64,000 bases of DNA from Diacronema lutheri (lineage: Eukaryota > Haptophyta > Pavlovophyceae > Pavlovales > Pavlovaceae), in NCBI GenBank assembly GCA_019448385.1, contig JAGTXO010000045.1, forward strand, positions 118,501 through 182,500, written 5' to 3'. Every line of letters starts with the position of its first letter. Positions within the stretch are counted from its first letter, which is position 1. This document shows, one piece after another, positions 1 through 64,000 of this stretch. Below the pieces are notes generated by a model that was given only the letters and a program-made list of their open reading frames with translations, did no database searches and was not told the DNA's origin. A program made the position numbers and the translations under genes.

Positions 1-87
1 TACGACTGCCTGCCCGTCGAGCGGCCCAGGGCCGACAACATTGCTTGGTGAAATGGTCTGATGGCTCGCTCAAGAATGGGCTTCACT

Positions 88-1074
88 CTAGGTCGTCCCA
101 GCCACGAACTCGCCGCCCGCCTCGTCCACGAGCGCGCAGAGCGCTCGCACAAACTCCGTCTCGGCCGAGCCGTGGATCGAGTGGGTCGCGCCCGCAAAGG
201 CGCGCGTGCGCGCGCTTGGCAGCACGCGGCGCATCTCGTCGAGGCCGCCCGCACCGCCATGCTGGCACGCACTCACCGCCTCGTCCGCGTGCCACACGTG
301 CACCGCCAAGGGCGGCGCGCCGCCGCCCGGCTCGCCGGCGCGTCCGGCGCGCGCGCCCAGCTCGGCCCACGCGGCCGTGCCGTCGCTCGAGGCGAGCACG
401 CGCTCGCGCGCAAGGAGCTGCGCGTGCGGGTTGATGTCCGACCACCACCCGCCCGCGCGCTCGCGCACGCGAGTGCCGCGCCAGCCGTCGATGCGCGCGG
501 GCTCGTAAAAGGGGAGGAGTGCCGCTTTGCACTCGTCCCAGCTATGAAAGAAGCGGCCGCGCGGCTCGGCAAAGCGCGCGAGTGCGGCGCGCGCGGCGTC
601 GGTCGAGGGCGGACTGACCGGCGCGCGCTCGCGCATATCCATGTCCTCGATTACGAGCGCGCACAGCAGCGGGCGCTCGGCGCGCTCGTCGATCGCGGCG
701 GCTCGGACGGCGACCCTACCCCCCATCGAATGGCCGACGAGGACGGCGCGCTTCACGCCGTGCGAGCGGATCGAAGCAAGCACATCGTTTGCAAGCGCCT
801 CCGCAGAAAACTCACGCGCGTCGCCCAGCGCGCTCTCACCGTGCCCGCGCAGGTCGAGCGCGAGCGCCGGGACGCCGCGCTCAGCGAGGCGGCCGAGCGT
901 GCCGCGCCATGTCTCACGGCTCGAGTCGAGGCCGTGCAACAGGACCGCTGTCGGGTAATGCACGGTGCGCGCCGATGAGGCGAGCGCCACGGGCGCGCAC
1001 GCGCTCGGCTCGGCGCACGCCGCCGCGCCCGCGACGGAGAGCGCGAGGCCGCGCGCCAGAAGTCGGCCGGCCAT
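88..1074 (-). CDS. alpha/beta hydrolase fold protein
   Basis: Predicted serine hydrolase of the alpha/beta fold (YbfF/esterase or ABHD11-like group); substrate unknown. Visible motifs are an HG oxyanion stretch (LLHGLDSS) near residue 50, the nucleophile elbow GHSMGG with Ser near residue 116, an acidic candidate in HADEAVS, and a C-terminal His in GATHSIHG. The N-terminus (MAGRLLARGLALSVAGAAACA) resembles a signal or transit peptide, so an organellar or secreted location is possible. A Met eight codons upstream (position 1098) is an alternative start; I chose 1074 because it gives a cleaner presequence. Length (~328 aa) is normal for the family. It is a single exon and lies just downstream of, and in the same direction as, the Fanzor-type gene. 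Fold assignment is firm; the exact subfamily is not. Confidence 0.85.
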   Translation of the reverse strand: MAGRLLARGLALSVAGAAACAEPSACAPVALASSARTVHYPTAVLLHGLDSSRETWRGTLGRLAERGVPALALDLRGHGESALGDAREFSAEALANDVLASIRSHGVKRAVLVGHSMGGRVAVRAAAIDERAERPLLCALVIEDMDMRERAPVSPPSTDAARAALARFAEPRGRFFHSWDECKAALLPFYEPARIDGWRGTRVRERAGGWWSDINPHAQLLARERVLASSDGTAAWAELGARAGRAGEPGGGAPPLAVHVWHADEAVSACQHGGAGGLDEMRRVLPSARTRAFAGATHSIHGSAETEFVRALCALVDEAGGEFVAGTT

Positions 1075-1108
1075 TATGCACGGAAAGTATATACTCACGG
1101 CGCTTACG

Positions 1109-3645
1109 TCAGGACAGCGGGGTCAGCACCAGCTGCGGGGGAATCGAGTAGCCACCAATGTCGTCGATTCCCGCGTAGCTTGAGTATATAGGGTTCTTCC
1201 GAACCCTACGCAGCCCCCGTGGGAGCTTGAGCCAGCGTGTTCCGGAACGTGTTTTGCGTCGATACGGGCTGCAGCCGCGCCGCTGTCGCGGGGGTGCCGC
1301 ACATGGCGGCCCAAAGCGGCCGCCTGTCGCGGCGAGCGATCGCGGGTCGTGCACGTTGTGCCGACTGTCGGCGCAGGCGACGCCGCCCGCGGTCGCATCG
1401 AGCGACGCGTCGCCCAGCGCGCCTCGCGCCGCGGGCCAGCTGGCCGTCGGCGGCGTCGCGCTGGGCCTTGGCGGCTGCACGTGGGTGGCTGTGGGCGCCT
1501 CGTCGGGTCCGCCTGGCCGGCAAGCCGCGCCGTCGCACGTCGGCGAGAGCGCGTCGTCCGTTGCACCTCTGCCGCTCCGACCCCGACCGCGCCCGCCACT
1601 CGCCGCGCCGCGCGCGGCAGCCGCACCGCGCCCACCGCGCGCGCCACCTCCACTGCGCGCGCCGCGCGCAGCGCCGCTGCCGCCGCTGCCGCCCTGGCTG
1701 CCGCGGCCGCCGTCGCCGCCGTCGTCGCCGCCTTCGTCGTCGTCTTCGTCACCGTCGTCGCCGCCGCCAGCATCGCCGCCGCCGGCGTCCGCCGCTCCGT
1801 GGCGCACGTCGTGCGTGCGCTCCTGCTCGTAGGCCACGCCCCACAGCCGCGCGACCTTGGCGAAGCGCGTGCGCTCGGACGTGATCTCGTCGCACCACTG
1901 CTCGCCGGCGGCATGGTACGCGACCATGTCCAGGACGTCGTAGTAGATGTTGCGCGCCGCCGTGAAGTCGCGCTGCAAGAAGGCGTTGCACCCGGAGCAG
2001 AAGGCGATGCGGCGGACGTCGCGCTGCCCGCCGGTCGGACGTGCCACGCGCACCTTTGCGTGGTCGAGCTGCGCGCAGCAGCGCTCGCGCCTGCGCCCGC
2101 CGGCGGCGCCGGCATCGGCGCCAGCGGCGGGCGCCGCGGCGGCCGGCGGTCCGGCCGCAGCGGCGTTCCCCTCGCCGCTCGCAGCGCAGCCACCGCACGT
2201 CGCGTCGCGCGGCGCGGCGGGGCCGGCGGCGCGCGCCTTGGCGCGGAAGACCGAGCAGCTCTTGCTCGACAGCGGCTCGGGCACAAACGTCGTCGCGACG
2301 CCGAGCTTGCGCAGCGCGCGCAGCAGCCCGACGCCGAGCGCAGGCGCGGCGCCGCGCGCAAAGCCGCCGCCGCGCGAGCGGTGGAGGAAGTCGCCGCAGG
2401 CGACGAGCAGCTGGTCCGGACGCAGCCCGACGTCGGTCGCGTGCGCCTTGACAATCCGCGCCGCCGCCGCCGCCGCCGCCGCGCGCCCGCACATGGCCGA
2501 GCGCGCGTTCGAGCGCAGCTGCGCCGGCGTCGCGTACACGGGCGCGGTCTCGGCGCGCATGCGCGCGCGCGCATTGTTGTAACCGAGCAGCTGGTTCGCC
2601 TCGGTCGCCGTGTGTCCGACGTGCGCCGCGCGCAGCGCTGCCTCGAGCGACGCCGCCGTCGGCCCCGCGCCGGCGCCGCCGGCCGGTGGCACGCCGAGCG
2701 GCGCGTGGCGCCTGCGCTCAAGCGCCGCGCGCGCGCGCGCGTGGCCGGCGCGGTGCGCGCGCGCCGCCTGCGAGATGGTCACCGAGATGGGCGCGAGGCC
2801 TTGCCCGCCCGGCTCGTACGTCACCTGCGCGCGCGCGCCCGGGTCGATGACGACGAGCTTGAGCTTGTGCTCCTTGAGCGCCTCGCTCAGCTCGGCGGGC
2901 GTCGCGAGGTCAAGCGGCCCGTTCGGGTCGCGCCACCGGTCGAGGCAGGTGCGATCGCGCAGCGGTGCGGGCTCGAACACCCGAGCGACGAGGTTCACCT
3001 TCTGCCCGTCGCACAGCGCGTACAGCACGGGCTGCCGGCCGGCCGCCGCCTGCGCGGGCAGGGGCTCCGAAGCGACGTACGTCTCGCGCTCCGCCGCGGT
3101 GAGCGTGTTTGGCGGCAGCTCCTCGAGGGCGTAGCGGAAGGCGCGGATGGACACCTTGAAGAAGCGTGCAAAGGCGCGCATGCTCACGCGCGGGTCGCTC
3201 CACGGCCACTCCACCGAGGCATTCGGCCGCAAGCGCGCGCCCTCGGCGGTCACCAACGTGGCGAGCTCGGCGTCCAGCGCGTGCCGCTCGTCGGTGGTGA
3301 GGAGACGGTAGAGATCGCGCGCGTGGAACGCGACGCAGCGCGGCACCTGGTCGCTTCGCCTTGGGCAGATGGCGTGCGGCGGCGGCCTGCCACGGATGCG
3401 CGTGTAGAAGAGCGCGAGGCGCGCGACAAGAGCGACGCTCTCCGCTGCGTGCTTGTCCTGCGGGCCGCCATGCGCGCCGCGCGACACGGGGGTCGGCCGC
3501 CATGCGCGCCGCGCGCACACCGCCCGTCGCGCGCCCGTCGCCCGGCCACACGGCCGACCGCTCGCGCGCCGCGGCGCGCACCTTGTGGAAGAAGTAGCCG
3601 GTCTTGTACCGCAACGTGCGGGTCGCGCCCTTGCTGTCGGTCTCC
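1109..3645 (-). CDS. Fanzor (eukaryotic TnpB-like) RuvC nuclease domain region
   Basis: C-terminal part of a long mobile-element frame, read here as a Fanzor nuclease, the eukaryotic relative of IS605/IS607 TnpB (RNA-guided DNA endonuclease). Seen: RuvC-I Asp in VVIDPG (codon 2843-2845); a GD-containing strand (VACGDF); the Fanzor-type relocated Glu in VPEPLSSKSC (codon 2276-2278); a zinc-ribbon knuckle FCSGC (~1991-2006); and RuvC-III QRDFTAARNI with catalytic Asp (codon 1967-1969). The first knuckle reads CSVF rather than CxxC, with a CGGC nearby. An intron at 3458-3581 (donor AAG|GTGCGC, acceptor CGCAG|GAC, phase 0) joins YFFHK to DKHAAES. The tail (~1110-1830) is Gly/Arg/Asp-rich and disordered. 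Upstream the frame is continuous with the next entry except for one TAG at 3648-3650. The family call is strong; activity is unknown. Confidence 0.8.
1139..1215. other. hairpin cluster at the 3' end of the Fanzor gene
   Basis: Two inverted repeats lie close together: GGGAATCGA/TCGATTCCC (about 1139-1171) and AGGGTTC/GAACCCT with a 4-nt loop (about 1190-1207), the latter inside an outer GCGTAG/CTACGC pair. They overlap the last ~35 codons of the ORF. TnpB and Fanzor guide RNAs are usually encoded at the 3' end of the nuclease gene, so this is a candidate omega-RNA scaffold. That role is inference. Confidence 0.35.
3458..3581 (-). other. intron inside the Fanzor-type gene
   Basis: On the minus strand the coding sequence ends in AAG at 3582 and is followed by GTGCGC, the usual 5' splice site of host genes in this window. 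An acceptor CCGCAG ends at 3458. Both junctions are phase 0, and the protein reads smoothly across them. The 124-nt intron contains a 32-bp tandem duplication (about 3463-3526) that would otherwise look like a frameshift lesion. Confidence 0.75.
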
Positions 3646-3647
3646 TC

Positions 3648-6600
3648 CTACGTGTACTGGACGTCCTTGAGCACGAATTGGCCGAGGTGCTCGCGGAGGG
3701 CGGGAGAAAACCGATCCCTCTGCGCAATATCGCCCTCCCACACAGAGTGGGCGAGCTCGCGCGCGCGCCTCTCGCGCTTCTTGGCGCTGCCGCCGCTGCC
3801 GCCGTCGATCGCGTGCTGCTCGTCGAGCGCGGCGCGCATGAGCTTGCGCAGCAGTAGCCACGCGACGCGGCGCGGCTGCTCTTGGAACGCTGTCGCCATC
3901 TGCGTCGCCTCGTGATCCCTCGCGTCAGTGAGCGAGTTGCCTTGTTGCGACGGCGGCGTGTGCCCCTCGAAGACGCGCCGGGCCGACGGCGCGAGCGACG
4001 CGCGCGCGGCTTGCGTGGTCTCGATTGGCGGGCGACCGCCGTGCCTCGGGTCGGGCGGCGAGACGACGTGCAGGGCGGCCGTGCACAGCGTCTCGCCCAC
4101 GGCCAAAAGTCGCGCGGGCAGGCCGCCCTCGGCCGGCATGCCCAGGAGCACGCGGTCGGCGAGCGTGTCGTACGCCTTGATCACGTCATCGTGCATCTTG
4201 CGCGCGGCGTCAGAGAGGCGCGCGCGCTTCTCGGCGCTGATGAAGGCGTGCGGCCCGAGCGGGATCGCCCTGACGATCTCGCGCAGGTGCGGCGGGCGCT
4301 GCAGGACGGAGGTCTTGGCGCCACGGCGGGGGCGGTCGACGGGGACGCCGGCCGCGGCGGCGGCGGAGCTGGCGGCGCCCGAGCCGACGCCGCCCGCCCC
4401 GCCCGCGCCCGGCGCGCGCGCAGCATGCTCGGGGCTGCGCGCGCGCGCGGGCGCCTTGCCACCGCGCGTGCGCTTGGCCTGGCCAGGCGGCGCGTCGTCC
4501 TGCTCGGCGCGCGCCCGCCTCGTGCCCCCGCCCGCGCCCGCGCCCGCCCCGCCGCCGCCGCCGCGCCCGGCGCCGCCGCCGCGCGCGCCGCCGCCACGCC
4601 CACGCCCTTGCCCACGCCCTCGCTTTGCGCCCGGCGCGCCCGCCTGCCCTGCCGGCCGCTTGCCCGGCGCGCCCCCGCCGGTGCGGCCGCCGCGGCTCGC
4701 AGACCCGCCGCCGCCGCCTCTGGCCCCATCATCGTCATCGTCGTCGTCGTCGTCGCCGTCGCCGTCGTTGCCGTCGTTGTCGTCGCCGTCGTTGTCGTCG
4801 CCGCCGTCGCCAGCGCCGCCGGCGGCGCCGGCCGTGCCGCTCCGCTCGCGCGCGTCGCGCTGCTGCCGCACGACCCGCACGCCGGCCGCGCACACGTCGC
4901 GCGCGCTCGGCCGCAGCCAGCCGAGGTTGACCAGCAGCGCGCTGCGCGCCGCGCACAGCGCGCGCTGCGCGTACGCGAGCGCGCGCAGGTGCGCCGTGCC
5001 CTCGTCGCCCTCCTCCCTCCGCCAGTGCTCGACGGTCGGCGCATCGCCCGCATGGTAGCCGAGCGCGCCCGCGTACGCGCGCGCGAATTCGGTCGCCCAG
5101 CCGGACGCGAGCGCGCTCGCGCCGCCCGCCGCGCTCGACCCCGCCGACGGCCCGGCCGCGCCGGTCGCGACCGCCGCCGGCACGCTCGACGGCGCGACGA
5201 AGGTGACGACGAGGAAGCGCCGCGCCGACTGGGCGTCCGCCGCCGGCAGCACGAGCAGCAGCTCGGGTGGGCGTCCAACGCCCGGCGCGTGCGCGACGAC
5301 GAGGAGCTCGGTCGCGTTCGTGAGGTGCTGCGCCGCGAGGTCCTTTTGCGCGCGCGCATCCGCCGCGAGCATCTGCGAGGCGACGGCCGTGCCGAGCGCG
5401 AATCGCTTCTGGCGCGCGCGATCGGGCAGCGTGACGAGCACCGCGTCGAAGGCGGCCTCGGGCACGCTGCCGCGCGTGCCGTTGGACTGCTCCAGCTTGG
5501 CCTCCCACGCGGGCAGGCCGCGCGTGGCCGCTGCGCCGGCCGCCGCCGCCGCGGGCGCCACGCCGCGCGCGCCGCCCGCGGGCGCCGTCGGCTGCGGCGG
5601 ATCGGACGCGGCCCGTGGGACGAGGGCGCCGTGGGCGGCGGTGTCGCGCACCAGCTGCGCGTACATCTCCGAGCGCACCTGCCGCAGCCGCAGCGCGCGC
5701 CGCGGGTCGCGCGCGAGGGCGGCGACGGCGCGCTCGAGATCGAGCGGCGCGTCCACGGCGGCGAGCGCGCGCTCGACGCACTCCGACGCAATGACGAGCG
5801 CCCCGGTGCGCGAGTCGGCGAGACGATCGACGCGGAACCGGCCCGCGTCCTCGCACGGCCCGCCGACGGCGGCGCGGTGCTCGACTTGCAGCACCGCCGC
5901 CAGGTCCGCGACGAGCGCGCTCGCCTTCTTCTCCACCTCCGTCGCGCGAAGGCTCGGCCGCGTCGGGTTGGCGAGCTGCGCGTAGCCCGCGCGCGCGCCG
6001 TCGCGCGGCACGACGATGACGACCGCCGCGCCGACGCGCCTTGACCAGCACGTGACGAGCAGCACGACGCCGCGCGCGCCACCGTCGCCCCGTTGCTTTT
6101 CCCACGCGTCGCGCAGCGCCGCCTCCGCGGCAGCGCGCGCGCGCCCCGACGGCGCGGCGCGCATCGCCTGCGCGGCGTCGGCGAGCGCGTCGACGGCCTT
6201 GACGCCCAGCACGCGCGCGCCGCGGTCCAGCGCGCGCGCGTCGAGCGCGCGAAGCTCCGCTTCGAGCATGGTCTCGGGCAGCTCGCACATGTGGCCGACG
6301 AGCGCGCCCACGTCGCGCGCGCTCACGACCGCGCCGCGGTAGCGCCACTGCAGGCGCTCGAAGCACCGCGCCGCATCGGCCACGCGCGCAAGCGCCTCGG
6401 CGTACGCACGGCCCGCCTCGCCCTCGCGCGCGCGCGGCACGGCGGCGAGGTGCGCGCACCCGCGCAGCCGCGGACCCGCCCCGGGCGGCTGCGCCAGCTG
6501 CTCGGCGCGCCGCGCGTCGCTCGCGGCGTCGGGCGGCGGCGGCGGCGCCGCCGCCGCCGCCGCGCGCGCGCGCCGACCGCCATGCCCCGCACGGTGCTGC

Positions 6601-9600
6601 GGCGCGTGCGCGGCCGGCGCATCTGGCGCGCGCGCGTCGAGGTTGGCGTCGCGATCCGGCCCGTGCGCGCCGCAGTCCACCGCCTCCTCCTCCGCATCGA
6701 CGCGCGCGTAGACCAGCAGCTCGACCGTGCTCGCCGACACCTTCACGTCCGTGAACCGCCGCACCGTCGCCTGCGCGACCTGCACCCAGCCGCGCGCGCG
6801 CCCGGCGCCGTCCATGGCGAGCGCGAAGCCGGCCCGCGCGTCCGCACCGCCGCGCGCGTCGGGCGCGACGGCCGCGCGCAGCCGGTACGACGCGCGCGCC
6901 GCCGCGCCGGCCGCCGCGCCGGCCGCCGCGCCCTCGCGCGCGGCGACGCGCAGCTCGAGCGGCGCGCGCGGCAGCCGCGCGCCCGCGCGCACGGCGCGCA
7001 CGACGAGGAGCGGAGGCGGTGGCCGTGTCCCGAGCGCATCGCGCACCCTCTCCGCCAAGTCGGCCTCGCCGGCCGCGCCCGCGCCGTCGACCTGCACGAA
7101 GCACGCCTCCACCTCGGCGCGCGGCTCGCGCGGCCGAGTCGCTGCGGCGGGCGGCGCGAGGCCCAGCAGCGCGGCGAGCTGCGCGCCATCGTCCGCGCCG
7201 CCAGGAGCGGCGGCGCGCCGTGGCTCGGTGCGCAGCGTGCCGAGCAGCGCGCCGAGCAGCGCGCCGAGCAGCGCGCCAGCGTCCGCCGACCGGCCGCCCC
7301 CCTCGCCCGCATAGCCCGTCAGGGCGCGCGCGAGCTCGGCGATGCGCACCGGCCGTGTGCTGCGCGCGAGCTCGCTCAGCGTGCGCGCGAGCGCCGCGCA
7401 CAGCGCGCGCGCGGCGGTGGGCGACGCGTCGGCGGCGTGCGACGCGCCGCCCGCGCCGCCCGCGACGACAGCTGCGGGCGCGCCGCGCGTCGCGTCGGCC
7501 GCGGCGAACGCCGCGCGCCGGATGCACGGCAGGTGCGACAGCACGCAGACGAGCGCCGCGAGCGCCGGCGCCGCGCCGGCGTCGCGCACGCCGACGCATC
7601 GCGCCGGGCCGTCAGCGCACCGCGCCGCTCTCATCGCCTTGCGGCGCACGCACCGCTGCCACGCCGGGTGCCGCAGGTAGGCGCGCGCGTCCGCCGCGCC
7701 TAGCGTGCGGTAGTGCTCACGCTCCCGCCAGAACTTCTCGAGCGCCGGCGTCGCGCGCGCGAGCCAGTCCGGGTCGCGCCGGATGGTGATCGCCACGAGG
7801 CGCGGCAGCCACGTCTGCCTCGCCACGCCGCTCCCCCGTTTGGGCCGCGCCGGCACGACGACCGCGAGGAGGATGCCCTCGTACTCGCCGGAGAGCGGAA
7901 AGTAGAACTGCGTCTGCGAGTGCCACTTCGCGGGCACGCGGATGGCCGCCGCCCTCGCGTCGGCCGCGCGCGAGTCGCCGGAGACGAACATGTACTTGAT
8001 CTCGAGCGAGCGCCCCGTGCCGTTGCTCAGGCGCAGCACGTACCCGTCGAGCGTGCCGGCGAGCGGCGCCGCCACCTTCTGCCGCACAGCTGGCGGAGGG
8101 CGCGTCCGCGGACCGCCATGAATCACCACGTAGTCGTCTCCGAGCCGGTGCTGTAACGCCTCGGCGGCCTCCCGTTCCCTCGCGAGGCCCTCTCTCATCT
8201 CGAGGCTCTCGAAGGTCGGCGCTGGCAAGCCCAGCTTGCGGAGGAGCGCGTTGTCACACCCCGCGGCCGCGTTGGGGCTGAGTACGCTCTGGATGTCCCT
8301 GCCCGTGATCGACTCGTCGACGCTCGGCGGCTTCTCGCCCTCCCTCGCGACGCGCTCCAGCTCGGATACGTAGAACGGCACGGCGAGGTTCGCGGCGGCC
8401 AGCCGAGCGCACAGCGCGCCGAGCGCGACGGCGTCCCGACCGTCCACGACCGCCGCCTGCCCCGCCCGCGTCCACACCTCCCTCCGCACCTCGGCGCCGG
8501 CGCGCGCGCTTTGCGGCCGCGCCGCGACCACGCCAGCGGCGGCCGCGATCGGAGCTTCGGCCACCGCGCGCGGAGGCGCCGCCACGCGCGCCGGCACGCC
8601 GCGCTGCCAGCGCGCGACCGCGCCGTCGACGAGCGCTCGCGCGTACCCGCTGCGGGAGAGGGCGTCCACCGCCGCGCAAATCACCGCCGCCTCGCTGCCT
8701 GGCGCGCTCGCCGCGAGCGCCGTGCCGAGGCCCTCGTCGCGCGCGATGCGCCGAGCGAGCAGCGGCATGAGCAGCTCGTGCTGCCAGAGGGACGTGACGA
8801 TCGCGCCAAGGTCGACGAGCGCGATCCCGTCCTCGTGCGCGATGCGCCGCTGCCCGTACGATGCGTGCGCATCCGCGCCGTCGGCGCCGAGCGCCGCACG
8901 GCTCAGCACGTGCAGGTTGCGCGGCGTCGCGCCCGTCCGCACCACCAGCGTGACAAAGAGGCTCGTGCCCTGTGCCCCCTCGACTCGCACCAGCGCGACC
9001 GCGCGCGCGCCCAGCACGGCCGGGGCAGCGCGTGTGCGTCGTCCGGCCAGGGCCATCGCGTGCGACTTGGCCTCCGTCTGCGCTGGCGAGAGCACCGTCC
9101 ACCGCTCCGCATCGGGCGGCGCCTGGCCCGCGTGCGGCGCCGCGACCTCGGCGACGAGCGCGGCTATCTCCGCGTCGGCCGCGGCGCGACAGGCCGCGAG
9201 CGGCGGTGGGCGCTCGAGGAGCAGCGCGCGCAGCGTGCCGAGCGTCGGCGCCGGCGCGTCGGGCCAACGGCCCAGGCGCTCCACGTACGCGCCGACGACG
9301 CGCGCGAGCTGCGCAAGCGTCCCAAAGTCGATCGCGGCGGCGGCAGCCGCCTCGGCTTTATCGGCGCCGCCGTCCGTGCGCACGAGCAGCAGAAGAGCGC
9401 CGTCGCCGGCCACGGCCTCGAGCACCCCGGCCGCGTTCGGCGGCAGCTTCTCGGCGCCGTCGAGCTTGAGGTCGCCGGGCACGAGCGCCGCGTGGTGCCC
9501 GCGGTCGGCGGCGACGCCCCGGTGGACCACAGCGCCGCGCAACGCGTAAACGCCCTCGACATACGCGCCGCTGCCGCTCGCTTCGCCGCCGGCCTGATCG

Positions 9601-10173
9601 GCCCGCACGCGCAGCGTGTCGCTCGTCAGGCACGCGCCGGCCACCTTGGTGACCACGCCGGTGCGCTCGTCGCGCCGCGCCCGCCCCACGTCGACGATGA
9701 TCGTGCGCGGCAGCGCACGCAGCCGCGCCGACGCGAGCCCCGCCTCGACGCCATCGGGCACGCCCGCGACGTGCAGCACTGCGCATGGCGCCGTGCGACC
9801 GCCCTCGCCCACGACCTCGCTGACGAAGGGTGGGTCGTCGGACCACGCCTCGTTGAGCATCTCGGCGAGCAGTGTGGCCATGGCCGTCGCATCGCGCAGG
9901 CGCTCCGCATCGAGCTTGAAGTAGCCAAACTCGTCGAGGCCGCTCGCGCGCTGCAGCTCGTGCGCGAGCCGCTGCACGGGCAGTCGGCGCGGCGCCGGTC
10001 CCGGTCGCCACGACGACGTGCAGCAGCACGCTCTCGAGCTCGAGCTGGGCGCTCGCCCGCGCGTCGTCGGCCGCTCGGTCCGCCAGCTCATCGGCTGCCG
10101 CCGGCGTTGGAAGAGCGCACCAGCGGCGCGCCAGCGTCGCGCGCACGCGAGCAGAGGCCGCGACGAGATGCAC
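3648..10173 (-). CDS. giant Fanzor-linked protein with PD-(D/E)XK nuclease core
   Basis: A ~2000-residue region in the same frame as the Fanzor domain. I recognise only one domain, a PD-(D/E)XK nuclease core of YqaJ/lambda-exonuclease type: Asp in GTLDGY (codon 8046-8048), Glu-Ile-Lys in LEIKY (8001-8003 and 7995-7997), then HSQTQFYF with Gln at 7914-7916, spaced as in YqaJ-like recombinase nucleases. N-terminal (8.3-10 kb) and middle (5-7.6 kb) parts look globular but unknown. 4380-4870 encodes a Gly/Arg/Asp low-complexity linker. The best N-terminus (Met at 10173) is out of frame with the rest; a one-base shift or a ~40-nt intron near 9985-10010 is needed to join them. The frame meets a TAG at 3648-3650 directly before the Fanzor part, with coding-like sequence on both sides. 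It may be one fusion ORF with a nonsense codon, or two genes. Confidence 0.55.
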
Positions 10174-10231
10174 GGCTGCGCGGAGCGCGCAGAGCCCGGC
10201 CTCGCCCGGCGCGCGGCCGCTCCGCTTGTCG

Positions 10232-10482
<251 letters not shown>

Positions 10483-10647
10483 TCGACAGCATGGCGTCGT
10501 CCAGCGTCACGCCGCGTCGTGGTCCTGCCGCTCCTCCGTGGCGCACGGATGGCGCTTCTGCATGACGCAGCCGAACGACGTCGCGGCGTCACGGCCCGGG
10601 CGCAGTCGCCATCCTGGACGCCACGCTGGACGACGCCATGCTGTCGA
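10483..10647. repeat. 25-bp perfect inverted repeat with 115-nt spacer
   Basis: The 25 bases at 10483-10507 are the exact reverse complement of 10623-10647. The right arm is followed by tandem copies of a 16-bp unit (GCCGCCATGCTGTCGA, about 10640-10672). The structure sits between the trinucleotide tract and the MITE-like element, upstream of the Fanzor-linked gene. It could be an element terminus or a transcribed hairpin. Confidence 0.85.
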
Positions 10648-10678
10648 GCCGCCATGCTGTCGAGCCGCCATGCTCCGA

Positions 10679-11001
10679 GGCGCCGCCGCTTTCTAAAAGG
10701 GTGTAGGGTGTACGGTGTAGGATGCAAACCAAGCCCTCCCCACATTTGGGCCCGACGTCATTCCTTCTTTCGTCACAGCGTCATTCCTTCTCCCCCCTAT
10801 GGGACTTTCATAACCGTACTTATCCTACACCCTACACTATGCAAATACCTAGAGAATAGATACATCCTACACTAAGTAAAGGTACTCGTATGTGAGTAAC
10901 GTCACGGCTTCGAAGAAGGAATGACGTCGGGCCCAAATGTGGGGAGGGCTTGTTTTGCATCCTACACCCTACACCCTACACCCTTTTAGAAAGCGGCGCC
11001 G
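10679..11001. mobile_element. MITE-like foldback element with ~90-bp terminal inverted repeats
   Basis: The left arm (about 10689-10770) and right arm (about 10912-10993) are near-perfect inverted copies, starting CTTTCTAAAAGGGTGTAGGG and ending CCCTTTTAGAAAG. The arms carry TGTAGGG-type heptads (CCCTACA on the other strand) and a GGGCCCGACGTCATTCC segment. GGCGCCG occurs at both outer edges (10679-10685 and 10995-11001) and may be a target-site duplication or an extension of the repeats. The ~140-bp interior is AT-richer than its surroundings and has no ORF. Non-autonomous DNA transposons have this form; the superfamily cannot be told from sequence alone. It lies immediately upstream of the Fanzor-linked gene. 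Confidence 0.8.
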
Positions 11002-11125
11002 AAGGTGGGAGGAAGCCACCCGTATGCGCGCGTTTGAACGTGCGCGGACGGCCGTTGGCTTCGCGCCCTTTCGCCCACGGTTTGCGCGCCAACGGACCAG
11101 TCCTCCGCAGGCGCCGCGCATCGTC

Positions 11126-11404
11126 TCAGAGGCGGTCGGTGTGGTACGCCGCGCGCATCGTCAGCGCCGCGGCGTCGAGCTCGGCGGGCGAGGGCGCGTA
11201 CGTGACGCCGCTCAGCACCTCGTCCGCGCCCGCCCTCGTCGCGCTCGCCGCCTCCGCAGTGCGCGCAGGCGGCTTCGTGACGGCACGCGAGGCCACGCCG
11301 CGCGCTGCAGGTGCCTTCGCGCGCTGCATCGTCTGTCTGCCGGTCCGACGCGCTCTGCTCAGAACGAACGGACGGCACGCCCGACGAGATCTCGTCGCGT
11401 GCAC
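11126..11404 (-). CDS. possible small hypothetical protein
   Basis: A ~92-codon ORF with a basic, transit-like N-terminus and a C-terminal half (GADEVLSGVTYAPSPAELDA and onward, ending YHTDRL) that is less repetitive than frame shadows here. I recognise no family. It is divergent from the decayed ORF that begins at 11417. It could be a short real gene, a terminal exon, or chance. Confidence 0.25.
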   Translation of the reverse strand: MHATRSRRACRPFVLSRARRTGRQTMQRAKAPAARGVASRAVTKPPARTAEAASATRAGADEVLSGVTYAPSPAELDAAALTMRAAYHTDRL

Positions 11405-11416
11405 GCTCGCACAACA

Positions 11417-12535
11417 TGTACCCCCAGAACGTCTCCGAGCTGCTGCCCGACGAGATCTTCGGCGACGAGCTGCTCGTCGACCGGCACTACCGCGTGCGCA
11501 TCCTTCAGCGCGTCGCCCGCCGCCGCGATGCGGCCGAGGCCAACTTTTGGCTCGACGGCGGGCCCGCCGACTCGGTCGTCGGCGCGTGCATGTGCGGCCG
11601 AATCTACGCGCTCAAGTGCATGGGCCGGCTCGTCCGCGGCGCCCGGATCCTCGCGCTGCTACGCAAGAATGTCGCGCTCGCCACGTGTCGCGCGCACCTC
11701 ATGGGCAACATGCTTCAGCGCATCGTCGGCGACAGCTGCGTCGCGCGGCTGCTGCAGCTGGTTGCAGCTCGTTCGCGAGGATCACGACACGCTCAACGCC
11801 GAGCACCAGGCCTTGGAAGCACAGCATGACACCGGCCAAGTCATGCGACGGCATGTGCGCGCGCGCCGACGCGCTCTCCAAGGACCTCGCACGGGCGCAC
11901 GAGCACGCTCACAAGCTCGATGGCTATCTGGTGTAATGCAGCGAGCGCCTCTGTGGGAGTGACTCTTTCAACGGAGCGCTCAAGAGCCTGATCACGCGGT
12001 GCAGCATGAGATCTGCTGGCTCCACGCCGAGATGTCGTCGCTCGTTGCGAGTTCGCCCGAGGCTTACGCGAACGACAGCGAGGCCACCGACTTCAAGGAC
12101 CACGGCGTGTGCGTCGAATTCGATGTCTTCAACCGCGACGGGGTCGAGGGCGCGCCCGTGCCCGCGACCGCGCCCACGAAGGCAGAGCCGGGCATCGAGT
12201 CCGAGTGCATCGCGCCCGCACAGGCAGAGCCGGGCAGCGAGTCCGAAGCGTCGCGCCCGCGCCCGCGCACGCGCCCGCGCCGGCAGAGCCGCGCACCGAG
12301 CCCAAGTGAGCCAACATGCTGTCGAGGCGCTGGTTCCGGCCACCGGCGCATCGAGGCGCTGGCTGCGCAGCACGGCCGTGCGCGACACCCGCAGCTCGGC
12401 CAACGGCAAGTAGCGCGCCGGCGCAGCGCACGGTATGCCGCGGCTAGCTCCGTAGCGAGGTGTCCGACTGGCCGCGCCCTCCACGGGGTGCACGCGCACT
12501 CGGCGCGGTCCGGTCAGTCAGAGGGCCTCAGCTGA
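11417..12535 (+). pseudogene. frame-broken coiled-coil ORF, probably a decayed element copy
   Basis: A protein-like trail runs across several frames: MYPQNVSELLPDEIFGDELL and onward in one frame to about 11760, then a Leu/Gln/His-rich helical stretch (REDHDTLNAEHQALEAQ) in a second, SCDGMCARADALSKDLARAH in a third to a stop at 11936, and MQHEICWLHAEMSSLVASSP from 11999, ending in acidic Pro/Glu repeats. At least two shifts and a stop separate them and no splice sites with the local consensus bridge them. A short duplication (GCAGCTGGTTGCAGCTCG, about 11757) marks the first break. Family unknown. I read it as a degraded gene or repeat-element copy. Confidence 0.45.
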
Positions 12536-12937
12536 TGCCAGTAGCGATCCCCCCCGGAATCCGCCATTCTATTCTACTGGGCGTCAATCACCCAAGCCCT
12601 TCCGGTCGCCCGCATTCCGGGGTCGGACCCTCCGTCGGCCCGGCTCGGGCCCTCCGTCCGCCGCGCCCGCTCGACACCGAATTATACTCAAAATCGGCCG
12701 GTCAGGAGGGGAGTCTCGGTCCTAGGCTCGTCCTAAGCCTCGCCCCGACCCCTCGAGCGCTCATTGGCTGGCTTTTAACCCTTGATTGTACGCCCCGGGT
12801 CGTACTCTCAGCCTTACACTGGCCGGACCAGCCCGGACCGCGCCTTATATAGTTCACGTACGGCCTCAACCGTCTCCCGGCTCTCGCGGCTGCGCATCTA
12901 CCATCACGGCTCGTGACAAGCCACGGGGTTCACCCTG
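12536..12937. other. gene-free stretch downstream of the kinase gene
   Basis: No convincing ORF, tRNA or repeat. It is somewhat less GC-rich than its neighbours and contains a CATTGG (inverted CCAAT) at about 12762 and a TTATATAG motif at about 12844. It probably holds the 3' region of the minus-strand kinase and possibly a promoter facing an unannotated transcript. Confidence 0.5.
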
Positions 12938-14737
12938 TCACCCCGTCACACCGTCACGCCGCATGGACATCCGGCCGAGCATGCCAAAGCCCGGCCCGCG
13001 CGAGGCGTTGGCGCCCTCGGGCAGCAGCTCGCAGCGCAGCAGCTCAGTGACGAGCTCAGCGGCGGCCGGCCGTGCGGCTGGCTCGACGGCGAGGCACCGG
13101 CGCGCGAGCGCGACGAGCGCCGTGAGAAGCGGCGACCGCACGATGCGCGGTGTGGCGAGCGCGGCCTCGGGCACGGGGAGCGCGCCCTGTGCGACCGCCG
13201 CCTCAAGCTGCGCAAAGTCGAGCGTCTCGTGCGGCGGCGCGAGCGTCAGAATCTCGAGCGCGGTCACGCCCCACGCCCACACATCGGCGGGCGGACCGTG
13301 CTGCTCGAATGCCCAGATTTCGGGCGGGAGGTGCGTGTGCGTGCCCTTGAACGACGAGATCGGCCCCGCCGCCGCCTCGGCGACGTCAAAGTCGGCGAGG
13401 CGCACGCGCGGCGGCGGCCGGTGCGGGTGCGGTGCCGGCTCGCCGCCCGCGCGGCGGCCGGCAGTTTGGCCAGGCTGGAGCTCGACGAAAAGGTTGGCCG
13501 GCTTGAAGTCGTGGTGGATGATCGGCGTGTCCGCGCCGTGCAGCGCGAGCAGCGCGCGCGCCCCATCCGCGATGAAGGACAAGCACTCGCGCGGTCGCAG
13601 CTGCCGCGCGCCTCTCACCGTTCCGGACGCCGTCCCGGACGCGCGCCGCTCGTCGAGCAACTGGGCGAGCGTGGCGCCCATCGGTTCGAGCAACAGCACG
13701 AGCGTGCGCACGGTGCCGCCGCCGGTGCTCGCGGTGTTCGAGCAGCCGTGTGCGTGCATCACCGCGCCCGCGCTGCCGGCGGCGGTGCCGCCGGCGGGGG
13801 CGGCGGGGGTGGCGGCGGGGGCGGCGCTGGCGCGGAGGATCGGGAACGCGGCGAGCAGGCCGCTTGCGCAGTCGATAGGTCCAGCGCCACCACCGCCGCC
13901 GCCGTCGTCGCGAGCGGAGGTCCTAGCGGTGGCCGCGTCCGCCGCCGCGCGCGCCGCGAGCGCGCCGCGCACCGCCGCGCTGTCTGCCGAATCCGCCGCG
14001 CCACGGAATGGCACGATGGCGCCGTGCGGCCTCACGCGCGCGTGGAGGCACATCTCAAGCTCGAGCGAGTCGGCGTGCTCGGCGATGTGGATGGGTGCGT
14101 CGGACGCGACGCGCACCACCTTGGCCACCAGCTCCACCTCCGGCCCGCCGTCCGGCGGTCGCGCGCGCGCGAGCTCGATCGCGGCGCCCGAGCCGCCCGC
14201 CTTGGCGATCGGCACGCCGCTGAGCGTCACGTGCTCGAGGCGCGTGACGAGCGCGCGCGCGCGCGGCGGCGTCCAGTGCGCGCGAGCGGTGCCCATGCGC
14301 CCGCGCGCTTCAAGGCGCGCGCGCGCCACCTCGGCGAGCAGCGCACGCGCGTCGACCGCGCGCGAGCTCGCCCCCCCGGTTCTGCCGCCGCCGCCGCCAC
14401 TCTCGCGCGCGGCGAGGAGGCCGTCGACGAGCTCGGCAAGCTGCGCGGAGACGGCATGCTCGGCGTGGTACCGCGCCAGCTCGACGCCCTCCCGGCTCGA
14501 CGTGTACGCCTCGACGAGCGCGGGCGGCGAGTCGACGGACCCGTCGAGCCGCCACAGCGCAAACGCGAGCGGGTCGGCGGGCATCTCGCGCGCGATGGCC
14601 ACGGCGAGCGCCGCGATGAGCTCGTGCGCGCCCGCCGCTTCGAGCGCGCGCCACTGCGCCGCGTGCGAACCGGGCAGCGCGACGGGCATCGTCGCGGCGG
14701 GCTTGCGAGAATCAGCGGTGGAACAGCCTGAGCCCAT
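12938..14737 (-). CDS. putatively N-myristoylated protein kinase
   Basis: Eukaryotic-type protein kinase of about 599 aa. The chosen Met (14737) gives MGSGCSTAD, a classic N-myristoylation signal followed by a palmitoylatable Cys; a Met 19 codons upstream would bury it. The first ~200 residues are helical and unknown. Kinase signatures: ELVAKVV with the ATP-binding Lys, catalytic loop IIHHDFKPANLF (HHD in place of HRD, but Asp, Lys and Asn kept), LADFDVAE in place of DFG, LPPEIWAF for APE, and DVWAWGVTALEIL (helix F). A long Gly/Ala insert separates the N-lobe from the hinge. It is probably catalytically competent, with altered HRD and DFG motifs. It is divergent from the LRR-phosphatase gene 106 bp away, which suggests co-expression. 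Confidence 0.85.
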   Translation of the reverse strand: MGSGCSTADSRKPAATMPVALPGSHAAQWRALEAAGAHELIAALAVAIAREMPADPLAFALWRLDGSVDSPPALVEAYTSSREGVELARYHAEHAVSAQLAELVDGLLAARESGGGGGRTGGASSRAVDARALLAEVARARLEARGRMGTARAHWTPPRARALVTRLEHVTLSGVPIAKAGGSGAAIELARARPPDGGPEVELVAKVVRVASDAPIHIAEHADSLELEMCLHARVRPHGAIVPFRGAADSADSAAVRGALAARAAADAATARTSARDDGGGGGGAGPIDCASGLLAAFPILRASAAPAATPAAPAGGTAAGSAGAVMHAHGCSNTASTGGGTVRTLVLLLEPMGATLAQLLDERRASGTASGTVRGARQLRPRECLSFIADGARALLALHGADTPIIHHDFKPANLFVELQPGQTAGRRAGGEPAPHPHRPPPRVRLADFDVAEAAAGPISSFKGTHTHLPPEIWAFEQHGPPADVWAWGVTALEILTLAPPHETLDFAQLEAAVAQGALPVPEAALATPRIVRSPLLTALVALARRCLAVEPAARPAAAELVTELLRCELLPEGANASRGPGFGMLGRMSMRRDGVTG

Positions 14738-14843
14738 GAAACGCGGCCCTTTTGCCTTCTCACCAATATGGGTACAGGCGAGGCGCATACACATACAGGC
14801 GAGGTGAGTAGTTGAAGCTCAATTTTCAAAAACACTTCCGACC
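14738..14843. promoter_or_regulatory. bidirectional promoter between kinase and phosphatase genes
   Basis: Only 106 bp separate the two divergent start codons. The gap holds a CCAAT motif (about 14763) and two direct copies of TACAGGCGAGG (14773-14783 and 14794-14804). Shared control is inferred from the spacing. Confidence 0.5.
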
Positions 14844-20086
<5,243 letters not shown>

Positions 20087-20308
20087 CAAAGTGACGAACT
20101 CCGGGTGCGACCATTGCACTGTCCGGGTCGTACTGTCGCCCGCTGTAGAATCCTTTTTACCCATTCATGGGACCCACTCGCCGGCATCGTAGCAGCCCAA
20201 TAGCCCAAATAGTCACAACGCGTTCGCCGTTTGGGTGCCGACCACGAACAGGGGAGGGGAAAGGAGGGGAGGGGAGAGGGGCAGGACCCCGAGGCCGTTG
20301 CCTCGCGG

Positions 20309-21516
20309 ATGCGCCGCAACGGCTTCCAGTGGCCGCTCGACCCGCAGCAGGTGTCGTCGTGGGTGCTATTTGTCGCCTTTGTCGCGCTCACCGCCGCCGC
20401 CGTCGTGCCCATCCTGCCCAGCCGCGGCGCGTGGGCGTTTGCCGCCGTGTACGCGTCGCTCGCGCTCGCGACGCTGCTCGTCGCCGCGCACACGACGGCG
20501 TCGAACGCGATCGACGAGTGCGTGCTCGGCACGCTCGAGCCGAACACCTTCACGCTCGCCACGCCGGCCGGTGCCGGCCGCGAGGCACGCCCGAGCCGTC
20601 GCATCTTCTCGCTGTGGATAGATGCGACCGTGAAGCCGTGGGCCGCTGCGCCGACGCCCGTGCCGAGCGCGCCCACGCCCGATCAGCCGTCGAGCGAGGA
20701 GCTGTCGTACTGCTACCTGTGCCAGGTGGGCGTGAAGCGCCGCTCGAAGCATTGCAAGACGTGCCGCAAGTGCGTCGACCAGTTTGACCACCATTGCGTG
20801 TGGCTGAATGTGCGCGCGCGTCCCGTCTGCCTCGCTAGTGATCGGCGTCCCTGTCCCGAGGCACTGCCCATCGCGAGCGAGCGCGACCGTTGCGCGCAGC
20901 GCGCGCGCAGTGCGATGCGGCGCGCAGCGTGCGCGGTCCGGCTGGGAGCTCTGCGCGCCGCACACTCGGTTGACGGCACGCCGCCGCCGCGCGCCCTGCG
21001 CTTGTTGCCCTGGCCGCGCGTGTGCGCCGCAGAACTGCGTGGGCGTGCGTAACTACCCCGCCTTCATCGTCACGATCAGCGTCGCCTGCGCGCTCCTCAC
21101 AGCGCAGCTCGGTGGCGCGCTCGCGGCGCTGGGCATCGCGGCTTCAAACGACCGCGTGTCGGGCTGGCCGGCGGCGCTGGCCCGCCTCGAGCGGCGGCTT
21201 GGCCCGGCGGCAGTTGGAAGTCGAACCGCCCACGTCTCATTGATTGGTTCGCTGCGCTCGCCGCCGCCCGCCCCGTCTCGCGCGCGCGCGCCGACGCGCT
21301 GCGCACGCCGTGCGGCACGGCGTCGCGCGCGCCGCCACCGCGCGGCGTGCGCTCACCCGCCCGCCGCTGCGCGCCGCGCGTGCGCCGTGTCGACGTGCAG
21401 CGGTGCTGGTGCTTCTCAGTGTGCCCACTTGGCTCCTCGTCGCCCAACTGTGCGCTTTTCACGCCCACCTGCGCAAGGAGGGGCTCACGACGTGAGTGGA
21501 CCCGCCCGCGCCCGTC

Positions 21517-21578
<62 letters not shown>

Positions 21579-22254
21579 TGCGCTGTCCTGCGCGGCATGT
21601 GCAAGCCGCGTGGCTTCGTCTCCCGCGGTGCATGCGAGCTGGTCTGCTGCGCACGGCCGCCCCTTCCTGCCACCCCTCACCACCTCACCAAAGCAGACAC
21701 GCACGCACACGCGCACACACACACTCGCGCGCGCGTCTTCCTTGACATGTCTCCTTCCCCTCCCTCCCTTTTCCCGCCACACCAGTTACGACTATGTGCT
21801 ACGCGAGCAGATGCGTAGCAACGAACGGGGCGCCGCAGCGGAGCCACGGCAGCCATTGCGCAGACTGCGCGCCGTGCTGTGCGGCAAGCGCCATGCGCGC
21901 GGCAGCGGCGCGCTGCCCAACGCGCGCGGCAGTGGCGCGAATGCAGGCGCAGGCGGCAGCGGCACGAGCGGAGCACCGGGCGGGGGCGGCCGAAGCGGCG
22001 TGCCAGCCGGCAGCGCGCGAGCCGACGTTGAATTCGCCGGCGTGGGCTCCAGTTCGACGCGGGGCGCAAGCACCGCGGACGGCGACGCGGACGCCGGTAA
22101 GGGCGGCGCGGCCGACATGTCGGCCGTCGCGCGGCCGGCCACACCGGCGGCCGGCGGCGTGCCGAGAGCAGCGCGGGGCGACAGTCCGGCCGGCGCCTGC
22201 GGCGGTGACGGCGGGCGAGGGGCGCAGCCGCCGCCCATACCGACGTCCGCGTAA
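20309..22254 (+). CDS. DHHC-type protein S-acyltransferase (palmitoyltransferase)
   Basis: Membrane enzyme that attaches palmitate to Cys residues. Exons: 20309-20809, 21033-21246 (end least certain), 21401-21491 and 21786-22254. Exon 1 gives two N-terminal membrane segments ([16 protein letters not shown] and a following hydrophobic run) and the zinc-binding Cys-rich domain with [15 protein letters not shown] and the catalytic DHHCVWLN. Exon 2 continues [11 protein letters not shown] exactly as in the family and adds a third membrane segment. Exon 3 adds a fourth ([14 protein letters not shown]), then [12 protein letters not shown] (the TTxE-like region) spans exons 3/4. The C-terminal ~150 residues are Gly/Ala-rich and disordered. 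Intron 3 contains a GCGCCC hexamer array (21500-21580). Confidence 0.88.
21500..21582 (+). repeat. GCGCCC hexanucleotide array in the DHHC gene intron
   Basis: About 13 tandem copies of a CCCGCG/GCGCCC hexamer directly after the exon 3 donor (GTGAGT). It keeps all frames open and creates false ORFs on both strands. Confidence 0.85.
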
Positions 22255-22350
22255 TTTGTCGGGTGTGTGTGCCCAGTCGAGGCGGCCTGAATTGATTGAA
22301 CTCAGCCCATGAGGAGCTCCGGTTTCACGTGGACACTGACCAGAAACTCT

Positions 22351-22364
22351 CAGTGTCGACACTG
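22351..22364. promoter_or_regulatory. 14-bp perfect palindrome upstream of SerRS
   Basis: CAGTGTCGACACTG lies ~43 bp before the SerRS start, near other CACTG half-sites. It may be a dimeric transcription-factor site; this is inference from symmetry and position. Confidence 0.35.
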
Positions 22365-22406
22365 GGCACAGTTCATCATTGAACGCGCATTACGCGGCCA
22401 CGGCCA

Positions 22407-24066
<1,660 letters not shown>

Positions 24067-24102
24067 GCACAATGGCCCCCTCATTCAGGCCCTCACCCAC
24101 CG

Positions 24103-25095
24103 CTAGTCGAGATCGGACGGTTGGTCCATGGGCGAGATGACGTCAGGCGGGGTGGGCACGCTCGTCTCCTCGAAAGAGGCGGGCGCGATCCGCTCAAGAA
24201 CCTCCGCAGCGCCGGTCTCGTCGCGGATGACGAGCAGGTCGTCGTCAAGGTAGGTGAGCATGAGCGAACGGCTCAGCTGCAGCCCGCCGGGCATCGCCAC
24301 CTGCGTGCGACGGGTGAGAGCGGCAGGGGCGGGTGGGCGCGAGCCTGCCGCGCGCGCGCGTCGCGCCGGGTGCGTGCGCGCGCAGGCGCCGCACCGTGCG
24401 GTCGAAGATGCTCGCCTCGACGTACGTCTCGCGCAGGCGCGAGTCGGACTCGGAGGAGAGCGCCGAGCGCAGCGTGAAGCTGAACGGGTTGTTGAACACC
24501 GCACCGGCGAGCGTGCCCTCCGCGCTCGGCGCGCCCGAGGCGCCGCCCTCAAACGTAACAGTCAGCCGGTCGACGCTGCACGCGCCGGCCGCGAAGGGCG
24601 GCAGCTTGTCGATGACCTGCAGGAGGAGGCCGGGCTTGAGCCCACCCGCGTACAGCATGAGCGCCAGCTCGCGCGTCGGCGAGTCGATGATGCCCGGCCC
24701 GAAGAAGGCGGGGAACTTGACGGCCCACGTCCCGTCGAGCTTTGCCGAGCGCGCGGGCGCGGGCGTCGGGTTGGTCTTCTCGAGCTCGAGGACGAGCTCG
24801 GCGATGGCGCTCTGCACCATGCGAAGAGGTGCCAACCAGGCGCGGCGCAGCATGGTGGGTGCGCGCGGGGAAGGGAAACGCGCCGCAGCGCGCGCGCGCG
24901 GCGCGCGTGGCGCACGCGCACCTGCTGGCGCGGCGTGTCGGTGAGCGGGACGCCGAGGCTCATGAGCGACTCCTTGGCATCAGCGACGATCAATGCGCGC
25001 GGCGCGACCGCCGAGCGCGACACGCGCACCGACGCGGCGCGCGGCCCCGGCGCCACGGCCGACGCGGCGAGCGCATACGCAAGGAGAATCGCCAT
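24103..25095 (-). CDS. PAP/fibrillin (plastid lipid-associated) protein
   Basis: Plastid fibrillin-type lipid-binding protein. Three exons on the minus strand: 25095-24922, 24811-24395 and 24300-24103, all phase 0 with GTGCGC or GTGCGG donors. Exon 1 encodes a hydrophobic signal (MAILLAYALAASAVAP) and an Arg/Ser-rich transit region, the bipartite form used in secondary plastids. The mature part has the family pattern: LDGTWAVKF at the start of the barrel, GLLLQVIDKL, an FNNPFSFTLRS segment, and the final YLDDDLLVIRDETG strand. Length ~262 aa is usual. It is divergent from the sulfotransferase gene with only 82 bp between starts. Confidence 0.85.
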
Positions 25096-25177
25096 GGCAG
25101 TCTCTGTGCTGCTCGCCGCGGGGGCTCGCCGCTGACGGGCGCCCACATTCAAAGTAGACCAGGTCGTAAACGGCGCC
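25096..25177. promoter_or_regulatory. short divergent promoter, fibrillin / TPR-sulfotransferase
   Basis: 82 bp between two divergent start codons. It contains CATTCAAAGTAGACC, AT-richer than the flanks, but no clear TATA box. Confidence 0.4.
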
Positions 25178-27295
25178 ATGGGCGGCGCCTTTCGGGCGCT
25201 CGGCATCGCACTCGTGCTGCTCGCCGCGGGGGCGGGGGGCGACGTGGTGTCCGAGATTGCGGCGGAGGCCAAGTGCATCCACGTTGACACGCTCCTTGAT
25301 CAGTATGGGCCGGACGGGCTGCCTGCCGCCGAAGGCCTCCTGCGCGAAGCGCTCGCGATCGACCCGCACTCGCGCGCGCGCGAGATGCTCCGCGCGCTCG
25401 TCGCGATCGTGCGCGAGCACGGCGGGTCGGTGTCGCCGGCGACGGAGGCGCTCCTCGCGAGCCCCGCCGTTCCGCGCGGGCCACCCATCTTCGAGCACGT
25501 CCAGCAGCCGGAGCACCGCGAGCCGCCGACGCTGGCGCCACCGCCGCCGCCGCCGCGGCAGCAGCCGCCGCGTGCGCGCGCGCCCGACGTCACCGACCCG
25601 TCGGCGCTGAGCTCGAGCGTGCCGATTGGCGACGCCGCTCACACGCGCGCCATCGCGCTCATCAAGCAGGCCGTCGAGCTGCAGACGCGCGACAGCGACT
25701 CATACTCCAACACGCCGCATGTGATCGCCCTCTACCGCGAGGCGCTGGCGCTCCTGCCGCCCGATGCCGAGGCGCACGGCGGCGACGTGATCGGCTCGGT
25801 GCTGGACAACCTCGGGATTGCGTTGCGCGCCATCGACCGCGTCGACGAGGCCATCGTCGAGCAGCGCCGCGCCGTCGCCGCCAACCCGAACGAGCCGCGC
25901 CATCGAATGAATTTGGCGGGAACGCTGTATATGCGAGGCGATAGCGATGGTGCAGCCGAGCAGTGCCGCGCGGCGCTGGCGCTCAACCCGATGCACGCCA
26001 AGGCGCTCAACATCCTCAACTCGGTGCAGCCGATCACCGACGCATCCGACGAGCGCCTCACCCTCCTCATGCGGCACGCGGCCGCAACGGACGAGCTCTC
26101 TGCCGAGGAGCGCACGCTCACGCACTTTGACCTTTTTCGCGCGCTCGACAAGCTCAAGCGGTACGACGAGGCGTGGCTGCACCTCGAGTGGGGCAACGCG
26201 CTCGCTCTCGAGGACATGGCCGCGCGCGGGCCCGTCCCCGGAGACCACGAGCTGCGCGACGTGTACCGCCGAATCGCCGCCGCGTTCGACGCGCGCGCGC
26301 TCGCCGCGCTCGTCGACGGCGCGGCGGCGGCGGCGCGCGCGGCGGACGGCGCGGCGGCGGCGGCGGCGCGCGCGCTCGATAAGGGCGGGCCGATCTTCAT
26401 CGTCGGCGCGTATCGCTCCGGGTCGACGCTTATTGAGCAGATCCTCGCGTCGCACTCGAATGTCCACGGCGCGGGCGAGAACACGGCGCTCCCGCCCGTG
26501 CTCGGCGCGTTCCAGGCGCAGCTCGCACGCGCGCACGGCGTGGTGTTTCCCGAGGGCTTTGTCGCGCTCGCCACCGCGCGCAACGAGCCCGTCCTCTTCG
26601 AGCGCATCGGCGCCGAGTACGTGCGCAAGACGCGCGCGTCGGCGCAAGTGTCGCGCTCGCACAAGCCGCGTTGGACGGACAAGAACCTGGGCAACGTGCG
26701 CAACGTGGGCGTGATCGTCGCGGGGATGCCAACGGCGCGTATCGTGCACACGGTCCGTTCGGCCGCGGCCACGTGCTTCTCCATGCTCTCTCAGCACTTC
26801 ACGCAGGGCGGCGCGAGCGGACGCTTCTTCACGTGCTCGCAGACGTCGCTCGTCGCGCACTACGCGGCGACGGACGAGCTGATGCGGCACTGGGACCGGA
26901 GCGTTCCGGCGGGGCGGATGCTCACCGTCCACTACGAGGAGCTGGTCGGCGAGCAGGAGCGCGTGTCTCGTCGCGTCGTGCAGTTCGTGGGCTTGGAGTG
27001 GGAGGATGGCTGCATGCGCTTCCACGCGCAGCAGCGCGCGGTGGCGACGGCGTCACTCTCGCAGGTGCGCAGGCCGATGTACAACTCGTCGCTCGACGCG
27101 TGGCGGCGGTACGAGGCGCGCCTTGCGCCACTCCTCGCCGGGCTGAGCGCCGCTGTGAGAGAGGATCGGCCATGGCGGACCGCGCGATGGCCGGATCAGC
27201 CGAGCGTCGACGAGTGGGCGGCGATGGGCTACGCGTACGCGGACGGTGCCACGGACGGCGCGGGCGACGGCGCGGCCGGCGCGGCGGTGGCGTGA
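25178..27295 (+). CDS. TPR-sulfotransferase, Golgi or secretory
   Basis: Transfers sulfate from PAPS to an unknown acceptor. Single exon, 705 aa. N-terminal signal sequence MGGAFRALGIALVLLAAGAGG. A Pro-rich stretch follows (~110-135), then TPR-like helices (~140-290: DNLGIALRAIDRVDEAIVEQ, YMRGDSDGAAEQCRAALALN). The sulfotransferase domain starts near residue 405 with the PAPS-binding loop IFIVGAYRSGSTLIEQILAS, then HGAGENTALPP, and the 3'-phosphate site around IVHTVRSAAATCFSMLSQHF. TPR-sulfotransferase fusions with RSGTTL(I/V)EQIL loops are common in bacteria and marine algae. The gene is followed 123 bp later by ATG101 in the same direction. Confidence 0.87.
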   Translation: MGGAFRALGIALVLLAAGAGGDVVSEIAAEAKCIHVDTLLDQYGPDGLPAAEGLLREALAIDPHSRAREMLRALVAIVREHGGSVSPATEALLASPAVPRGPPIFEHVQQPEHREPPTLAPPPPPPRQQPPRARAPDVTDPSALSSSVPIGDAAHTRAIALIKQAVELQTRDSDSYSNTPHVIALYREALALLPPDAEAHGGDVIGSVLDNLGIALRAIDRVDEAIVEQRRAVAANPNEPRHRMNLAGTLYMRGDSDGAAEQCRAALALNPMHAKALNILNSVQPITDASDERLTLLMRHAAATDELSAEERTLTHFDLFRALDKLKRYDEAWLHLEWGNALALEDMAARGPVPGDHELRDVYRRIAAAFDARALAALVDGAAAAARAADGAAAAAARALDKGGPIFIVGAYRSGSTLIEQILASHSNVHGAGENTALPPVLGAFQAQLARAHGVVFPEGFVALATARNEPVLFERIGAEYVRKTRASAQVSRSHKPRWTDKNLGNVRNVGVIVAGMPTARIVHTVRSAAATCFSMLSQHFTQGGASGRFFTCSQTSLVAHYAATDELMRHWDRSVPAGRMLTVHYEELVGEQERVSRRVVQFVGLEWEDGCMRFHAQQRAVATASLSQVRRPMYNSSLDAWRRYEARLAPLLAGLSAAVREDRPWRTARWPDQPSVDEWAAMGYAYADGATDGAGDGAAGAAVA

Positions 27296-27418
27296 GCGCG
27301 CCCATGACGCCCGGGTCTGAGTTGCAACCGCGACTGTGACTCAACTGGACGAAACCGGCGGGGGTCCGAACCGAAGTGGCACGGACGGTGGAGGTGGAGG
27401 TGGGCACGGCGCCGGCGC

Positions 27419-28036
27419 ATGAACTACGAGCACTGCCAGCTCGACGAGCTCGAGGTGGAGCCTTTTCAGGTGAAGGAGGTGCTGCGCTGTTTGCTGCACA
27501 CTATCCTCTACCAGCGCATCCTTGGCGCGACGCCCTCCAACCGGCACCGCGAGGAGGAGTCGACGCTCTTGGAGATCTCCTACCTTCGCTTCGACGACGA
27601 GACGGTGCGTGTCGCGGTCGAGGAGCGGATAGAGCAGGTTGCAAAGTCGCTGGACAAGGCGAGTGAGGCACGCGGCCAGGTCGACCTCTCCTTCTTCGAG
27701 CGCCGCCTTCGCAAGGGCCTGCTTGGCCTGCACAACGTCGAGGAGCGCGTCTGCTGGGAGCGGTGGTCGTGCACGCTCGTCGTGCGCTCGCGCCCGGTGC
27801 AGGACCATTCGGAGCGCGCAGCGGCGCAGGCGGAGCTCGAGGCGCGCCTCGCCGAGCGCCTGTGCACCATCGTGCACATGTGCGCCGAGAAGAAGGAGCA
27901 CTTGCCGCCCATCGAGTCGCTCTCGCGCGACGCCATCGCGTACGAGATCGCCGGCACCAACTCGGCGGAGACGTGGGGCGTCGACCTGTTCAAGCGGATG
28001 CTGCAGGCCACGCCGCCAATGCCCGCCGTCAGCTGA
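27419..28036 (+). CDS. ATG101: autophagy-related protein 101
   Basis: HORMA-fold subunit of the ATG1/ULK1 autophagy-initiation complex, normally a partner and stabiliser of ATG13. Single exon, 205 aa, close to the usual ~218. Recognised from the N-terminal pattern (LEVEPFQVKEVLRCLLHTIL), the middle FFERRLRKG with ERVCWERWSCTLVV (the WExW-V strand), and the C-terminal EHLPPIESL with a final region matching the ATG101 alignment. The loop that carries the WF finger in animals is short here (NVEERVCWERW) and lacks an obvious WF. It lies 123 bp after the sulfotransferase and converges on the BAHD-like gene. Confidence 0.85.
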   Translation: MNYEHCQLDELEVEPFQVKEVLRCLLHTILYQRILGATPSNRHREEESTLLEISYLRFDDETVRVAVEERIEQVAKSLDKASEARGQVDLSFFERRLRKGLLGLHNVEERVCWERWSCTLVVRSRPVQDHSERAAAQAELEARLAERLCTIVHMCAEKKEHLPPIESLSRDAIAYEIAGTNSAETWGVDLFKRMLQATPPMPAVS

Positions 28037-28319
28037 AGCGCGCTCCAGTCTCCCGAGTCTCTCCCCTGTCATCACTGCGTCCAGATCTTTCTCATCAGTC
28101 TCCCGAGTCGCCCCTGTCTCGGATTTTGGTTGCCCCGCAAGCCCGCACCCCGCTCGCGCGTTGCACTTGGTCTCGGCCCTCGGGCCATTTCCCGTCCGCA
28201 ATCCCGTCACTTTCACGCGCGGGGGTCATGCAATCGGCAGGGCCTGAAGATTTGACAATTGGCCAGCCCTGCGCCTGTGCGTGCATACGCGCCTGCGCGC
28301 ACGTGCGGGCAGTGCGGCA

Positions 28320-29977
28320 TCACTGCTCGTGGTGGTGCCACGAGAGAAAGCCCGCAACGATCGGCAGCGCGCGCACCTTGTCGGCGGCCCTGCTGTTGGG
28401 CGCGTGCACGAGCGCGGCGGTCTCGCCCTGCCTCGGCGTGAAGAGGCAGACCCAGCGGCGCAGCGCAGGCCAGCCCGCAAAGTTTGGCAGGTGGACGAGC
28501 TGCTCGACGCCGGGCAGCGGAGCCTCGGTCGGGCCGAACCGCCACGACGCGACGAGCGCGAGCGACTCGAACAGGGCGCGCGGCGGACCGCGCATGTCGT
28601 CGCGCAGCGGCGGGGGCGGAGCGTGCGCGGAGAGGAGCGCGCGCACTGCATGCGCGTTGGCGTACTCGTCCGGCCGCAACACGAGCCAGTCCTACGCGCG
28701 TGCATGGAGGAGCACATGCCGCGGTGAGGTTTTTTTTTGGGGGGTGCAGCGCGGCGGGCAGCGCGGAGGGGGGGGAGGGGGGGGGGGGGGGACGTCTGGC
28801 TTCGCGCACATTGTAGTTGCCCGCAATCGTGTCGTCCGCGATGTGCGGCACGCTCGCTCGTGGGTTGACCTGCGTGGGACGGCAGTGGCAAAGGGGGGGG
28901 GGGGGGGGGCGGTTGTGGTGATGCGGGGGGGAGGGGGAGGAGGGGAGGAGGATCATTGCGGCGCAGAGACGGCGCCGGCGCGAGAGGCGCCGGCATGCCG
29001 CGCTGGCGTGCTCGCTCGAGGACGCGTTTCCGGGCGCCGCTGCGCGCGCGTGCGCGCCTCGCCTTGACAATCGCCGCGTCTGGTGCAAGTGCGCGACAAA
29101 GCTGTGAGACATGCACATCCGTCGAGGAGACGAACGGGACGTCGGGCGTTGGCAGGTGCGCGGCCTTGCTCTTGCGAGTCACCTCTGCGTCCAAGGCGAG
29201 TGGGCTGATCTCGATACCAGGCCGCAGGCGCGCGTCGAGGTGGAACGCGGCGAGCGGCCCCGCCTGCACCCATGCCATGCGCGCGTGCCCGCGCGGCAGC
29301 CGGTGCGGCCGGCGCACAACGTCGAGCGATGCGACCGGCTCGGTGCCTGCGAGCATGCGATAGATCTTGTAGAACGTGTACGCGTCCGCGATCGTATGGC
29401 TCATCGAGACGCACAGCGCGGTGCAGCCAACGCGTGCGCCGCCCTCGCCGCGCAGCACGGTGACCTTGAAGACGCTTCCACGCGTGCGGCCGAGCGGGCC
29501 GGCCTGGACACCGCGGTCAACCGCGTGGCAGCCGGTAAGCTCGCACAGCTGGTGGTACGGCAAATCTACCGTCAGCTGTGGCGCCTTGGCCTCGACGAAG
29601 ACGTCCGAGGCGCTCGCGCCCCGCGGCACGTAGAGAGCGACGGCCGCGCCCGACCGCTCGCTCGGCGCGAGCCTGCCCGCGAGCCACGGGTTGGCGTCGA
29701 GGGTGGCCTGGACGCTGGCCTTGAGATGCGCGAGCGCCGGTCCACCGAGCTCGCCGCGGTACACGTTGACCGTCGAGAGCGAGCCCACGCGCTGCGCGTT
29801 GGCGACCTCCGAGTCGCTCAGCTCAATGCACTCAGCGTCGCGCGCCGCGTCGCGCGCGCACGCGCGGCGCTCGCGCACGCACCGAGCGCGCGCGAGCGCG
29901 ATGCCGAGCACGATGGCCGTCAGGGCAGCCGCGGGCAGCGCGAGCGGGTGCTCCGTCGACGGCGCGTGGTTCGCCAT
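28320..29977 (-). CDS. BAHD-like acyltransferase (HxxxD)
   Basis: Acyl-CoA-dependent acyltransferase of the BAHD/condensation superfamily; substrate unknown. Three exons on the minus strand: 29977-29063, 28869-28810 and 28691-28320, phase 0 throughout. Intron 1 has a GC donor (AAG|GCGAGG). The N-terminus carries a membrane anchor (LPAAALTAIVLGIALARA). The catalytic motif SMSHTIADAYTFYKIY (HxxxD) is clear at residues ~210-225. Exon 2 (20 aa) supplies DDTIAGNYN, the start of the second subdomain. The structural DFGWG motif is replaced by LPNFAGWP near the C-terminus, followed by typical strands. Length ~448 aa is normal. Intron 2 is G/C-homopolymer-rich. Confidence 0.75.
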
Positions 29978-30589
29978 CTGACGGCGAGCGTGCGGACGGA
30001 AGGGCCTTTTGAGTCGCCTGTCTCTCTCCGGCGGTCTCTGACTTTACTGTGCGCTGTCCCAGTGTCCCTGCTAGACGTTCAACTTGTCAACGCGGTAGCT
30101 CACTCCGACTCCCTGTCCCCGTTGGGCGGATCAGGTGAGTCGAGTGCCACCTAGTGCTCGGTGTGGCCGAGCACGGTCTTCGTTTGCTTTTCGTCTCGTG
30201 AGACAGCATCCCTACAAACGTCGCCTTCTTTGGCGAGTCGAGCCGCCGCCTGCCACGTCGCCAAGCCGACCGCCGCCGCTGCAGAGCGCGACGCCCGCCG
30301 CCAGCGAGCCGCCGCCCTCCCCGCCGCGTCGCAGCCCCCTGCCGCCTGCCTCGGCGAGGGGAAACACCGGCCGCCGGGGTCCTCGGACGGACGTCCGCCA
30401 TGCGCCTCACACCGTCACACGCACACACATGCAACACATGCAACACAGGCACAAAGCCAACAGCGCCCCTGGGGGGGCGCCTCGCGCAGCTTCATCAACA
30501 AGAACTCGCCGCCCGTAATCGGCGCGTACCGCGCGCCTGTCGCCGTCGCCGCCCCGCCACTGTGCGCTGTCCCAGTGTGCCTGCGCCGG
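29978..30589. other. intergenic region with a duplicated gene end
   Basis: It holds no independent gene that I can support. A segment at about 30463-30558 duplicates the 3' coding end of the neighbouring oxygenase (about 30612-30703, offset 145 bp). A 20-nt string ACTGTGCGCTGTCCCAGTGT occurs at both 30046-30065 and 30560-30579. A short ACACA/ACATGCAACAC repeat lies at 30420-30448. Confidence 0.6.
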
Positions 30590-31815
30590 TCAGAGTGCGG
30601 TTGCCTCAGAACCGCGCCCCTGCGCCTCGCGCAGCTTCATCAACAAGAACTCGCCGCCCGTAATCGGCGCGTACCGCGCGCCTGTCGCCGTTGCCGCCCC
30701 GCCATGCGCAGCGCCGCCCTCGGCCTCCGCGCCGCCACGCGCGCTCTCGCGCGGCCGCTCGAACGCGGCGTGCGGCGCGACGAGCGCGTCCGTGTCGGGG
30801 TCGAGGAAGCATGCGATCGAGTAGCGGTCGCGCGCGGCGACGGCGGCGCTCGGCACGACCACGCGGTGAGCGGTCGCGCGCCACAGGTCGTTTGTCCAGC
30901 GCGCGAGCAGCGCGCCCGTGTTGACGAGCGCGCCGTGCGGCGCGCCGGCGGGGGCGCACACGTCGCGCCAGCCGCCGCGCTCGCCGCCCGCGGCTCCGCC
31001 GACCTCACCGCCGAGCACCGGCTTGATCTGCAGCCCCTCCGCCCCCTCGTCGAGCAGCAGCACCGTCACGAAGCCAAAGTCCGTGTGCTCGGACACGCGC
31101 ACGGCGCACGCGGCCGAGCCGTCGAGCGGCGCGTCGGGCGCAGCGCCGGCGGTGGGCCAGTCGGTGGGCGGGTAATGCAAAAAGCGGACGGTGCACAGGT
31201 CGAGTTGGCGGAGCGCCGCGCTGAAGAAGTCGCGCTCGACGCCGAGCGCGAGCGCGCACGCGAGGCAGTAGCGGTGCGTGAGCGCCTCGAGGCCGTCCCA
31301 CAGCTGAGCGGCGGCGGCGCGGAAGGCGACGGGCGTGCCGCGCAGTGCGTCGGCCGGCGCGTCACGCGGGCGGCGCACGTTAAACGCCTCCTTCTGGTCA
31401 GCGCCGCGCCGCCGGTTGAGCCGCTCGGTGCCAAACGGCGAGAAGCCTGAGTTCGTCTCCGGCCGGATCCTCGCGAGCTGCTCGAGCTTATCCGCGTCGG
31501 GCATCGCGAAGAGCGCCTTGGACGCGTCGAAGGTGCGACGCGTGAGCTCGGGCGAGATCGCGCCGAGGTTTGCCAGGAAGAGGAAGCCGTGCATGCGGCA
31601 CGCCGCGTCGATCGCCGCGGCGGACTCGCGCTGCCCGGCGGTCGGCTGCGCGGCGAGCGTGCGCGCGCGCTGGGCCGCGTAGCGCGTTGGCGGATGGGCG
31701 AGCGGGAGCGCGCCGTAGCACGCGCCATGCGGCGCGCGCGAACCTCGTCGCCCACCACAAAGCCCTCGTCCACGAGCCACGGCGAAAAGTCGATCACAGG
31801 GATGTCCGCGTCCAT
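30590..31815 (-). CDS. 2-oxoglutarate/Fe(II)-dependent dioxygenase
   Basis: Non-haem iron oxygenase of the isopenicillin-N-synthase/DIOX type. Two exons on the minus strand: 31815-31744 and 31669-30590, joined in phase 0 (GDE|RARTLAAQ). N-terminal DIOX_N domain: IPVIDFSPWL, then GFLFLANLG. Iron ligands: His and Asp in SEHTDFGFVTVL and the distal His in ATAHRVVVP. The 2OG-binding RxS is RYSIACFLDPD. All key residues are present, so it should be active. The likely substrate class (hormone, specialised metabolite or nucleobase) cannot be told. The last 27 codons are partly duplicated downstream. It is head-to-head with the response regulator, with start codons at most 34 bp apart. Confidence 0.88.
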
Positions 31816-31849
31816 GCTGCGTGAAGGCCGCTCGCGTTTTTGCCGCGCG

Positions 31850-32713
31850 ATGGCCGGCCTCGCGGCCGCTGCCGGCTTGGTACTCTACGCTTGGCTCGGC
31901 GTGTTCGCGCCGGTGCAGCCGGCGTCGGCGGCGGTGGCGCGCGCGCCGCGCGTGCACCGCGCACGCACTCTCGCCGCCGCGCCCGCCGCGCCGCCGTCCG
32001 TGCTCGTCGTCGACGACGATGAGTCGCTCCGAAGCGCGATCGCGCGCTACCTGCGCGCGAGCGGCTTTGCGGTGCGCGAGGCGGCGTCGGGCGACGAGGG
32101 GCTCGCGCTCGCGCGGGGCGAGCGGCCGCAGCTGATCGTGCTCGACGTCATGATGCCCGGCCTCAGCGGCATCGACACCCTCGAGCAGCTCCGCGCCGAC
32201 GCTGCGCTCGCGACGACGCCAGTCATCCTGCTCACCGCGCGCGGCTTCACGGCTGACCGGATACGCGGGCACGAGGCGGGCTGCTCGGCGTACGTGACCA
32301 AGCCGTTTGATCCAGACGAGCTCGTCGCGATTGCGCGCGCGCTCCTTGAGGCCGACCGCCGCTACGCCGCGCGGCGCGACGCCGCTCAGCCGCAGCCGCC
32401 CGCCGCGCCCCCGTCGCCCGCGGAAGCCTCGGCGCTCGCGCTCGCGCCTCGCGACGAGACGCGCCCCGCCGCGTCCGCAGCCGCCGGCGCGCTCGCCGAC
32501 GCGCCGCCTCTGCCGACGCTGGCGCTCTCGTCGCGGGAGCTCGAAGTGCTGCGACTCGTCTCGCGCGGGCTGATGAATAAGGAGATCGCGCGCGAGCTGG
32601 AGATCTCGTCGCGGATGGTTGAGAAGTACGTCTCGCGCTTGCTTGGCAAGACGCGTACGTTCACGCGCACCGAGCTCGCCCGACTCGCCGTCGAGCGCGG
32701 CCTCGCGCAGTAG
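31850..32713 (+). CDS. ycf29: plastid-targeted Ycf29-like response regulator
   Basis: Two-component response regulator with a NarL/LuxR-type DNA-binding domain. The receiver domain has VVDDDES (acid pair), phosphoacceptor Asp in VLDVMMPGLSG, Thr in ILLTARG and Lys in YVTKPFDPDEL. The C-terminal HTH is LSSRELEVLRLVSRGLMNKEI to MVEKYVSRLLGKT. A Pro/Ala linker joins them. The N-terminus (MAGLAAAAGLVLYAWLGVFA to ASAAVARAPR) is a signal peptide followed by a basic transit stretch, so import into a secondary plastid is inferred. Ycf29/TctD-like regulators are plastid-encoded in red algae and relatives; a nuclear copy implies gene transfer. Met at 31814 (MLREGRS) is an alternative start that would overlap the oxygenase start. 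Symbol given by resemblance only. Confidence 0.8.
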   Translation: MAGLAAAAGLVLYAWLGVFAPVQPASAAVARAPRVHRARTLAAAPAAPPSVLVVDDDESLRSAIARYLRASGFAVREAASGDEGLALARGERPQLIVLDVMMPGLSGIDTLEQLRADAALATTPVILLTARGFTADRIRGHEAGCSAYVTKPFDPDELVAIARALLEADRRYAARRDAAQPQPPAAPPSPAEASALALAPRDETRPAASAAAGALADAPPLPTLALSSRELEVLRLVSRGLMNKEIARELEISSRMVEKYVSRLLGKTRTFTRTELARLAVERGLAQ

Positions 32714-32825
32714 CGCCGGCGGGCGGCACACCCACCAATTCTGATCCGAAATCCCGGAATCCGCGCCATCGTGCGCTGCGTGTTGGCACTGCATCCCGTC
32801 CACTGGCACTGGGCGCCGCGGCGCG

Positions 32826-33924
32826 ATGGCGCTGGGCGCCGTCTGGGCCGCGCTCGTCGTGCTGCTCGGCGCGGCCATGTGCTTTTCAGCCTGGTCGCTC
32901 AGCTGCGCGCGCGGCGCGACCGTTGGCGCGCGCGGCGTCGCGCCGTCGGCGCGCGCGCGCGCGGCAACGGAGCGGTGGGGCCGCGCGCCGTCCGAGCTCG
33001 CGGTTGCGGCGGATGGGCTCGCGCCCAACGCGCTGCGCGCGCGAGAAGCGGCCAGCTGGGCCGAGTACGCGCGCACGCCGCCCGCCGACTCGCCGCTCAA
33101 CCGCGCGATCCGGCCCGTGCTCGACGCGGTCGCCGTCCGGCGCGAGGTGATGCTCGCGATCGCAAACGACGTGATGATGTGCACCAACCCGAAGACGTGC
33201 TGGTGGGACGGCGGGAACATCCTCGCGTCATTCATCGAGGTCAATCGCGCCGCGAACATCACCAACTACCTCATCATCGCCTTGGACGACGCGGTCGGCG
33301 CCGCGTGCCGCGCCGCGCGCGCGCCGTACGTGCGGATCGACCTCGCCGTGCCCGACGCGCAAAAGGGCTCGCGCGGCGCCAACATGATCTCGACGCTCAA
33401 GTACGAGCTGCTCGCCGACGTGCTCCTCATGGGCTACGCGGTCCTCGTCGTCGACCTTGACCTTGCCTTCCTGCGCAACCCGTTTGCGCACCTCGTGCGC
33501 GACGCGGACCTGGAGGGGTCGAGCGACGGTTTCACGCGCGGCTGGGCGGGCGGGCAGCTCGCGTCGGTGAGCGACCGGTCGATGGGCTGGGGCGGCGGCG
33601 GGCTGTACTCGCAGCTCTTCACCATCAACGTCGGTTGCGTCTTCGTCCAGCCCAGCCCGCGCACCGTCGCCCTCATGCGGCGGGTCGCGGCCGCACTCCG
33701 CGCCAAGCCGGCGTGGGACCAGCAGGTGTTCAACGAGATCCTTCTCTCGCCCGGATACGCGGAGCGGCCGACGCACGGCGTCTCTCTGCGCGTGATGGAC
33801 CACCTCCTCTGGGCCAACTCGAAGACCTTTTTTAAATCGGAGCGTGCGCGGTTCTTTCCGGGCGCGACTGCCTCTGCACCGATGCCAGTCATGGTGCACA
33901 TGAACTGTGCGCCGCGCGCGTGCG

Positions 33925-34000
<76 letters not shown>

Positions 34001-34270
34001 CGACGGCGGGTCGCGCTCGTGAAGGGCGTCAGCGACGGCGGAGGGCGCCGCGGAGCGTGGGCGCGCGGGTACGCCGTCTCTGGGGAGGGTCGCTCGCGCG
34101 TGCGCCCGCGCGCCCGACCCGCCGCGCGCGCCCACCGCCGCGCGCGCGCGCGCGCGCGGGCAGACCATCCGGACAAGCACAAGCGGATGGTGTGCGTGAT
34201 CGACCGCTATCTGCACGGGAAGCCAGACGCCTGCGACGCCTTTCCCGGAGGCTCGGAAAAGGGCACCTGA
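32826..34270 (+). CDS. Golgi-type nucleotide-diphospho-sugar glycosyltransferase
   Basis: Type II membrane glycosyltransferase of the PF03407 type (RRA/XEG113-like arabinosyltransferase group in plants). Exons 32826-33906 and 34164-34270, joined at N-Y (AAC T|AC CAT), giving HMNYHPDKHKRM, which matches the conserved end of the family. N-terminal anchor: WAALVVLLGAAMCFSAWSL. DxD metal site: VVDLDLAFLRNP. Other family features: ISTLKYELLADVL, FTINVGCVFVQPS, AWDQQVFNEIL. Length ~395 aa. The intron carries a ~72-nt poly-G tract (33929-34000). Acceptor and sugar donor are unknown. Confidence 0.85.
33929..34000 (+). repeat. poly-G tract in the glycosyltransferase intron
   Basis: 72 uninterrupted G residues 22 nt after the 5' splice site (GTGCGC). 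It was left out of the CDS because the flanking exons join in phase across it. Confidence 0.9.
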
Positions 34271-34393
34271 TGAGCGAGAAGCCGAGAACCCCACACAAAA
34301 ATAGCTCTGCACAGACCAGGAGAATCGGCTTCTGGGCGCAGAACGACCGCACGAGGACGCAGTCGTTCCCTCTCACGAGCGGAGAGGGTCAGC

Positions 34394-35323
34394 TCACTTG
34401 CCGCCCTTCTTCTTCTCGTCGCGCGCGAGCGCGCTGCCCTCGCCGGCAAACTTGTGCGCGCGCGAGCCCGTCTTAGCCAGCCGGTTCCCCTGCCCGCGCT
34501 TCCGGCTGCGCTGCTCCTCAAGCTCCTTTTTCGAGAGCTGGCGCGGCCCGTCGACGTCGACGCCCGCCGCGCGCAGTTTCTCGACCTCCTGCCGGCGCGC
34601 TTCGGCGTCGTTGGCGTCCTTGATGGCCTGCAAGCGTGCGGCCTCGGCCTTCTTGCGCGCCTGCTCCGCCCAGAACGCGCGCGCCTCCTCGTCCTCCTCC
34701 CCCTCCCCCCTCCCCCCTCCCCCTCCTCCCCCTCCTCCCCCTCCCTCCCCCTCCTCGCCGCTCTCGCTCGCGCGCGTGCCGCCGGCCGCCGGCTCGCGCG
34801 GCAGCACGAGCATGAAACGGCGAAGCGTCGCGCCGAGGTCGTCGCACCCCATGTACTCCTCGACGCACGCCGGCACGAGCTGCAGCAGCACCGCGAACTT
34901 GGCGAGCACGAGCGTGATGAGCCCCTTGAGCAGCCATCCGGCCGGCTCGGGCACGCCTGCAGCGGTCGCCGCCTCTCGCCGCTTGGCGAGCTGCTGCCGC
35001 CACGTCGTCTCAAGCGACGAGCCGATCGCAGTGGCGACCTGCGGCGGCATGTCCGCCGTCGAGTCCACGCCGAGTGCCACGTTATCCTCCGCGCGCTCCG
35101 CGCCCGCCGAGAAGGTGAGCTTCAGCGCGAGGTCGTCCACGTCAAACGCGGCGGCCGCGGCAGGCCGGGGCACCGTGAGGTGCACAGCGATGGGGAAGGG
35201 GAAGGTGGGCGAGCCCTCCTTCGCCTTGAACATGCGCGCGCCCGAGCATTGCTCCTTGAGCGTGAGCAGCTCGCGCGACAGCGCGTCCACGTGCGGGTCG
35301 GCCACCGCCGCGCGCTTGCCCAT
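34394..35323 (-). CDS. conserved hypothetical protein, possible RWD-like N-terminus
   Basis: About 309 aa, single exon. I do not recognise the family with confidence. The first ~170 residues look folded: FKAKEGSPTFPFPIAVHLTV resembles an RWD/UEV-type strand pair, followed by hydrophobic helices (LLKGLITLVLAKFAVLLQLV, CVEEYMG). A Gly/Glu low-complexity linker (~195-215) leads to a charged, helical, Lys/Arg-rich tail (ARKKAEAARLQAIKDAN to KKKGGK) that suggests RNA or ribosome binding. The chosen Met (35323) starts MGKRAAVADPHVDAL; an upstream Met (35446) would add an Arg/Pro-rich stretch. It converges on the glycosyltransferase. Confidence 0.6.
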   Translation of the reverse strand: MGKRAAVADPHVDALSRELLTLKEQCSGARMFKAKEGSPTFPFPIAVHLTVPRPAAAAAFDVDDLALKLTFSAGAERAEDNVALGVDSTADMPPQVATAIGSSLETTWRQQLAKRREAATAAGVPEPAGWLLKGLITLVLAKFAVLLQLVPACVEEYMGCDDLGATLRRFMLVLPREPAAGGTRASESGEEGEGGGGGGGGGGGRGEGEEDEEARAFWAEQARKKAEAARLQAIKDANDAEARRQEVEKLRAAGVDVDGPRQLSKKELEEQRSRKRGQGNRLAKTGSRAHKFAGEGSALARDEKKKGGK

Positions 35324-35447
35324 CGCGCCACGCTTCCAAAAGATGGCGGACGGAGGTAGGGGCGCGCCCGAATGCACGTGCACGCGACGAGCTCGACCAC
35401 GGGGCGTCCGCCGCGCTTCAGGCCTCGGCAAACGCGACGCGCTCAAG

Positions 35448-35701
35448 TCATCGACGCTCGACTCAGCACGTATTTGCCGGCAAAGTCTTCCGCTTCCTCT
35501 TCAGGCGCGCGCTTCTTGCGCTTGACGCGGGAACCGTGCGTCCTCCGCGCATCGCGGCTCGCGGCCGCACGGCTCGCTTTGGTTCGCGCGGGGCATGCTT
35601 CGCGCGGTCAGAGCGCGATCAGTCGTGCGCATGGGCAGCGCGGCGACGCGTGCGGCAGCCGTCGTCGGCGTGCTCGTCCGCGCACGCCCGCGCTCCGGCA
35701 C
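35448..35701 (-). CDS. possible last exon of a small basic protein
   Basis: On the minus strand, the frame ending at 35448 reads GSRVKRKKRAPEEEAEDFAG and on to a stop after SRASMT. This basic-acidic peptide looks like a real C-terminus but has no upstream ATG in its own frame. A Met at 35701 in another frame (MPERGRART) could be joined by splicing. Weak evidence; the rest of 35324-35796 shows no other gene and is the upstream region of the antenna gene. Confidence 0.2.
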
Positions 35702-35796
35702 GCTTGCTCAGTCAGCTCACACGGTGCAGTCAGCTGCCCAACTTTTCAAAACAAATTGCGCGGGCAAATTAACAGTAACTTCGCTCGTGCATCGCC

Positions 35797-36742
35797 ATGC
35801 TTGCCCTCTCGGTGGCCGCGCTCGCGTTCAGCGGCCCGCAGGCGCTGCGCACGGCGGGCACGAGCTCGGTCTCGATGGCGGCCAAGTCCAAGGCGGTGCC
35901 TTTCCTTGACGCGCCGCCCGGTGCGCCGCCGCGCTGGCTCGGCAGTGGCGTGTGGGCGCGCGGGCGGCGGGCCGGCGCAGCGCTCACCGAGCGCGCCGCC
36001 GCGCCTGCCGCGCGTGCCGCTCGACCGCCGCGCGCATCCGACGCGCAGCGCTTGAGGGCTACATCGGCAACAAGGGCTTTGACCCGCTCGGCTTTTGTGC
36101 GCGCGCCACCGCGCCGACGGCCGCATGATCGCGCACCCGCGCGCGCGCGTCCTCGCGCGCGCTCGCGCGTCCAGCGCGCGCACGCGCGCGCGCGTCCCCC
36201 GCGCGCACGCGCTCGCGAGTCCAACGCGCGCACGCGTTGTGAGTGGCGGAAGTCCTCGCCCACACGCCGCCCTCACCTCATCCCGCGCCGCGCGCACCGC
36301 CCTCCACGCCTTGCCGCGCGCAGCGGGCGTGAACATGAAGTGGATGGTGGAGGCCGAGCTCAAGCATTGCCGCCTCGCGATGCTCGCGACCGCCGGCTGG
36401 CTCGCGGTTGACTTTGGCGCGCGCTTCCCCGGCTCGGAGTATTCGGCGGTGCCCAACGCGCTCGCCGCGCACGATTTTGGCGTTGCCAAGGGCGACCTCG
36501 TCATGCTGCTGCTGATCGTCACGGCGCTCGAGACCGTCTCGCTCTTCGCGACGATGCAGATGCTCAAGGGCGAGACCGACCGCAAGCCGGGTCAGTTTTA
36601 TTTTGACCCGCTCGGCTTTGGCAAGGGCGACATGGCCAAGCTGCAGCTCAACGAGATCTCAAACGGCCGCCTCGCGATGATCGCCTTCTCGGGCATCGTG
36701 ACGCAGGCAGCCATCACCAAGGGCGGCTTCCCGTACATGTGA
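35797..36742 (+). CDS. fucoxanthin/chlorophyll a/c-binding light-harvesting protein
   Basis: Thylakoid light-harvesting antenna of the red-lineage Lhc family. Three exons: 35797-35944, 36049-36096 and 36324-36742; the joins give RWLG-T-LEGYIGNKGFDPLGF-S-GVNMKWM, a perfect family match. The N-terminus (MLALSVAALAFSGPQAL) is a signal peptide with an AFSG-type cleavage context, then a short transit stretch. Helix 1 (EAELKHCRLAMLA) and helix 3 (LNEISNGRLAMIA) carry the paired Glu/Arg and Asn/His chlorophyll ligands; the middle helix is LVMLLLIVTALETVSLF. Mature length (~205 aa total) is usual. This is the clearest evidence that the host has a secondary red plastid. Confidence 0.95.
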
Positions 36743-37037
36743 GCCTCTCGCGGACTGCCCCGCCTGCCCGCGGGGCTGACGGACTGACGACCGAGCGTCG
36801 AACATCAAACTTCTGAACTTCTGTGTGCCTGGCGCGTGTCGGAGCCTCGGACGGGTGGGGCGGTGTCGCGTCCGCCGTCCAGGGCGTACTACGCCCGTAT
36901 CGGAGATCTCCCCCACGACGTGGACCGCCGCGACGGGTCGGGCGTCAACTTCGACGTGCTGGAGGAGCCGCAGCAGCTGCTCGACCTCCCACACGTGGAC
37001 AAGTTGTTCCGCCATCGTGCGACCAGGCCGGGGGCCG

Positions 37038-37850
37038 ATGCGGCGCGCGCTCCTCGGCGCGATCGTCAGCCAGCTTGTCGCGATGGGCGCCGCAGGCGCG
37101 CGCGCGCGCGCGCCGACCGTGCGCGACGCGCCGCTCGCACGCCGGCGCGTGCTGCTCGGCGCACCGCTCGCCGCGCTCCACGCCGCGGCGCTCGCAACAG
37201 TTGGCGCGGCGGGCGCGAGCGATGTGGACGCGCAACGCGAGGCGCGACGGGCGGAGCTGCTCCGACTGATCGCGTCAGGGGCGCCCGACGAGCGCATCCT
37301 CGCGCAGATTGACGCGCTCGTGCCCTACGACCCGAGCCGCGGGCGCGGCGCGGTCGACGGCGCGCTCGCGGGCACGTGGGACCTGCTGTGGACCAAGGAC
37401 GAGGCGCCGGCGGCGGTGCAGCTCGTGCGCAAGACGCTGCACCAGCCCGTGGGCACGCAGTTGCTCGGCGACGCTGCGGCGCCGCGCTTTGGCGCCGGCC
37501 GCGTCGCGCAGCTCCTCGACGTCGGCGCGGTCCGGTTCGAGCTCTCGTCCGGCGCGACGCCAGCGCCCGACGACGCGCGCGTGCTGCAGATCTTCCCGCC
37601 GTTCCGCTTCGACGCGCTCGTCGGTGGCCGTCGGCTCCACATCGCTGCAACCGACGACGACGCCGGCTTTCGCCGGCTAAACGCGCGCTCGGCCGAGGCG
37701 ATCGCGGCGCCGCGCAACCGCTACGCGCAGCTCTACCTTGACGTGAGCGGCAGCGTCGGCGACCTGCGCGTCAGCCGCATCGTCGAGGGGGACAGCGCCA
37801 TCGTGGGCAACGTGTACATCCACTCGCGCATCCCGGATGGCGCGCGATGA
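37038..37850 (+). CDS. PAP/fibrillin protein with twin-arginine thylakoid signal
   Basis: Second fibrillin-type protein, ~270 aa, single exon. The N-terminus has a hydrophobic signal (MRRALLGAIVSQLVAMGAAG), a basic stretch, then ARRRVLLGAPLAALHAAALA, which fits a twin-arginine lumenal signal ending near AGA. The mature protein keeps the PAP core: LAGTWDLLWTKDEAP, VAQLLDVGAVRFEL, then LYLDVSGSVGDLRVSRIVEG and SAIVGNVYIHSR. Twin-arginine targeting would place it in the thylakoid lumen, an inference from the motif. Met 37038 is preferred to upstream in-frame codons because it begins the hydrophobic stretch. Confidence 0.8.
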   Translation: MRRALLGAIVSQLVAMGAAGARARAPTVRDAPLARRRVLLGAPLAALHAAALATVGAAGASDVDAQREARRAELLRLIASGAPDERILAQIDALVPYDPSRGRGAVDGALAGTWDLLWTKDEAPAAVQLVRKTLHQPVGTQLLGDAAAPRFGAGRVAQLLDVGAVRFELSSGATPAPDDARVLQIFPPFRFDALVGGRRLHIAATDDDAGFRRLNARSAEAIAAPRNRYAQLYLDVSGSVGDLRVSRIVEGDSAIVGNVYIHSRIPDGAR

Positions 37851-37856
37851 CCGCCA

Positions 37857-38050
37857 TCGCGTTTGCAGCGAGCCCTTGTCCTGGGCATGCCACGTCCACG
37901 AAGCGGCGTCTTCGCGAGGCGGCGCCTTGTCCCGCGTTTGCAGCGAGCCCTTGTTCTGGGTCGACGCGCACGTCCACGAAGCGGCGTCGTTGTCCACCGC
38001 CTCGCGGGAGGTCTTCGACGCGCTTCGTGGACGTGCGCGTCGACCCAGAG
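37857..38050. repeat. direct repeats and a 27-bp perfect hairpin between fibrillin and Puf genes
   Basis: A 26-nt unit (CGTTTGCAGCGAGCCCTTGT and six more bases) at 37860-37885 recurs with one change at 37935-37960, and CACGTCCACGAAGCGGCGTC at 37891-37910 recurs at 37969-37988. The 27 bases at 37957-37983 are the exact reverse complement of 38021-38047, giving a stem with a 37-nt loop. Either an exapted repeat or a structured RNA element in the intergenic transcript. Confidence 0.85.
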
Positions 38051-38173
38051 GGCAGAAAGCGCCTACGCTGGAACGCTTTCGCGAAGCAAGGCATCGACGC
38101 GAAGACACCCCGAAGGAGCGTCCACCAGCTTGTCCACTCAAGTGCTGTAGGCCTGTGGTCAAACGCGGCGCCC

Positions 38174-39427
38174 ATGGCCAGGATGGCTGCGCCCCTCTCT
38201 CGCGGCGTCCTCCAGGCGCTTCGCGCGCACCTGCCCGCGTCGGCGGTGCGCGAGTCCTGGCTGCGGCGGCTGCGCGAGGACGACGCCGCGCGGCGGCAAA
38301 TGGTCGGTCGCCTCGCGCGCGCGCCTCCCGCCGACCCGTCCGCCATCGCGTTCGCGTCGGACGCCGTCGGCTCACACCTCGTGCAAGCGTGCCTACGCCT
38401 CTCGGTGCCGGCGGAGCGCGCGGCGCTGATCAGCGTACTCGCGCCGGCGGCGGGCACGCTCGCGCGCTCGTCGCACGGCTCCTTCGTCCTGCGCGCCGCG
38501 CTCGAGCTCGCGCCGTCCGCTGCCGACCGCTCGGCGCTCATCGCGCCTCTGCTGCCGCGATGCGCCGAGCTCTGCGCGACGGTGCACGGCGCGCACGTCG
38601 TGCACGAGGCGCTCGAGCACGCGAGCGCGCGCGAGCGCGAGGCGCTGGTGGCGCGCCTCCTCGCCGGCCCGCCCACCGCGGCCGCGGCCGCGGCCGCGCC
38701 GGCGGCCGCGCCGCCGCCGCCACCGCTCGTCCGGCTCGCGGCGCAGACGCACGGTTCGCTCGTCGCGCAGCGCGTGCTCGAGCTGGCGTCGGACGCGCAG
38801 CGCGCGCTCGCGCAACGCGCACTGCTCGAGACCGCGCGCGAGCTCGCGCAGAGCACGCCGGGCTCCTTTGTTGTCTCGACGGCACTGCAGCACGCGTCGG
38901 CCGCTGAGGCGCAGTCGTGGCTTGCGCGGCTGCTGCCGCACGCGGCCGAGCTGGCGGGCAGCAAGGCGGGCGTGCGCGCGCTGCACGCGTGCGCGGAGGT
39001 GAGTGCGCACGCCGACGAGCAGGTGGCGCGCGCCACCGGCCTGCTCGCCGGCGCGGCGCTCGAGGCGGCGATGCGCGCGCTGATCGGCGGCGCGGGCGAC
39101 GGCGCGGACGGTGGCGCGCGGCGCGCGCGCGCGCGAGAGCGGTGCGACGGCGACGGTGCCGACGCGGCGGGTGATGGCGGCAGCGGCGGCGTGTTTGACG
39201 ATGGCGGCGAAGACGGCGGCGCGCGCGGCGCTGACGGCGTCCTGAGCGGGCCGGGGTGGATTGCGTTCCCGGCGCGCGCGCTCGACGCGCGCGCGCGCCG
39301 GCGCGCACACGAGCTTGCGCGCCAGCTCGGGCTCGTGTCGCAGTCGGTCGGCGAGGGCGCGGAGCGGCGGCTGATCGTGCGCGCGCGGCACGCACAGTCG
39401 CAGTCCCCGTCCTGCATTCAGACGTGA
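38174..39427 (+). CDS. Pumilio-like helical-repeat RNA-binding protein
   Basis: About 417 aa, single exon. It consists of tandem ~36-residue helical repeats with the Puf pattern (DAVGSHLVQACLRLS, SSHGSFVLRAALELA, TVHGAHVVHEALEHA, QTHGSLVAQRVLELA, STPGSFVVSTALQHA). The recurrent xxxGSxVxxxxLE cores match Puf or NOP9-type repeats that contact RNA bases. A Pro/Ala loop interrupts the set near residue 180, and the C-terminal ~110 residues contain an Asp/Gly-rich linker. Role in mRNA control or rRNA processing is inferred. NOP9/CPL-like identity is possible. It converges on the PAN-domain gene with a 69-bp gap. Confidence 0.75.
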   Translation: MARMAAPLSRGVLQALRAHLPASAVRESWLRRLREDDAARRQMVGRLARAPPADPSAIAFASDAVGSHLVQACLRLSVPAERAALISVLAPAAGTLARSSHGSFVLRAALELAPSAADRSALIAPLLPRCAELCATVHGAHVVHEALEHASAREREALVARLLAGPPTAAAAAAAPAAAPPPPPLVRLAAQTHGSLVAQRVLELASDAQRALAQRALLETARELAQSTPGSFVVSTALQHASAAEAQSWLARLLPHAAELAGSKAGVRALHACAEVSAHADEQVARATGLLAGAALEAAMRALIGGAGDGADGGARRARARERCDGDGADAAGDGGSGGVFDDGGEDGGARGADGVLSGPGWIAFPARALDARARRRAHELARQLGLVSQSVGEGAERRLIVRARHAQSQSPSCIQT

Positions 39428-39496
39428 TTCGTTGCGCATGTTCTCTGAATTTCTATCCGATGTTTGGGAAAGGGGGAACCCCAAGACGCGGTTCCC

Positions 39497-40360
39497 TCAT
39501 CGACGCCGCCACCTCCAGTGCGGACCATCGACCGCGAGCACGGTGCCTGCCGGCACGAGCGCGCCCGACTGCCACTGCACGCGCTCAGGAGCGGTCCGGT
39601 GCTTTCTGCGGTACGGCGGCGGGTACGCGCCGAGCGCGGGCGAGCGCGGGCGCGCCGGGTCGAGCTGCCGCTTGAGCCAGCACTCGCCAAAGGTGTGATT
39701 GTGGATGTCGTTGGCCCAGCAGAGCGGCGTCGGGCAGTGCACGAAGACGTTACAACCGACGCCCTGCTTGCCGCACCGGCCGAGCGCGCCGCTCAGCCGC
39801 GCGCGCCAAAAGCGCGCGCCGTGCGAGCCTGGCGCCGAGCAGATGCTCGCGTGCGCCTGGCACGCCTCGCAGCACTCCTGCGCTGTGGCGGTCTTAAAGC
39901 TCATGCCCCACGTGAACGCGCTCCCGTCGAAACCCGCGTGCGCGTGGTGCACGCACGCGTGCGCCGTCGCCAAGCGCGCGCCGACGCCGCCGTCCGCCGC
40001 GCCGCCAGCCGCTGCCAGCGGCGCAAGGCTCTCGGCGCGCAGGCCGCCACGGCGGCCCGCAAACGCAGCGTTTCCCGCCACAACGCCAGACGCGTTGGCC
40101 GGCGAGGCAACCGCCATCGGCGGTCGCCCACCGCGCGCCGCCTGCGCGCCGCCCGCGCCGCCGGCCGTCGCGTTCGCGCCGTGCTGCGGCGCGTGCGGCG
40201 GCTGTCGAGAGAGCGGACGGGCCGAGACAGCGAGACGCGCGTGCACCGCCTCGAGCTGCGGCGCCTCGCCCTGTGCGACGAGCAGCACGACCGCCACGCA
40301 GCACACAACGCCAAGCGTGACGAGCGCTCCTCTCGTGGGCGAACGCTCCACCCGCGCCAT
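39497..40360 (-). CDS. single-pass membrane protein with PAN/Apple-like domain
   Basis: About 287 aa, single exon. N-terminal anchor (LVTLGVVCCVAVVLLVAQG), a disordered Ala/Gly stalk, then a Cys-rich domain: CVHHAHAGFDGSAFTWGMSF, TAQECCEACQAH, CNVFVHCPTPLCWAND, TFGECWLKRQ. The spacing CxxC...CNxFxxC...CxLK is that of PAN/Apple carbohydrate- or protein-binding domains. Orientation is probably type II with a lumenal or extracellular binding domain. It is transcribed in the same direction as the MFS gene 131 bp upstream. Start chosen at MARVERSPTRGALV, just before the anchor. Confidence 0.75.
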   Translation of the reverse strand: MARVERSPTRGALVTLGVVCCVAVVLLVAQGEAPQLEAVHARLAVSARPLSRQPPHAPQHGANATAGGAGGAQAARGGRPPMAVASPANASGVVAGNAAFAGRRGGLRAESLAPLAAAGGAADGGVGARLATAHACVHHAHAGFDGSAFTWGMSFKTATAQECCEACQAHASICSAPGSHGARFWRARLSGALGRCGKQGVGCNVFVHCPTPLCWANDIHNHTFGECWLKRQLDPARPRSPALGAYPPPYRRKHRTAPERVQWQSGALVPAGTVLAVDGPHWRWRRR

Positions 40361-40491
40361 GCTGGACTCACGGTGAGTGTGAGAAGGGGGACGAGTGACG
40401 GCAAGTGGGCAAGACGGCGACGGGCGTTCCGACATGCAAGACGGTGGCCACCGCGTCTGAGCTCTTTGCCAAGGGCGTCCGCAACCCGCCG

Positions 40492-41183
40492 TCAACCGTA
40501 CGGGCCCTTGTCGTCCGCGCGCGCCGAGGACGACGGGCTGCTTGCGCGGCTGACGCCATCCGGAGTGCCCGCCTCACTCCGGACCGTCGCCGCCGGACTC
40601 TCCGGTGCAACTCGCCCAGGCGCCACCGCCGCGAGCGCGCTCGGCGCCTCGCCACGCGTCTCTCGCGCGCCTCGCGCGGGCCTCGTCGCCGCTGGGTTCA
40701 TCAGCGCGTCAAGCTCGGCGGTTGGCGTTGGTGGCAGCAGCACGCATGGCGGGTCGTAGCTCCCATGGCCGCCCTGGCCAGCGCTCGCGCCGCACGCGGA
40801 GACGTTCGGCCCGCGCTCCTCCGCGCCGCGCCACCTGCGCTCGCCGCCCTCCGCGTCGTCCGCCGTTCGCAGTCCGGCCGCTTCGGCCTGCGCCGCGGTC
40901 CGGCCGAGCGTGACGTCACGCACCGGCGTCACCTCTGGCGGGACCAGCCCAAGCAGGTGCCCTGCGAGCAGGGGCAAAACGGCGCACGCCTGCACGGCCG
41001 CAGTGGCGTGAAACGTCGCCACCATGCCGTAACGGTCGATCAGAAAGCCGCCCAGCGCAGCAGAGCCCGCCCAGCTCCCCTGGTTGAGCGTATCCATCGA
41101 CGCGTACCGCGCGCGCTGCACCGGCGACGGCAGCGGCGGCGGCGGCGACGCGCGCGGAGGGTGAGACGGCGGCGGCGGCGGCA

Positions 41184-41231
<48 letters not shown>

Positions 41232-43350
41232 GCGGCGACGCGCGCGGAGGGTGAGACGGCGGCGGCGACGCGCGCGCGTGCGCGGCGAAGGGGATTGCAG
41301 GCGCAAGGCGGGCAATGGCGGCGTGCGCGGCGAAGGGGATTGCAGGCGCAAGGCGGGCAATGGCGGCGTGCGCGGCGAAGGGGATTGCAGGCGCAAGGCG
41401 GGCAATGGCGGCGTGCGCGGCGAAGGGGATTGCAGGCGCAAGGCGGGCAATGGCGGCGTGCGCGGCGAAGGGGATTGCAGGCGCGAGGCGGGCAATGGCG
41501 GCGTGCGCGGCGAAGGGGATTGCAGGCGCGAGGCGGGCAATGGCGGCGTGCGCGGCGAAGGGGATTGCAGGCGCAAGGCGGGCAATGGCGGCGTGCGCGG
41601 CGAAGGGGATTGTAGGCGCAAGGCGGGCAATGGCGGCGTGCGCGGCGAAGGGGATTGCAGGCGCAAGGCGGGCAATGGCGGCGTGCGCGGCGAAGGGGAT
41701 TGCAGGCGCGAGGCGGGCAATGGCGGCGTGCGCGGCGAAGGGGATTGCAGGCGCAAGGCGGGCAATGGCGGCGTGCGCGCACGTGCGAGGGCGGGACGAG
41801 ATCGTGTAGAACCGATTTGGTCACGCCGCCCGTGCAGTTCATCAGCGCGGAGCGAACGACGTAGCTCGTGAGAATAAGCCACAGTCGCACGCCGCGCACG
41901 GCACACGTGGCGGCGCCATGCGCGTCGTGTGCCGTGGCGGCAGCGCCGGCATGGGCTGACGCGCTCACCTGCGCGGACGCGGCGGCGCTGCCGCCATCCG
42001 ACGGCGCGCGCGCGCACGCGGGCGCGCTGGCGTACAGCGCGACCATCAGCCAGAAGGCGGCGCAGCCGCACAGGCGGAGGGCGGCGACCGCGGGCACGCG
42101 GCCGATTCGCCGGCCAAGGCGCTGCGCGCCGCCAGACGAGGCGGCGACGGCGAGCAGCGCGGCGAGGAGCACGGTAGACGCGGCCACGGGCGGGAGGCGA
42201 AGCTCGCTGCGGCGGCAGGGGGCGGCGGGACGGCGTGGGGCATGGCGCGGCGCGGCGCACGCGCGGCGCGGCGCGGCGCACGCGCGGCCCAGCGCGGCGC
42301 GGCGTGGCGTGGCGTGGCGCACGCGCACCGCAAAAGGAAGATTGGGAAAAAGCGTATGCTCATGCCCGATGCGAGCGCACCCACAATGTCATAGCTCAGC
42401 ACGAGCGCGGGCATGAGCAGCACACGGCCGCCGCAGCACGTCGGCGTCGTCGTCGTCGTCGTCGCCGGCGGTAGGAGCGTCGGCGGCGGCATGGCGGCGA
42501 CGGTGAGCGCGGTGGCGGAAGATGCGGACGAGGACGACGGCTGCGGCGTCCCGCTGCCGCTCCGCTGCTGCCGCACGCTCGGCGCGCCGTCGCCGCTTGT
42601 GCGCGTCGCGCTGCCGCCGCGTGCGCGCGCCGCGCCCGCCGCCTCGGCGGCGAGGAGGGGCTCGGCGAGGGCGGCGGCGGCGGCGCGCGTTGCGCACGCG
42701 CGCGTCGGCGCGTCGCGTGCGTCGCGCATCGTCCAGAGCAGCGCGTTGGGCAGCAGCGTGAGCGCGAGGCCACCGAGCAGGTTGGCCTCGCACGTGCGCG
42801 CGCTCCACTCGTCGCCGAGCGCGGCGAAGAGGGCGAGGGAGGTGGCGGGGCCGAGCGCGTTGCCGAGCTGCATGAGCTGCGACTTGCGCGTGAACCAGAG
42901 CGAGCGCGCACCGTCCGCCACCGAGTCGGCGAAGATCGCGTCGACGGCCGGGTTGACGACCGCCCAGTAGCAGCCCCACAGCACCATCGCGCCGCAGAGC
43001 GGCGCGAACGCGCGCGCGGAGAGCGCGCCGACGGCGACGGCGGCGGCGGCAAGGCCCACGCATGATCCTAGCCGGAGGAGCACGTGCCGCGGCGCGCGGT
43101 CCGCCGCGTACCCGCTCACCGGCGCGAGCGCGATTTGCGCGACCCCGCGCGCGCCCGTCAGCGCGCCGACGGCAGTCGTCGAGCGTGTGAGGAGGAAGAC
43201 GTAGGCGGAGAGCACGTCGCCCGCCCAGATCGAGCGGCCGGCCGACGCGAGTAGCGAGTAGAGCAGCACGCCGCGCGCGTTCCGCGCCCGAGCCACGCCG
43301 CGCGCGCGCTCGTCCCCGTGCCCTTCGACCGGAGCGTGCATCCCGGCCAT
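40492..43350 (-). CDS. major facilitator superfamily transporter
   Basis: Membrane transporter of unknown substrate. Three exons on the minus strand: 43350-42329, 42206-41783 and 41115-40492. Joins give IFLLR|ELRLPPVA and LVPPSH|RARYASMDTLNQGSWAGSA, both consistent with a conserved algal/plant MFS group. N-terminal half: IWAGDVLSAYVFLLTRS, GVAQIALAPVSGYAADRAPR (the loop 2-3 DR signature), WGCYWAVVNPAVDAIFADS. A Ser/Thr/Ala-rich cytoplasmic loop (~200-300) separates the halves; the C-terminal ~130 residues are disordered. Intron 2 carries the 45-bp minisatellite. Total ~689 aa. Confidence 0.8.
41130..41260 (+). repeat. GGC-rich trinucleotide tracts in MFS intron 2
   Basis: Two copies of a GGCGACGCGCGCGGAGGGTGAGAC-type block flank imperfect GGC/AGC triplet runs. 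They lie near the 3' splice site of intron 2 on the minus strand. Confidence 0.75.
41281..41794 (+). repeat. 45-bp minisatellite, ~11 copies, in MFS intron 2
   Basis: The unit begins CGCGGCGAAGGGGATTGCAG and recurs every 45 nt with only A/G and C/T variants. 45 is a multiple of three, so reading frames run through it on both strands and imitate a 15-residue protein repeat. Exons on either side join in phase when it is spliced out. Confidence 0.92.
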
Positions 43351-44012
43351 GCGCAGAGTTCGATGGGACGCGCGGATTTTGAAAGCCTACGTGGGAGCGG
43401 AGCAGGTCGTTCCCGGCGTGGATGACGGCGCGCGCGTGCGATCCCCGAATGCGTCCCGCGATGCCTCGCCCTCCCGTCGGCATGGTCGATCGAGCGCGCG
43501 CCGCGTTCAGAGGCCTGCGCCGCGCGCGCTGCTGCCCGACGGCACGTCCAAGCGCGCAGCGGGATCGCCAGTTGTGCCGAGCGAAGGCGCGCGGGTGCCG
43601 GCGCGGGGCCGCAGGTGGCGCCCGGCAGCGCGATGCCCACGCCCGCCGTCTTCCGCGCCATCTCTGCTGATGCGCGCGCGGCCAGGCGCCTGGTGCGCGC
43701 ATCAGCTCGTGCTCCGGCGGTGCGCGCGGGCGCGCAAGTCGCAACGAGACGCTGACCGGCAGGAGATGACGCGCGCAACACGAACCGGTGGCGGACCGCC
43801 TGCGGACGCCTGCGGCGCAAAAGCACCTCGCCCTCGGCCACCGTCCGCGCCTGCGCGACCGAACAGGCAGACACAGAACCCGAGCCGACGGCAAATGGAC
43901 GCCCCCACTCCTGCTTGTTAAACCGTATAGAGAAATTTCCGTAGGTGCTACGGCCGCTCTTACCGCCGATGGGGGGTACTCGCCAGGTTTTCGTCAAGGA
44001 CAGACGCCGGTG
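43351..44012. other. divergent intergenic region with an AT-richer segment
   Basis: No supported gene between the MFS start and the Q-rich protein. The last part (about 43915-44115) is clearly less GC-rich, with different codon composition, and is open on both strands (plus frame SVGATAALTADGGYSPGFRQ). It may be the promoter/5' UTR of the next gene, an inserted fragment, or a coding N-terminus. Confidence 0.45.
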
Positions 44013-44120
44013 ATGGCACGTTCGTCGAAAGGGCAAGGAGGGAGATCCCGTCCCGTTAAACCAAAGAGACAAAAAGCCACCACCGAAGGAAGGCCACAGG
44101 GTGCGAGGCGTGTCGACGCG

Positions 44121-45116
44121 ATGAGCACAGAGGCGCCGTACCAGCCGTGGTCTGCGGAGATGCGCGCATACGACGGGATGGCGGCTATGATGACGAATTA
44201 CCACGCCTCCCCCCACGCGCCGCCGCCCGCGCCCGGGCCGGGCCCGGGCGGCGCGGCGCATCCGGCGGCGCATCCGGCGGCGCATCCGGCGGCGCATCCG
44301 GCGGCGCATCCGGCGGCGCATCCGGCGGCGTACGCGCAGGCGGGCGGCGGATTCGCGCCGATGCCGGCGCGCTCGGCTGCGCCTGAACGTAGCTCCGAGA
44401 CGCTCGGCGTCTCCGCGAACTACTTTGCCTCCTACGAGGCCGGCGAGGAGGCGCACGCGCACCAGCCGGCAGGCGCGGCCGGAGCGGCCGCGCACCACGG
44501 AGGCGCGCAGCCGCACGCGATGCACGGCATGCACGGCGCGCAGACGGCGCAGCAGTGGCAGTCTCAGCCGCAGCCGCAGCCGCAGATGCACGCGCTGCCA
44601 ATGCAGTGGTCGTGGCAACCGGCCAGCTACGCGCCGCCGCAACCGCAGCCCCACCAGCCGCAGGCAACGCCGTGGCAGCCAGCGGGCTACGGCCCAATGG
44701 TGCCCGCGCCGGCGCAGCAGCAGCAGCCGCTCGTGCAGCAGCAGCTGCTGCCGCAGCGCGAGCAGCGTTCGCCCATGCCTGTCTTCATGCCTCCCGACGC
44801 GCGCGGGGCGGACGGCTCGTCCTGCGCTCCGCCCTTTGACGGCGCGCCGTCGCATTTTGCGCCGAGTGGCGCGCACATGGGCCACGGCAGCGGCGGCGGG
44901 TACGTCGGCGGGTACGGCCCCGGTTGCGGCGCCGGCGTCTACGCGTGCGTCAACTACGGGTGCGCGCCGCAATCGGCGCCGCAGCCGACGGCCATGCACC
45001 CGCACCCGCACGCCCAGCAGCCGCCAGTGCCGCTGATGCACATGACGCAGATGGTGCAGGTGCCCGCGCACTACTACGAGGCGCAGCAGCACGCGCAGCA
45101 GCAGCACCAGCACCAC

Positions 45117-45160
<44 letters not shown>

Positions 45161-46574
45161 CGCACACCAGCAGCAGTGGTGGCCGCAGCCGCAGTGGCAG
45201 CAGCAGCCGCAGCCGGCGCCCGCGCAGTGGCACGCGCACATGCCGAGCGCCGGCGCCGGCTGCTATGGCGGCGGCGGCGGCTACGGCTGCTACGGTGGCG
45301 GCTGCGGCGGCTACGGCAGCGGAAGCTACGCGATTGGTGGCCACGGGTGCGCGCAGCCGCCGTCGCACTCCACGCCGCACCCGCCCGCCGCGCAGCTGCC
45401 GGCGCTCACGCCGCAGTCGCTCGGCCATGCGAAGATGAGCGCGGCCGGCTCGGGCAGGCACTACGTCGAGTCGCACGGCAACGGGCCGATCCGCGTGATC
45501 CGGCCCAACGCGTCGCGCGTCGCGCGCACGTCTGTCCTCGCGAACACCCATCCGTACCACAGCGCGGCTGGTGGCGGCAGCGCTAGCCATGGCAACGGTG
45601 CGAGTACGGGCACGCCCGCGTCACACGCGCATGGCTCGCCCTCGCACGTGAGCGCCGGCTGCTCGGTCGCGCCCGCCTTGCGCGGCGCACCTCGCACCTT
45701 CCTCGCGCGCGGCGCGCTGCCCGCCGAGGCAGCGACGCACAGCGCGGCGGCCGCGCTGCTCGGCGTGCAGCCCAGCGCGCCGTACGGGCCCGGCGTGGAC
45801 GCGCCGCACGATGCGGGCTGGGCGGGCTTCGACTGCGGCGCGGCGCGCGAGCTCGGCCACGCCGGCGCGTGCGCCGAAGCCGAGCCCGCCGACGCCGACG
45901 CCGCCGCCACGCCGAGCCCTTCGGACGCGCTTGCCGCGCTCGCGGACGTGGCGGACCACCGGCGCGTCGCCCGCCTGTCCGTCACGTCGCACGCGGCCAC
46001 GCAGCAGGGCGACGTGGCGCACGGCGACGTGGCGCACGGCGGCGGCGAGTGGCCCACCGCCGCCACCGACGCCGGCGTCGACGCGCCGCGCTCGACCGCG
46101 CCCGACGACACGGCGCGCGCGCCAGAGGGCGTGCGCGCCGAGCAGCCGACGCACGCGGCGAGCGAGTCGGACGGTCAGCAGCATCAGCATGGCGTCTCGT
46201 CGTGCCCGCCATCGCGGCAGGTGTCGCCGCTGTGCAGCGGCTGCCCCTCGCCGAGCGCCGTCACCGCCGCCGGCGGCTCGCCGCACACAACGCACCGCTC
46301 GCACCAGGCAGCGGCAGGCGACGGCGTGGCACAGCTGGCCGCGCAGGCCGCCGGCGGCAACCTGGCGAGCGCTGACGCGCTGCGGCCGCTGCTGCGCGCG
46401 TGCGCGATCGACGGCGCGGAGGCCGAGAGCGGCGCGTCCTTTGCCGGCGCGCACGCGCGCGGCGCGGACGCGGCGGCCGCCGGCGGCTGCGCGCTCGGCC
46501 TCGGCGAGCCGGCGCTCGCCGCGCCCGTGGGCGGCGGCTGCGCGAGTGGCGCGAGCACGGCCTTCAAGCTGTGA
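44121..46574 (+). CDS. low-complexity Gln/Pro/Ala-rich protein
   Basis: About 817 aa from MSTEAPYQPWSAEM (44121); MARSSKGQGGRSRP at 44013 would add 36 basic residues. No recognised domain. Features: six tandem HPAA units (~44256-44331, 12-nt repeat), long Gln-rich tracts, a poly-Gln/His run (~45096-45175), Gly/Tyr/Cys repeats (GCYGGGGGYGCYGGG) and a more ordered stretch GSGRHYVESHGNGPIRVIRP ending TSVLANTHPYHS that may be a conserved motif. The composition resembles transcription coactivators or RNA-granule proteins. The reading frame stays open through highly varied codons, which supports coding. Single exon. Confidence 0.6.
45096..45175 (+). repeat. CAG/CAC repeat encoding poly-Gln/His
   Basis: CAG repeats with CAC interruptions, in frame in the Q-rich protein (13 uninterrupted Gln near the centre). 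A likely length-polymorphic site. Confidence 0.85.
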
Positions 46575-47116
46575 GGCGGCGGGCTGGTCGCGCGCGCGCG
46601 CGCGCGCGCGCGCGCACGGCTGCTGCGCGCGCCGCGGCGGGTTGCACTGTGGGCGGCGTCCGTGTCTGAAGAGAAGGCGAGGGCAGGAGGAGGGGAAGGG
46701 GTGGGGTGGGGTGTCGCGCATGGGGTGGTGCACCGGGGACGGGCGGTGTTTGCATGGCCGCGCTGAGCTGCTTGGGCTCATGCGGCGCAATTTTTCAATC
46801 TTTTGCACAATCACAGAAGGGGCCCGCGGGGAGGGGGGGGGGGGGGGGGGGGGGGGAGGGAAGACGGGACGGGACGGGCGACGATCCAATCTTCACATCT
46901 TGCAATCGACATCACAGTGCATGCGGCGATCATGCCGCCGGCTCAAAAGCGGCGCGTTCATCGGCTCAACGGCGCGCCGCGGGTCTGCAGGCCTCGGGAC
47001 AACGAGACTGTCAGTGACAGTGAGTAGTCACCTCCCCAGTCTGACTGACGCCGTACGGGCGATGGCCGCGTGCGGCTCGTGACTTGCGCACCATCCAACT
47101 CGCGCCGCTCCGACGC
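46575..47116. other. intergenic region before PRMT5
   Basis: No ORF that I can support. Contains a (CG)n run (~46590-46615), a poly-G tract (46833-46856), an AT-richer segment (46885-46935) and a near-perfect palindrome ACTGTCAGTGACAGT at 47007-47021, about 95 bp before the PRMT5 start, a possible promoter element. Confidence 0.5.
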
Positions 47117-47980
47117 ATGCTCCCAAGCGGGGGCCTCGCCCCGAGGTGCGCGCGCAACGCGCGCGCCGCCCCACCTGCGTCAGCCCACCCACGTGCCCCG
47201 CCTCTCGGCTCGCGCGGTATGCGGCGGCTCGGCGCACGCTCATCGGTGCGCGCCTCACGCGCCTCGCGCGCGCAGCCATGTGCCCGACGTCGCGCGCGCA
47301 CTCGAGCACGTGCGCGAGGCGGGTTTGCACTTCCTCGTCGCGCCGCTCTCGGGTCCTCCCGCCGAGCCCGTGGCGCTCCCGTCGTCGCCGCCGCCAGCGC
47401 CGGCCGATCGCGCCGCTGGCGCGCCGCCGGCGGTGCCGCCGAGCGCGGCGCGCGCGGTGCTTGGGGGGCCGTTTCTGCGCTCCGAGCTGCTGCTCGGCGC
47501 GGGGCAATGGGCGCGTCACGTGGTCGGCCGCGCTTCGCCGTGCGTCGGCCTTGCCTCCGCTTCCGCCGCCGAGCGCGCCGCCGCCGCCGAAGCGCTAGGC
47601 GCTGAAATCGAGTTCGCCGCACACCTCGCCCTGCCTGCGGTCCTGCTCGCGCACGCGCCGCAGCCGGCGGCGTGCGACGGCGACGGCGGTACGGTGGGCG
47701 CGCGCGTGCTCAACCCGAACGCTGCGCTCCTCAACTATGCACGCACCGTCAACTCGCTCTGCCGCTCGCACGCCTCGCTCCAGTATTGGCTGCCCGTGCC
47801 GCTCGAGCCGCCCAGTGTCCGCCTTCCGCCCAGTGTCCGCATTTTCAGTGCGCAGCGAGGCGCGGCCGCGACGACGGCCGCGGCGGATGCCGCCGCGCAG
47901 GGCGATGGCGGCGGCGCGCTGCCCTTTTGGGCGGTGGCTGCGCCGAGCGCGCGCGCGATGGGCGCCGCCGCGCGTAGGGG

Positions 47981-48012
<32 letters not shown>

Positions 48013-48021
48013 GCGGCGGCG

Positions 48022-48069
<48 letters not shown>

Positions 48070-50870
48070 GCGACGGCGTGCACCCCACGCCAGGGCTCGA
48101 GGAGGAGGAGGCGGGGGCGGAGGCGGCGGATTCGGACGAGAACAACGACGAGGCGTGGGAGCGTTGGAGCGCGTTCAGCCGCGCGTGCGACCACGCGAGC
48201 AACGTGGCGGTAGCACTGCAGCTCGGCTCGCACCTCCCATCCGAACAAAGACTGCGCCGTTGGCTTGCGGAGCCGGTCAAGGCGAGGCGCGCCGTGTGCG
48301 TGGCGCGTGCACCCTTTTCTCCCCTTTCCCCTTTCCCCTTTCCCCTTTCCCCTTTCCCCTTTCTCCTTTCCCCTTTCTCCTTTCCCCTTTCCCTCTTCCT
48401 CTCCCTTCCTTCCTTTGAGCGGCGCTGGCGCCCGTGTCGCGCGCGTCGTCTCCCGGTGGGCCCCCATTCCCCGCGCGCAGGCCGTGCTCATCCCGCCGTG
48501 CGCCTTTGTGCGCAACGCACGTGGCTACCTCGTGCTGCCGCGGCGGCACCAGGCCTTCGTGCTGGCGCTTTTCAAATTGGGCGCGCAGGCGGTGCTGCTC
48601 GAGCATGGCGAGGGGCGCGAGCGCGACGCCGCGCCCGCCGCCGCCGCCGCCAGCCCGCCGCACCCCGCGCCGCCTTCGGCACCGCCCCCGCCACCGGCCG
48701 ACAGCGCCCGCGTTCGCTGGGAGTACATGTGCTACATCGCCGCTAAGCGCGCGCAGCCGAGCGCGAGCGAGCTGCTTGAGGCGCCGTTTTTTGATCTGCT
48801 GCAGCAGCCGCTGCAGCCGCTGCGCGACAACCTCGAGAGCTCGCTCTACGAGATCTTTGAGCAGGATCCCGTCAAGCACGAGCGCCGCGCGCCGCGCGCC
48901 GCGCGCCCGCTGAGCGCGGCGGCGTGCCTGATCGTCTCGCGCCGCGTACCTTGACCGCTTCCCTGCAGCAGCTGCTTGACCGCCTTCCTTCACCACCTCG
49001 TGCCGCGCGGCGCGCGCCGCGCCCGCCGCGCGCGCCCGGCAGGTACGTGCGGTACGAGGCAGCGATTGCCGCAGCGCTTGTCCACCTGCGCGTGGCCGGC
49101 CACCTCGCCGCCTCCGCCTCCGAGCCGCCGCGGCCGTCACACGCCGCGTCGGATGGCACCACGTCCTCCGCGCCCGGCGGCAACGAGCGCTCGGCGGTTG
49201 TGATGGTGCTCGGCGCGGGGCGCGGCCCGCTCGTCACCGCCGCGATCCGCGCGGCCGTTACCGCACGCGTCCGCTGCCGTTTCATCGCTGTCGAGAAGAA
49301 TGGCGGTGCGCTGCTCCTGCTCAGACTGCTCAGTCTGCAGGACGCACAGTGGAAGGCAGCGCGAGTCGAGGTGCATGCGGCCGATATGCGACAGTGGGCG
49401 GGGCTGCGCGATGGGAGCAAGGCGGACATTCTCGTCTCCGAGCTCCTTGGCTCGCTCGGCGACAACGAGCTCTCGCCCGGTGCGTCACGCCATCACCCCT
49501 CCCCTCCCCCCTTCCCCCTTCACCCTCACCCTCTCGCCCGGTGCGCCACGCCATCGAGCCCAGCTCCCGCCCTTCCCTTCCCAAGTTACCCCCCCCCCCC
49601 CTTCCCCCCCCCCCCCCCCCCCCCCCCCCCACCCCCGCGGGCCGCGCGCGCGCGCCGACGTGCGGCGCGAGCCGCGCGCCGTCGGCGCGTGCGCGCGCCT
49701 CCCCCCGCGCGCAGAGTGCCTCGACGGCGCGCAGCACCTTCTCCACCCGCACGGGCTGAGTGTACCCGCCAGTTACACGTCACACCTGTCACCGCTCTCG
49801 TCGGCCAAAGCATGGGCGGAAGTTCGCAAGATGGCGGACGCTGGTGGAGCGGGCGGCGGCGGCGGCGCCTTTGAGTGCCTGTACGTCGTCAGGCTGCACG
49901 CGCACGCACTGCTCGCGCCCGCGCAGCCGCTCTTTCGCTTCGAGCACCCGGACACGGCGCTGTTCGAGCACCCGGACACGGCGCTGTTCGAGCACCCGGA
50001 CACGGCGCTGTTCGAGCACCCGGACACGGCGCTGTTCGAGCACCCGGACACGGCGCTGTTCGAGCACCCGGACATGGCGCTGCCGCCGTCCGCGCCACGC
50101 GCGCCGGAGTGCGGCGGCGGCCCGAGCGGCGGGCGCAACGCGCGGTACACGTGCGTGCGCTGGCGGGCGGAGGAGAGCGGCACGCTGCACGGCTTTGCGG
50201 GCTACTTCTCCGCGCAGCTGTGGGCGGGCGCGCGCGCCGTAGCCGGCGCGCGCGGTGGCGGCGATGGCGATGGGGACGCTGATGGCTCGTGTGAGGACGC
50301 GATCTCAATCTCAACGGAGCCTTCGACCCACTCGGCGGGGATGCGCAGTTGGTTTGAGGCGTATCTGCCGCTGCAGGTACGCGCGACTGTCCGGCCGCGT
50401 GCCCGCGCTCGCGTGCTGGGCGGTGGTTGGCGCTGCAGCCGCGCGCGTGCCCCTTGGCTCGCCGCATGTGCCCCTGGGCTCCCCCCCCCCCCCCTGGGCT
50501 CCCTCCCCCCCCTGGGCTCCCCCCCCCCCCCCCCCCTTGGGATCGCCGAATGCGCTGCGCTTGCTCGGCGCCCGGCGCCCAAGCTGATGCTTCAGAAGGC
50601 GTGCATTCTGCGCTCTTGCGCCGCCATGCTCCCCTCCCCTCGCCTCTGCCGCTCACTCGCTGCCCGCGTCACGCGCCGTCACCCCGTGTGCCGCAGCATC
50701 CCGTCGACGTGCGCGCGGCCGACGTCGTCGAGTTGCACGTCTGGCGGTGCGTCGAGCAGGCGCGCGGCGCGCAGGGCGGCGGGCGCGTGTGGTACGAGTG
50801 GGCGTTGAGCAGCCCCGTGCGCACGCCGATATTCAACCCAAACGGCCGCTCGTACGCCGTGTCGCTCTGA
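47117..50870 (+). CDS. PRMT5: type II protein arginine methyltransferase 5
   Basis: Makes symmetric dimethylarginine on spliceosomal Sm, histone and other proteins. Exons: 47117-47145, 47276-48281, 48481-48875, 49043-49479, 49715-50376, 50697-50870 (900 aa). Introns 2 and 3 use GC donors (AAG|GCGAGG, CAA|GCACGA). TIM-barrel N-domain: VPDVARALEHVREAGLHFLV to WLAEPVKAVLIPP. SAM site: VVMVLGAGRGPLV and IAVEKN. Double-E loop: SELLGSLGDNELSPECLDGA, with both catalytic Glu. Beta-barrel end: LHGFAGYFSAQLW, THSAGMRSWFEAYLPLQ, WYEWAL. It is longer than the human enzyme because of Gly/Asp inserts and an eightfold-residue repeat (next entry). Exon 1 (MLPSGGLAP) is the least certain. Confidence 0.92.
48310..48418 (+). 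repeat. CCCCTTT heptamer array in PRMT5 intron 2
   Basis: About 12 degenerate CCCCTTT/CTCCTTT units, all pyrimidine on the sense strand, between a GC donor and the acceptor at 48479-48480. Confidence 0.85.
49939..50082 (+). repeat. 24-bp coding minisatellite in PRMT5 (FEHPDTAL x6)
   Basis: Six tandem 24-nt units starting TTCGAGCACCCGGACACGGC encode FEHPDTAL repeats (last copy FEHPDMAL). They sit at the single FxHPN/D site of the conserved beta-barrel, so one unit is ancestral and five are added. Confidence 0.95.
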
Positions 50871-51007
50871 GCTGCCGGGTGATCCCCAATAAGAAGCATC
50901 AAGCACGTTTTTTATGATTTCACACCAAAAAGGGGGCGTGTCCAGCACGCAGCACCGTTCAGCCCTCCCGGTTCCGCGTGCGCCTCCACGCGGGACGCGA
51001 TCGATCG

Positions 51008-54000
51008 ATGGTGCTCAACGAGAATCCCTCCGACGGAAGCGGTGGCGGCCGTGGTGCAGGCCGCGCCGGTCGCGGCGCGGCACGCGGCGGCGACGGCAGC
51101 TCGCGCGGTGGCGGCGGGCGCGGTGGTGGCGGGCGCGGTGGCGGCGGGCGCGGTGGCGGCGGGCGCGGTGGCGATGCCAACGCGCACGCCATCGCGACGG
51201 GCGGCGTGCGCGCTGATGCGGACAGCGAGCGTCGCTTCGTGAATGGCGTCATCAAGAATGGTGGACCGTTCCGTTGGCCAACGGACGGTCGGCGCTTCCT
51301 GCTCGCGGCCGCACGGCTCGACGGGCTCGAGCTGCTCAACCTGCTCACGAGCACGCAGTGGCACGGCGCGCACGTGCTGCGCGCCGCGCTCTGCTCCGAT
51401 GCGTCGGGCGACGTGGCGCGCTTCATCGGCGACGCGGTGGTGCCGCTCCTCGAGAAGCTCGGTTCGGACGAGCTCAACTCGAGCATCTGCGCCGAACCGC
51501 TCTGGCAAGTCCTCGACGTCGTCTACTCAGCGCCCGGCCTGCCGCGCGCGATGAGCGACGCGCTCGAAAGCGGCGGCCTGCCCGACGCGACGGCAATCGC
51601 GTGGTTTGTGCTCAAGCTGGTGACGCGGCTGTCGAGCGCGCGTTCCGACGTGGCGGTGCGCGCGGTCGTCGCGCAGCTCGAGGCGCGCGACGTGCCCGGT
51701 GTACAGCGCGTGCGGCTGGTGCTCGAGGGGAGCGGTCGCATGGGCGAAGCCGCAACCGACGGTGCGGCGGGCACGAACAACGTTTCGCTCGACGCGGTGC
51801 GCGACGAGCCGGGCGGGCGGCACGACAACGATGCGCGCTCCTTCCGCGACGTGCAACTGCTGCCCACCGCGGCGGAGGTCACGTGCGAGCGCGACGCGTA
51901 CCTCCCGCCGCCCCTGCCGCCCTCGTCCGCGCCGAGAGAGCCGCAGGCGCTCGCTGCATTGCAGCCTCTGCGGATGCAACCGCAGCAGCAAGCCGCCCAG
52001 CAGCCGCACGCCGCCGCCGACGGCGCGCAGCAAGGCGCCGCCGGTTCGAACGACGCACCGCTGCTCGCACCGGTCGTGCTGCGGCTGAGCGGCAGCGCCG
52101 ACGGCGATGCGAGCGCGTTGAGCACGGCCGCCGCAGGGGTGGAGATGGCGCGCCGGGAGGCGGCGGTACTGGATCGCCATTTCCGTTTGCTTCGGGAGGA
52201 CATGGTCGCGTCGATCCGCGACGAGCTCGCACCGCTGCTGCGCGATTTGGGCGCCAACGCCAACGCCGACGCGACCGCGCGCCGCGCGCACGTTGGTCCG
52301 GACGCAGCAACGCGCGAGCAAGGCCGCGCGCAGCTGCGGCGGCACACCTACACGGGCGTGCGGCTCGATTCGGCGCAGGTCGTGCCGCGACCCTGCGTGA
52401 AGGTGAGCTTTGCGCTGCCCGCGGGCCACGCGGCGCTCAGCGTGGAGGCGGGCAAGCCGCGCGAACGCTGGTGGGAGGCAGGCAACGCGCGCGGCACAAT
52501 GGCAATGCAGGCGCTCGTCGTCCTCGCGCGGCGCGGTGAGCCGCCGCTCTTTGCGCAAGTCGTGTGCCGCGAGGCCGCGTGGCTCGCCGAAGAGCGCCCG
52601 GCGGTTGGCCTCAGCTTCCTGTGCTCGCCCGCCGAGCTGCGCTCGCTGCTCTGGCTCGCGCAGTCGCACGCCGCGCTGCCGGGCGCTGCGCTTGTGCAGG
52701 CGAGCGCGCCCGTCTTTGCCTACCTGCCGGTGCTCAAGACCCTGCAGGCGATGGACGCCATCCCGCTCGCCGCCGAGCTCGTACACGCGTCGCAGACCAG
52801 CCGGCCAGAGTACGCCGAGGATGGGCGCGTCGACGCGCGCGCCGAGCTCGCGAGCGCGAGCCTGCAGTCGCTCAATGCGAGCCAGCAGCGCGCGGTGGAG
52901 CACGCGCTCACGTCGCACGTCGCGCTGATCCAAGGGCCGCCCGGCACAGGCAAAACGCACGTCGGTGTGCGCCTCGCCGAGATTCTGCACCGCACGACCG
53001 ACGAGACGATCCTGTGCGTCTGCTACACCAACCACGCGCTCGACAGCTTCTTGCTCGACATCATCGCGGCGGGTACCACGAACATCGTGCGTATCGGCGG
53101 CGGATCGAAGGGCAAGGCGCGCGAGGTGCTTGACACGTACAACATTCGCACGCTGATGCGGGCCAATCCGAGCCAGCGCTCGCGCTTCGCCAGGCAGCGG
53201 TACGCGCAGCTCAGGACGCGCGCGGACGAGCTCGTGCGCACAATCGACGAGCACACCGCGCAGCTGCGCGCGACGGCGATCGGGCCCAAGTGGTGGAAGA
53301 CGGTGCAGGACTTCTTGCACGACGCCTACCCCGCCGCGTGCGCGCAGCTCACCGTCGATGTGCACGCGCCCGGCGCGGCCGGCGGCGACGACGGCATGCA
53401 GCTCGTCGGAGCCGGTGGACGACGGATCGACGCAAACTACCTGTGGGCGCGCTGGCTCAAGGGGCAGGACGCGGGCGTGTTCGCGGCGCGCGTGCGGCAG
53501 CAGGTGGCGGCGCGGGCCGTGTTACAGGCAGGCGGTGACGCGCCCGCCGTCGTCGACGCGCTGAGCGGCGATGTCAACCTCTTTGCGCTGCCCAAGGCGG
53601 CACGCGTGCGGCTGAAGGCGCGGATCGAGCGCGAGCTCTTTGCGCCCGCGTGCGAGGCATTGGCCGACGCGCTGCACGATTATGAGCAAGTGCAGCACGA
53701 GCTCAAGGTGACGATGCGCCGCGCCGACTGGGCGAGCGTCCTTCGAGGTCGGCGCGTGATCGGCTGCACGACGACCGGCGCGGCCGAGTACGGCAGCGTG
53801 CTCGCCGACCTGCGCATCGGCGTGCTGCTCGTCGAGGAGGCGGCCGAGATCCTCGAGGCGCACGTGCTTACGAGCTTGCAGCCGTCGGTCAAGCAGCTAA
53901 TCATGATCGGCGACCACAAGCAGCTGCGCCCAAAGGTCGCCACGTACGCGCTGCAGGCCGAGGCGCACGGCGGGCACGGGCTCAACGTGTCCCTCTTCGA

Positions 54001-57000
54001 GCGGCTCGTCCTCGCGGGCGTGCCGCACATCACGCTCAACGTGCAGCACCGGATGCTGCCGGCAATCTCAAGCCTGATCCGGCCGACCTACCCCGACCTC
54101 CTCGACCATGCCTCGGTGCACACGTACCCGCCCGTCCGCGGCCTGAGCGACAGCCTCGTCTTCGTCACGCACGACGAGCGCGAGGGCGGCGCGCGCGGCG
54201 CGGACGACGGCGCGCAGTCCAAGGTGAACCACTTTGAGGCTGAGCTGGTGTGCGCAATCGTGGAGTACCTCTTGCGGCAGGGCTACGCGCCCAGCCAGCT
54301 CGTCGTGCTCACGCCGTACCTCGGCCAGCTCATGATCCTGCGGGCGGCGCTAAGCCGCACGCTCAAGGTTGCGCTCGGCGAGCGCGACTCGGATGACGTG
54401 CAGGCGCTCGCCGCAGACGACGAGGGTGGCGCGGGCGGCACGGGCGCGCCGGCCTCGGCGGCGCCCGTGCTCCCGCCCGCGGCCGTCGCGCAGCCCGCAG
54501 CCAGCGCATCGCAGCGCGACCGGCCGCCGGCGCGCGGGCAAAGCGGCGCGCTCGCGGCGACGGCACCGGCCGCGCCGGCCATCCGCGTCGCAACGATCGA
54601 CAACTACCAGGGCGAGGAGGCGGACGTGGTGGTGCACTCGCTCGTGCGCGCCAACGAGGGCGGGCACATTGGCTTCCTCAAGGAGCCCGAGCGCATCAAC
54701 GTGCTGCTCAGCCGTGCGCGGCACGGCCAGATTCTCGTCGGCAGCGCATCGACGCTGCGCGCCGGCGGCGGACGGCGCGGCGGCTCCGAGCTGTGGCGGC
54801 GGATCCTCGACGAGCTCGCGCGCGACGGCCGACTGCTCACCGGCGTGCCCGTGCGCTGCCGCCGCCACGGCCGCTCGCCCGCGCAGCTGCCGGCGAGCGC
54901 GGCCGAGCTGACGGCGTGCTCGCCGTGCGGCGGCTGCGACGAGCCGTGCGAGCTCGTGCTGCCGTGCGGCCACGGCTGCCCGCTGCGCTGCCACCCACTG
55001 GACGCGGAGCACGCGAAGGTGCGATGCAAGGTCAAGGTGCACGAGATGTGTACCGCCGGCCACATGCTCGTCCGCACGTGCGCCGACAAGGATTCGCGCT
55101 GCGCGACGTGCGCGGCGCTGCGCGCGCTCGAGGCGGCCGCGCGCGCGCGCGCGGCGCGTGCGCGCGAGCGCGAGGCGACCGAGCTCGCACAAATCGCAAC
55201 GCGGCGGCGGCAGGCCGAACTGGACGTGGAGGCCGCGCGGCAGCGTCGGGAGGCGCTTGAGCGCCAGCACGCGCAGCGCATCCATGTCGCGCGACTCGAG
55301 ATCGACGCGGCGCGCGAGCGGGCACTTGCCGAGGCGCTCGCGCGCAACGCGCCGGCCGAGGAGCGCGCGGCGGCTGCCGAGGCGCATCGCGAGGCGAGCG
55401 AGGCGCTCGCGCGCGCCGAGGCGTCCAGCGCGGCGCGGCGCGACGAGCTCGAGCGCGCCGCCGCCGAGCACGCCGCCGCTGAGCGCGACGCGGTGCGTGC
55501 GGCGGCCGAGCGCGCGCGCGCGGAGGAGGAGGGGGCTGCGTGCACGCTGCTCGCGCTCGACCATCAGGAGCGCGCGCTGATTGGCGGCTCGGCAGGCGCG
55601 TCGATGGCGGGCGTGAGCGTGGGCTCGCTCACGCAGCTGCGCGACGGCCTTCGCGACGTACTCGCCGGCTCGGCGAGCGTCCGCGGGTGGCTCGCTGAGC
55701 GCGCGGCGGCGTCCGGCTTGGCCGAGCTCTCGCGCGCGCTCGGCTCAATTGCGCGCTCGCCGCTGATCGGCGTCGACATCGTCGGCGCGCTCGCGCTCGC
55801 GCAGCCCGAGCCGACCAATGCGGACCGCGCCGGCGAGTCGGCCGGCGCGCCTCGCTCGCGCGCGCTCCCGTCCGCGTGCGAGCGCGCAGTCGAGCTGATC
55901 GGCCGCAGCGAGAGCCTGAGAGCGCACGCCGCGCTCGAGGCGCACGTGGCAATGGACGAGGGCTGTCGGCTGCTCGCCGACGTGTGCCTGATGCTCGTGG
56001 GCGCGCACGGCGGCGGCAGGATCGCGCGCCCCGCCGCGCCCGACGACGGCGGCGCACCACCGAGCGGCGCGGCGGGCGAGGACGCGTCGCTCTGGCTCTG
56101 GCGCCTCGCGCGCGCGCTGCAGCTCACGGCCGATATTGGAGCAGCGGCGGACGGCGCGCACTCGAGCTCGGCGACAGCCGATTGCGAGGCGCTCGGCCAG
56201 CTGCTCGCGTTCCTCGCGCACCCTCTCGCCGAGCTCTACGCACCGCTCGCGCAGCTGGCGCGTGAGCGCGCGCGTACGGTCGGCGGGCGCGGCGCCTTGC
56301 GCGCCGGCGGGTATGCGCCGGCGGCGGGCGGTGGCGGCGGCGCGCTCGACGAGGCCGGCAAGCCGCTCAGCGCAAAGCAGCGCGACGCGCGCGAGCTGCG
56401 CGAGCTCGCGCGTACCGCCGACCTGCCCAGCCTGCGCGACGTGTCGGCGCTGACGGGCATCTCAGCCGTCAAGCGCCACTTCTTTCGCAAGCGCGACCGC
56501 GTGCGCCTCGCCAAGGAGCGCGGCGAGGACCTGTCGTCGACCAATCACCACGTGATCTTTGTGGGCAACCCGGGCACGGGCAAGACCACCGTTGCGCGCA
56601 TCTACGCCCAGCTGCTGCTCGAGACGGGCGTCCTCCCGCGCGCGGCCGTCGAGGAGACGAGCGGCGTCAGGCTCGCGACGGGCGGCGTCAGCGCGCTCAA
56701 CGAGCACCTCGGCAAGCTGCGTGACGGCGGGCTGCTCTTCGTGGACGAGGCGTACCTGCTCAACCCGACGACGAGCGCGACGGGCGCGCAGGTGCTCGAC
56801 ACGCTGCTCACGGAGATGGAGGAGCGGCGCGGCAAGCTCGTCGTTGCCTTCGCAGGCTACGCGCAGCGCATCGCGACGCTGCTCGAGCACAACGAGGGGC
56901 TGCCGTCACGCTTCCCCGACACACTCGTCTTCGCCGACTTTGAGGACGACGAGCTCCTCAGCGTCCTCGACGGGCTCGTCGACGGCAGCCCCTTCTGGCT

Positions 57001-60000
57001 CACCGACGCCAAGCACGCGCGCATCGCTGCGCGCCGGCTCGGGCTGCAGCGCGGCACGACCGGCTTTGGAAACGCGCGCGCCGTGCGCAACCTGTGGGAG
57101 CGCACGCTGGCGCGGCAGGCGGAGCGCATCGTCGCCGAGCGCGCGCGCTCTGGCGGCATCGTCTGCGCGGGCCAGTCCTCGTCGCCCGCCGACTTTGAGA
57201 TCCGGCGCGAGGACCTGCTCGGCCCGCGCTGCGCCGACTGGTCGGAGCTCTCGCCGCTGCGCGAGCTCAACGCAATGATTGGGCTCGCGGCGGTGAAGGC
57301 GAGCGTGCGCAACCTGCTCTCGCTGCTGCAGACCATTGCCGAGCGCGAGGAGGCGGAGGAGCCCGTGCAGTCCGTGACGCTCAATCGCGTCTTCCTCGGC
57401 AACCCGGGCACGGGCAAGACGACCGTCGCCAAGCTGTACGGCGCCATCCTCAAGGTGCGCGCGCGCGCCGGCGGCGGCGAGGGAGGGGGGTGGGTGGGGG
57501 GGGGGGGGGGGGGGGGGAAGGGAGAAGCGCTCGCCACGGCGGTTGCTGCGCCGTTGGCCCGTCACTCGCAGTGCGCTCGGCTTAGGCGCCTCTCGCTGGC
57601 TGAGCGCGCGCGCACGCGCCTCCCGCCGCTGCATGCGGCGCGCACCTCGCGCGGCCCGGGGCGCGCAGCACCTCGGGCTGCTCTCCAAGGGCGACGTGAT
57701 CGTCAAGACCCCGGCTGACTTCATCGGCGCCCACCTCGGCCATTCTGAGCGCCAGACCGCCGCGATCCTCGAGCAGGCCAAGGGCAGCGTGCTGGTCATC
57801 GACGAGGCGTACGGGCTCGTCTCGGCCGGCGGCGGCGCGGCCGGCTCTGCGGCCAATGCCTTTGGCGCGGCGGTGATCGACACGCTCGTCGCGACGGTGC
57901 AGGGTGTGCCGGGAGACGATCGCTGCGTTCTGCTCCTCGGCTACTCGCAGCAGATGGAGGTCATGCTGCGCGAAGCCAACCCCGGGCTCGCTCGCCGCTT
58001 CCAGCTGTCGGAAGCCTTCACCTTTGCGGACTTCTCCGACGACGAGCTTTGCCAGGTACTGCGCGGCAAGGCGTCGGCGGGTGGCTGGCAGCTGCCACGC
58101 GAGGCGCTCGAGGCGGGCATTGCCGTGCTTGCCAAGGAGCGCATGCGCCCCAACTTTGGCAACGGCAGTGCCGTCGCCAACCTGCTGAGCGCGGCCGTCC
58201 AGCGCTTCGAGCAGCGGCACGCACATCTCGCGCCGGCGGCGCGCGCGGCGCTCAAGGCGCTTGGCGCGGTCGACTTCGACCCGTCGGCGGGGCAGGTGGC
58301 CTCGCTCGCGTCCATCGAGGCGCTCTTCTCCGACCTGCTCGGCTGCGACGACGTGCTTTGCCAGCTCCGCACCATCCACAAGACGATTGCGCTCGCGCAG
58401 CGACTCGGCAAGGACCCGCTCGACGAGGTGCCGCTGGCGTACGCGTTCACCGGCTCGCCGGGCACGGGCAAGACGACGGTTGCGCGCCGGATGGGCACGC
58501 TCTTCCATCGGCTTGGGCTGCTCCCCTCGGACGACGTGAAGCAGCATTCGGCGAGCGACTTCTGCACGGGCTTTGTTGGCCAGGCCGCGTCAAAGACGCG
58601 CAAGCTGTTTGAGGCGGCGCTCGGCGGTATCCTCTTCATCGACGAGGCGTACAGGCTGCACCCCAAGCACTCGGCGGGCGGCGGCTTCATGCAGGAGGTG
58701 GTCGACGAGATCGTCAACCTGCTCACCGAGCCCGCGTTCCAGGGCAAGATGGTCGTCATCTTTGCCGGGCGCGCGCCGCGCGCGGCCGCGCGGGCGCCGC
58801 CGGCGCACAGGCAGCAGCGGCCGCCGTCGTCCACGCGCCGGCAGTCGTGCGAGCTGATCGCGCCCGGTCCGCGCTGCACGCGCCCGCCCGCATGCGCGCG
58901 CACGTCGACGCCAGGTACGCGGACGAGATGGAGGCGATGCTCGACGCCAACTCGGGGCTACGCTCGCGCGTCACGGGCCGAATCCACTTTGCCGACCTTG
59001 CGCTGGACGACGCGTGCGCGCTGCTGGTCAAGAGCGTGCGCGCCAAGGGCCTCGAGCTGAACGCAGAGGCGCGCGCGGAGCTGCCCACGCTCGCGCGCGC
59101 GCTCATCGCCGCGCCCGGCTGGTCCAACGGGCGAGACGTGGCGACGTGGGCCAAGGCCATCTTCCAGGCGCACGGGCTGCGCCTGCCGCCGGCGGGCGAG
59201 GCGGACGCGATGGTGGGCGTCGGCGCCGTGCGCGAGGCCACCGCGCAGATGATCGGCACCAAACAGGGCGCGGTGGTGATGGCGCGCGAGGGTGAGCGCG
59301 CGCGTCTGCGGCCTCGGGCGCTGCGGCCTGCTTGCCGCGTCGCAGCCGTGCCCCTCCTCTTCTTGCGCGCCCGCCGCTGACATTGCCCGCCGCTCGCCGG
59401 CTGCGCTCGCCCCTTGCGCGCGCGGCAGAGCATCCGCCGAGCGCGAGCGCACCGTGTGCGCCATCGCCCGCCGCACGGCCGGCCTGCTTGCCGCCGTCCA
59501 CGTCCGCATCGCACGCCGCCAGGTGGGCGCAGCGCCGCGCCGATGCCCCGCTTCGCGCCTCGCGCCCGTGTGCGCGCGCGCTCGCGCCGCAGCGCGCGCC
59601 CACCTCACGTCGACGGTGCATGACACCTTCCGCGCGTCATTGTTTTGGCGCCGTCGCAGCGCGCCGCCACCCGTTGCGAACGACCAGCCGCTGGCGGAGG
59701 TGGACCCGCCCGGCGGCAGCGCCACGAGCAAACTGGCCGTCGAGGTGCGCGGCGCCTCCGACTACGAGATTATCGCCGCGCTGCAGGCTGCGCTCGTCGA
59801 GCTCGGCTACGACGCGTCGCACGAGCGCCGGCTCGCGCTACGCGACGTGCTGCGCGCCATCGGAGGTGGCGGCGCATTCCCGGACGAGATCACGCGTCTT
59901 GTTTGCGCGCGCAACCCGGGCGCGGATGCGGCCAAGGTTGATGGAGCTCTCCGCCCGCAGGTGCCTGCCGTGCTCGCAAGCGTGTGCGCCGCGATCGAGC

Positions 60001-60194
60001 ACGAGGAGGGGCGCAGGGCCGAGCTCGCGCGCGCCGCTGCGGCGGAGCGAGCGCGACTCCTCGCGGAGGAGGCGAGCGCGCAGAGCCGCCTGCGCACGGC
60101 CGGGCTCTGCCCGGCGGGCTTCGCATGGCATCGCGAGGGGGCGGGCTGGCGCTGCAATGGCGGCTCGCACTACGTCGGGCAGCTGCCGCCGTGA
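51008..60194 (+). CDS. giant RGG / SF1 helicase / NFX1-finger / triple AAA+ (CbxX) protein
   Basis: Multi-domain protein of about 2841 aa. Exons: 51008-57454, 57669-58768, 58915-59291, 59593-60194; intron 2 has a GC donor (CGG|GCGCGC). Order: RGG box (~20-55, 15-nt repeats); ARM-like region as in ZNFX1 (~80-230); SF1 helicase with Walker A IQGPPGTGKTH, Walker B VLLVEEAAEI, IGDHKQLRP, VQHRMLPAI, TIDNYQGEEADVV, NVLLSRAR (~620-1270); NF-X1-type Cys/His fingers (CGGCDEPCELVLPCGHGCPL); a long coiled coil; then three CbxX/CfxQ-type AAA+ modules with GNPGTGKTTVAR, GNPGTGKTTVAK, GSPGTGKTTVAR and FVDEAYL, VIDEAYG, FIDEAYR. The C-terminal ~200 residues are unknown. ZNFX1-like helicases act in RNA surveillance and antiviral defence; the role here is inferred. 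Confidence 0.88.
57455..57668 (+). other. intron splitting the second AAA+ module
   Basis: Donor AAG|GTGCGC at 57455, acceptor CGCGCAG at 57668, phase 0, placing KLYGAILK next to HLGLLSKGD. It contains a G-rich run (57484-57520). Removing it restores a continuous AAA+ fold. Confidence 0.85.
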
Positions 60195-60335
60195 TAGGCA
60201 AGAAGAGGGAAAGCAGTGAAGTGAGGCATGTGTGCATGCAGCACTGGCTGAGCGCAGCAGAGCAACGTCCTTGTGGGTGTGACGCACAACAACTGCCATT
60301 ATTCGCACCGCACGAGTGCCATCCTTCGTCTAGCG

Positions 60336-61961
60336 TCAGGTGCGCGCGCGGTCGCGGACGGCCGCGAGGAGGTCGCGCACGCCGTCGCCGTCGCGCGCGC
60401 CGCCCGCGCCACGCCCGAGCACCGAGACGACGAGGCTCTCCGCGATGTGGCAGACGAGCAGCTGCGCGACACCGAGCTGGTATGCGCGCTCCTGCCGCGC
60501 GGCCGCCGGCGGACCGGCTGGCGCGCTACCACCTGGCTCGCCGTCGTACGCGCGCAGGGCGCGTCGCGCGACTTCCGCGCACGCGGCGCGCAGGTCGAGT
60601 GCTACAGGTTGCTCGACGCGCGCGTCCGTCGCGAAGCCGAGGAACGCGTCGACGCGCGCGCAGACGTCGCGCAGGGGCGGCGGCGGCGGCGGCGGCGCGA
60701 GCAATGCCGCTGCCTCGCCGCGCCGCCGCTTTGCGCGCCGCGCTCGCGCCGCCGCCTCCGCCGCCGCTGCCGCCGCCTCCGCTGCCGCCGTGTCGGCGGC
60801 CTCCGCCGCCTCGCGCCGCTGCTCCGCGAGGCGCGCGTCCGCCCCTCCGTCCGTCTCGCGCAGCGATGGCGGCGGCGATGGCTGCGGCTGCGGCTGCAGG
60901 GGCGTGTCGCCGAAACGGCTGCGCACAAGCTCGTGCAGCAGCGCATCGAGCGGCGCGAGGCCGCCATCGCCCTCCGCGGCCGCGCCGGACTCACCCGCCG
61001 CCCGGACGCGCGCGAGCACGAGCGCGGCGCGCATCTCTGCGTGCACGCGGGCGAGCACGTGCGCGAGCGCGGGCAGCACGACCGTTTCACGCGGCCAGCG
61101 GGGGTGCACGGGGAGGAGTGGCAAGGCGTGCGGGGCGAAGGGGGCGAGGAGGGCCTCGGCGGCGGCGGAGAGCGCGCAGCGCGAGAAGGCGTTGAGCGAC
61201 GCGCTGCCGCGCGGCGCGCTGCTCGTGGCGACCCTGTGGAAAAAGAATGGCGGGATGTGAAGGGCCTGGCCCGCGCACAGCCGCACGGTGTACAGGGGCG
61301 GCGGGAGGGGCGGTGCGCGGGCCGCCGGCCCGCCCACGTCGAGCTGCGACTTGCGCGCGCGCGCGTGCGAGTCGGGGTAGACACGCAGCTCGGCCGCGCT
61401 GAGCGGCGGCCACAGCTCAACGGTCTTCTCGCCGAGCAGCTGGACGAGAAGATTCGAGCGCGAGTCGTAATGTGTCACGGTCACGCAGCCCTCGGACGAG
61501 AGCCAGAGCGATGGCGGGCTCGGCGCGACGCCCGCATCGAGCGTGAGCGCGCCCAGCGCGCCGCCTGGCGCGGCCGAGCTTGCGAGCGACGCGGCGGCTC
61601 GCGGGCAGAGCGCCGCCGGGTCGCCCGTCAGGTAGACGCGCGGCTCGGACCCGCTTGCGCCGCGCGGCGCCGAGCCGAGCCGGCGCCAAAACTCGCGCGT
61701 CGAGACGCGCTCGAGGTCGAAGCGATGCGAGGCTGGCGTGCGCGCGTCATCGCCGCCGCCCTCGACGAGCATGAAGAGGCCGCGCGCCGACGCCTTCACC
61801 TCGACGTGCGACGCCGCGGCCGCCATGTCGGCCGCGAGCGCGTCGGCCGTCCACGCGCCGCTGGCCACCCACGCGCGCGCGACGGGCAGCTCGAGCCGCA
61901 CGGGCTCGGACGCGCCGAGCCGAGCGGCGCGCTGCGCGGCGACGATCGCGCGCCTCGCCAT
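60336..61961 (-). CDS. JmjC/cupin_8 2-oxoglutarate oxygenase (TYW5/JMJD7-like)
   Basis: Single exon, 541 aa. Cupin_8 core in the N-terminal half: LWLSSEGCVTVTHYDSRSNL with the iron-binding HxD (HYD), LLGEKTVELWPP, then GQALHIPPFFFHRVATS with the distal His. The Thr/Lys 2OG-binding region is consistent. This group hydroxylates proteins or tRNA wybutosine; the exact substrate is not evident. The C-terminal ~250 residues are lineage-specific, with an Ala/Glu coiled coil and an EQPVALDLRAACAEVARRAL helix. It converges on the giant helicase gene (141-bp gap) and is divergent from SRP9. Confidence 0.82.
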   Translation of the reverse strand: MARRAIVAAQRAARLGASEPVRLELPVARAWVASGAWTADALAADMAAAASHVEVKASARGLFMLVEGGGDDARTPASHRFDLERVSTREFWRRLGSAPRGASGSEPRVYLTGDPAALCPRAAASLASSAAPGGALGALTLDAGVAPSPPSLWLSSEGCVTVTHYDSRSNLLVQLLGEKTVELWPPLSAAELRVYPDSHARARKSQLDVGGPAARAPPLPPPLYTVRLCAGQALHIPPFFFHRVATSSAPRGSASLNAFSRCALSAAAEALLAPFAPHALPLLPVHPRWPRETVVLPALAHVLARVHAEMRAALVLARVRAAGESGAAAEGDGGLAPLDALLHELVRSRFGDTPLQPQPQPSPPPSLRETDGGADARLAEQRREAAEAADTAAAEAAAAAAEAAARARRAKRRRGEAAALLAPPPPPPPLRDVCARVDAFLGFATDARVEQPVALDLRAACAEVARRALRAYDGEPGGSAPAGPPAAARQERAYQLGVAQLLVCHIAESLVVSVLGRGAGGARDGDGVRDLLAAVRDRART

Positions 61962-62237
61962 CCGCCGTCTGCCCTCGGCCTGCTGGGCGATTATCTCATC
62001 ACCCTACCGCCGCCATCGCGAGACGTGCCACGGGTCACGGCTCGGCTCGACCGCGTGGACGAGTGCTGCGCCACGCCGCGGAGCTCGGCGGGCGTGCACG
62101 TGGGCGCCGACTTGGACGCGCCCTTCCGTGCGAGGGCCGTGCAGCCGGCCGGGCGCAGCGCGCGGACGCGCCGAGGCCAGAGCCTCTGGGCCGAAGAAGC
62201 GCGCGCTCGGCGAACGCGCGCGGCGTGACGCGCAACC
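61962..62237. promoter_or_regulatory. divergent promoter, JmjC oxygenase / SRP9
   Basis: 276 bp between divergent starts. It includes GCGATTATCTCATCACCCTACC near the JmjC side, AT-richer than the rest. No TATA box seen. Confidence 0.35.
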
Positions 62238-62750
62238 ATGGTCGTGCTCTCCAACTTTGAGCAGTTCGCCGAGGAGGCGGACAAGCTGTACTCGTCGGCG
62301 CCGGCGTACACGCGCTACACGTTCAAGTATCGCCACTGCGACGGCAAGCTCGTCCTCAAAGTCACAAACGACATCATCGTGCGCGCGCGCGCGCCACCGC
62401 TCTCCGCCGCCGCCGCTGCCGCCGCCGCCGTCGCGCGGCTCACGCCGCGCGCCCCTCGGCGCGGTTCCGCGCAGACGCTCACGTACGCGACGGACCAGGC
62501 GGCAGACCTGCGCAAACTCGAAAAGTTTAACGCCGTCCTCTGCGCGCGCATGTGCGGCACGACGCCTCTCCCGCCCGAAAGCGGTGCGTCTCGCCGCGCC
62601 GAGCGCGCCGCGCGGCGCGCGACCGGCGCGCGCGCGCCGCAAGCTCACGCACGCGCGTCTTGATGTGCGTGCCGCCATCCGCCGCGCAGAGGGCGGCCCC
62701 TCGCACGAGCCCTCGAAGCCGCGCTCGGGCAAGTCGAAGAAGCGCTAGCG
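62238..62750 (+). CDS. SRP9: signal recognition particle 9 kDa subunit
   Basis: Alu-domain subunit of the cytosolic signal recognition particle; with SRP14 it slows elongation during protein targeting to the ER. Exons: 62238-62378, 62475-62583 and 62690-62750. The protein begins MVVLSNFEQFAEEADKLYSS, continues RYTFKYRHCDGKLVLKVTND, crosses intron 1 into TLTYATDQAADLRKLEKFN, and ends in a basic tail (HEPSKPRSGKSKKR). Length ~102 aa is typical. All joins are in phase with GTGCG donors. An alternative reading that ignores intron 2 gives a longer Arg-rich tail and is less likely. Confidence 0.9.
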
Positions 62751-63005
62751 CCGTTCTGCCGAGTGCGAGAGCCGACCTGTGCGAGTGCACGCGGGGCCGG
62801 GGAGCGTAGCGGCCATGTGGAGGAGTAATTGCATTGTGCCCAGGGCCGGTCACGCTCACGCTCACGCCTGCACACCCTGGTGGCCCCTGGTGGCCCTGCC
62901 GTCAGAATCCCGCACTGAGGCACGCTGATGACAGTGACTGGCGACGCACACGCCAGTCCGGCCCAATCCGGACCTGGGTTGTGACGGAGGCCGCGCCCGC
63001 CCGCT

Positions 63006-64000
63006 ATGGACACCGGAGACAAGGAGTCTGCGGCAGCGACGAGGCGCGCGCAGTCGGCCCGGTACAAGACGCTCGACAAGGACGATGCGCGCCGCAATCG
63101 CGAGGAGACCACGGTGTCGATCCGCAAGGAGAAGCGCGCGGAGAACGTGCAGAAGAAGCGGTTTGGCGGGATGCCGCCCGCGGTCGACTCGTACGGCAAC
63201 CTCGGGCTGCAGGCGTGGCAGGGGGCCAACCCCGAGAGCCTCGTCGCGGGCATCCTCTCGGATGACCCCAGCCTCCAACTGCAGGCACGTGCGCTCGCCC
63301 GCTCGACAGCGCACGCGCGCTCGCGCCGCGTCGGCTGCCGCGCGGCGGCGTGTGCGCGCCGCGCCACGCCGCGCGCCGCCGGCCGCCGCGCGGCTGCCGT
63401 TTGGCAGGCGCTGCCGGTCGGGCGTGTCGCCAGCGCGCGCTTCGCCTCGGCCGCGCGCGCTACGCTCCTGCTCGCGCGCCTCGTGCGCGCGCCTGGCCCT
63501 GCGCGCCGCTGTGGCGGCGGGCAGAGCGGGCGGCGCGGGAGACGCCGCGTCGCGATGCGTGCGCGTGCTCACGCGCCGCCCGCGCGGCGGTCGCTCGCAC
63601 ACGTGCGCGCGCGCGCACGGTGGGCGGGGCGTGCGCGCGCGCAGGCGGTGACGCAGTTCCGCAAGCTGCTCTCGATCGAGCGCAGCCCGCCCATCGAGGA
63701 GGTGATCGCAGCAGGGGTCGTACCGCGATTCGTGCAACTGCTGCAGTGCGCAGACAACCCGGCGTTGCAGTTTGAGGCGGCGTGGGCGCTGACCAACATC
63801 GCGTCGGGCACGTCGGATCACACGCGCGAGGTCATCTCGAACGGCGCCGTGCCCATCTTCGTCCAACTCCTCCTCAGCAGTAACGACGACGTGCGTGAGC
63901 AGGTGTGTGTGTGTGTGTGCATGCGCCACCCGTTGCGCGCGGCGCGGCGCGCGGCGCGGCGTGGCGCGGCGCGCGACGCGCGGAGGCGCGCGCCGCCGCG
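63006..64000 (+). CDS. importin alpha, 5' part (cut by window edge)
   Basis: Nuclear-import adaptor that binds classical nuclear localisation signals. Exon 1 (63006-63284) encodes the importin-beta-binding domain: [35 protein letters not shown]. Intron 1 uses a GC donor (CAG|GCACGT). Exon 2 (63645-63902) begins [20 protein letters not shown] and has the first ARM repeats with the Trp-Asn ladder ([18 protein letters not shown]). The second intron starts GTGTGT at 63903 and runs past the window, so the rest is missing. Exon 1 ATG is confirmed by the typical short acidic/polar start [10 protein letters not shown]. Confidence 0.92.

Follow-up and report, generated by a model that had tools for sequence, protein, structure and literature searches.

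The 64-kb window (the whole stretch of DNA analyzed here) comes from the haptophyte alga Diacronema lutheri and carries on its minus strand a copy of a large element, in which sequences of a phage-type exonuclease and of a Fanzor lie side by side. Fanzors are eukaryotic relatives of the CRISPR-type RNA-guided cutters. The recognizable features are:

1184..10486, minus strand: element copy, 98.3% identical to the copy on contig C36 over 1277-10490, with differing flanks
1184..1207, minus strand: 3' terminal GNRA hairpin and TATAC tail; a conserved hairpin, candidate 3' part of an omega-RNA or DNA end signal
1750..3457, minus strand: second exon (frame B), Fanzor RuvC half with zinc-finger cysteines, from the codon-position GC signal and motifs; downstream limit approximate
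3458..3581, minus strand: inferred intron of 124 bp, GTGCGC...CCGCAG, phase 0; same place and varying length in relatives
3582..10170, minus strand: first exon (frame A) of the long gene, from the codon-position GC signal and the frames of relatives; upper limit approximate
3648..3650, minus strand: in-frame TAG of this copy only, absent from the C36 relative
3669..4322, minus strand: N-terminal part of the Fanzor, in the frame of the exonuclease (blastp to the C28 relative, E=4.5e-12)
7689..8315, minus strand: RecE/YqaJ/lambda-exonuclease-like PD-(D/E)XK domain (phrog_434, E=4e-8; alignment with relatives shows the D, ExK and Q motifs)
9480..9731, minus strand: weak ubiquitin carboxyl-terminal hydrolase-like stretch (PF00443, E=0.014; 15.4 bits, below the cut-off of 23.9)

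The exonuclease motifs are GTLDGYV (8057-8037), LEIKYM (8006-7989) and HSQTQFY (7922-7902), all on the minus strand, and alignment with relatives places the catalytic D, ExK and Q in the window domain. The region matches phrog_434, a phage RecE-like recombination exonuclease, at E=4e-8, and the C11 relative does so at E=1.4e-15. The Pfam YqaJ model gives no match to the window domain at E<=3; C11 scores 21.4 against a cut-off of 22, C71 alone passes (28.2), and across the genome 1 of 150 scored places matched. Compared with the PDB, the exonuclease alignment finds 4ic1 as its best profile match (E=0.33). Two structure predictions were uninformative, that of the PD-(D/E)XK domain with a pLDDT of 36.8 and the other with 35.5.

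The Fanzor motifs, also on the minus strand, are VIDPG (2851-2837), PEPLSSKSC (2281-2255), CSGC (1999-1988) and QRDFTAARNI (1975-1946). A search pattern, D-X(125,275)-[TS][TS]XX-C4-X(5,50)-RD, was written from the Fanzor1 motif published for eukaryotic elements (Bao and Jurka, 2013, PMC3627910; Saito et al., 2023, PMC10432273), and occurs in a single ORF across all six frames of the window. There, 191 residues separate the D from the SS, and the RD follows 5 residues past the last cysteine. Residues D201, E322 and D375 are invariant in five families of the Diacronema lutheri genome. E322 is the presumed catalytic glutamate, judging from its distance to the [TS][TS] motif and from the catalytic residues described for SpuFz1 (D383, E541, D606). 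With PF07282 (cut-off 26.3), the window Fanzor ORF stays below threshold at 18.5 bits, while C11 (27.3) and L001 (40.8) lie above it. All 12 PDB sequences matched by the Fanzor profile at E<=1 are TnpB/OrfB, Cas12 or Fanzor proteins; phmmer of the window ORF against the PDB gives no match, and the C11 Fanzor gives a single, unrelated one (E=0.53). In a composition-controlled permutation, exon 2 of the window and C28 show an identity of 0.494 vs. 0.409+-0.012 permuted, and 0 stops vs. 4.6. The preliminary description had reported RuvC motifs and an LDGY/EIK/SQTQ core on this strand; both are borne out by the six-frame pattern and the phrog_434 match, each of which, as a sequence match, exceeds chance.

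The same description placed both halves in one frame, which does not hold: the nuclease ORF (3648-10757, minus strand) and the Fanzor ORF (1109-4180, minus strand) are offset by one base, and a predicted intron and an in-frame TAG lie between them. The codon-position GC signal switches frame between ~3.6 and 3.45 kb, with frame B also slightly above frame A at 7200-6901 and 4800-4351. The frames of exonuclease and Fanzor would be linked by a GT-AG intron at 3581-3458, upstream of which the TAG (3650-3648) interrupts the window copy. What survives of the earlier claim is that a Fanzor-type RuvC nuclease and an exonuclease share one element, where relatives show one gene, although the window itself is not a single frame.

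The element terminates at position 1184 on its 3' side. On the 5' side, likeness to the C36 copy stops at ~10486-10490, inside a GCC repeat, and the C36 copy continues upstream, where it carries a clear PF00443 match (E=4.6e-9). Searches of the window ORFs add little: NCBIfam finds nothing in either at E<=1, and Pfam nothing in the long one (3648-10757) at E<=1. Region 6623-7880 has no clear coding signal in the composition-controlled permutation comparison, and Nei-Gojobori dN/dS is at least 1 in 12 of 14 comparisons, which counts against selection. The window is best explained as holding a large mobile element of Diacronema lutheri in a recently damaged copy, 5'-shorter than its nearest relative, the 98%-identical copy on C36. 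This damage and the early 5' stop, like the ubiquitin-hydrolase-like stretch and the hairpin terminus, go beyond the preliminary description.

The architecture is best read from other copies in the same genome, which the preliminary description proposed to seek; they occur in a medium and an amplified family, with the halves linked. In C28, a single frame of 2,372 aa runs from exonuclease to Fanzor. From 19 fetched medium-type exonuclease loci, 17 pairs were examined, and in 15 of them the frame of the exonuclease stays open, leading in register into the Fanzor N-terminus and on to the same intron (C4 and C46b are the misfits). This intron ends in GTGCG...GCAG in 18/18 medium and 3/3 L013-type loci examined, measures 293-401 bp and occurs in all three phases. 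In the amplified family, whose copies are scattered across many contigs, all 150 scored YqaJ matches (from 239 candidates) are 98-100% identical. Its YqaJ domain, chromodomain and Fanzor N-terminus lie in frames of ~4,500 aa; equal frame length is reported for YqaJ and chromodomain in 91/103 pairs, and 90 of the 148 Fanzor TNB matches have a same-strand chromodomain 2,295-2,324 bp upstream. A separate 5' fragment of this family (L063) has lost the catalytic lysine of the exonuclease. Domain order is retained among families whose Fanzors are ~30-50% identical. The middle region shows no significant similarity between the window and C28, and the linker is of low complexity; Ulp1/C48-like proteases, suspected there by eye, were found neither by Pfam nor by a PDB search. 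P0005, the sole related gene model found, is limited to the Fanzor part of a decayed copy on C33.

Elements terminate just past the Fanzor in a hairpin and TATAC, with sharp ends and differing flanks, and the pairing of the hairpin is preserved between families. As DNA, the window terminus folds well (z -4.2); a longer RNA fold of this end is unremarkable (z -1.5), and Rfam gives no match at E<=1 in window positions 1100-2000. The hairpin and TATAC sit where, by analogy, an omega-RNA would end, and may be a candidate part of one.

In better-preserved relatives the predicted protein contains, in this order, a part resembling ubiquitin hydrolases, an exonuclease of the RecE/YqaJ type, an extended middle that in the amplified family includes a chromodomain, and a C-terminal Fanzor. 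At the sequence level, domain order, linkage, splice pattern, terminus and high copy number are all seen directly, and these relatives very probably encode one spliced protein, exonuclease plus C-terminal Fanzor, in a mobile element. How such an element might move is a more tentative proposal, which we hold to be possible rather than probable. The Fanzor would bind an omega-RNA read from the 3' end of the element, with flanking DNA as guide, and the loaded Fanzor would cut a site; the tethered exonuclease would resect this cut, into which homologous recombination would copy the element. Taken as a whole, a damaged element copy, the long-protein architecture and this cut-resect-recombine route form the account we lean toward. 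In a bolder version, the giant element would be transposase-free: the Fanzor, guided by the element's own right-end RNA, would be the sole cutter, the RecE-type exonuclease would open the cut for recombination and the chromodomain of the amplified family would read chromatin, making a self-contained eukaryotic cut-resect-and-copy machine with at least 150 near-identical copies. This version is speculative and rather improbable.

The alternatives concern mobility and the unity of the gene. The Fanzor may be a passenger or regulator of the same element, moved in cis or in trans by an unseen enzyme, perhaps by Helitron-like rolling circle, with the hairpin as a DNA end signal. Helitrons typically carry a 3' hairpin, for which CRe-1,2,3 of Chlamydomonas provide a precedent (PMC3627910); the window copy likewise stops short on its 5' side, its terminus folds well as DNA, and the sequence read stops short of the element's 5' end. 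However, Helitron_like_N has 1 match in the whole genome (on C63) and none in the element parts read, and the element ends in TATAC, not CTRR. The RVT_1 model, which alone was used for reverse transcriptase, argues against a retroelement as well: 17 candidates in the genome yielded 16 matches, far below the at least 150 copies of the amplified element. The C11 frame contains no Pfam transposase at E<=0.5, and in the element parts read, outside which the 5' ends lie, neither a transposase nor a reverse transcriptase nor a Helitron protein was found. We regard this reading as somewhat unlikely.

Exonuclease and Fanzor could instead be two separate genes whose continuity of frame merely reflects high GC. 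Above 75% GC, long open frames arise easily, and in the window 95 stop-to-stop frames reach 300 aa or more; the low-complexity linker and the dissimilarity of the middle between window and C28 also fit two genes. Against this stand the congruent frames of the 15 medium-family pairs, a codon-position signal that stays in one frame until the intron, a splice junction within the Fanzor that puts the N-terminal portion of the Fanzor in frame with the exonuclease, and the order retained across divergent families, so that two genes are distinctly unlikely. Least probable is an amplified host gene family or subtelomeric repeat. Several contigs start close to or directly at the end of the amplified element (exactly at the terminus in C1 and C12), but an assembly break at a repeat boundary would give the same starts, and the copies lie on many contigs with sharp ends and differing flanks. 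A telomere link, suggested by these starts, is not claimed because an assembly break would look identical.

The preliminary description knew of no account of this combination, and likewise no paper naming both Fanzor and YqaJ was found; TnpB and YqaJ occur together in one paper, on bacterial genome trimming. In the protein database, the first Fanzor query returned nothing at E<=0.01 among 8,000 scored candidates, an outcome probably due to a candidate list crowded with alanine-rich words. A Fanzor alignment query returned P0004 (on a short contig) and the Diacronema lutheri gene model P0005, and the medium-family exonuclease query nothing at E<=0.001. These searches say nothing on the fusion outside Diacronema lutheri. 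Viral contigs gave 102 and 119 pattern-matching stretches, none confirmed. It has been suggested that RNA-guided cuts may aid copying via recombination (Saito et al., PMC10432273). This idea on the role of Fanzors for their carriers becomes directly testable with an element that has both a Fanzor and an exonuclease of the resection type and that occurs in a small algal genome as many near-identical copies. Such an element would also be a naturally occurring case of a guided cutter with an end-resecting enzyme tethered to it, and a phage-type exonuclease and a Fanzor in one spliced gene could reveal how such elements copy themselves.

Like the Fanzor1-bearing elements described previously (PMC3627910, PMC10432273), the Diacronema element has the Fanzor motif and a nuclease near its 3' end. 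It shares with SpuFz1 a structured 3' end, where the omega-RNA of the latter lies. However, SpuFz1 is described as one ORF in a ~2.1-kb locus, whereas here the Fanzor would form the C-terminus of a protein thousands of residues long, which also includes an exonuclease. The Chlamydomonas Fanzor1 elements CRe-1,2,3 resemble Helitron2, and many of their copies are 5'-shortened (PMC3627910). A 3' hairpin and 5'-shortened copies are common to both, but here the end is TATAC and the genome has one Helitron protein match. In ISL2EU, also a eukaryotic transposon with a YqaJ exonuclease domain, YqaJ has an ORF of its own next to a DDE/THAP transposase (PMC4482050); here it is joined to a Fanzor, with no Pfam transposase in the parts read (the 5' end lies outside). 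Profile match and core motifs are shared with the phage RecE/lambda-type exonucleases (phrog_434, PF09588, TIGR03033). In contrast to these, the Diacronema exonuclease is part of a eukaryotic element protein, apparently fused to a Fanzor.

The Fanzor motifs (RuvC nuclease with zinc finger) and those of the PD-(D/E)XK-like nuclease, a domain resembling exonucleases of RecE/YqaJ/lambda type, occupy the positions given in the preliminary description, but they do not share a frame as it had claimed: the minus strand carries two overlapping stop-to-stop frames, 3648-10757 (2,369 aa) and 1109-4180 (1,023 aa), that differ by one base. Codon-position GC favours the first from ~10.2 to 3.58 kb, with another frame slightly ahead at 7200-6901 and 4800-4351, and the second from ~3.45 to 1.65 kb. 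The following features lie at the junction:

3650-3648, minus strand: in-frame TAG between the two window frames
3581-3458, minus strand: putative intron of 124 bp, GTGCGC...CCGCAG, phase 0, joining the two window frames

The codons on either side of the putative intron are conserved among relatives. The corresponding junction is GTGCG...GCAG in 18/18 medium-family and 3/3 L013-type loci examined, with a length of 293 to 401 bp and in phase 0 (4 junctions), 1 (8) or 2 (9); a fourth L013-type locus (L015), in which neither intron flank was recognised, was left out of this count. The amplified family is without an intron at that position and has a 128-bp GTGCGC...GCGCAG stretch slightly further on. 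Judged by their sequence, the GTGCG...GCAG stretches behave as introns do. The TAG is private to the window copy, being absent from the 98%-identical copy on contig C36, whose exonuclease region carries a separate stop.

The proposal that one element combines a Fanzor with an exonuclease holds for relatives, in which the two are linked, and not as a single frame in the window. In the medium-family copy on contig C28 the intron happens to be in frame, so that a single frame of 2,372 aa runs from the exonuclease through the RuvC half. A Fanzor partner locus could be assigned to 17 of the 19 medium-type exonuclease loci. In 15 of these pairs (the exceptions being C4 and C46b) the reading frame of the exonuclease stays open and in register on into the Fanzor N-terminus and the intron. 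The intervening DNA was read directly for C28 and C78. For C12, C89 and C28 the observed upstream stop falls exactly where the reported length places the beginning of the frame. For the remaining pairs continuity over ~0.8 kb was deduced from congruent frames and reported frame lengths. The window and C28 proteins show colinear matches in the exonuclease (E=1.7e-16), the Fanzor N-terminus (4.5e-12) and exon 2, the Fanzor RuvC half (1.6e-37 and 2.0e-28), with no significant match in the middle part.

The window nuclease region matches phrog_434 (E=4e-8) and contains the D, E-x-K and Q motifs, with no match to Pfam YqaJ at E<=3. The Fanzor half satisfies the Bao-Jurka motif, and D201, E322, C365, C368 and D375 (trimmed window row numbering) are among the residues invariant across five families of this genome. 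A profile of the five-family alignment retrieved 12 PDB sequences at E<=1 (best E only 0.026), all named TnpB/OrfB/transposase, Cas12 or Fanzor; the window Fanzor ORF by itself matched none. The structure predictions run were of too poor a quality for use. A UCH-like match is weak in the window (E=0.014) and clear, further upstream, in the C36 copy (E=4.6e-9).

Coding constraint was assessed with 500 permutations that kept base changes and codon positions. For exon 2, window and C28 share an identity of 0.494 vs 0.409±0.012 permuted, with 0 stops vs 4.6; the other frames give 0.415 vs 0.398 and 0.439 vs 0.400, so that frame 2 also exceeds its permutations, by a smaller margin. The exonuclease region, compared with C82, gives 0.774 vs 0.755±0.006 (0/500), with 2 stops vs 2.4 expected. 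Window 6623-7880 gave no clear coding signal (59/500; 2 stops vs 1.0 expected). Nei-Gojobori dN/dS, a poor measure at this GC3, is >=1 in 12/14 comparisons, a result that speaks against selection between close copies.

The 3' end was aligned for 24 loci; no end was found for L037 and L023. Medium-family copies end in ...GTATATAC (17/18; L033 has GTATAGAG instead) and L013-type copies in ...CTATATAC (4/4). The window copy ends in ...CCCTATATAC at 1184 and the C36 copy in ...CCCTCTATAC, each preceded by a stem with a GNRA loop. In the amplified family a different hairpin precedes the ending ...CTATAC or CTACAC. The window has one hairpin-TA[TC]AC site. A genome-wide search for the medium end motif gave 22 sites, 19 of them at Fanzor copies among the matches listed, and the reversed control gave 1. 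The omega-RNA of SpuFz1 occupies the corresponding place at the element end (PMC10432273). Across six distinct ends 92.9% of cells in the terminal hairpin are paired, both sides have changed in 4/7 pairs, and the covariation score is 0.495 vs 0.235 shuffled (0/500 shuffles), a comparison uncontrolled for relatedness of the ends. Two weaker measures, both-sides-changed pairs (80/500) and further pair types (468/500), were not above shuffles, and the RNAalifold covariation term over 87 columns of five ends is slightly unfavourable (+0.76). A DNA hairpin serving a transposase would appear similar; as DNA the window end has a favourable fold (z -4.2), and as RNA, over 107 nt, its fold does not stand out (z -1.5).

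In the C11 copy of the amplified family, the Fanzor N-terminus shares a frame of 5,837 aa or more with a YqaJ domain and a chromodomain (PF00385 E=3.8e-12); the RuvC half comes next, in a different frame (PF07282 27.3 bits vs a cut-off of 26.3). This YqaJ domain matches phrog_434 (E=1.4e-15), TIGR03033 (E=1.5e-5, score far under the model's cut-off) and PF09588 (E=0.015 within the long frame; 21.4 bits vs a cut-off of 22 as an isolated domain). Across the genome searched (103 contigs, 43.49 Mb), PF09588 matched 1 of 150 places scored, on C71 (28.2 bits), where match and chromodomain report an identical frame length of 4,518 aa. The C11 YqaJ query matched 150/150 scored places (239 candidates); the rounded identity was 100% in 129 of them and 98-99% in 21. 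The chromodomain likewise matched 150/150 (260 candidates), 102 within frames of at least 4,000 aa. After exclusion of four dissimilar chromodomain matches, 103 same-strand YqaJ-chromodomain pairs remained, with identical frame lengths in 91 and different ones in 12. PF07282, the RuvC/zinc-finger end, matched 148/150 scored places (306 candidates). Among the matches listed, a same-strand chromodomain lies 2,295-2,324 bp upstream of 90 of these 148 and is missing there from the other 58; the 4 kb downstream contain no chromodomain in any case, and the two occur on opposite strands within 5 kb only once. Towards its 5' side the amplified family (L063, L068, L072) includes a stretch whose protein is 88% identical to the medium-family exonuclease; in L063 this stretch has lost the catalytic lysine. 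It is an older fragment that was co-amplified.

Regarding mobility, the element parts read gave no Pfam match to a transposase, a reverse transcriptase or a Helitron protein. Genome-wide, RVT_1 (16 matches) and Helitron_like_N (one) are too few to be part of the amplified family. A transposase may still be encoded, because the 5' end lies outside the parts read: the C9 copy extends at least 18.9 kb from its PF07282 match to the last base read and is still similar to the C69 copy at that point. The known activities of both families suggest a scheme in which the Fanzor would cut, the exonuclease would resect the cut and recombination would copy the element. In the D. lutheri genome paper (PMC8379373) LTR elements form the biggest class of annotated repeats, yet RVT_1 matches are few; at a guess, the chromodomain-bearing Fanzor element was counted as LTR. 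Words beginning 'transpos' are absent from the main text of that paper.

Directly upstream of the element, a fold-back repeat (10681-11001; 89-nt arms, 97% complementary, 143 nt between) looks like a separate small insertion. An alpha/beta-hydrolase gene (88-1122; PF12697 E=3.8e-19) adjoins the 3' end. Elsewhere, 50918-57715 on the plus strand encodes a 2,266-aa frame with an AAA_11/AAA_12 helicase (E 1e-30 and 1e-34) and a second AAA ATPase with AAA_lid_6. On C27 (254647-256756) a reverse transcriptase match within a frame of 1,210 aa lies 1.25 kb downstream of a PF07282 match, both on one strand. L001, L002 and L005 represent a second Fanzor family, of a more typical kind, with frames of up to ~1,780 aa (L001, PF07282 40.8 bits). 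Its copy at C1:154701 has no same-strand exonuclease within 20 kb among the matches listed, so an exonuclease is not demonstrated for every long-frame Fanzor here.

The literature searched, mostly without subscription papers, yielded no report naming both Fanzor and YqaJ, and a single one, on bacterial genome trimming, naming TnpB together with YqaJ. A Fanzor fusion of this kind is absent from the available parts of PMC3627910, PMC10432273 and PMC10711439, from a term search of the accessible text of PMC11423790, and from the portions seen of the literature on TnpB with a chromodomain. The window copy is damaged; the domain combination is real and unusual, within a known kind of element.
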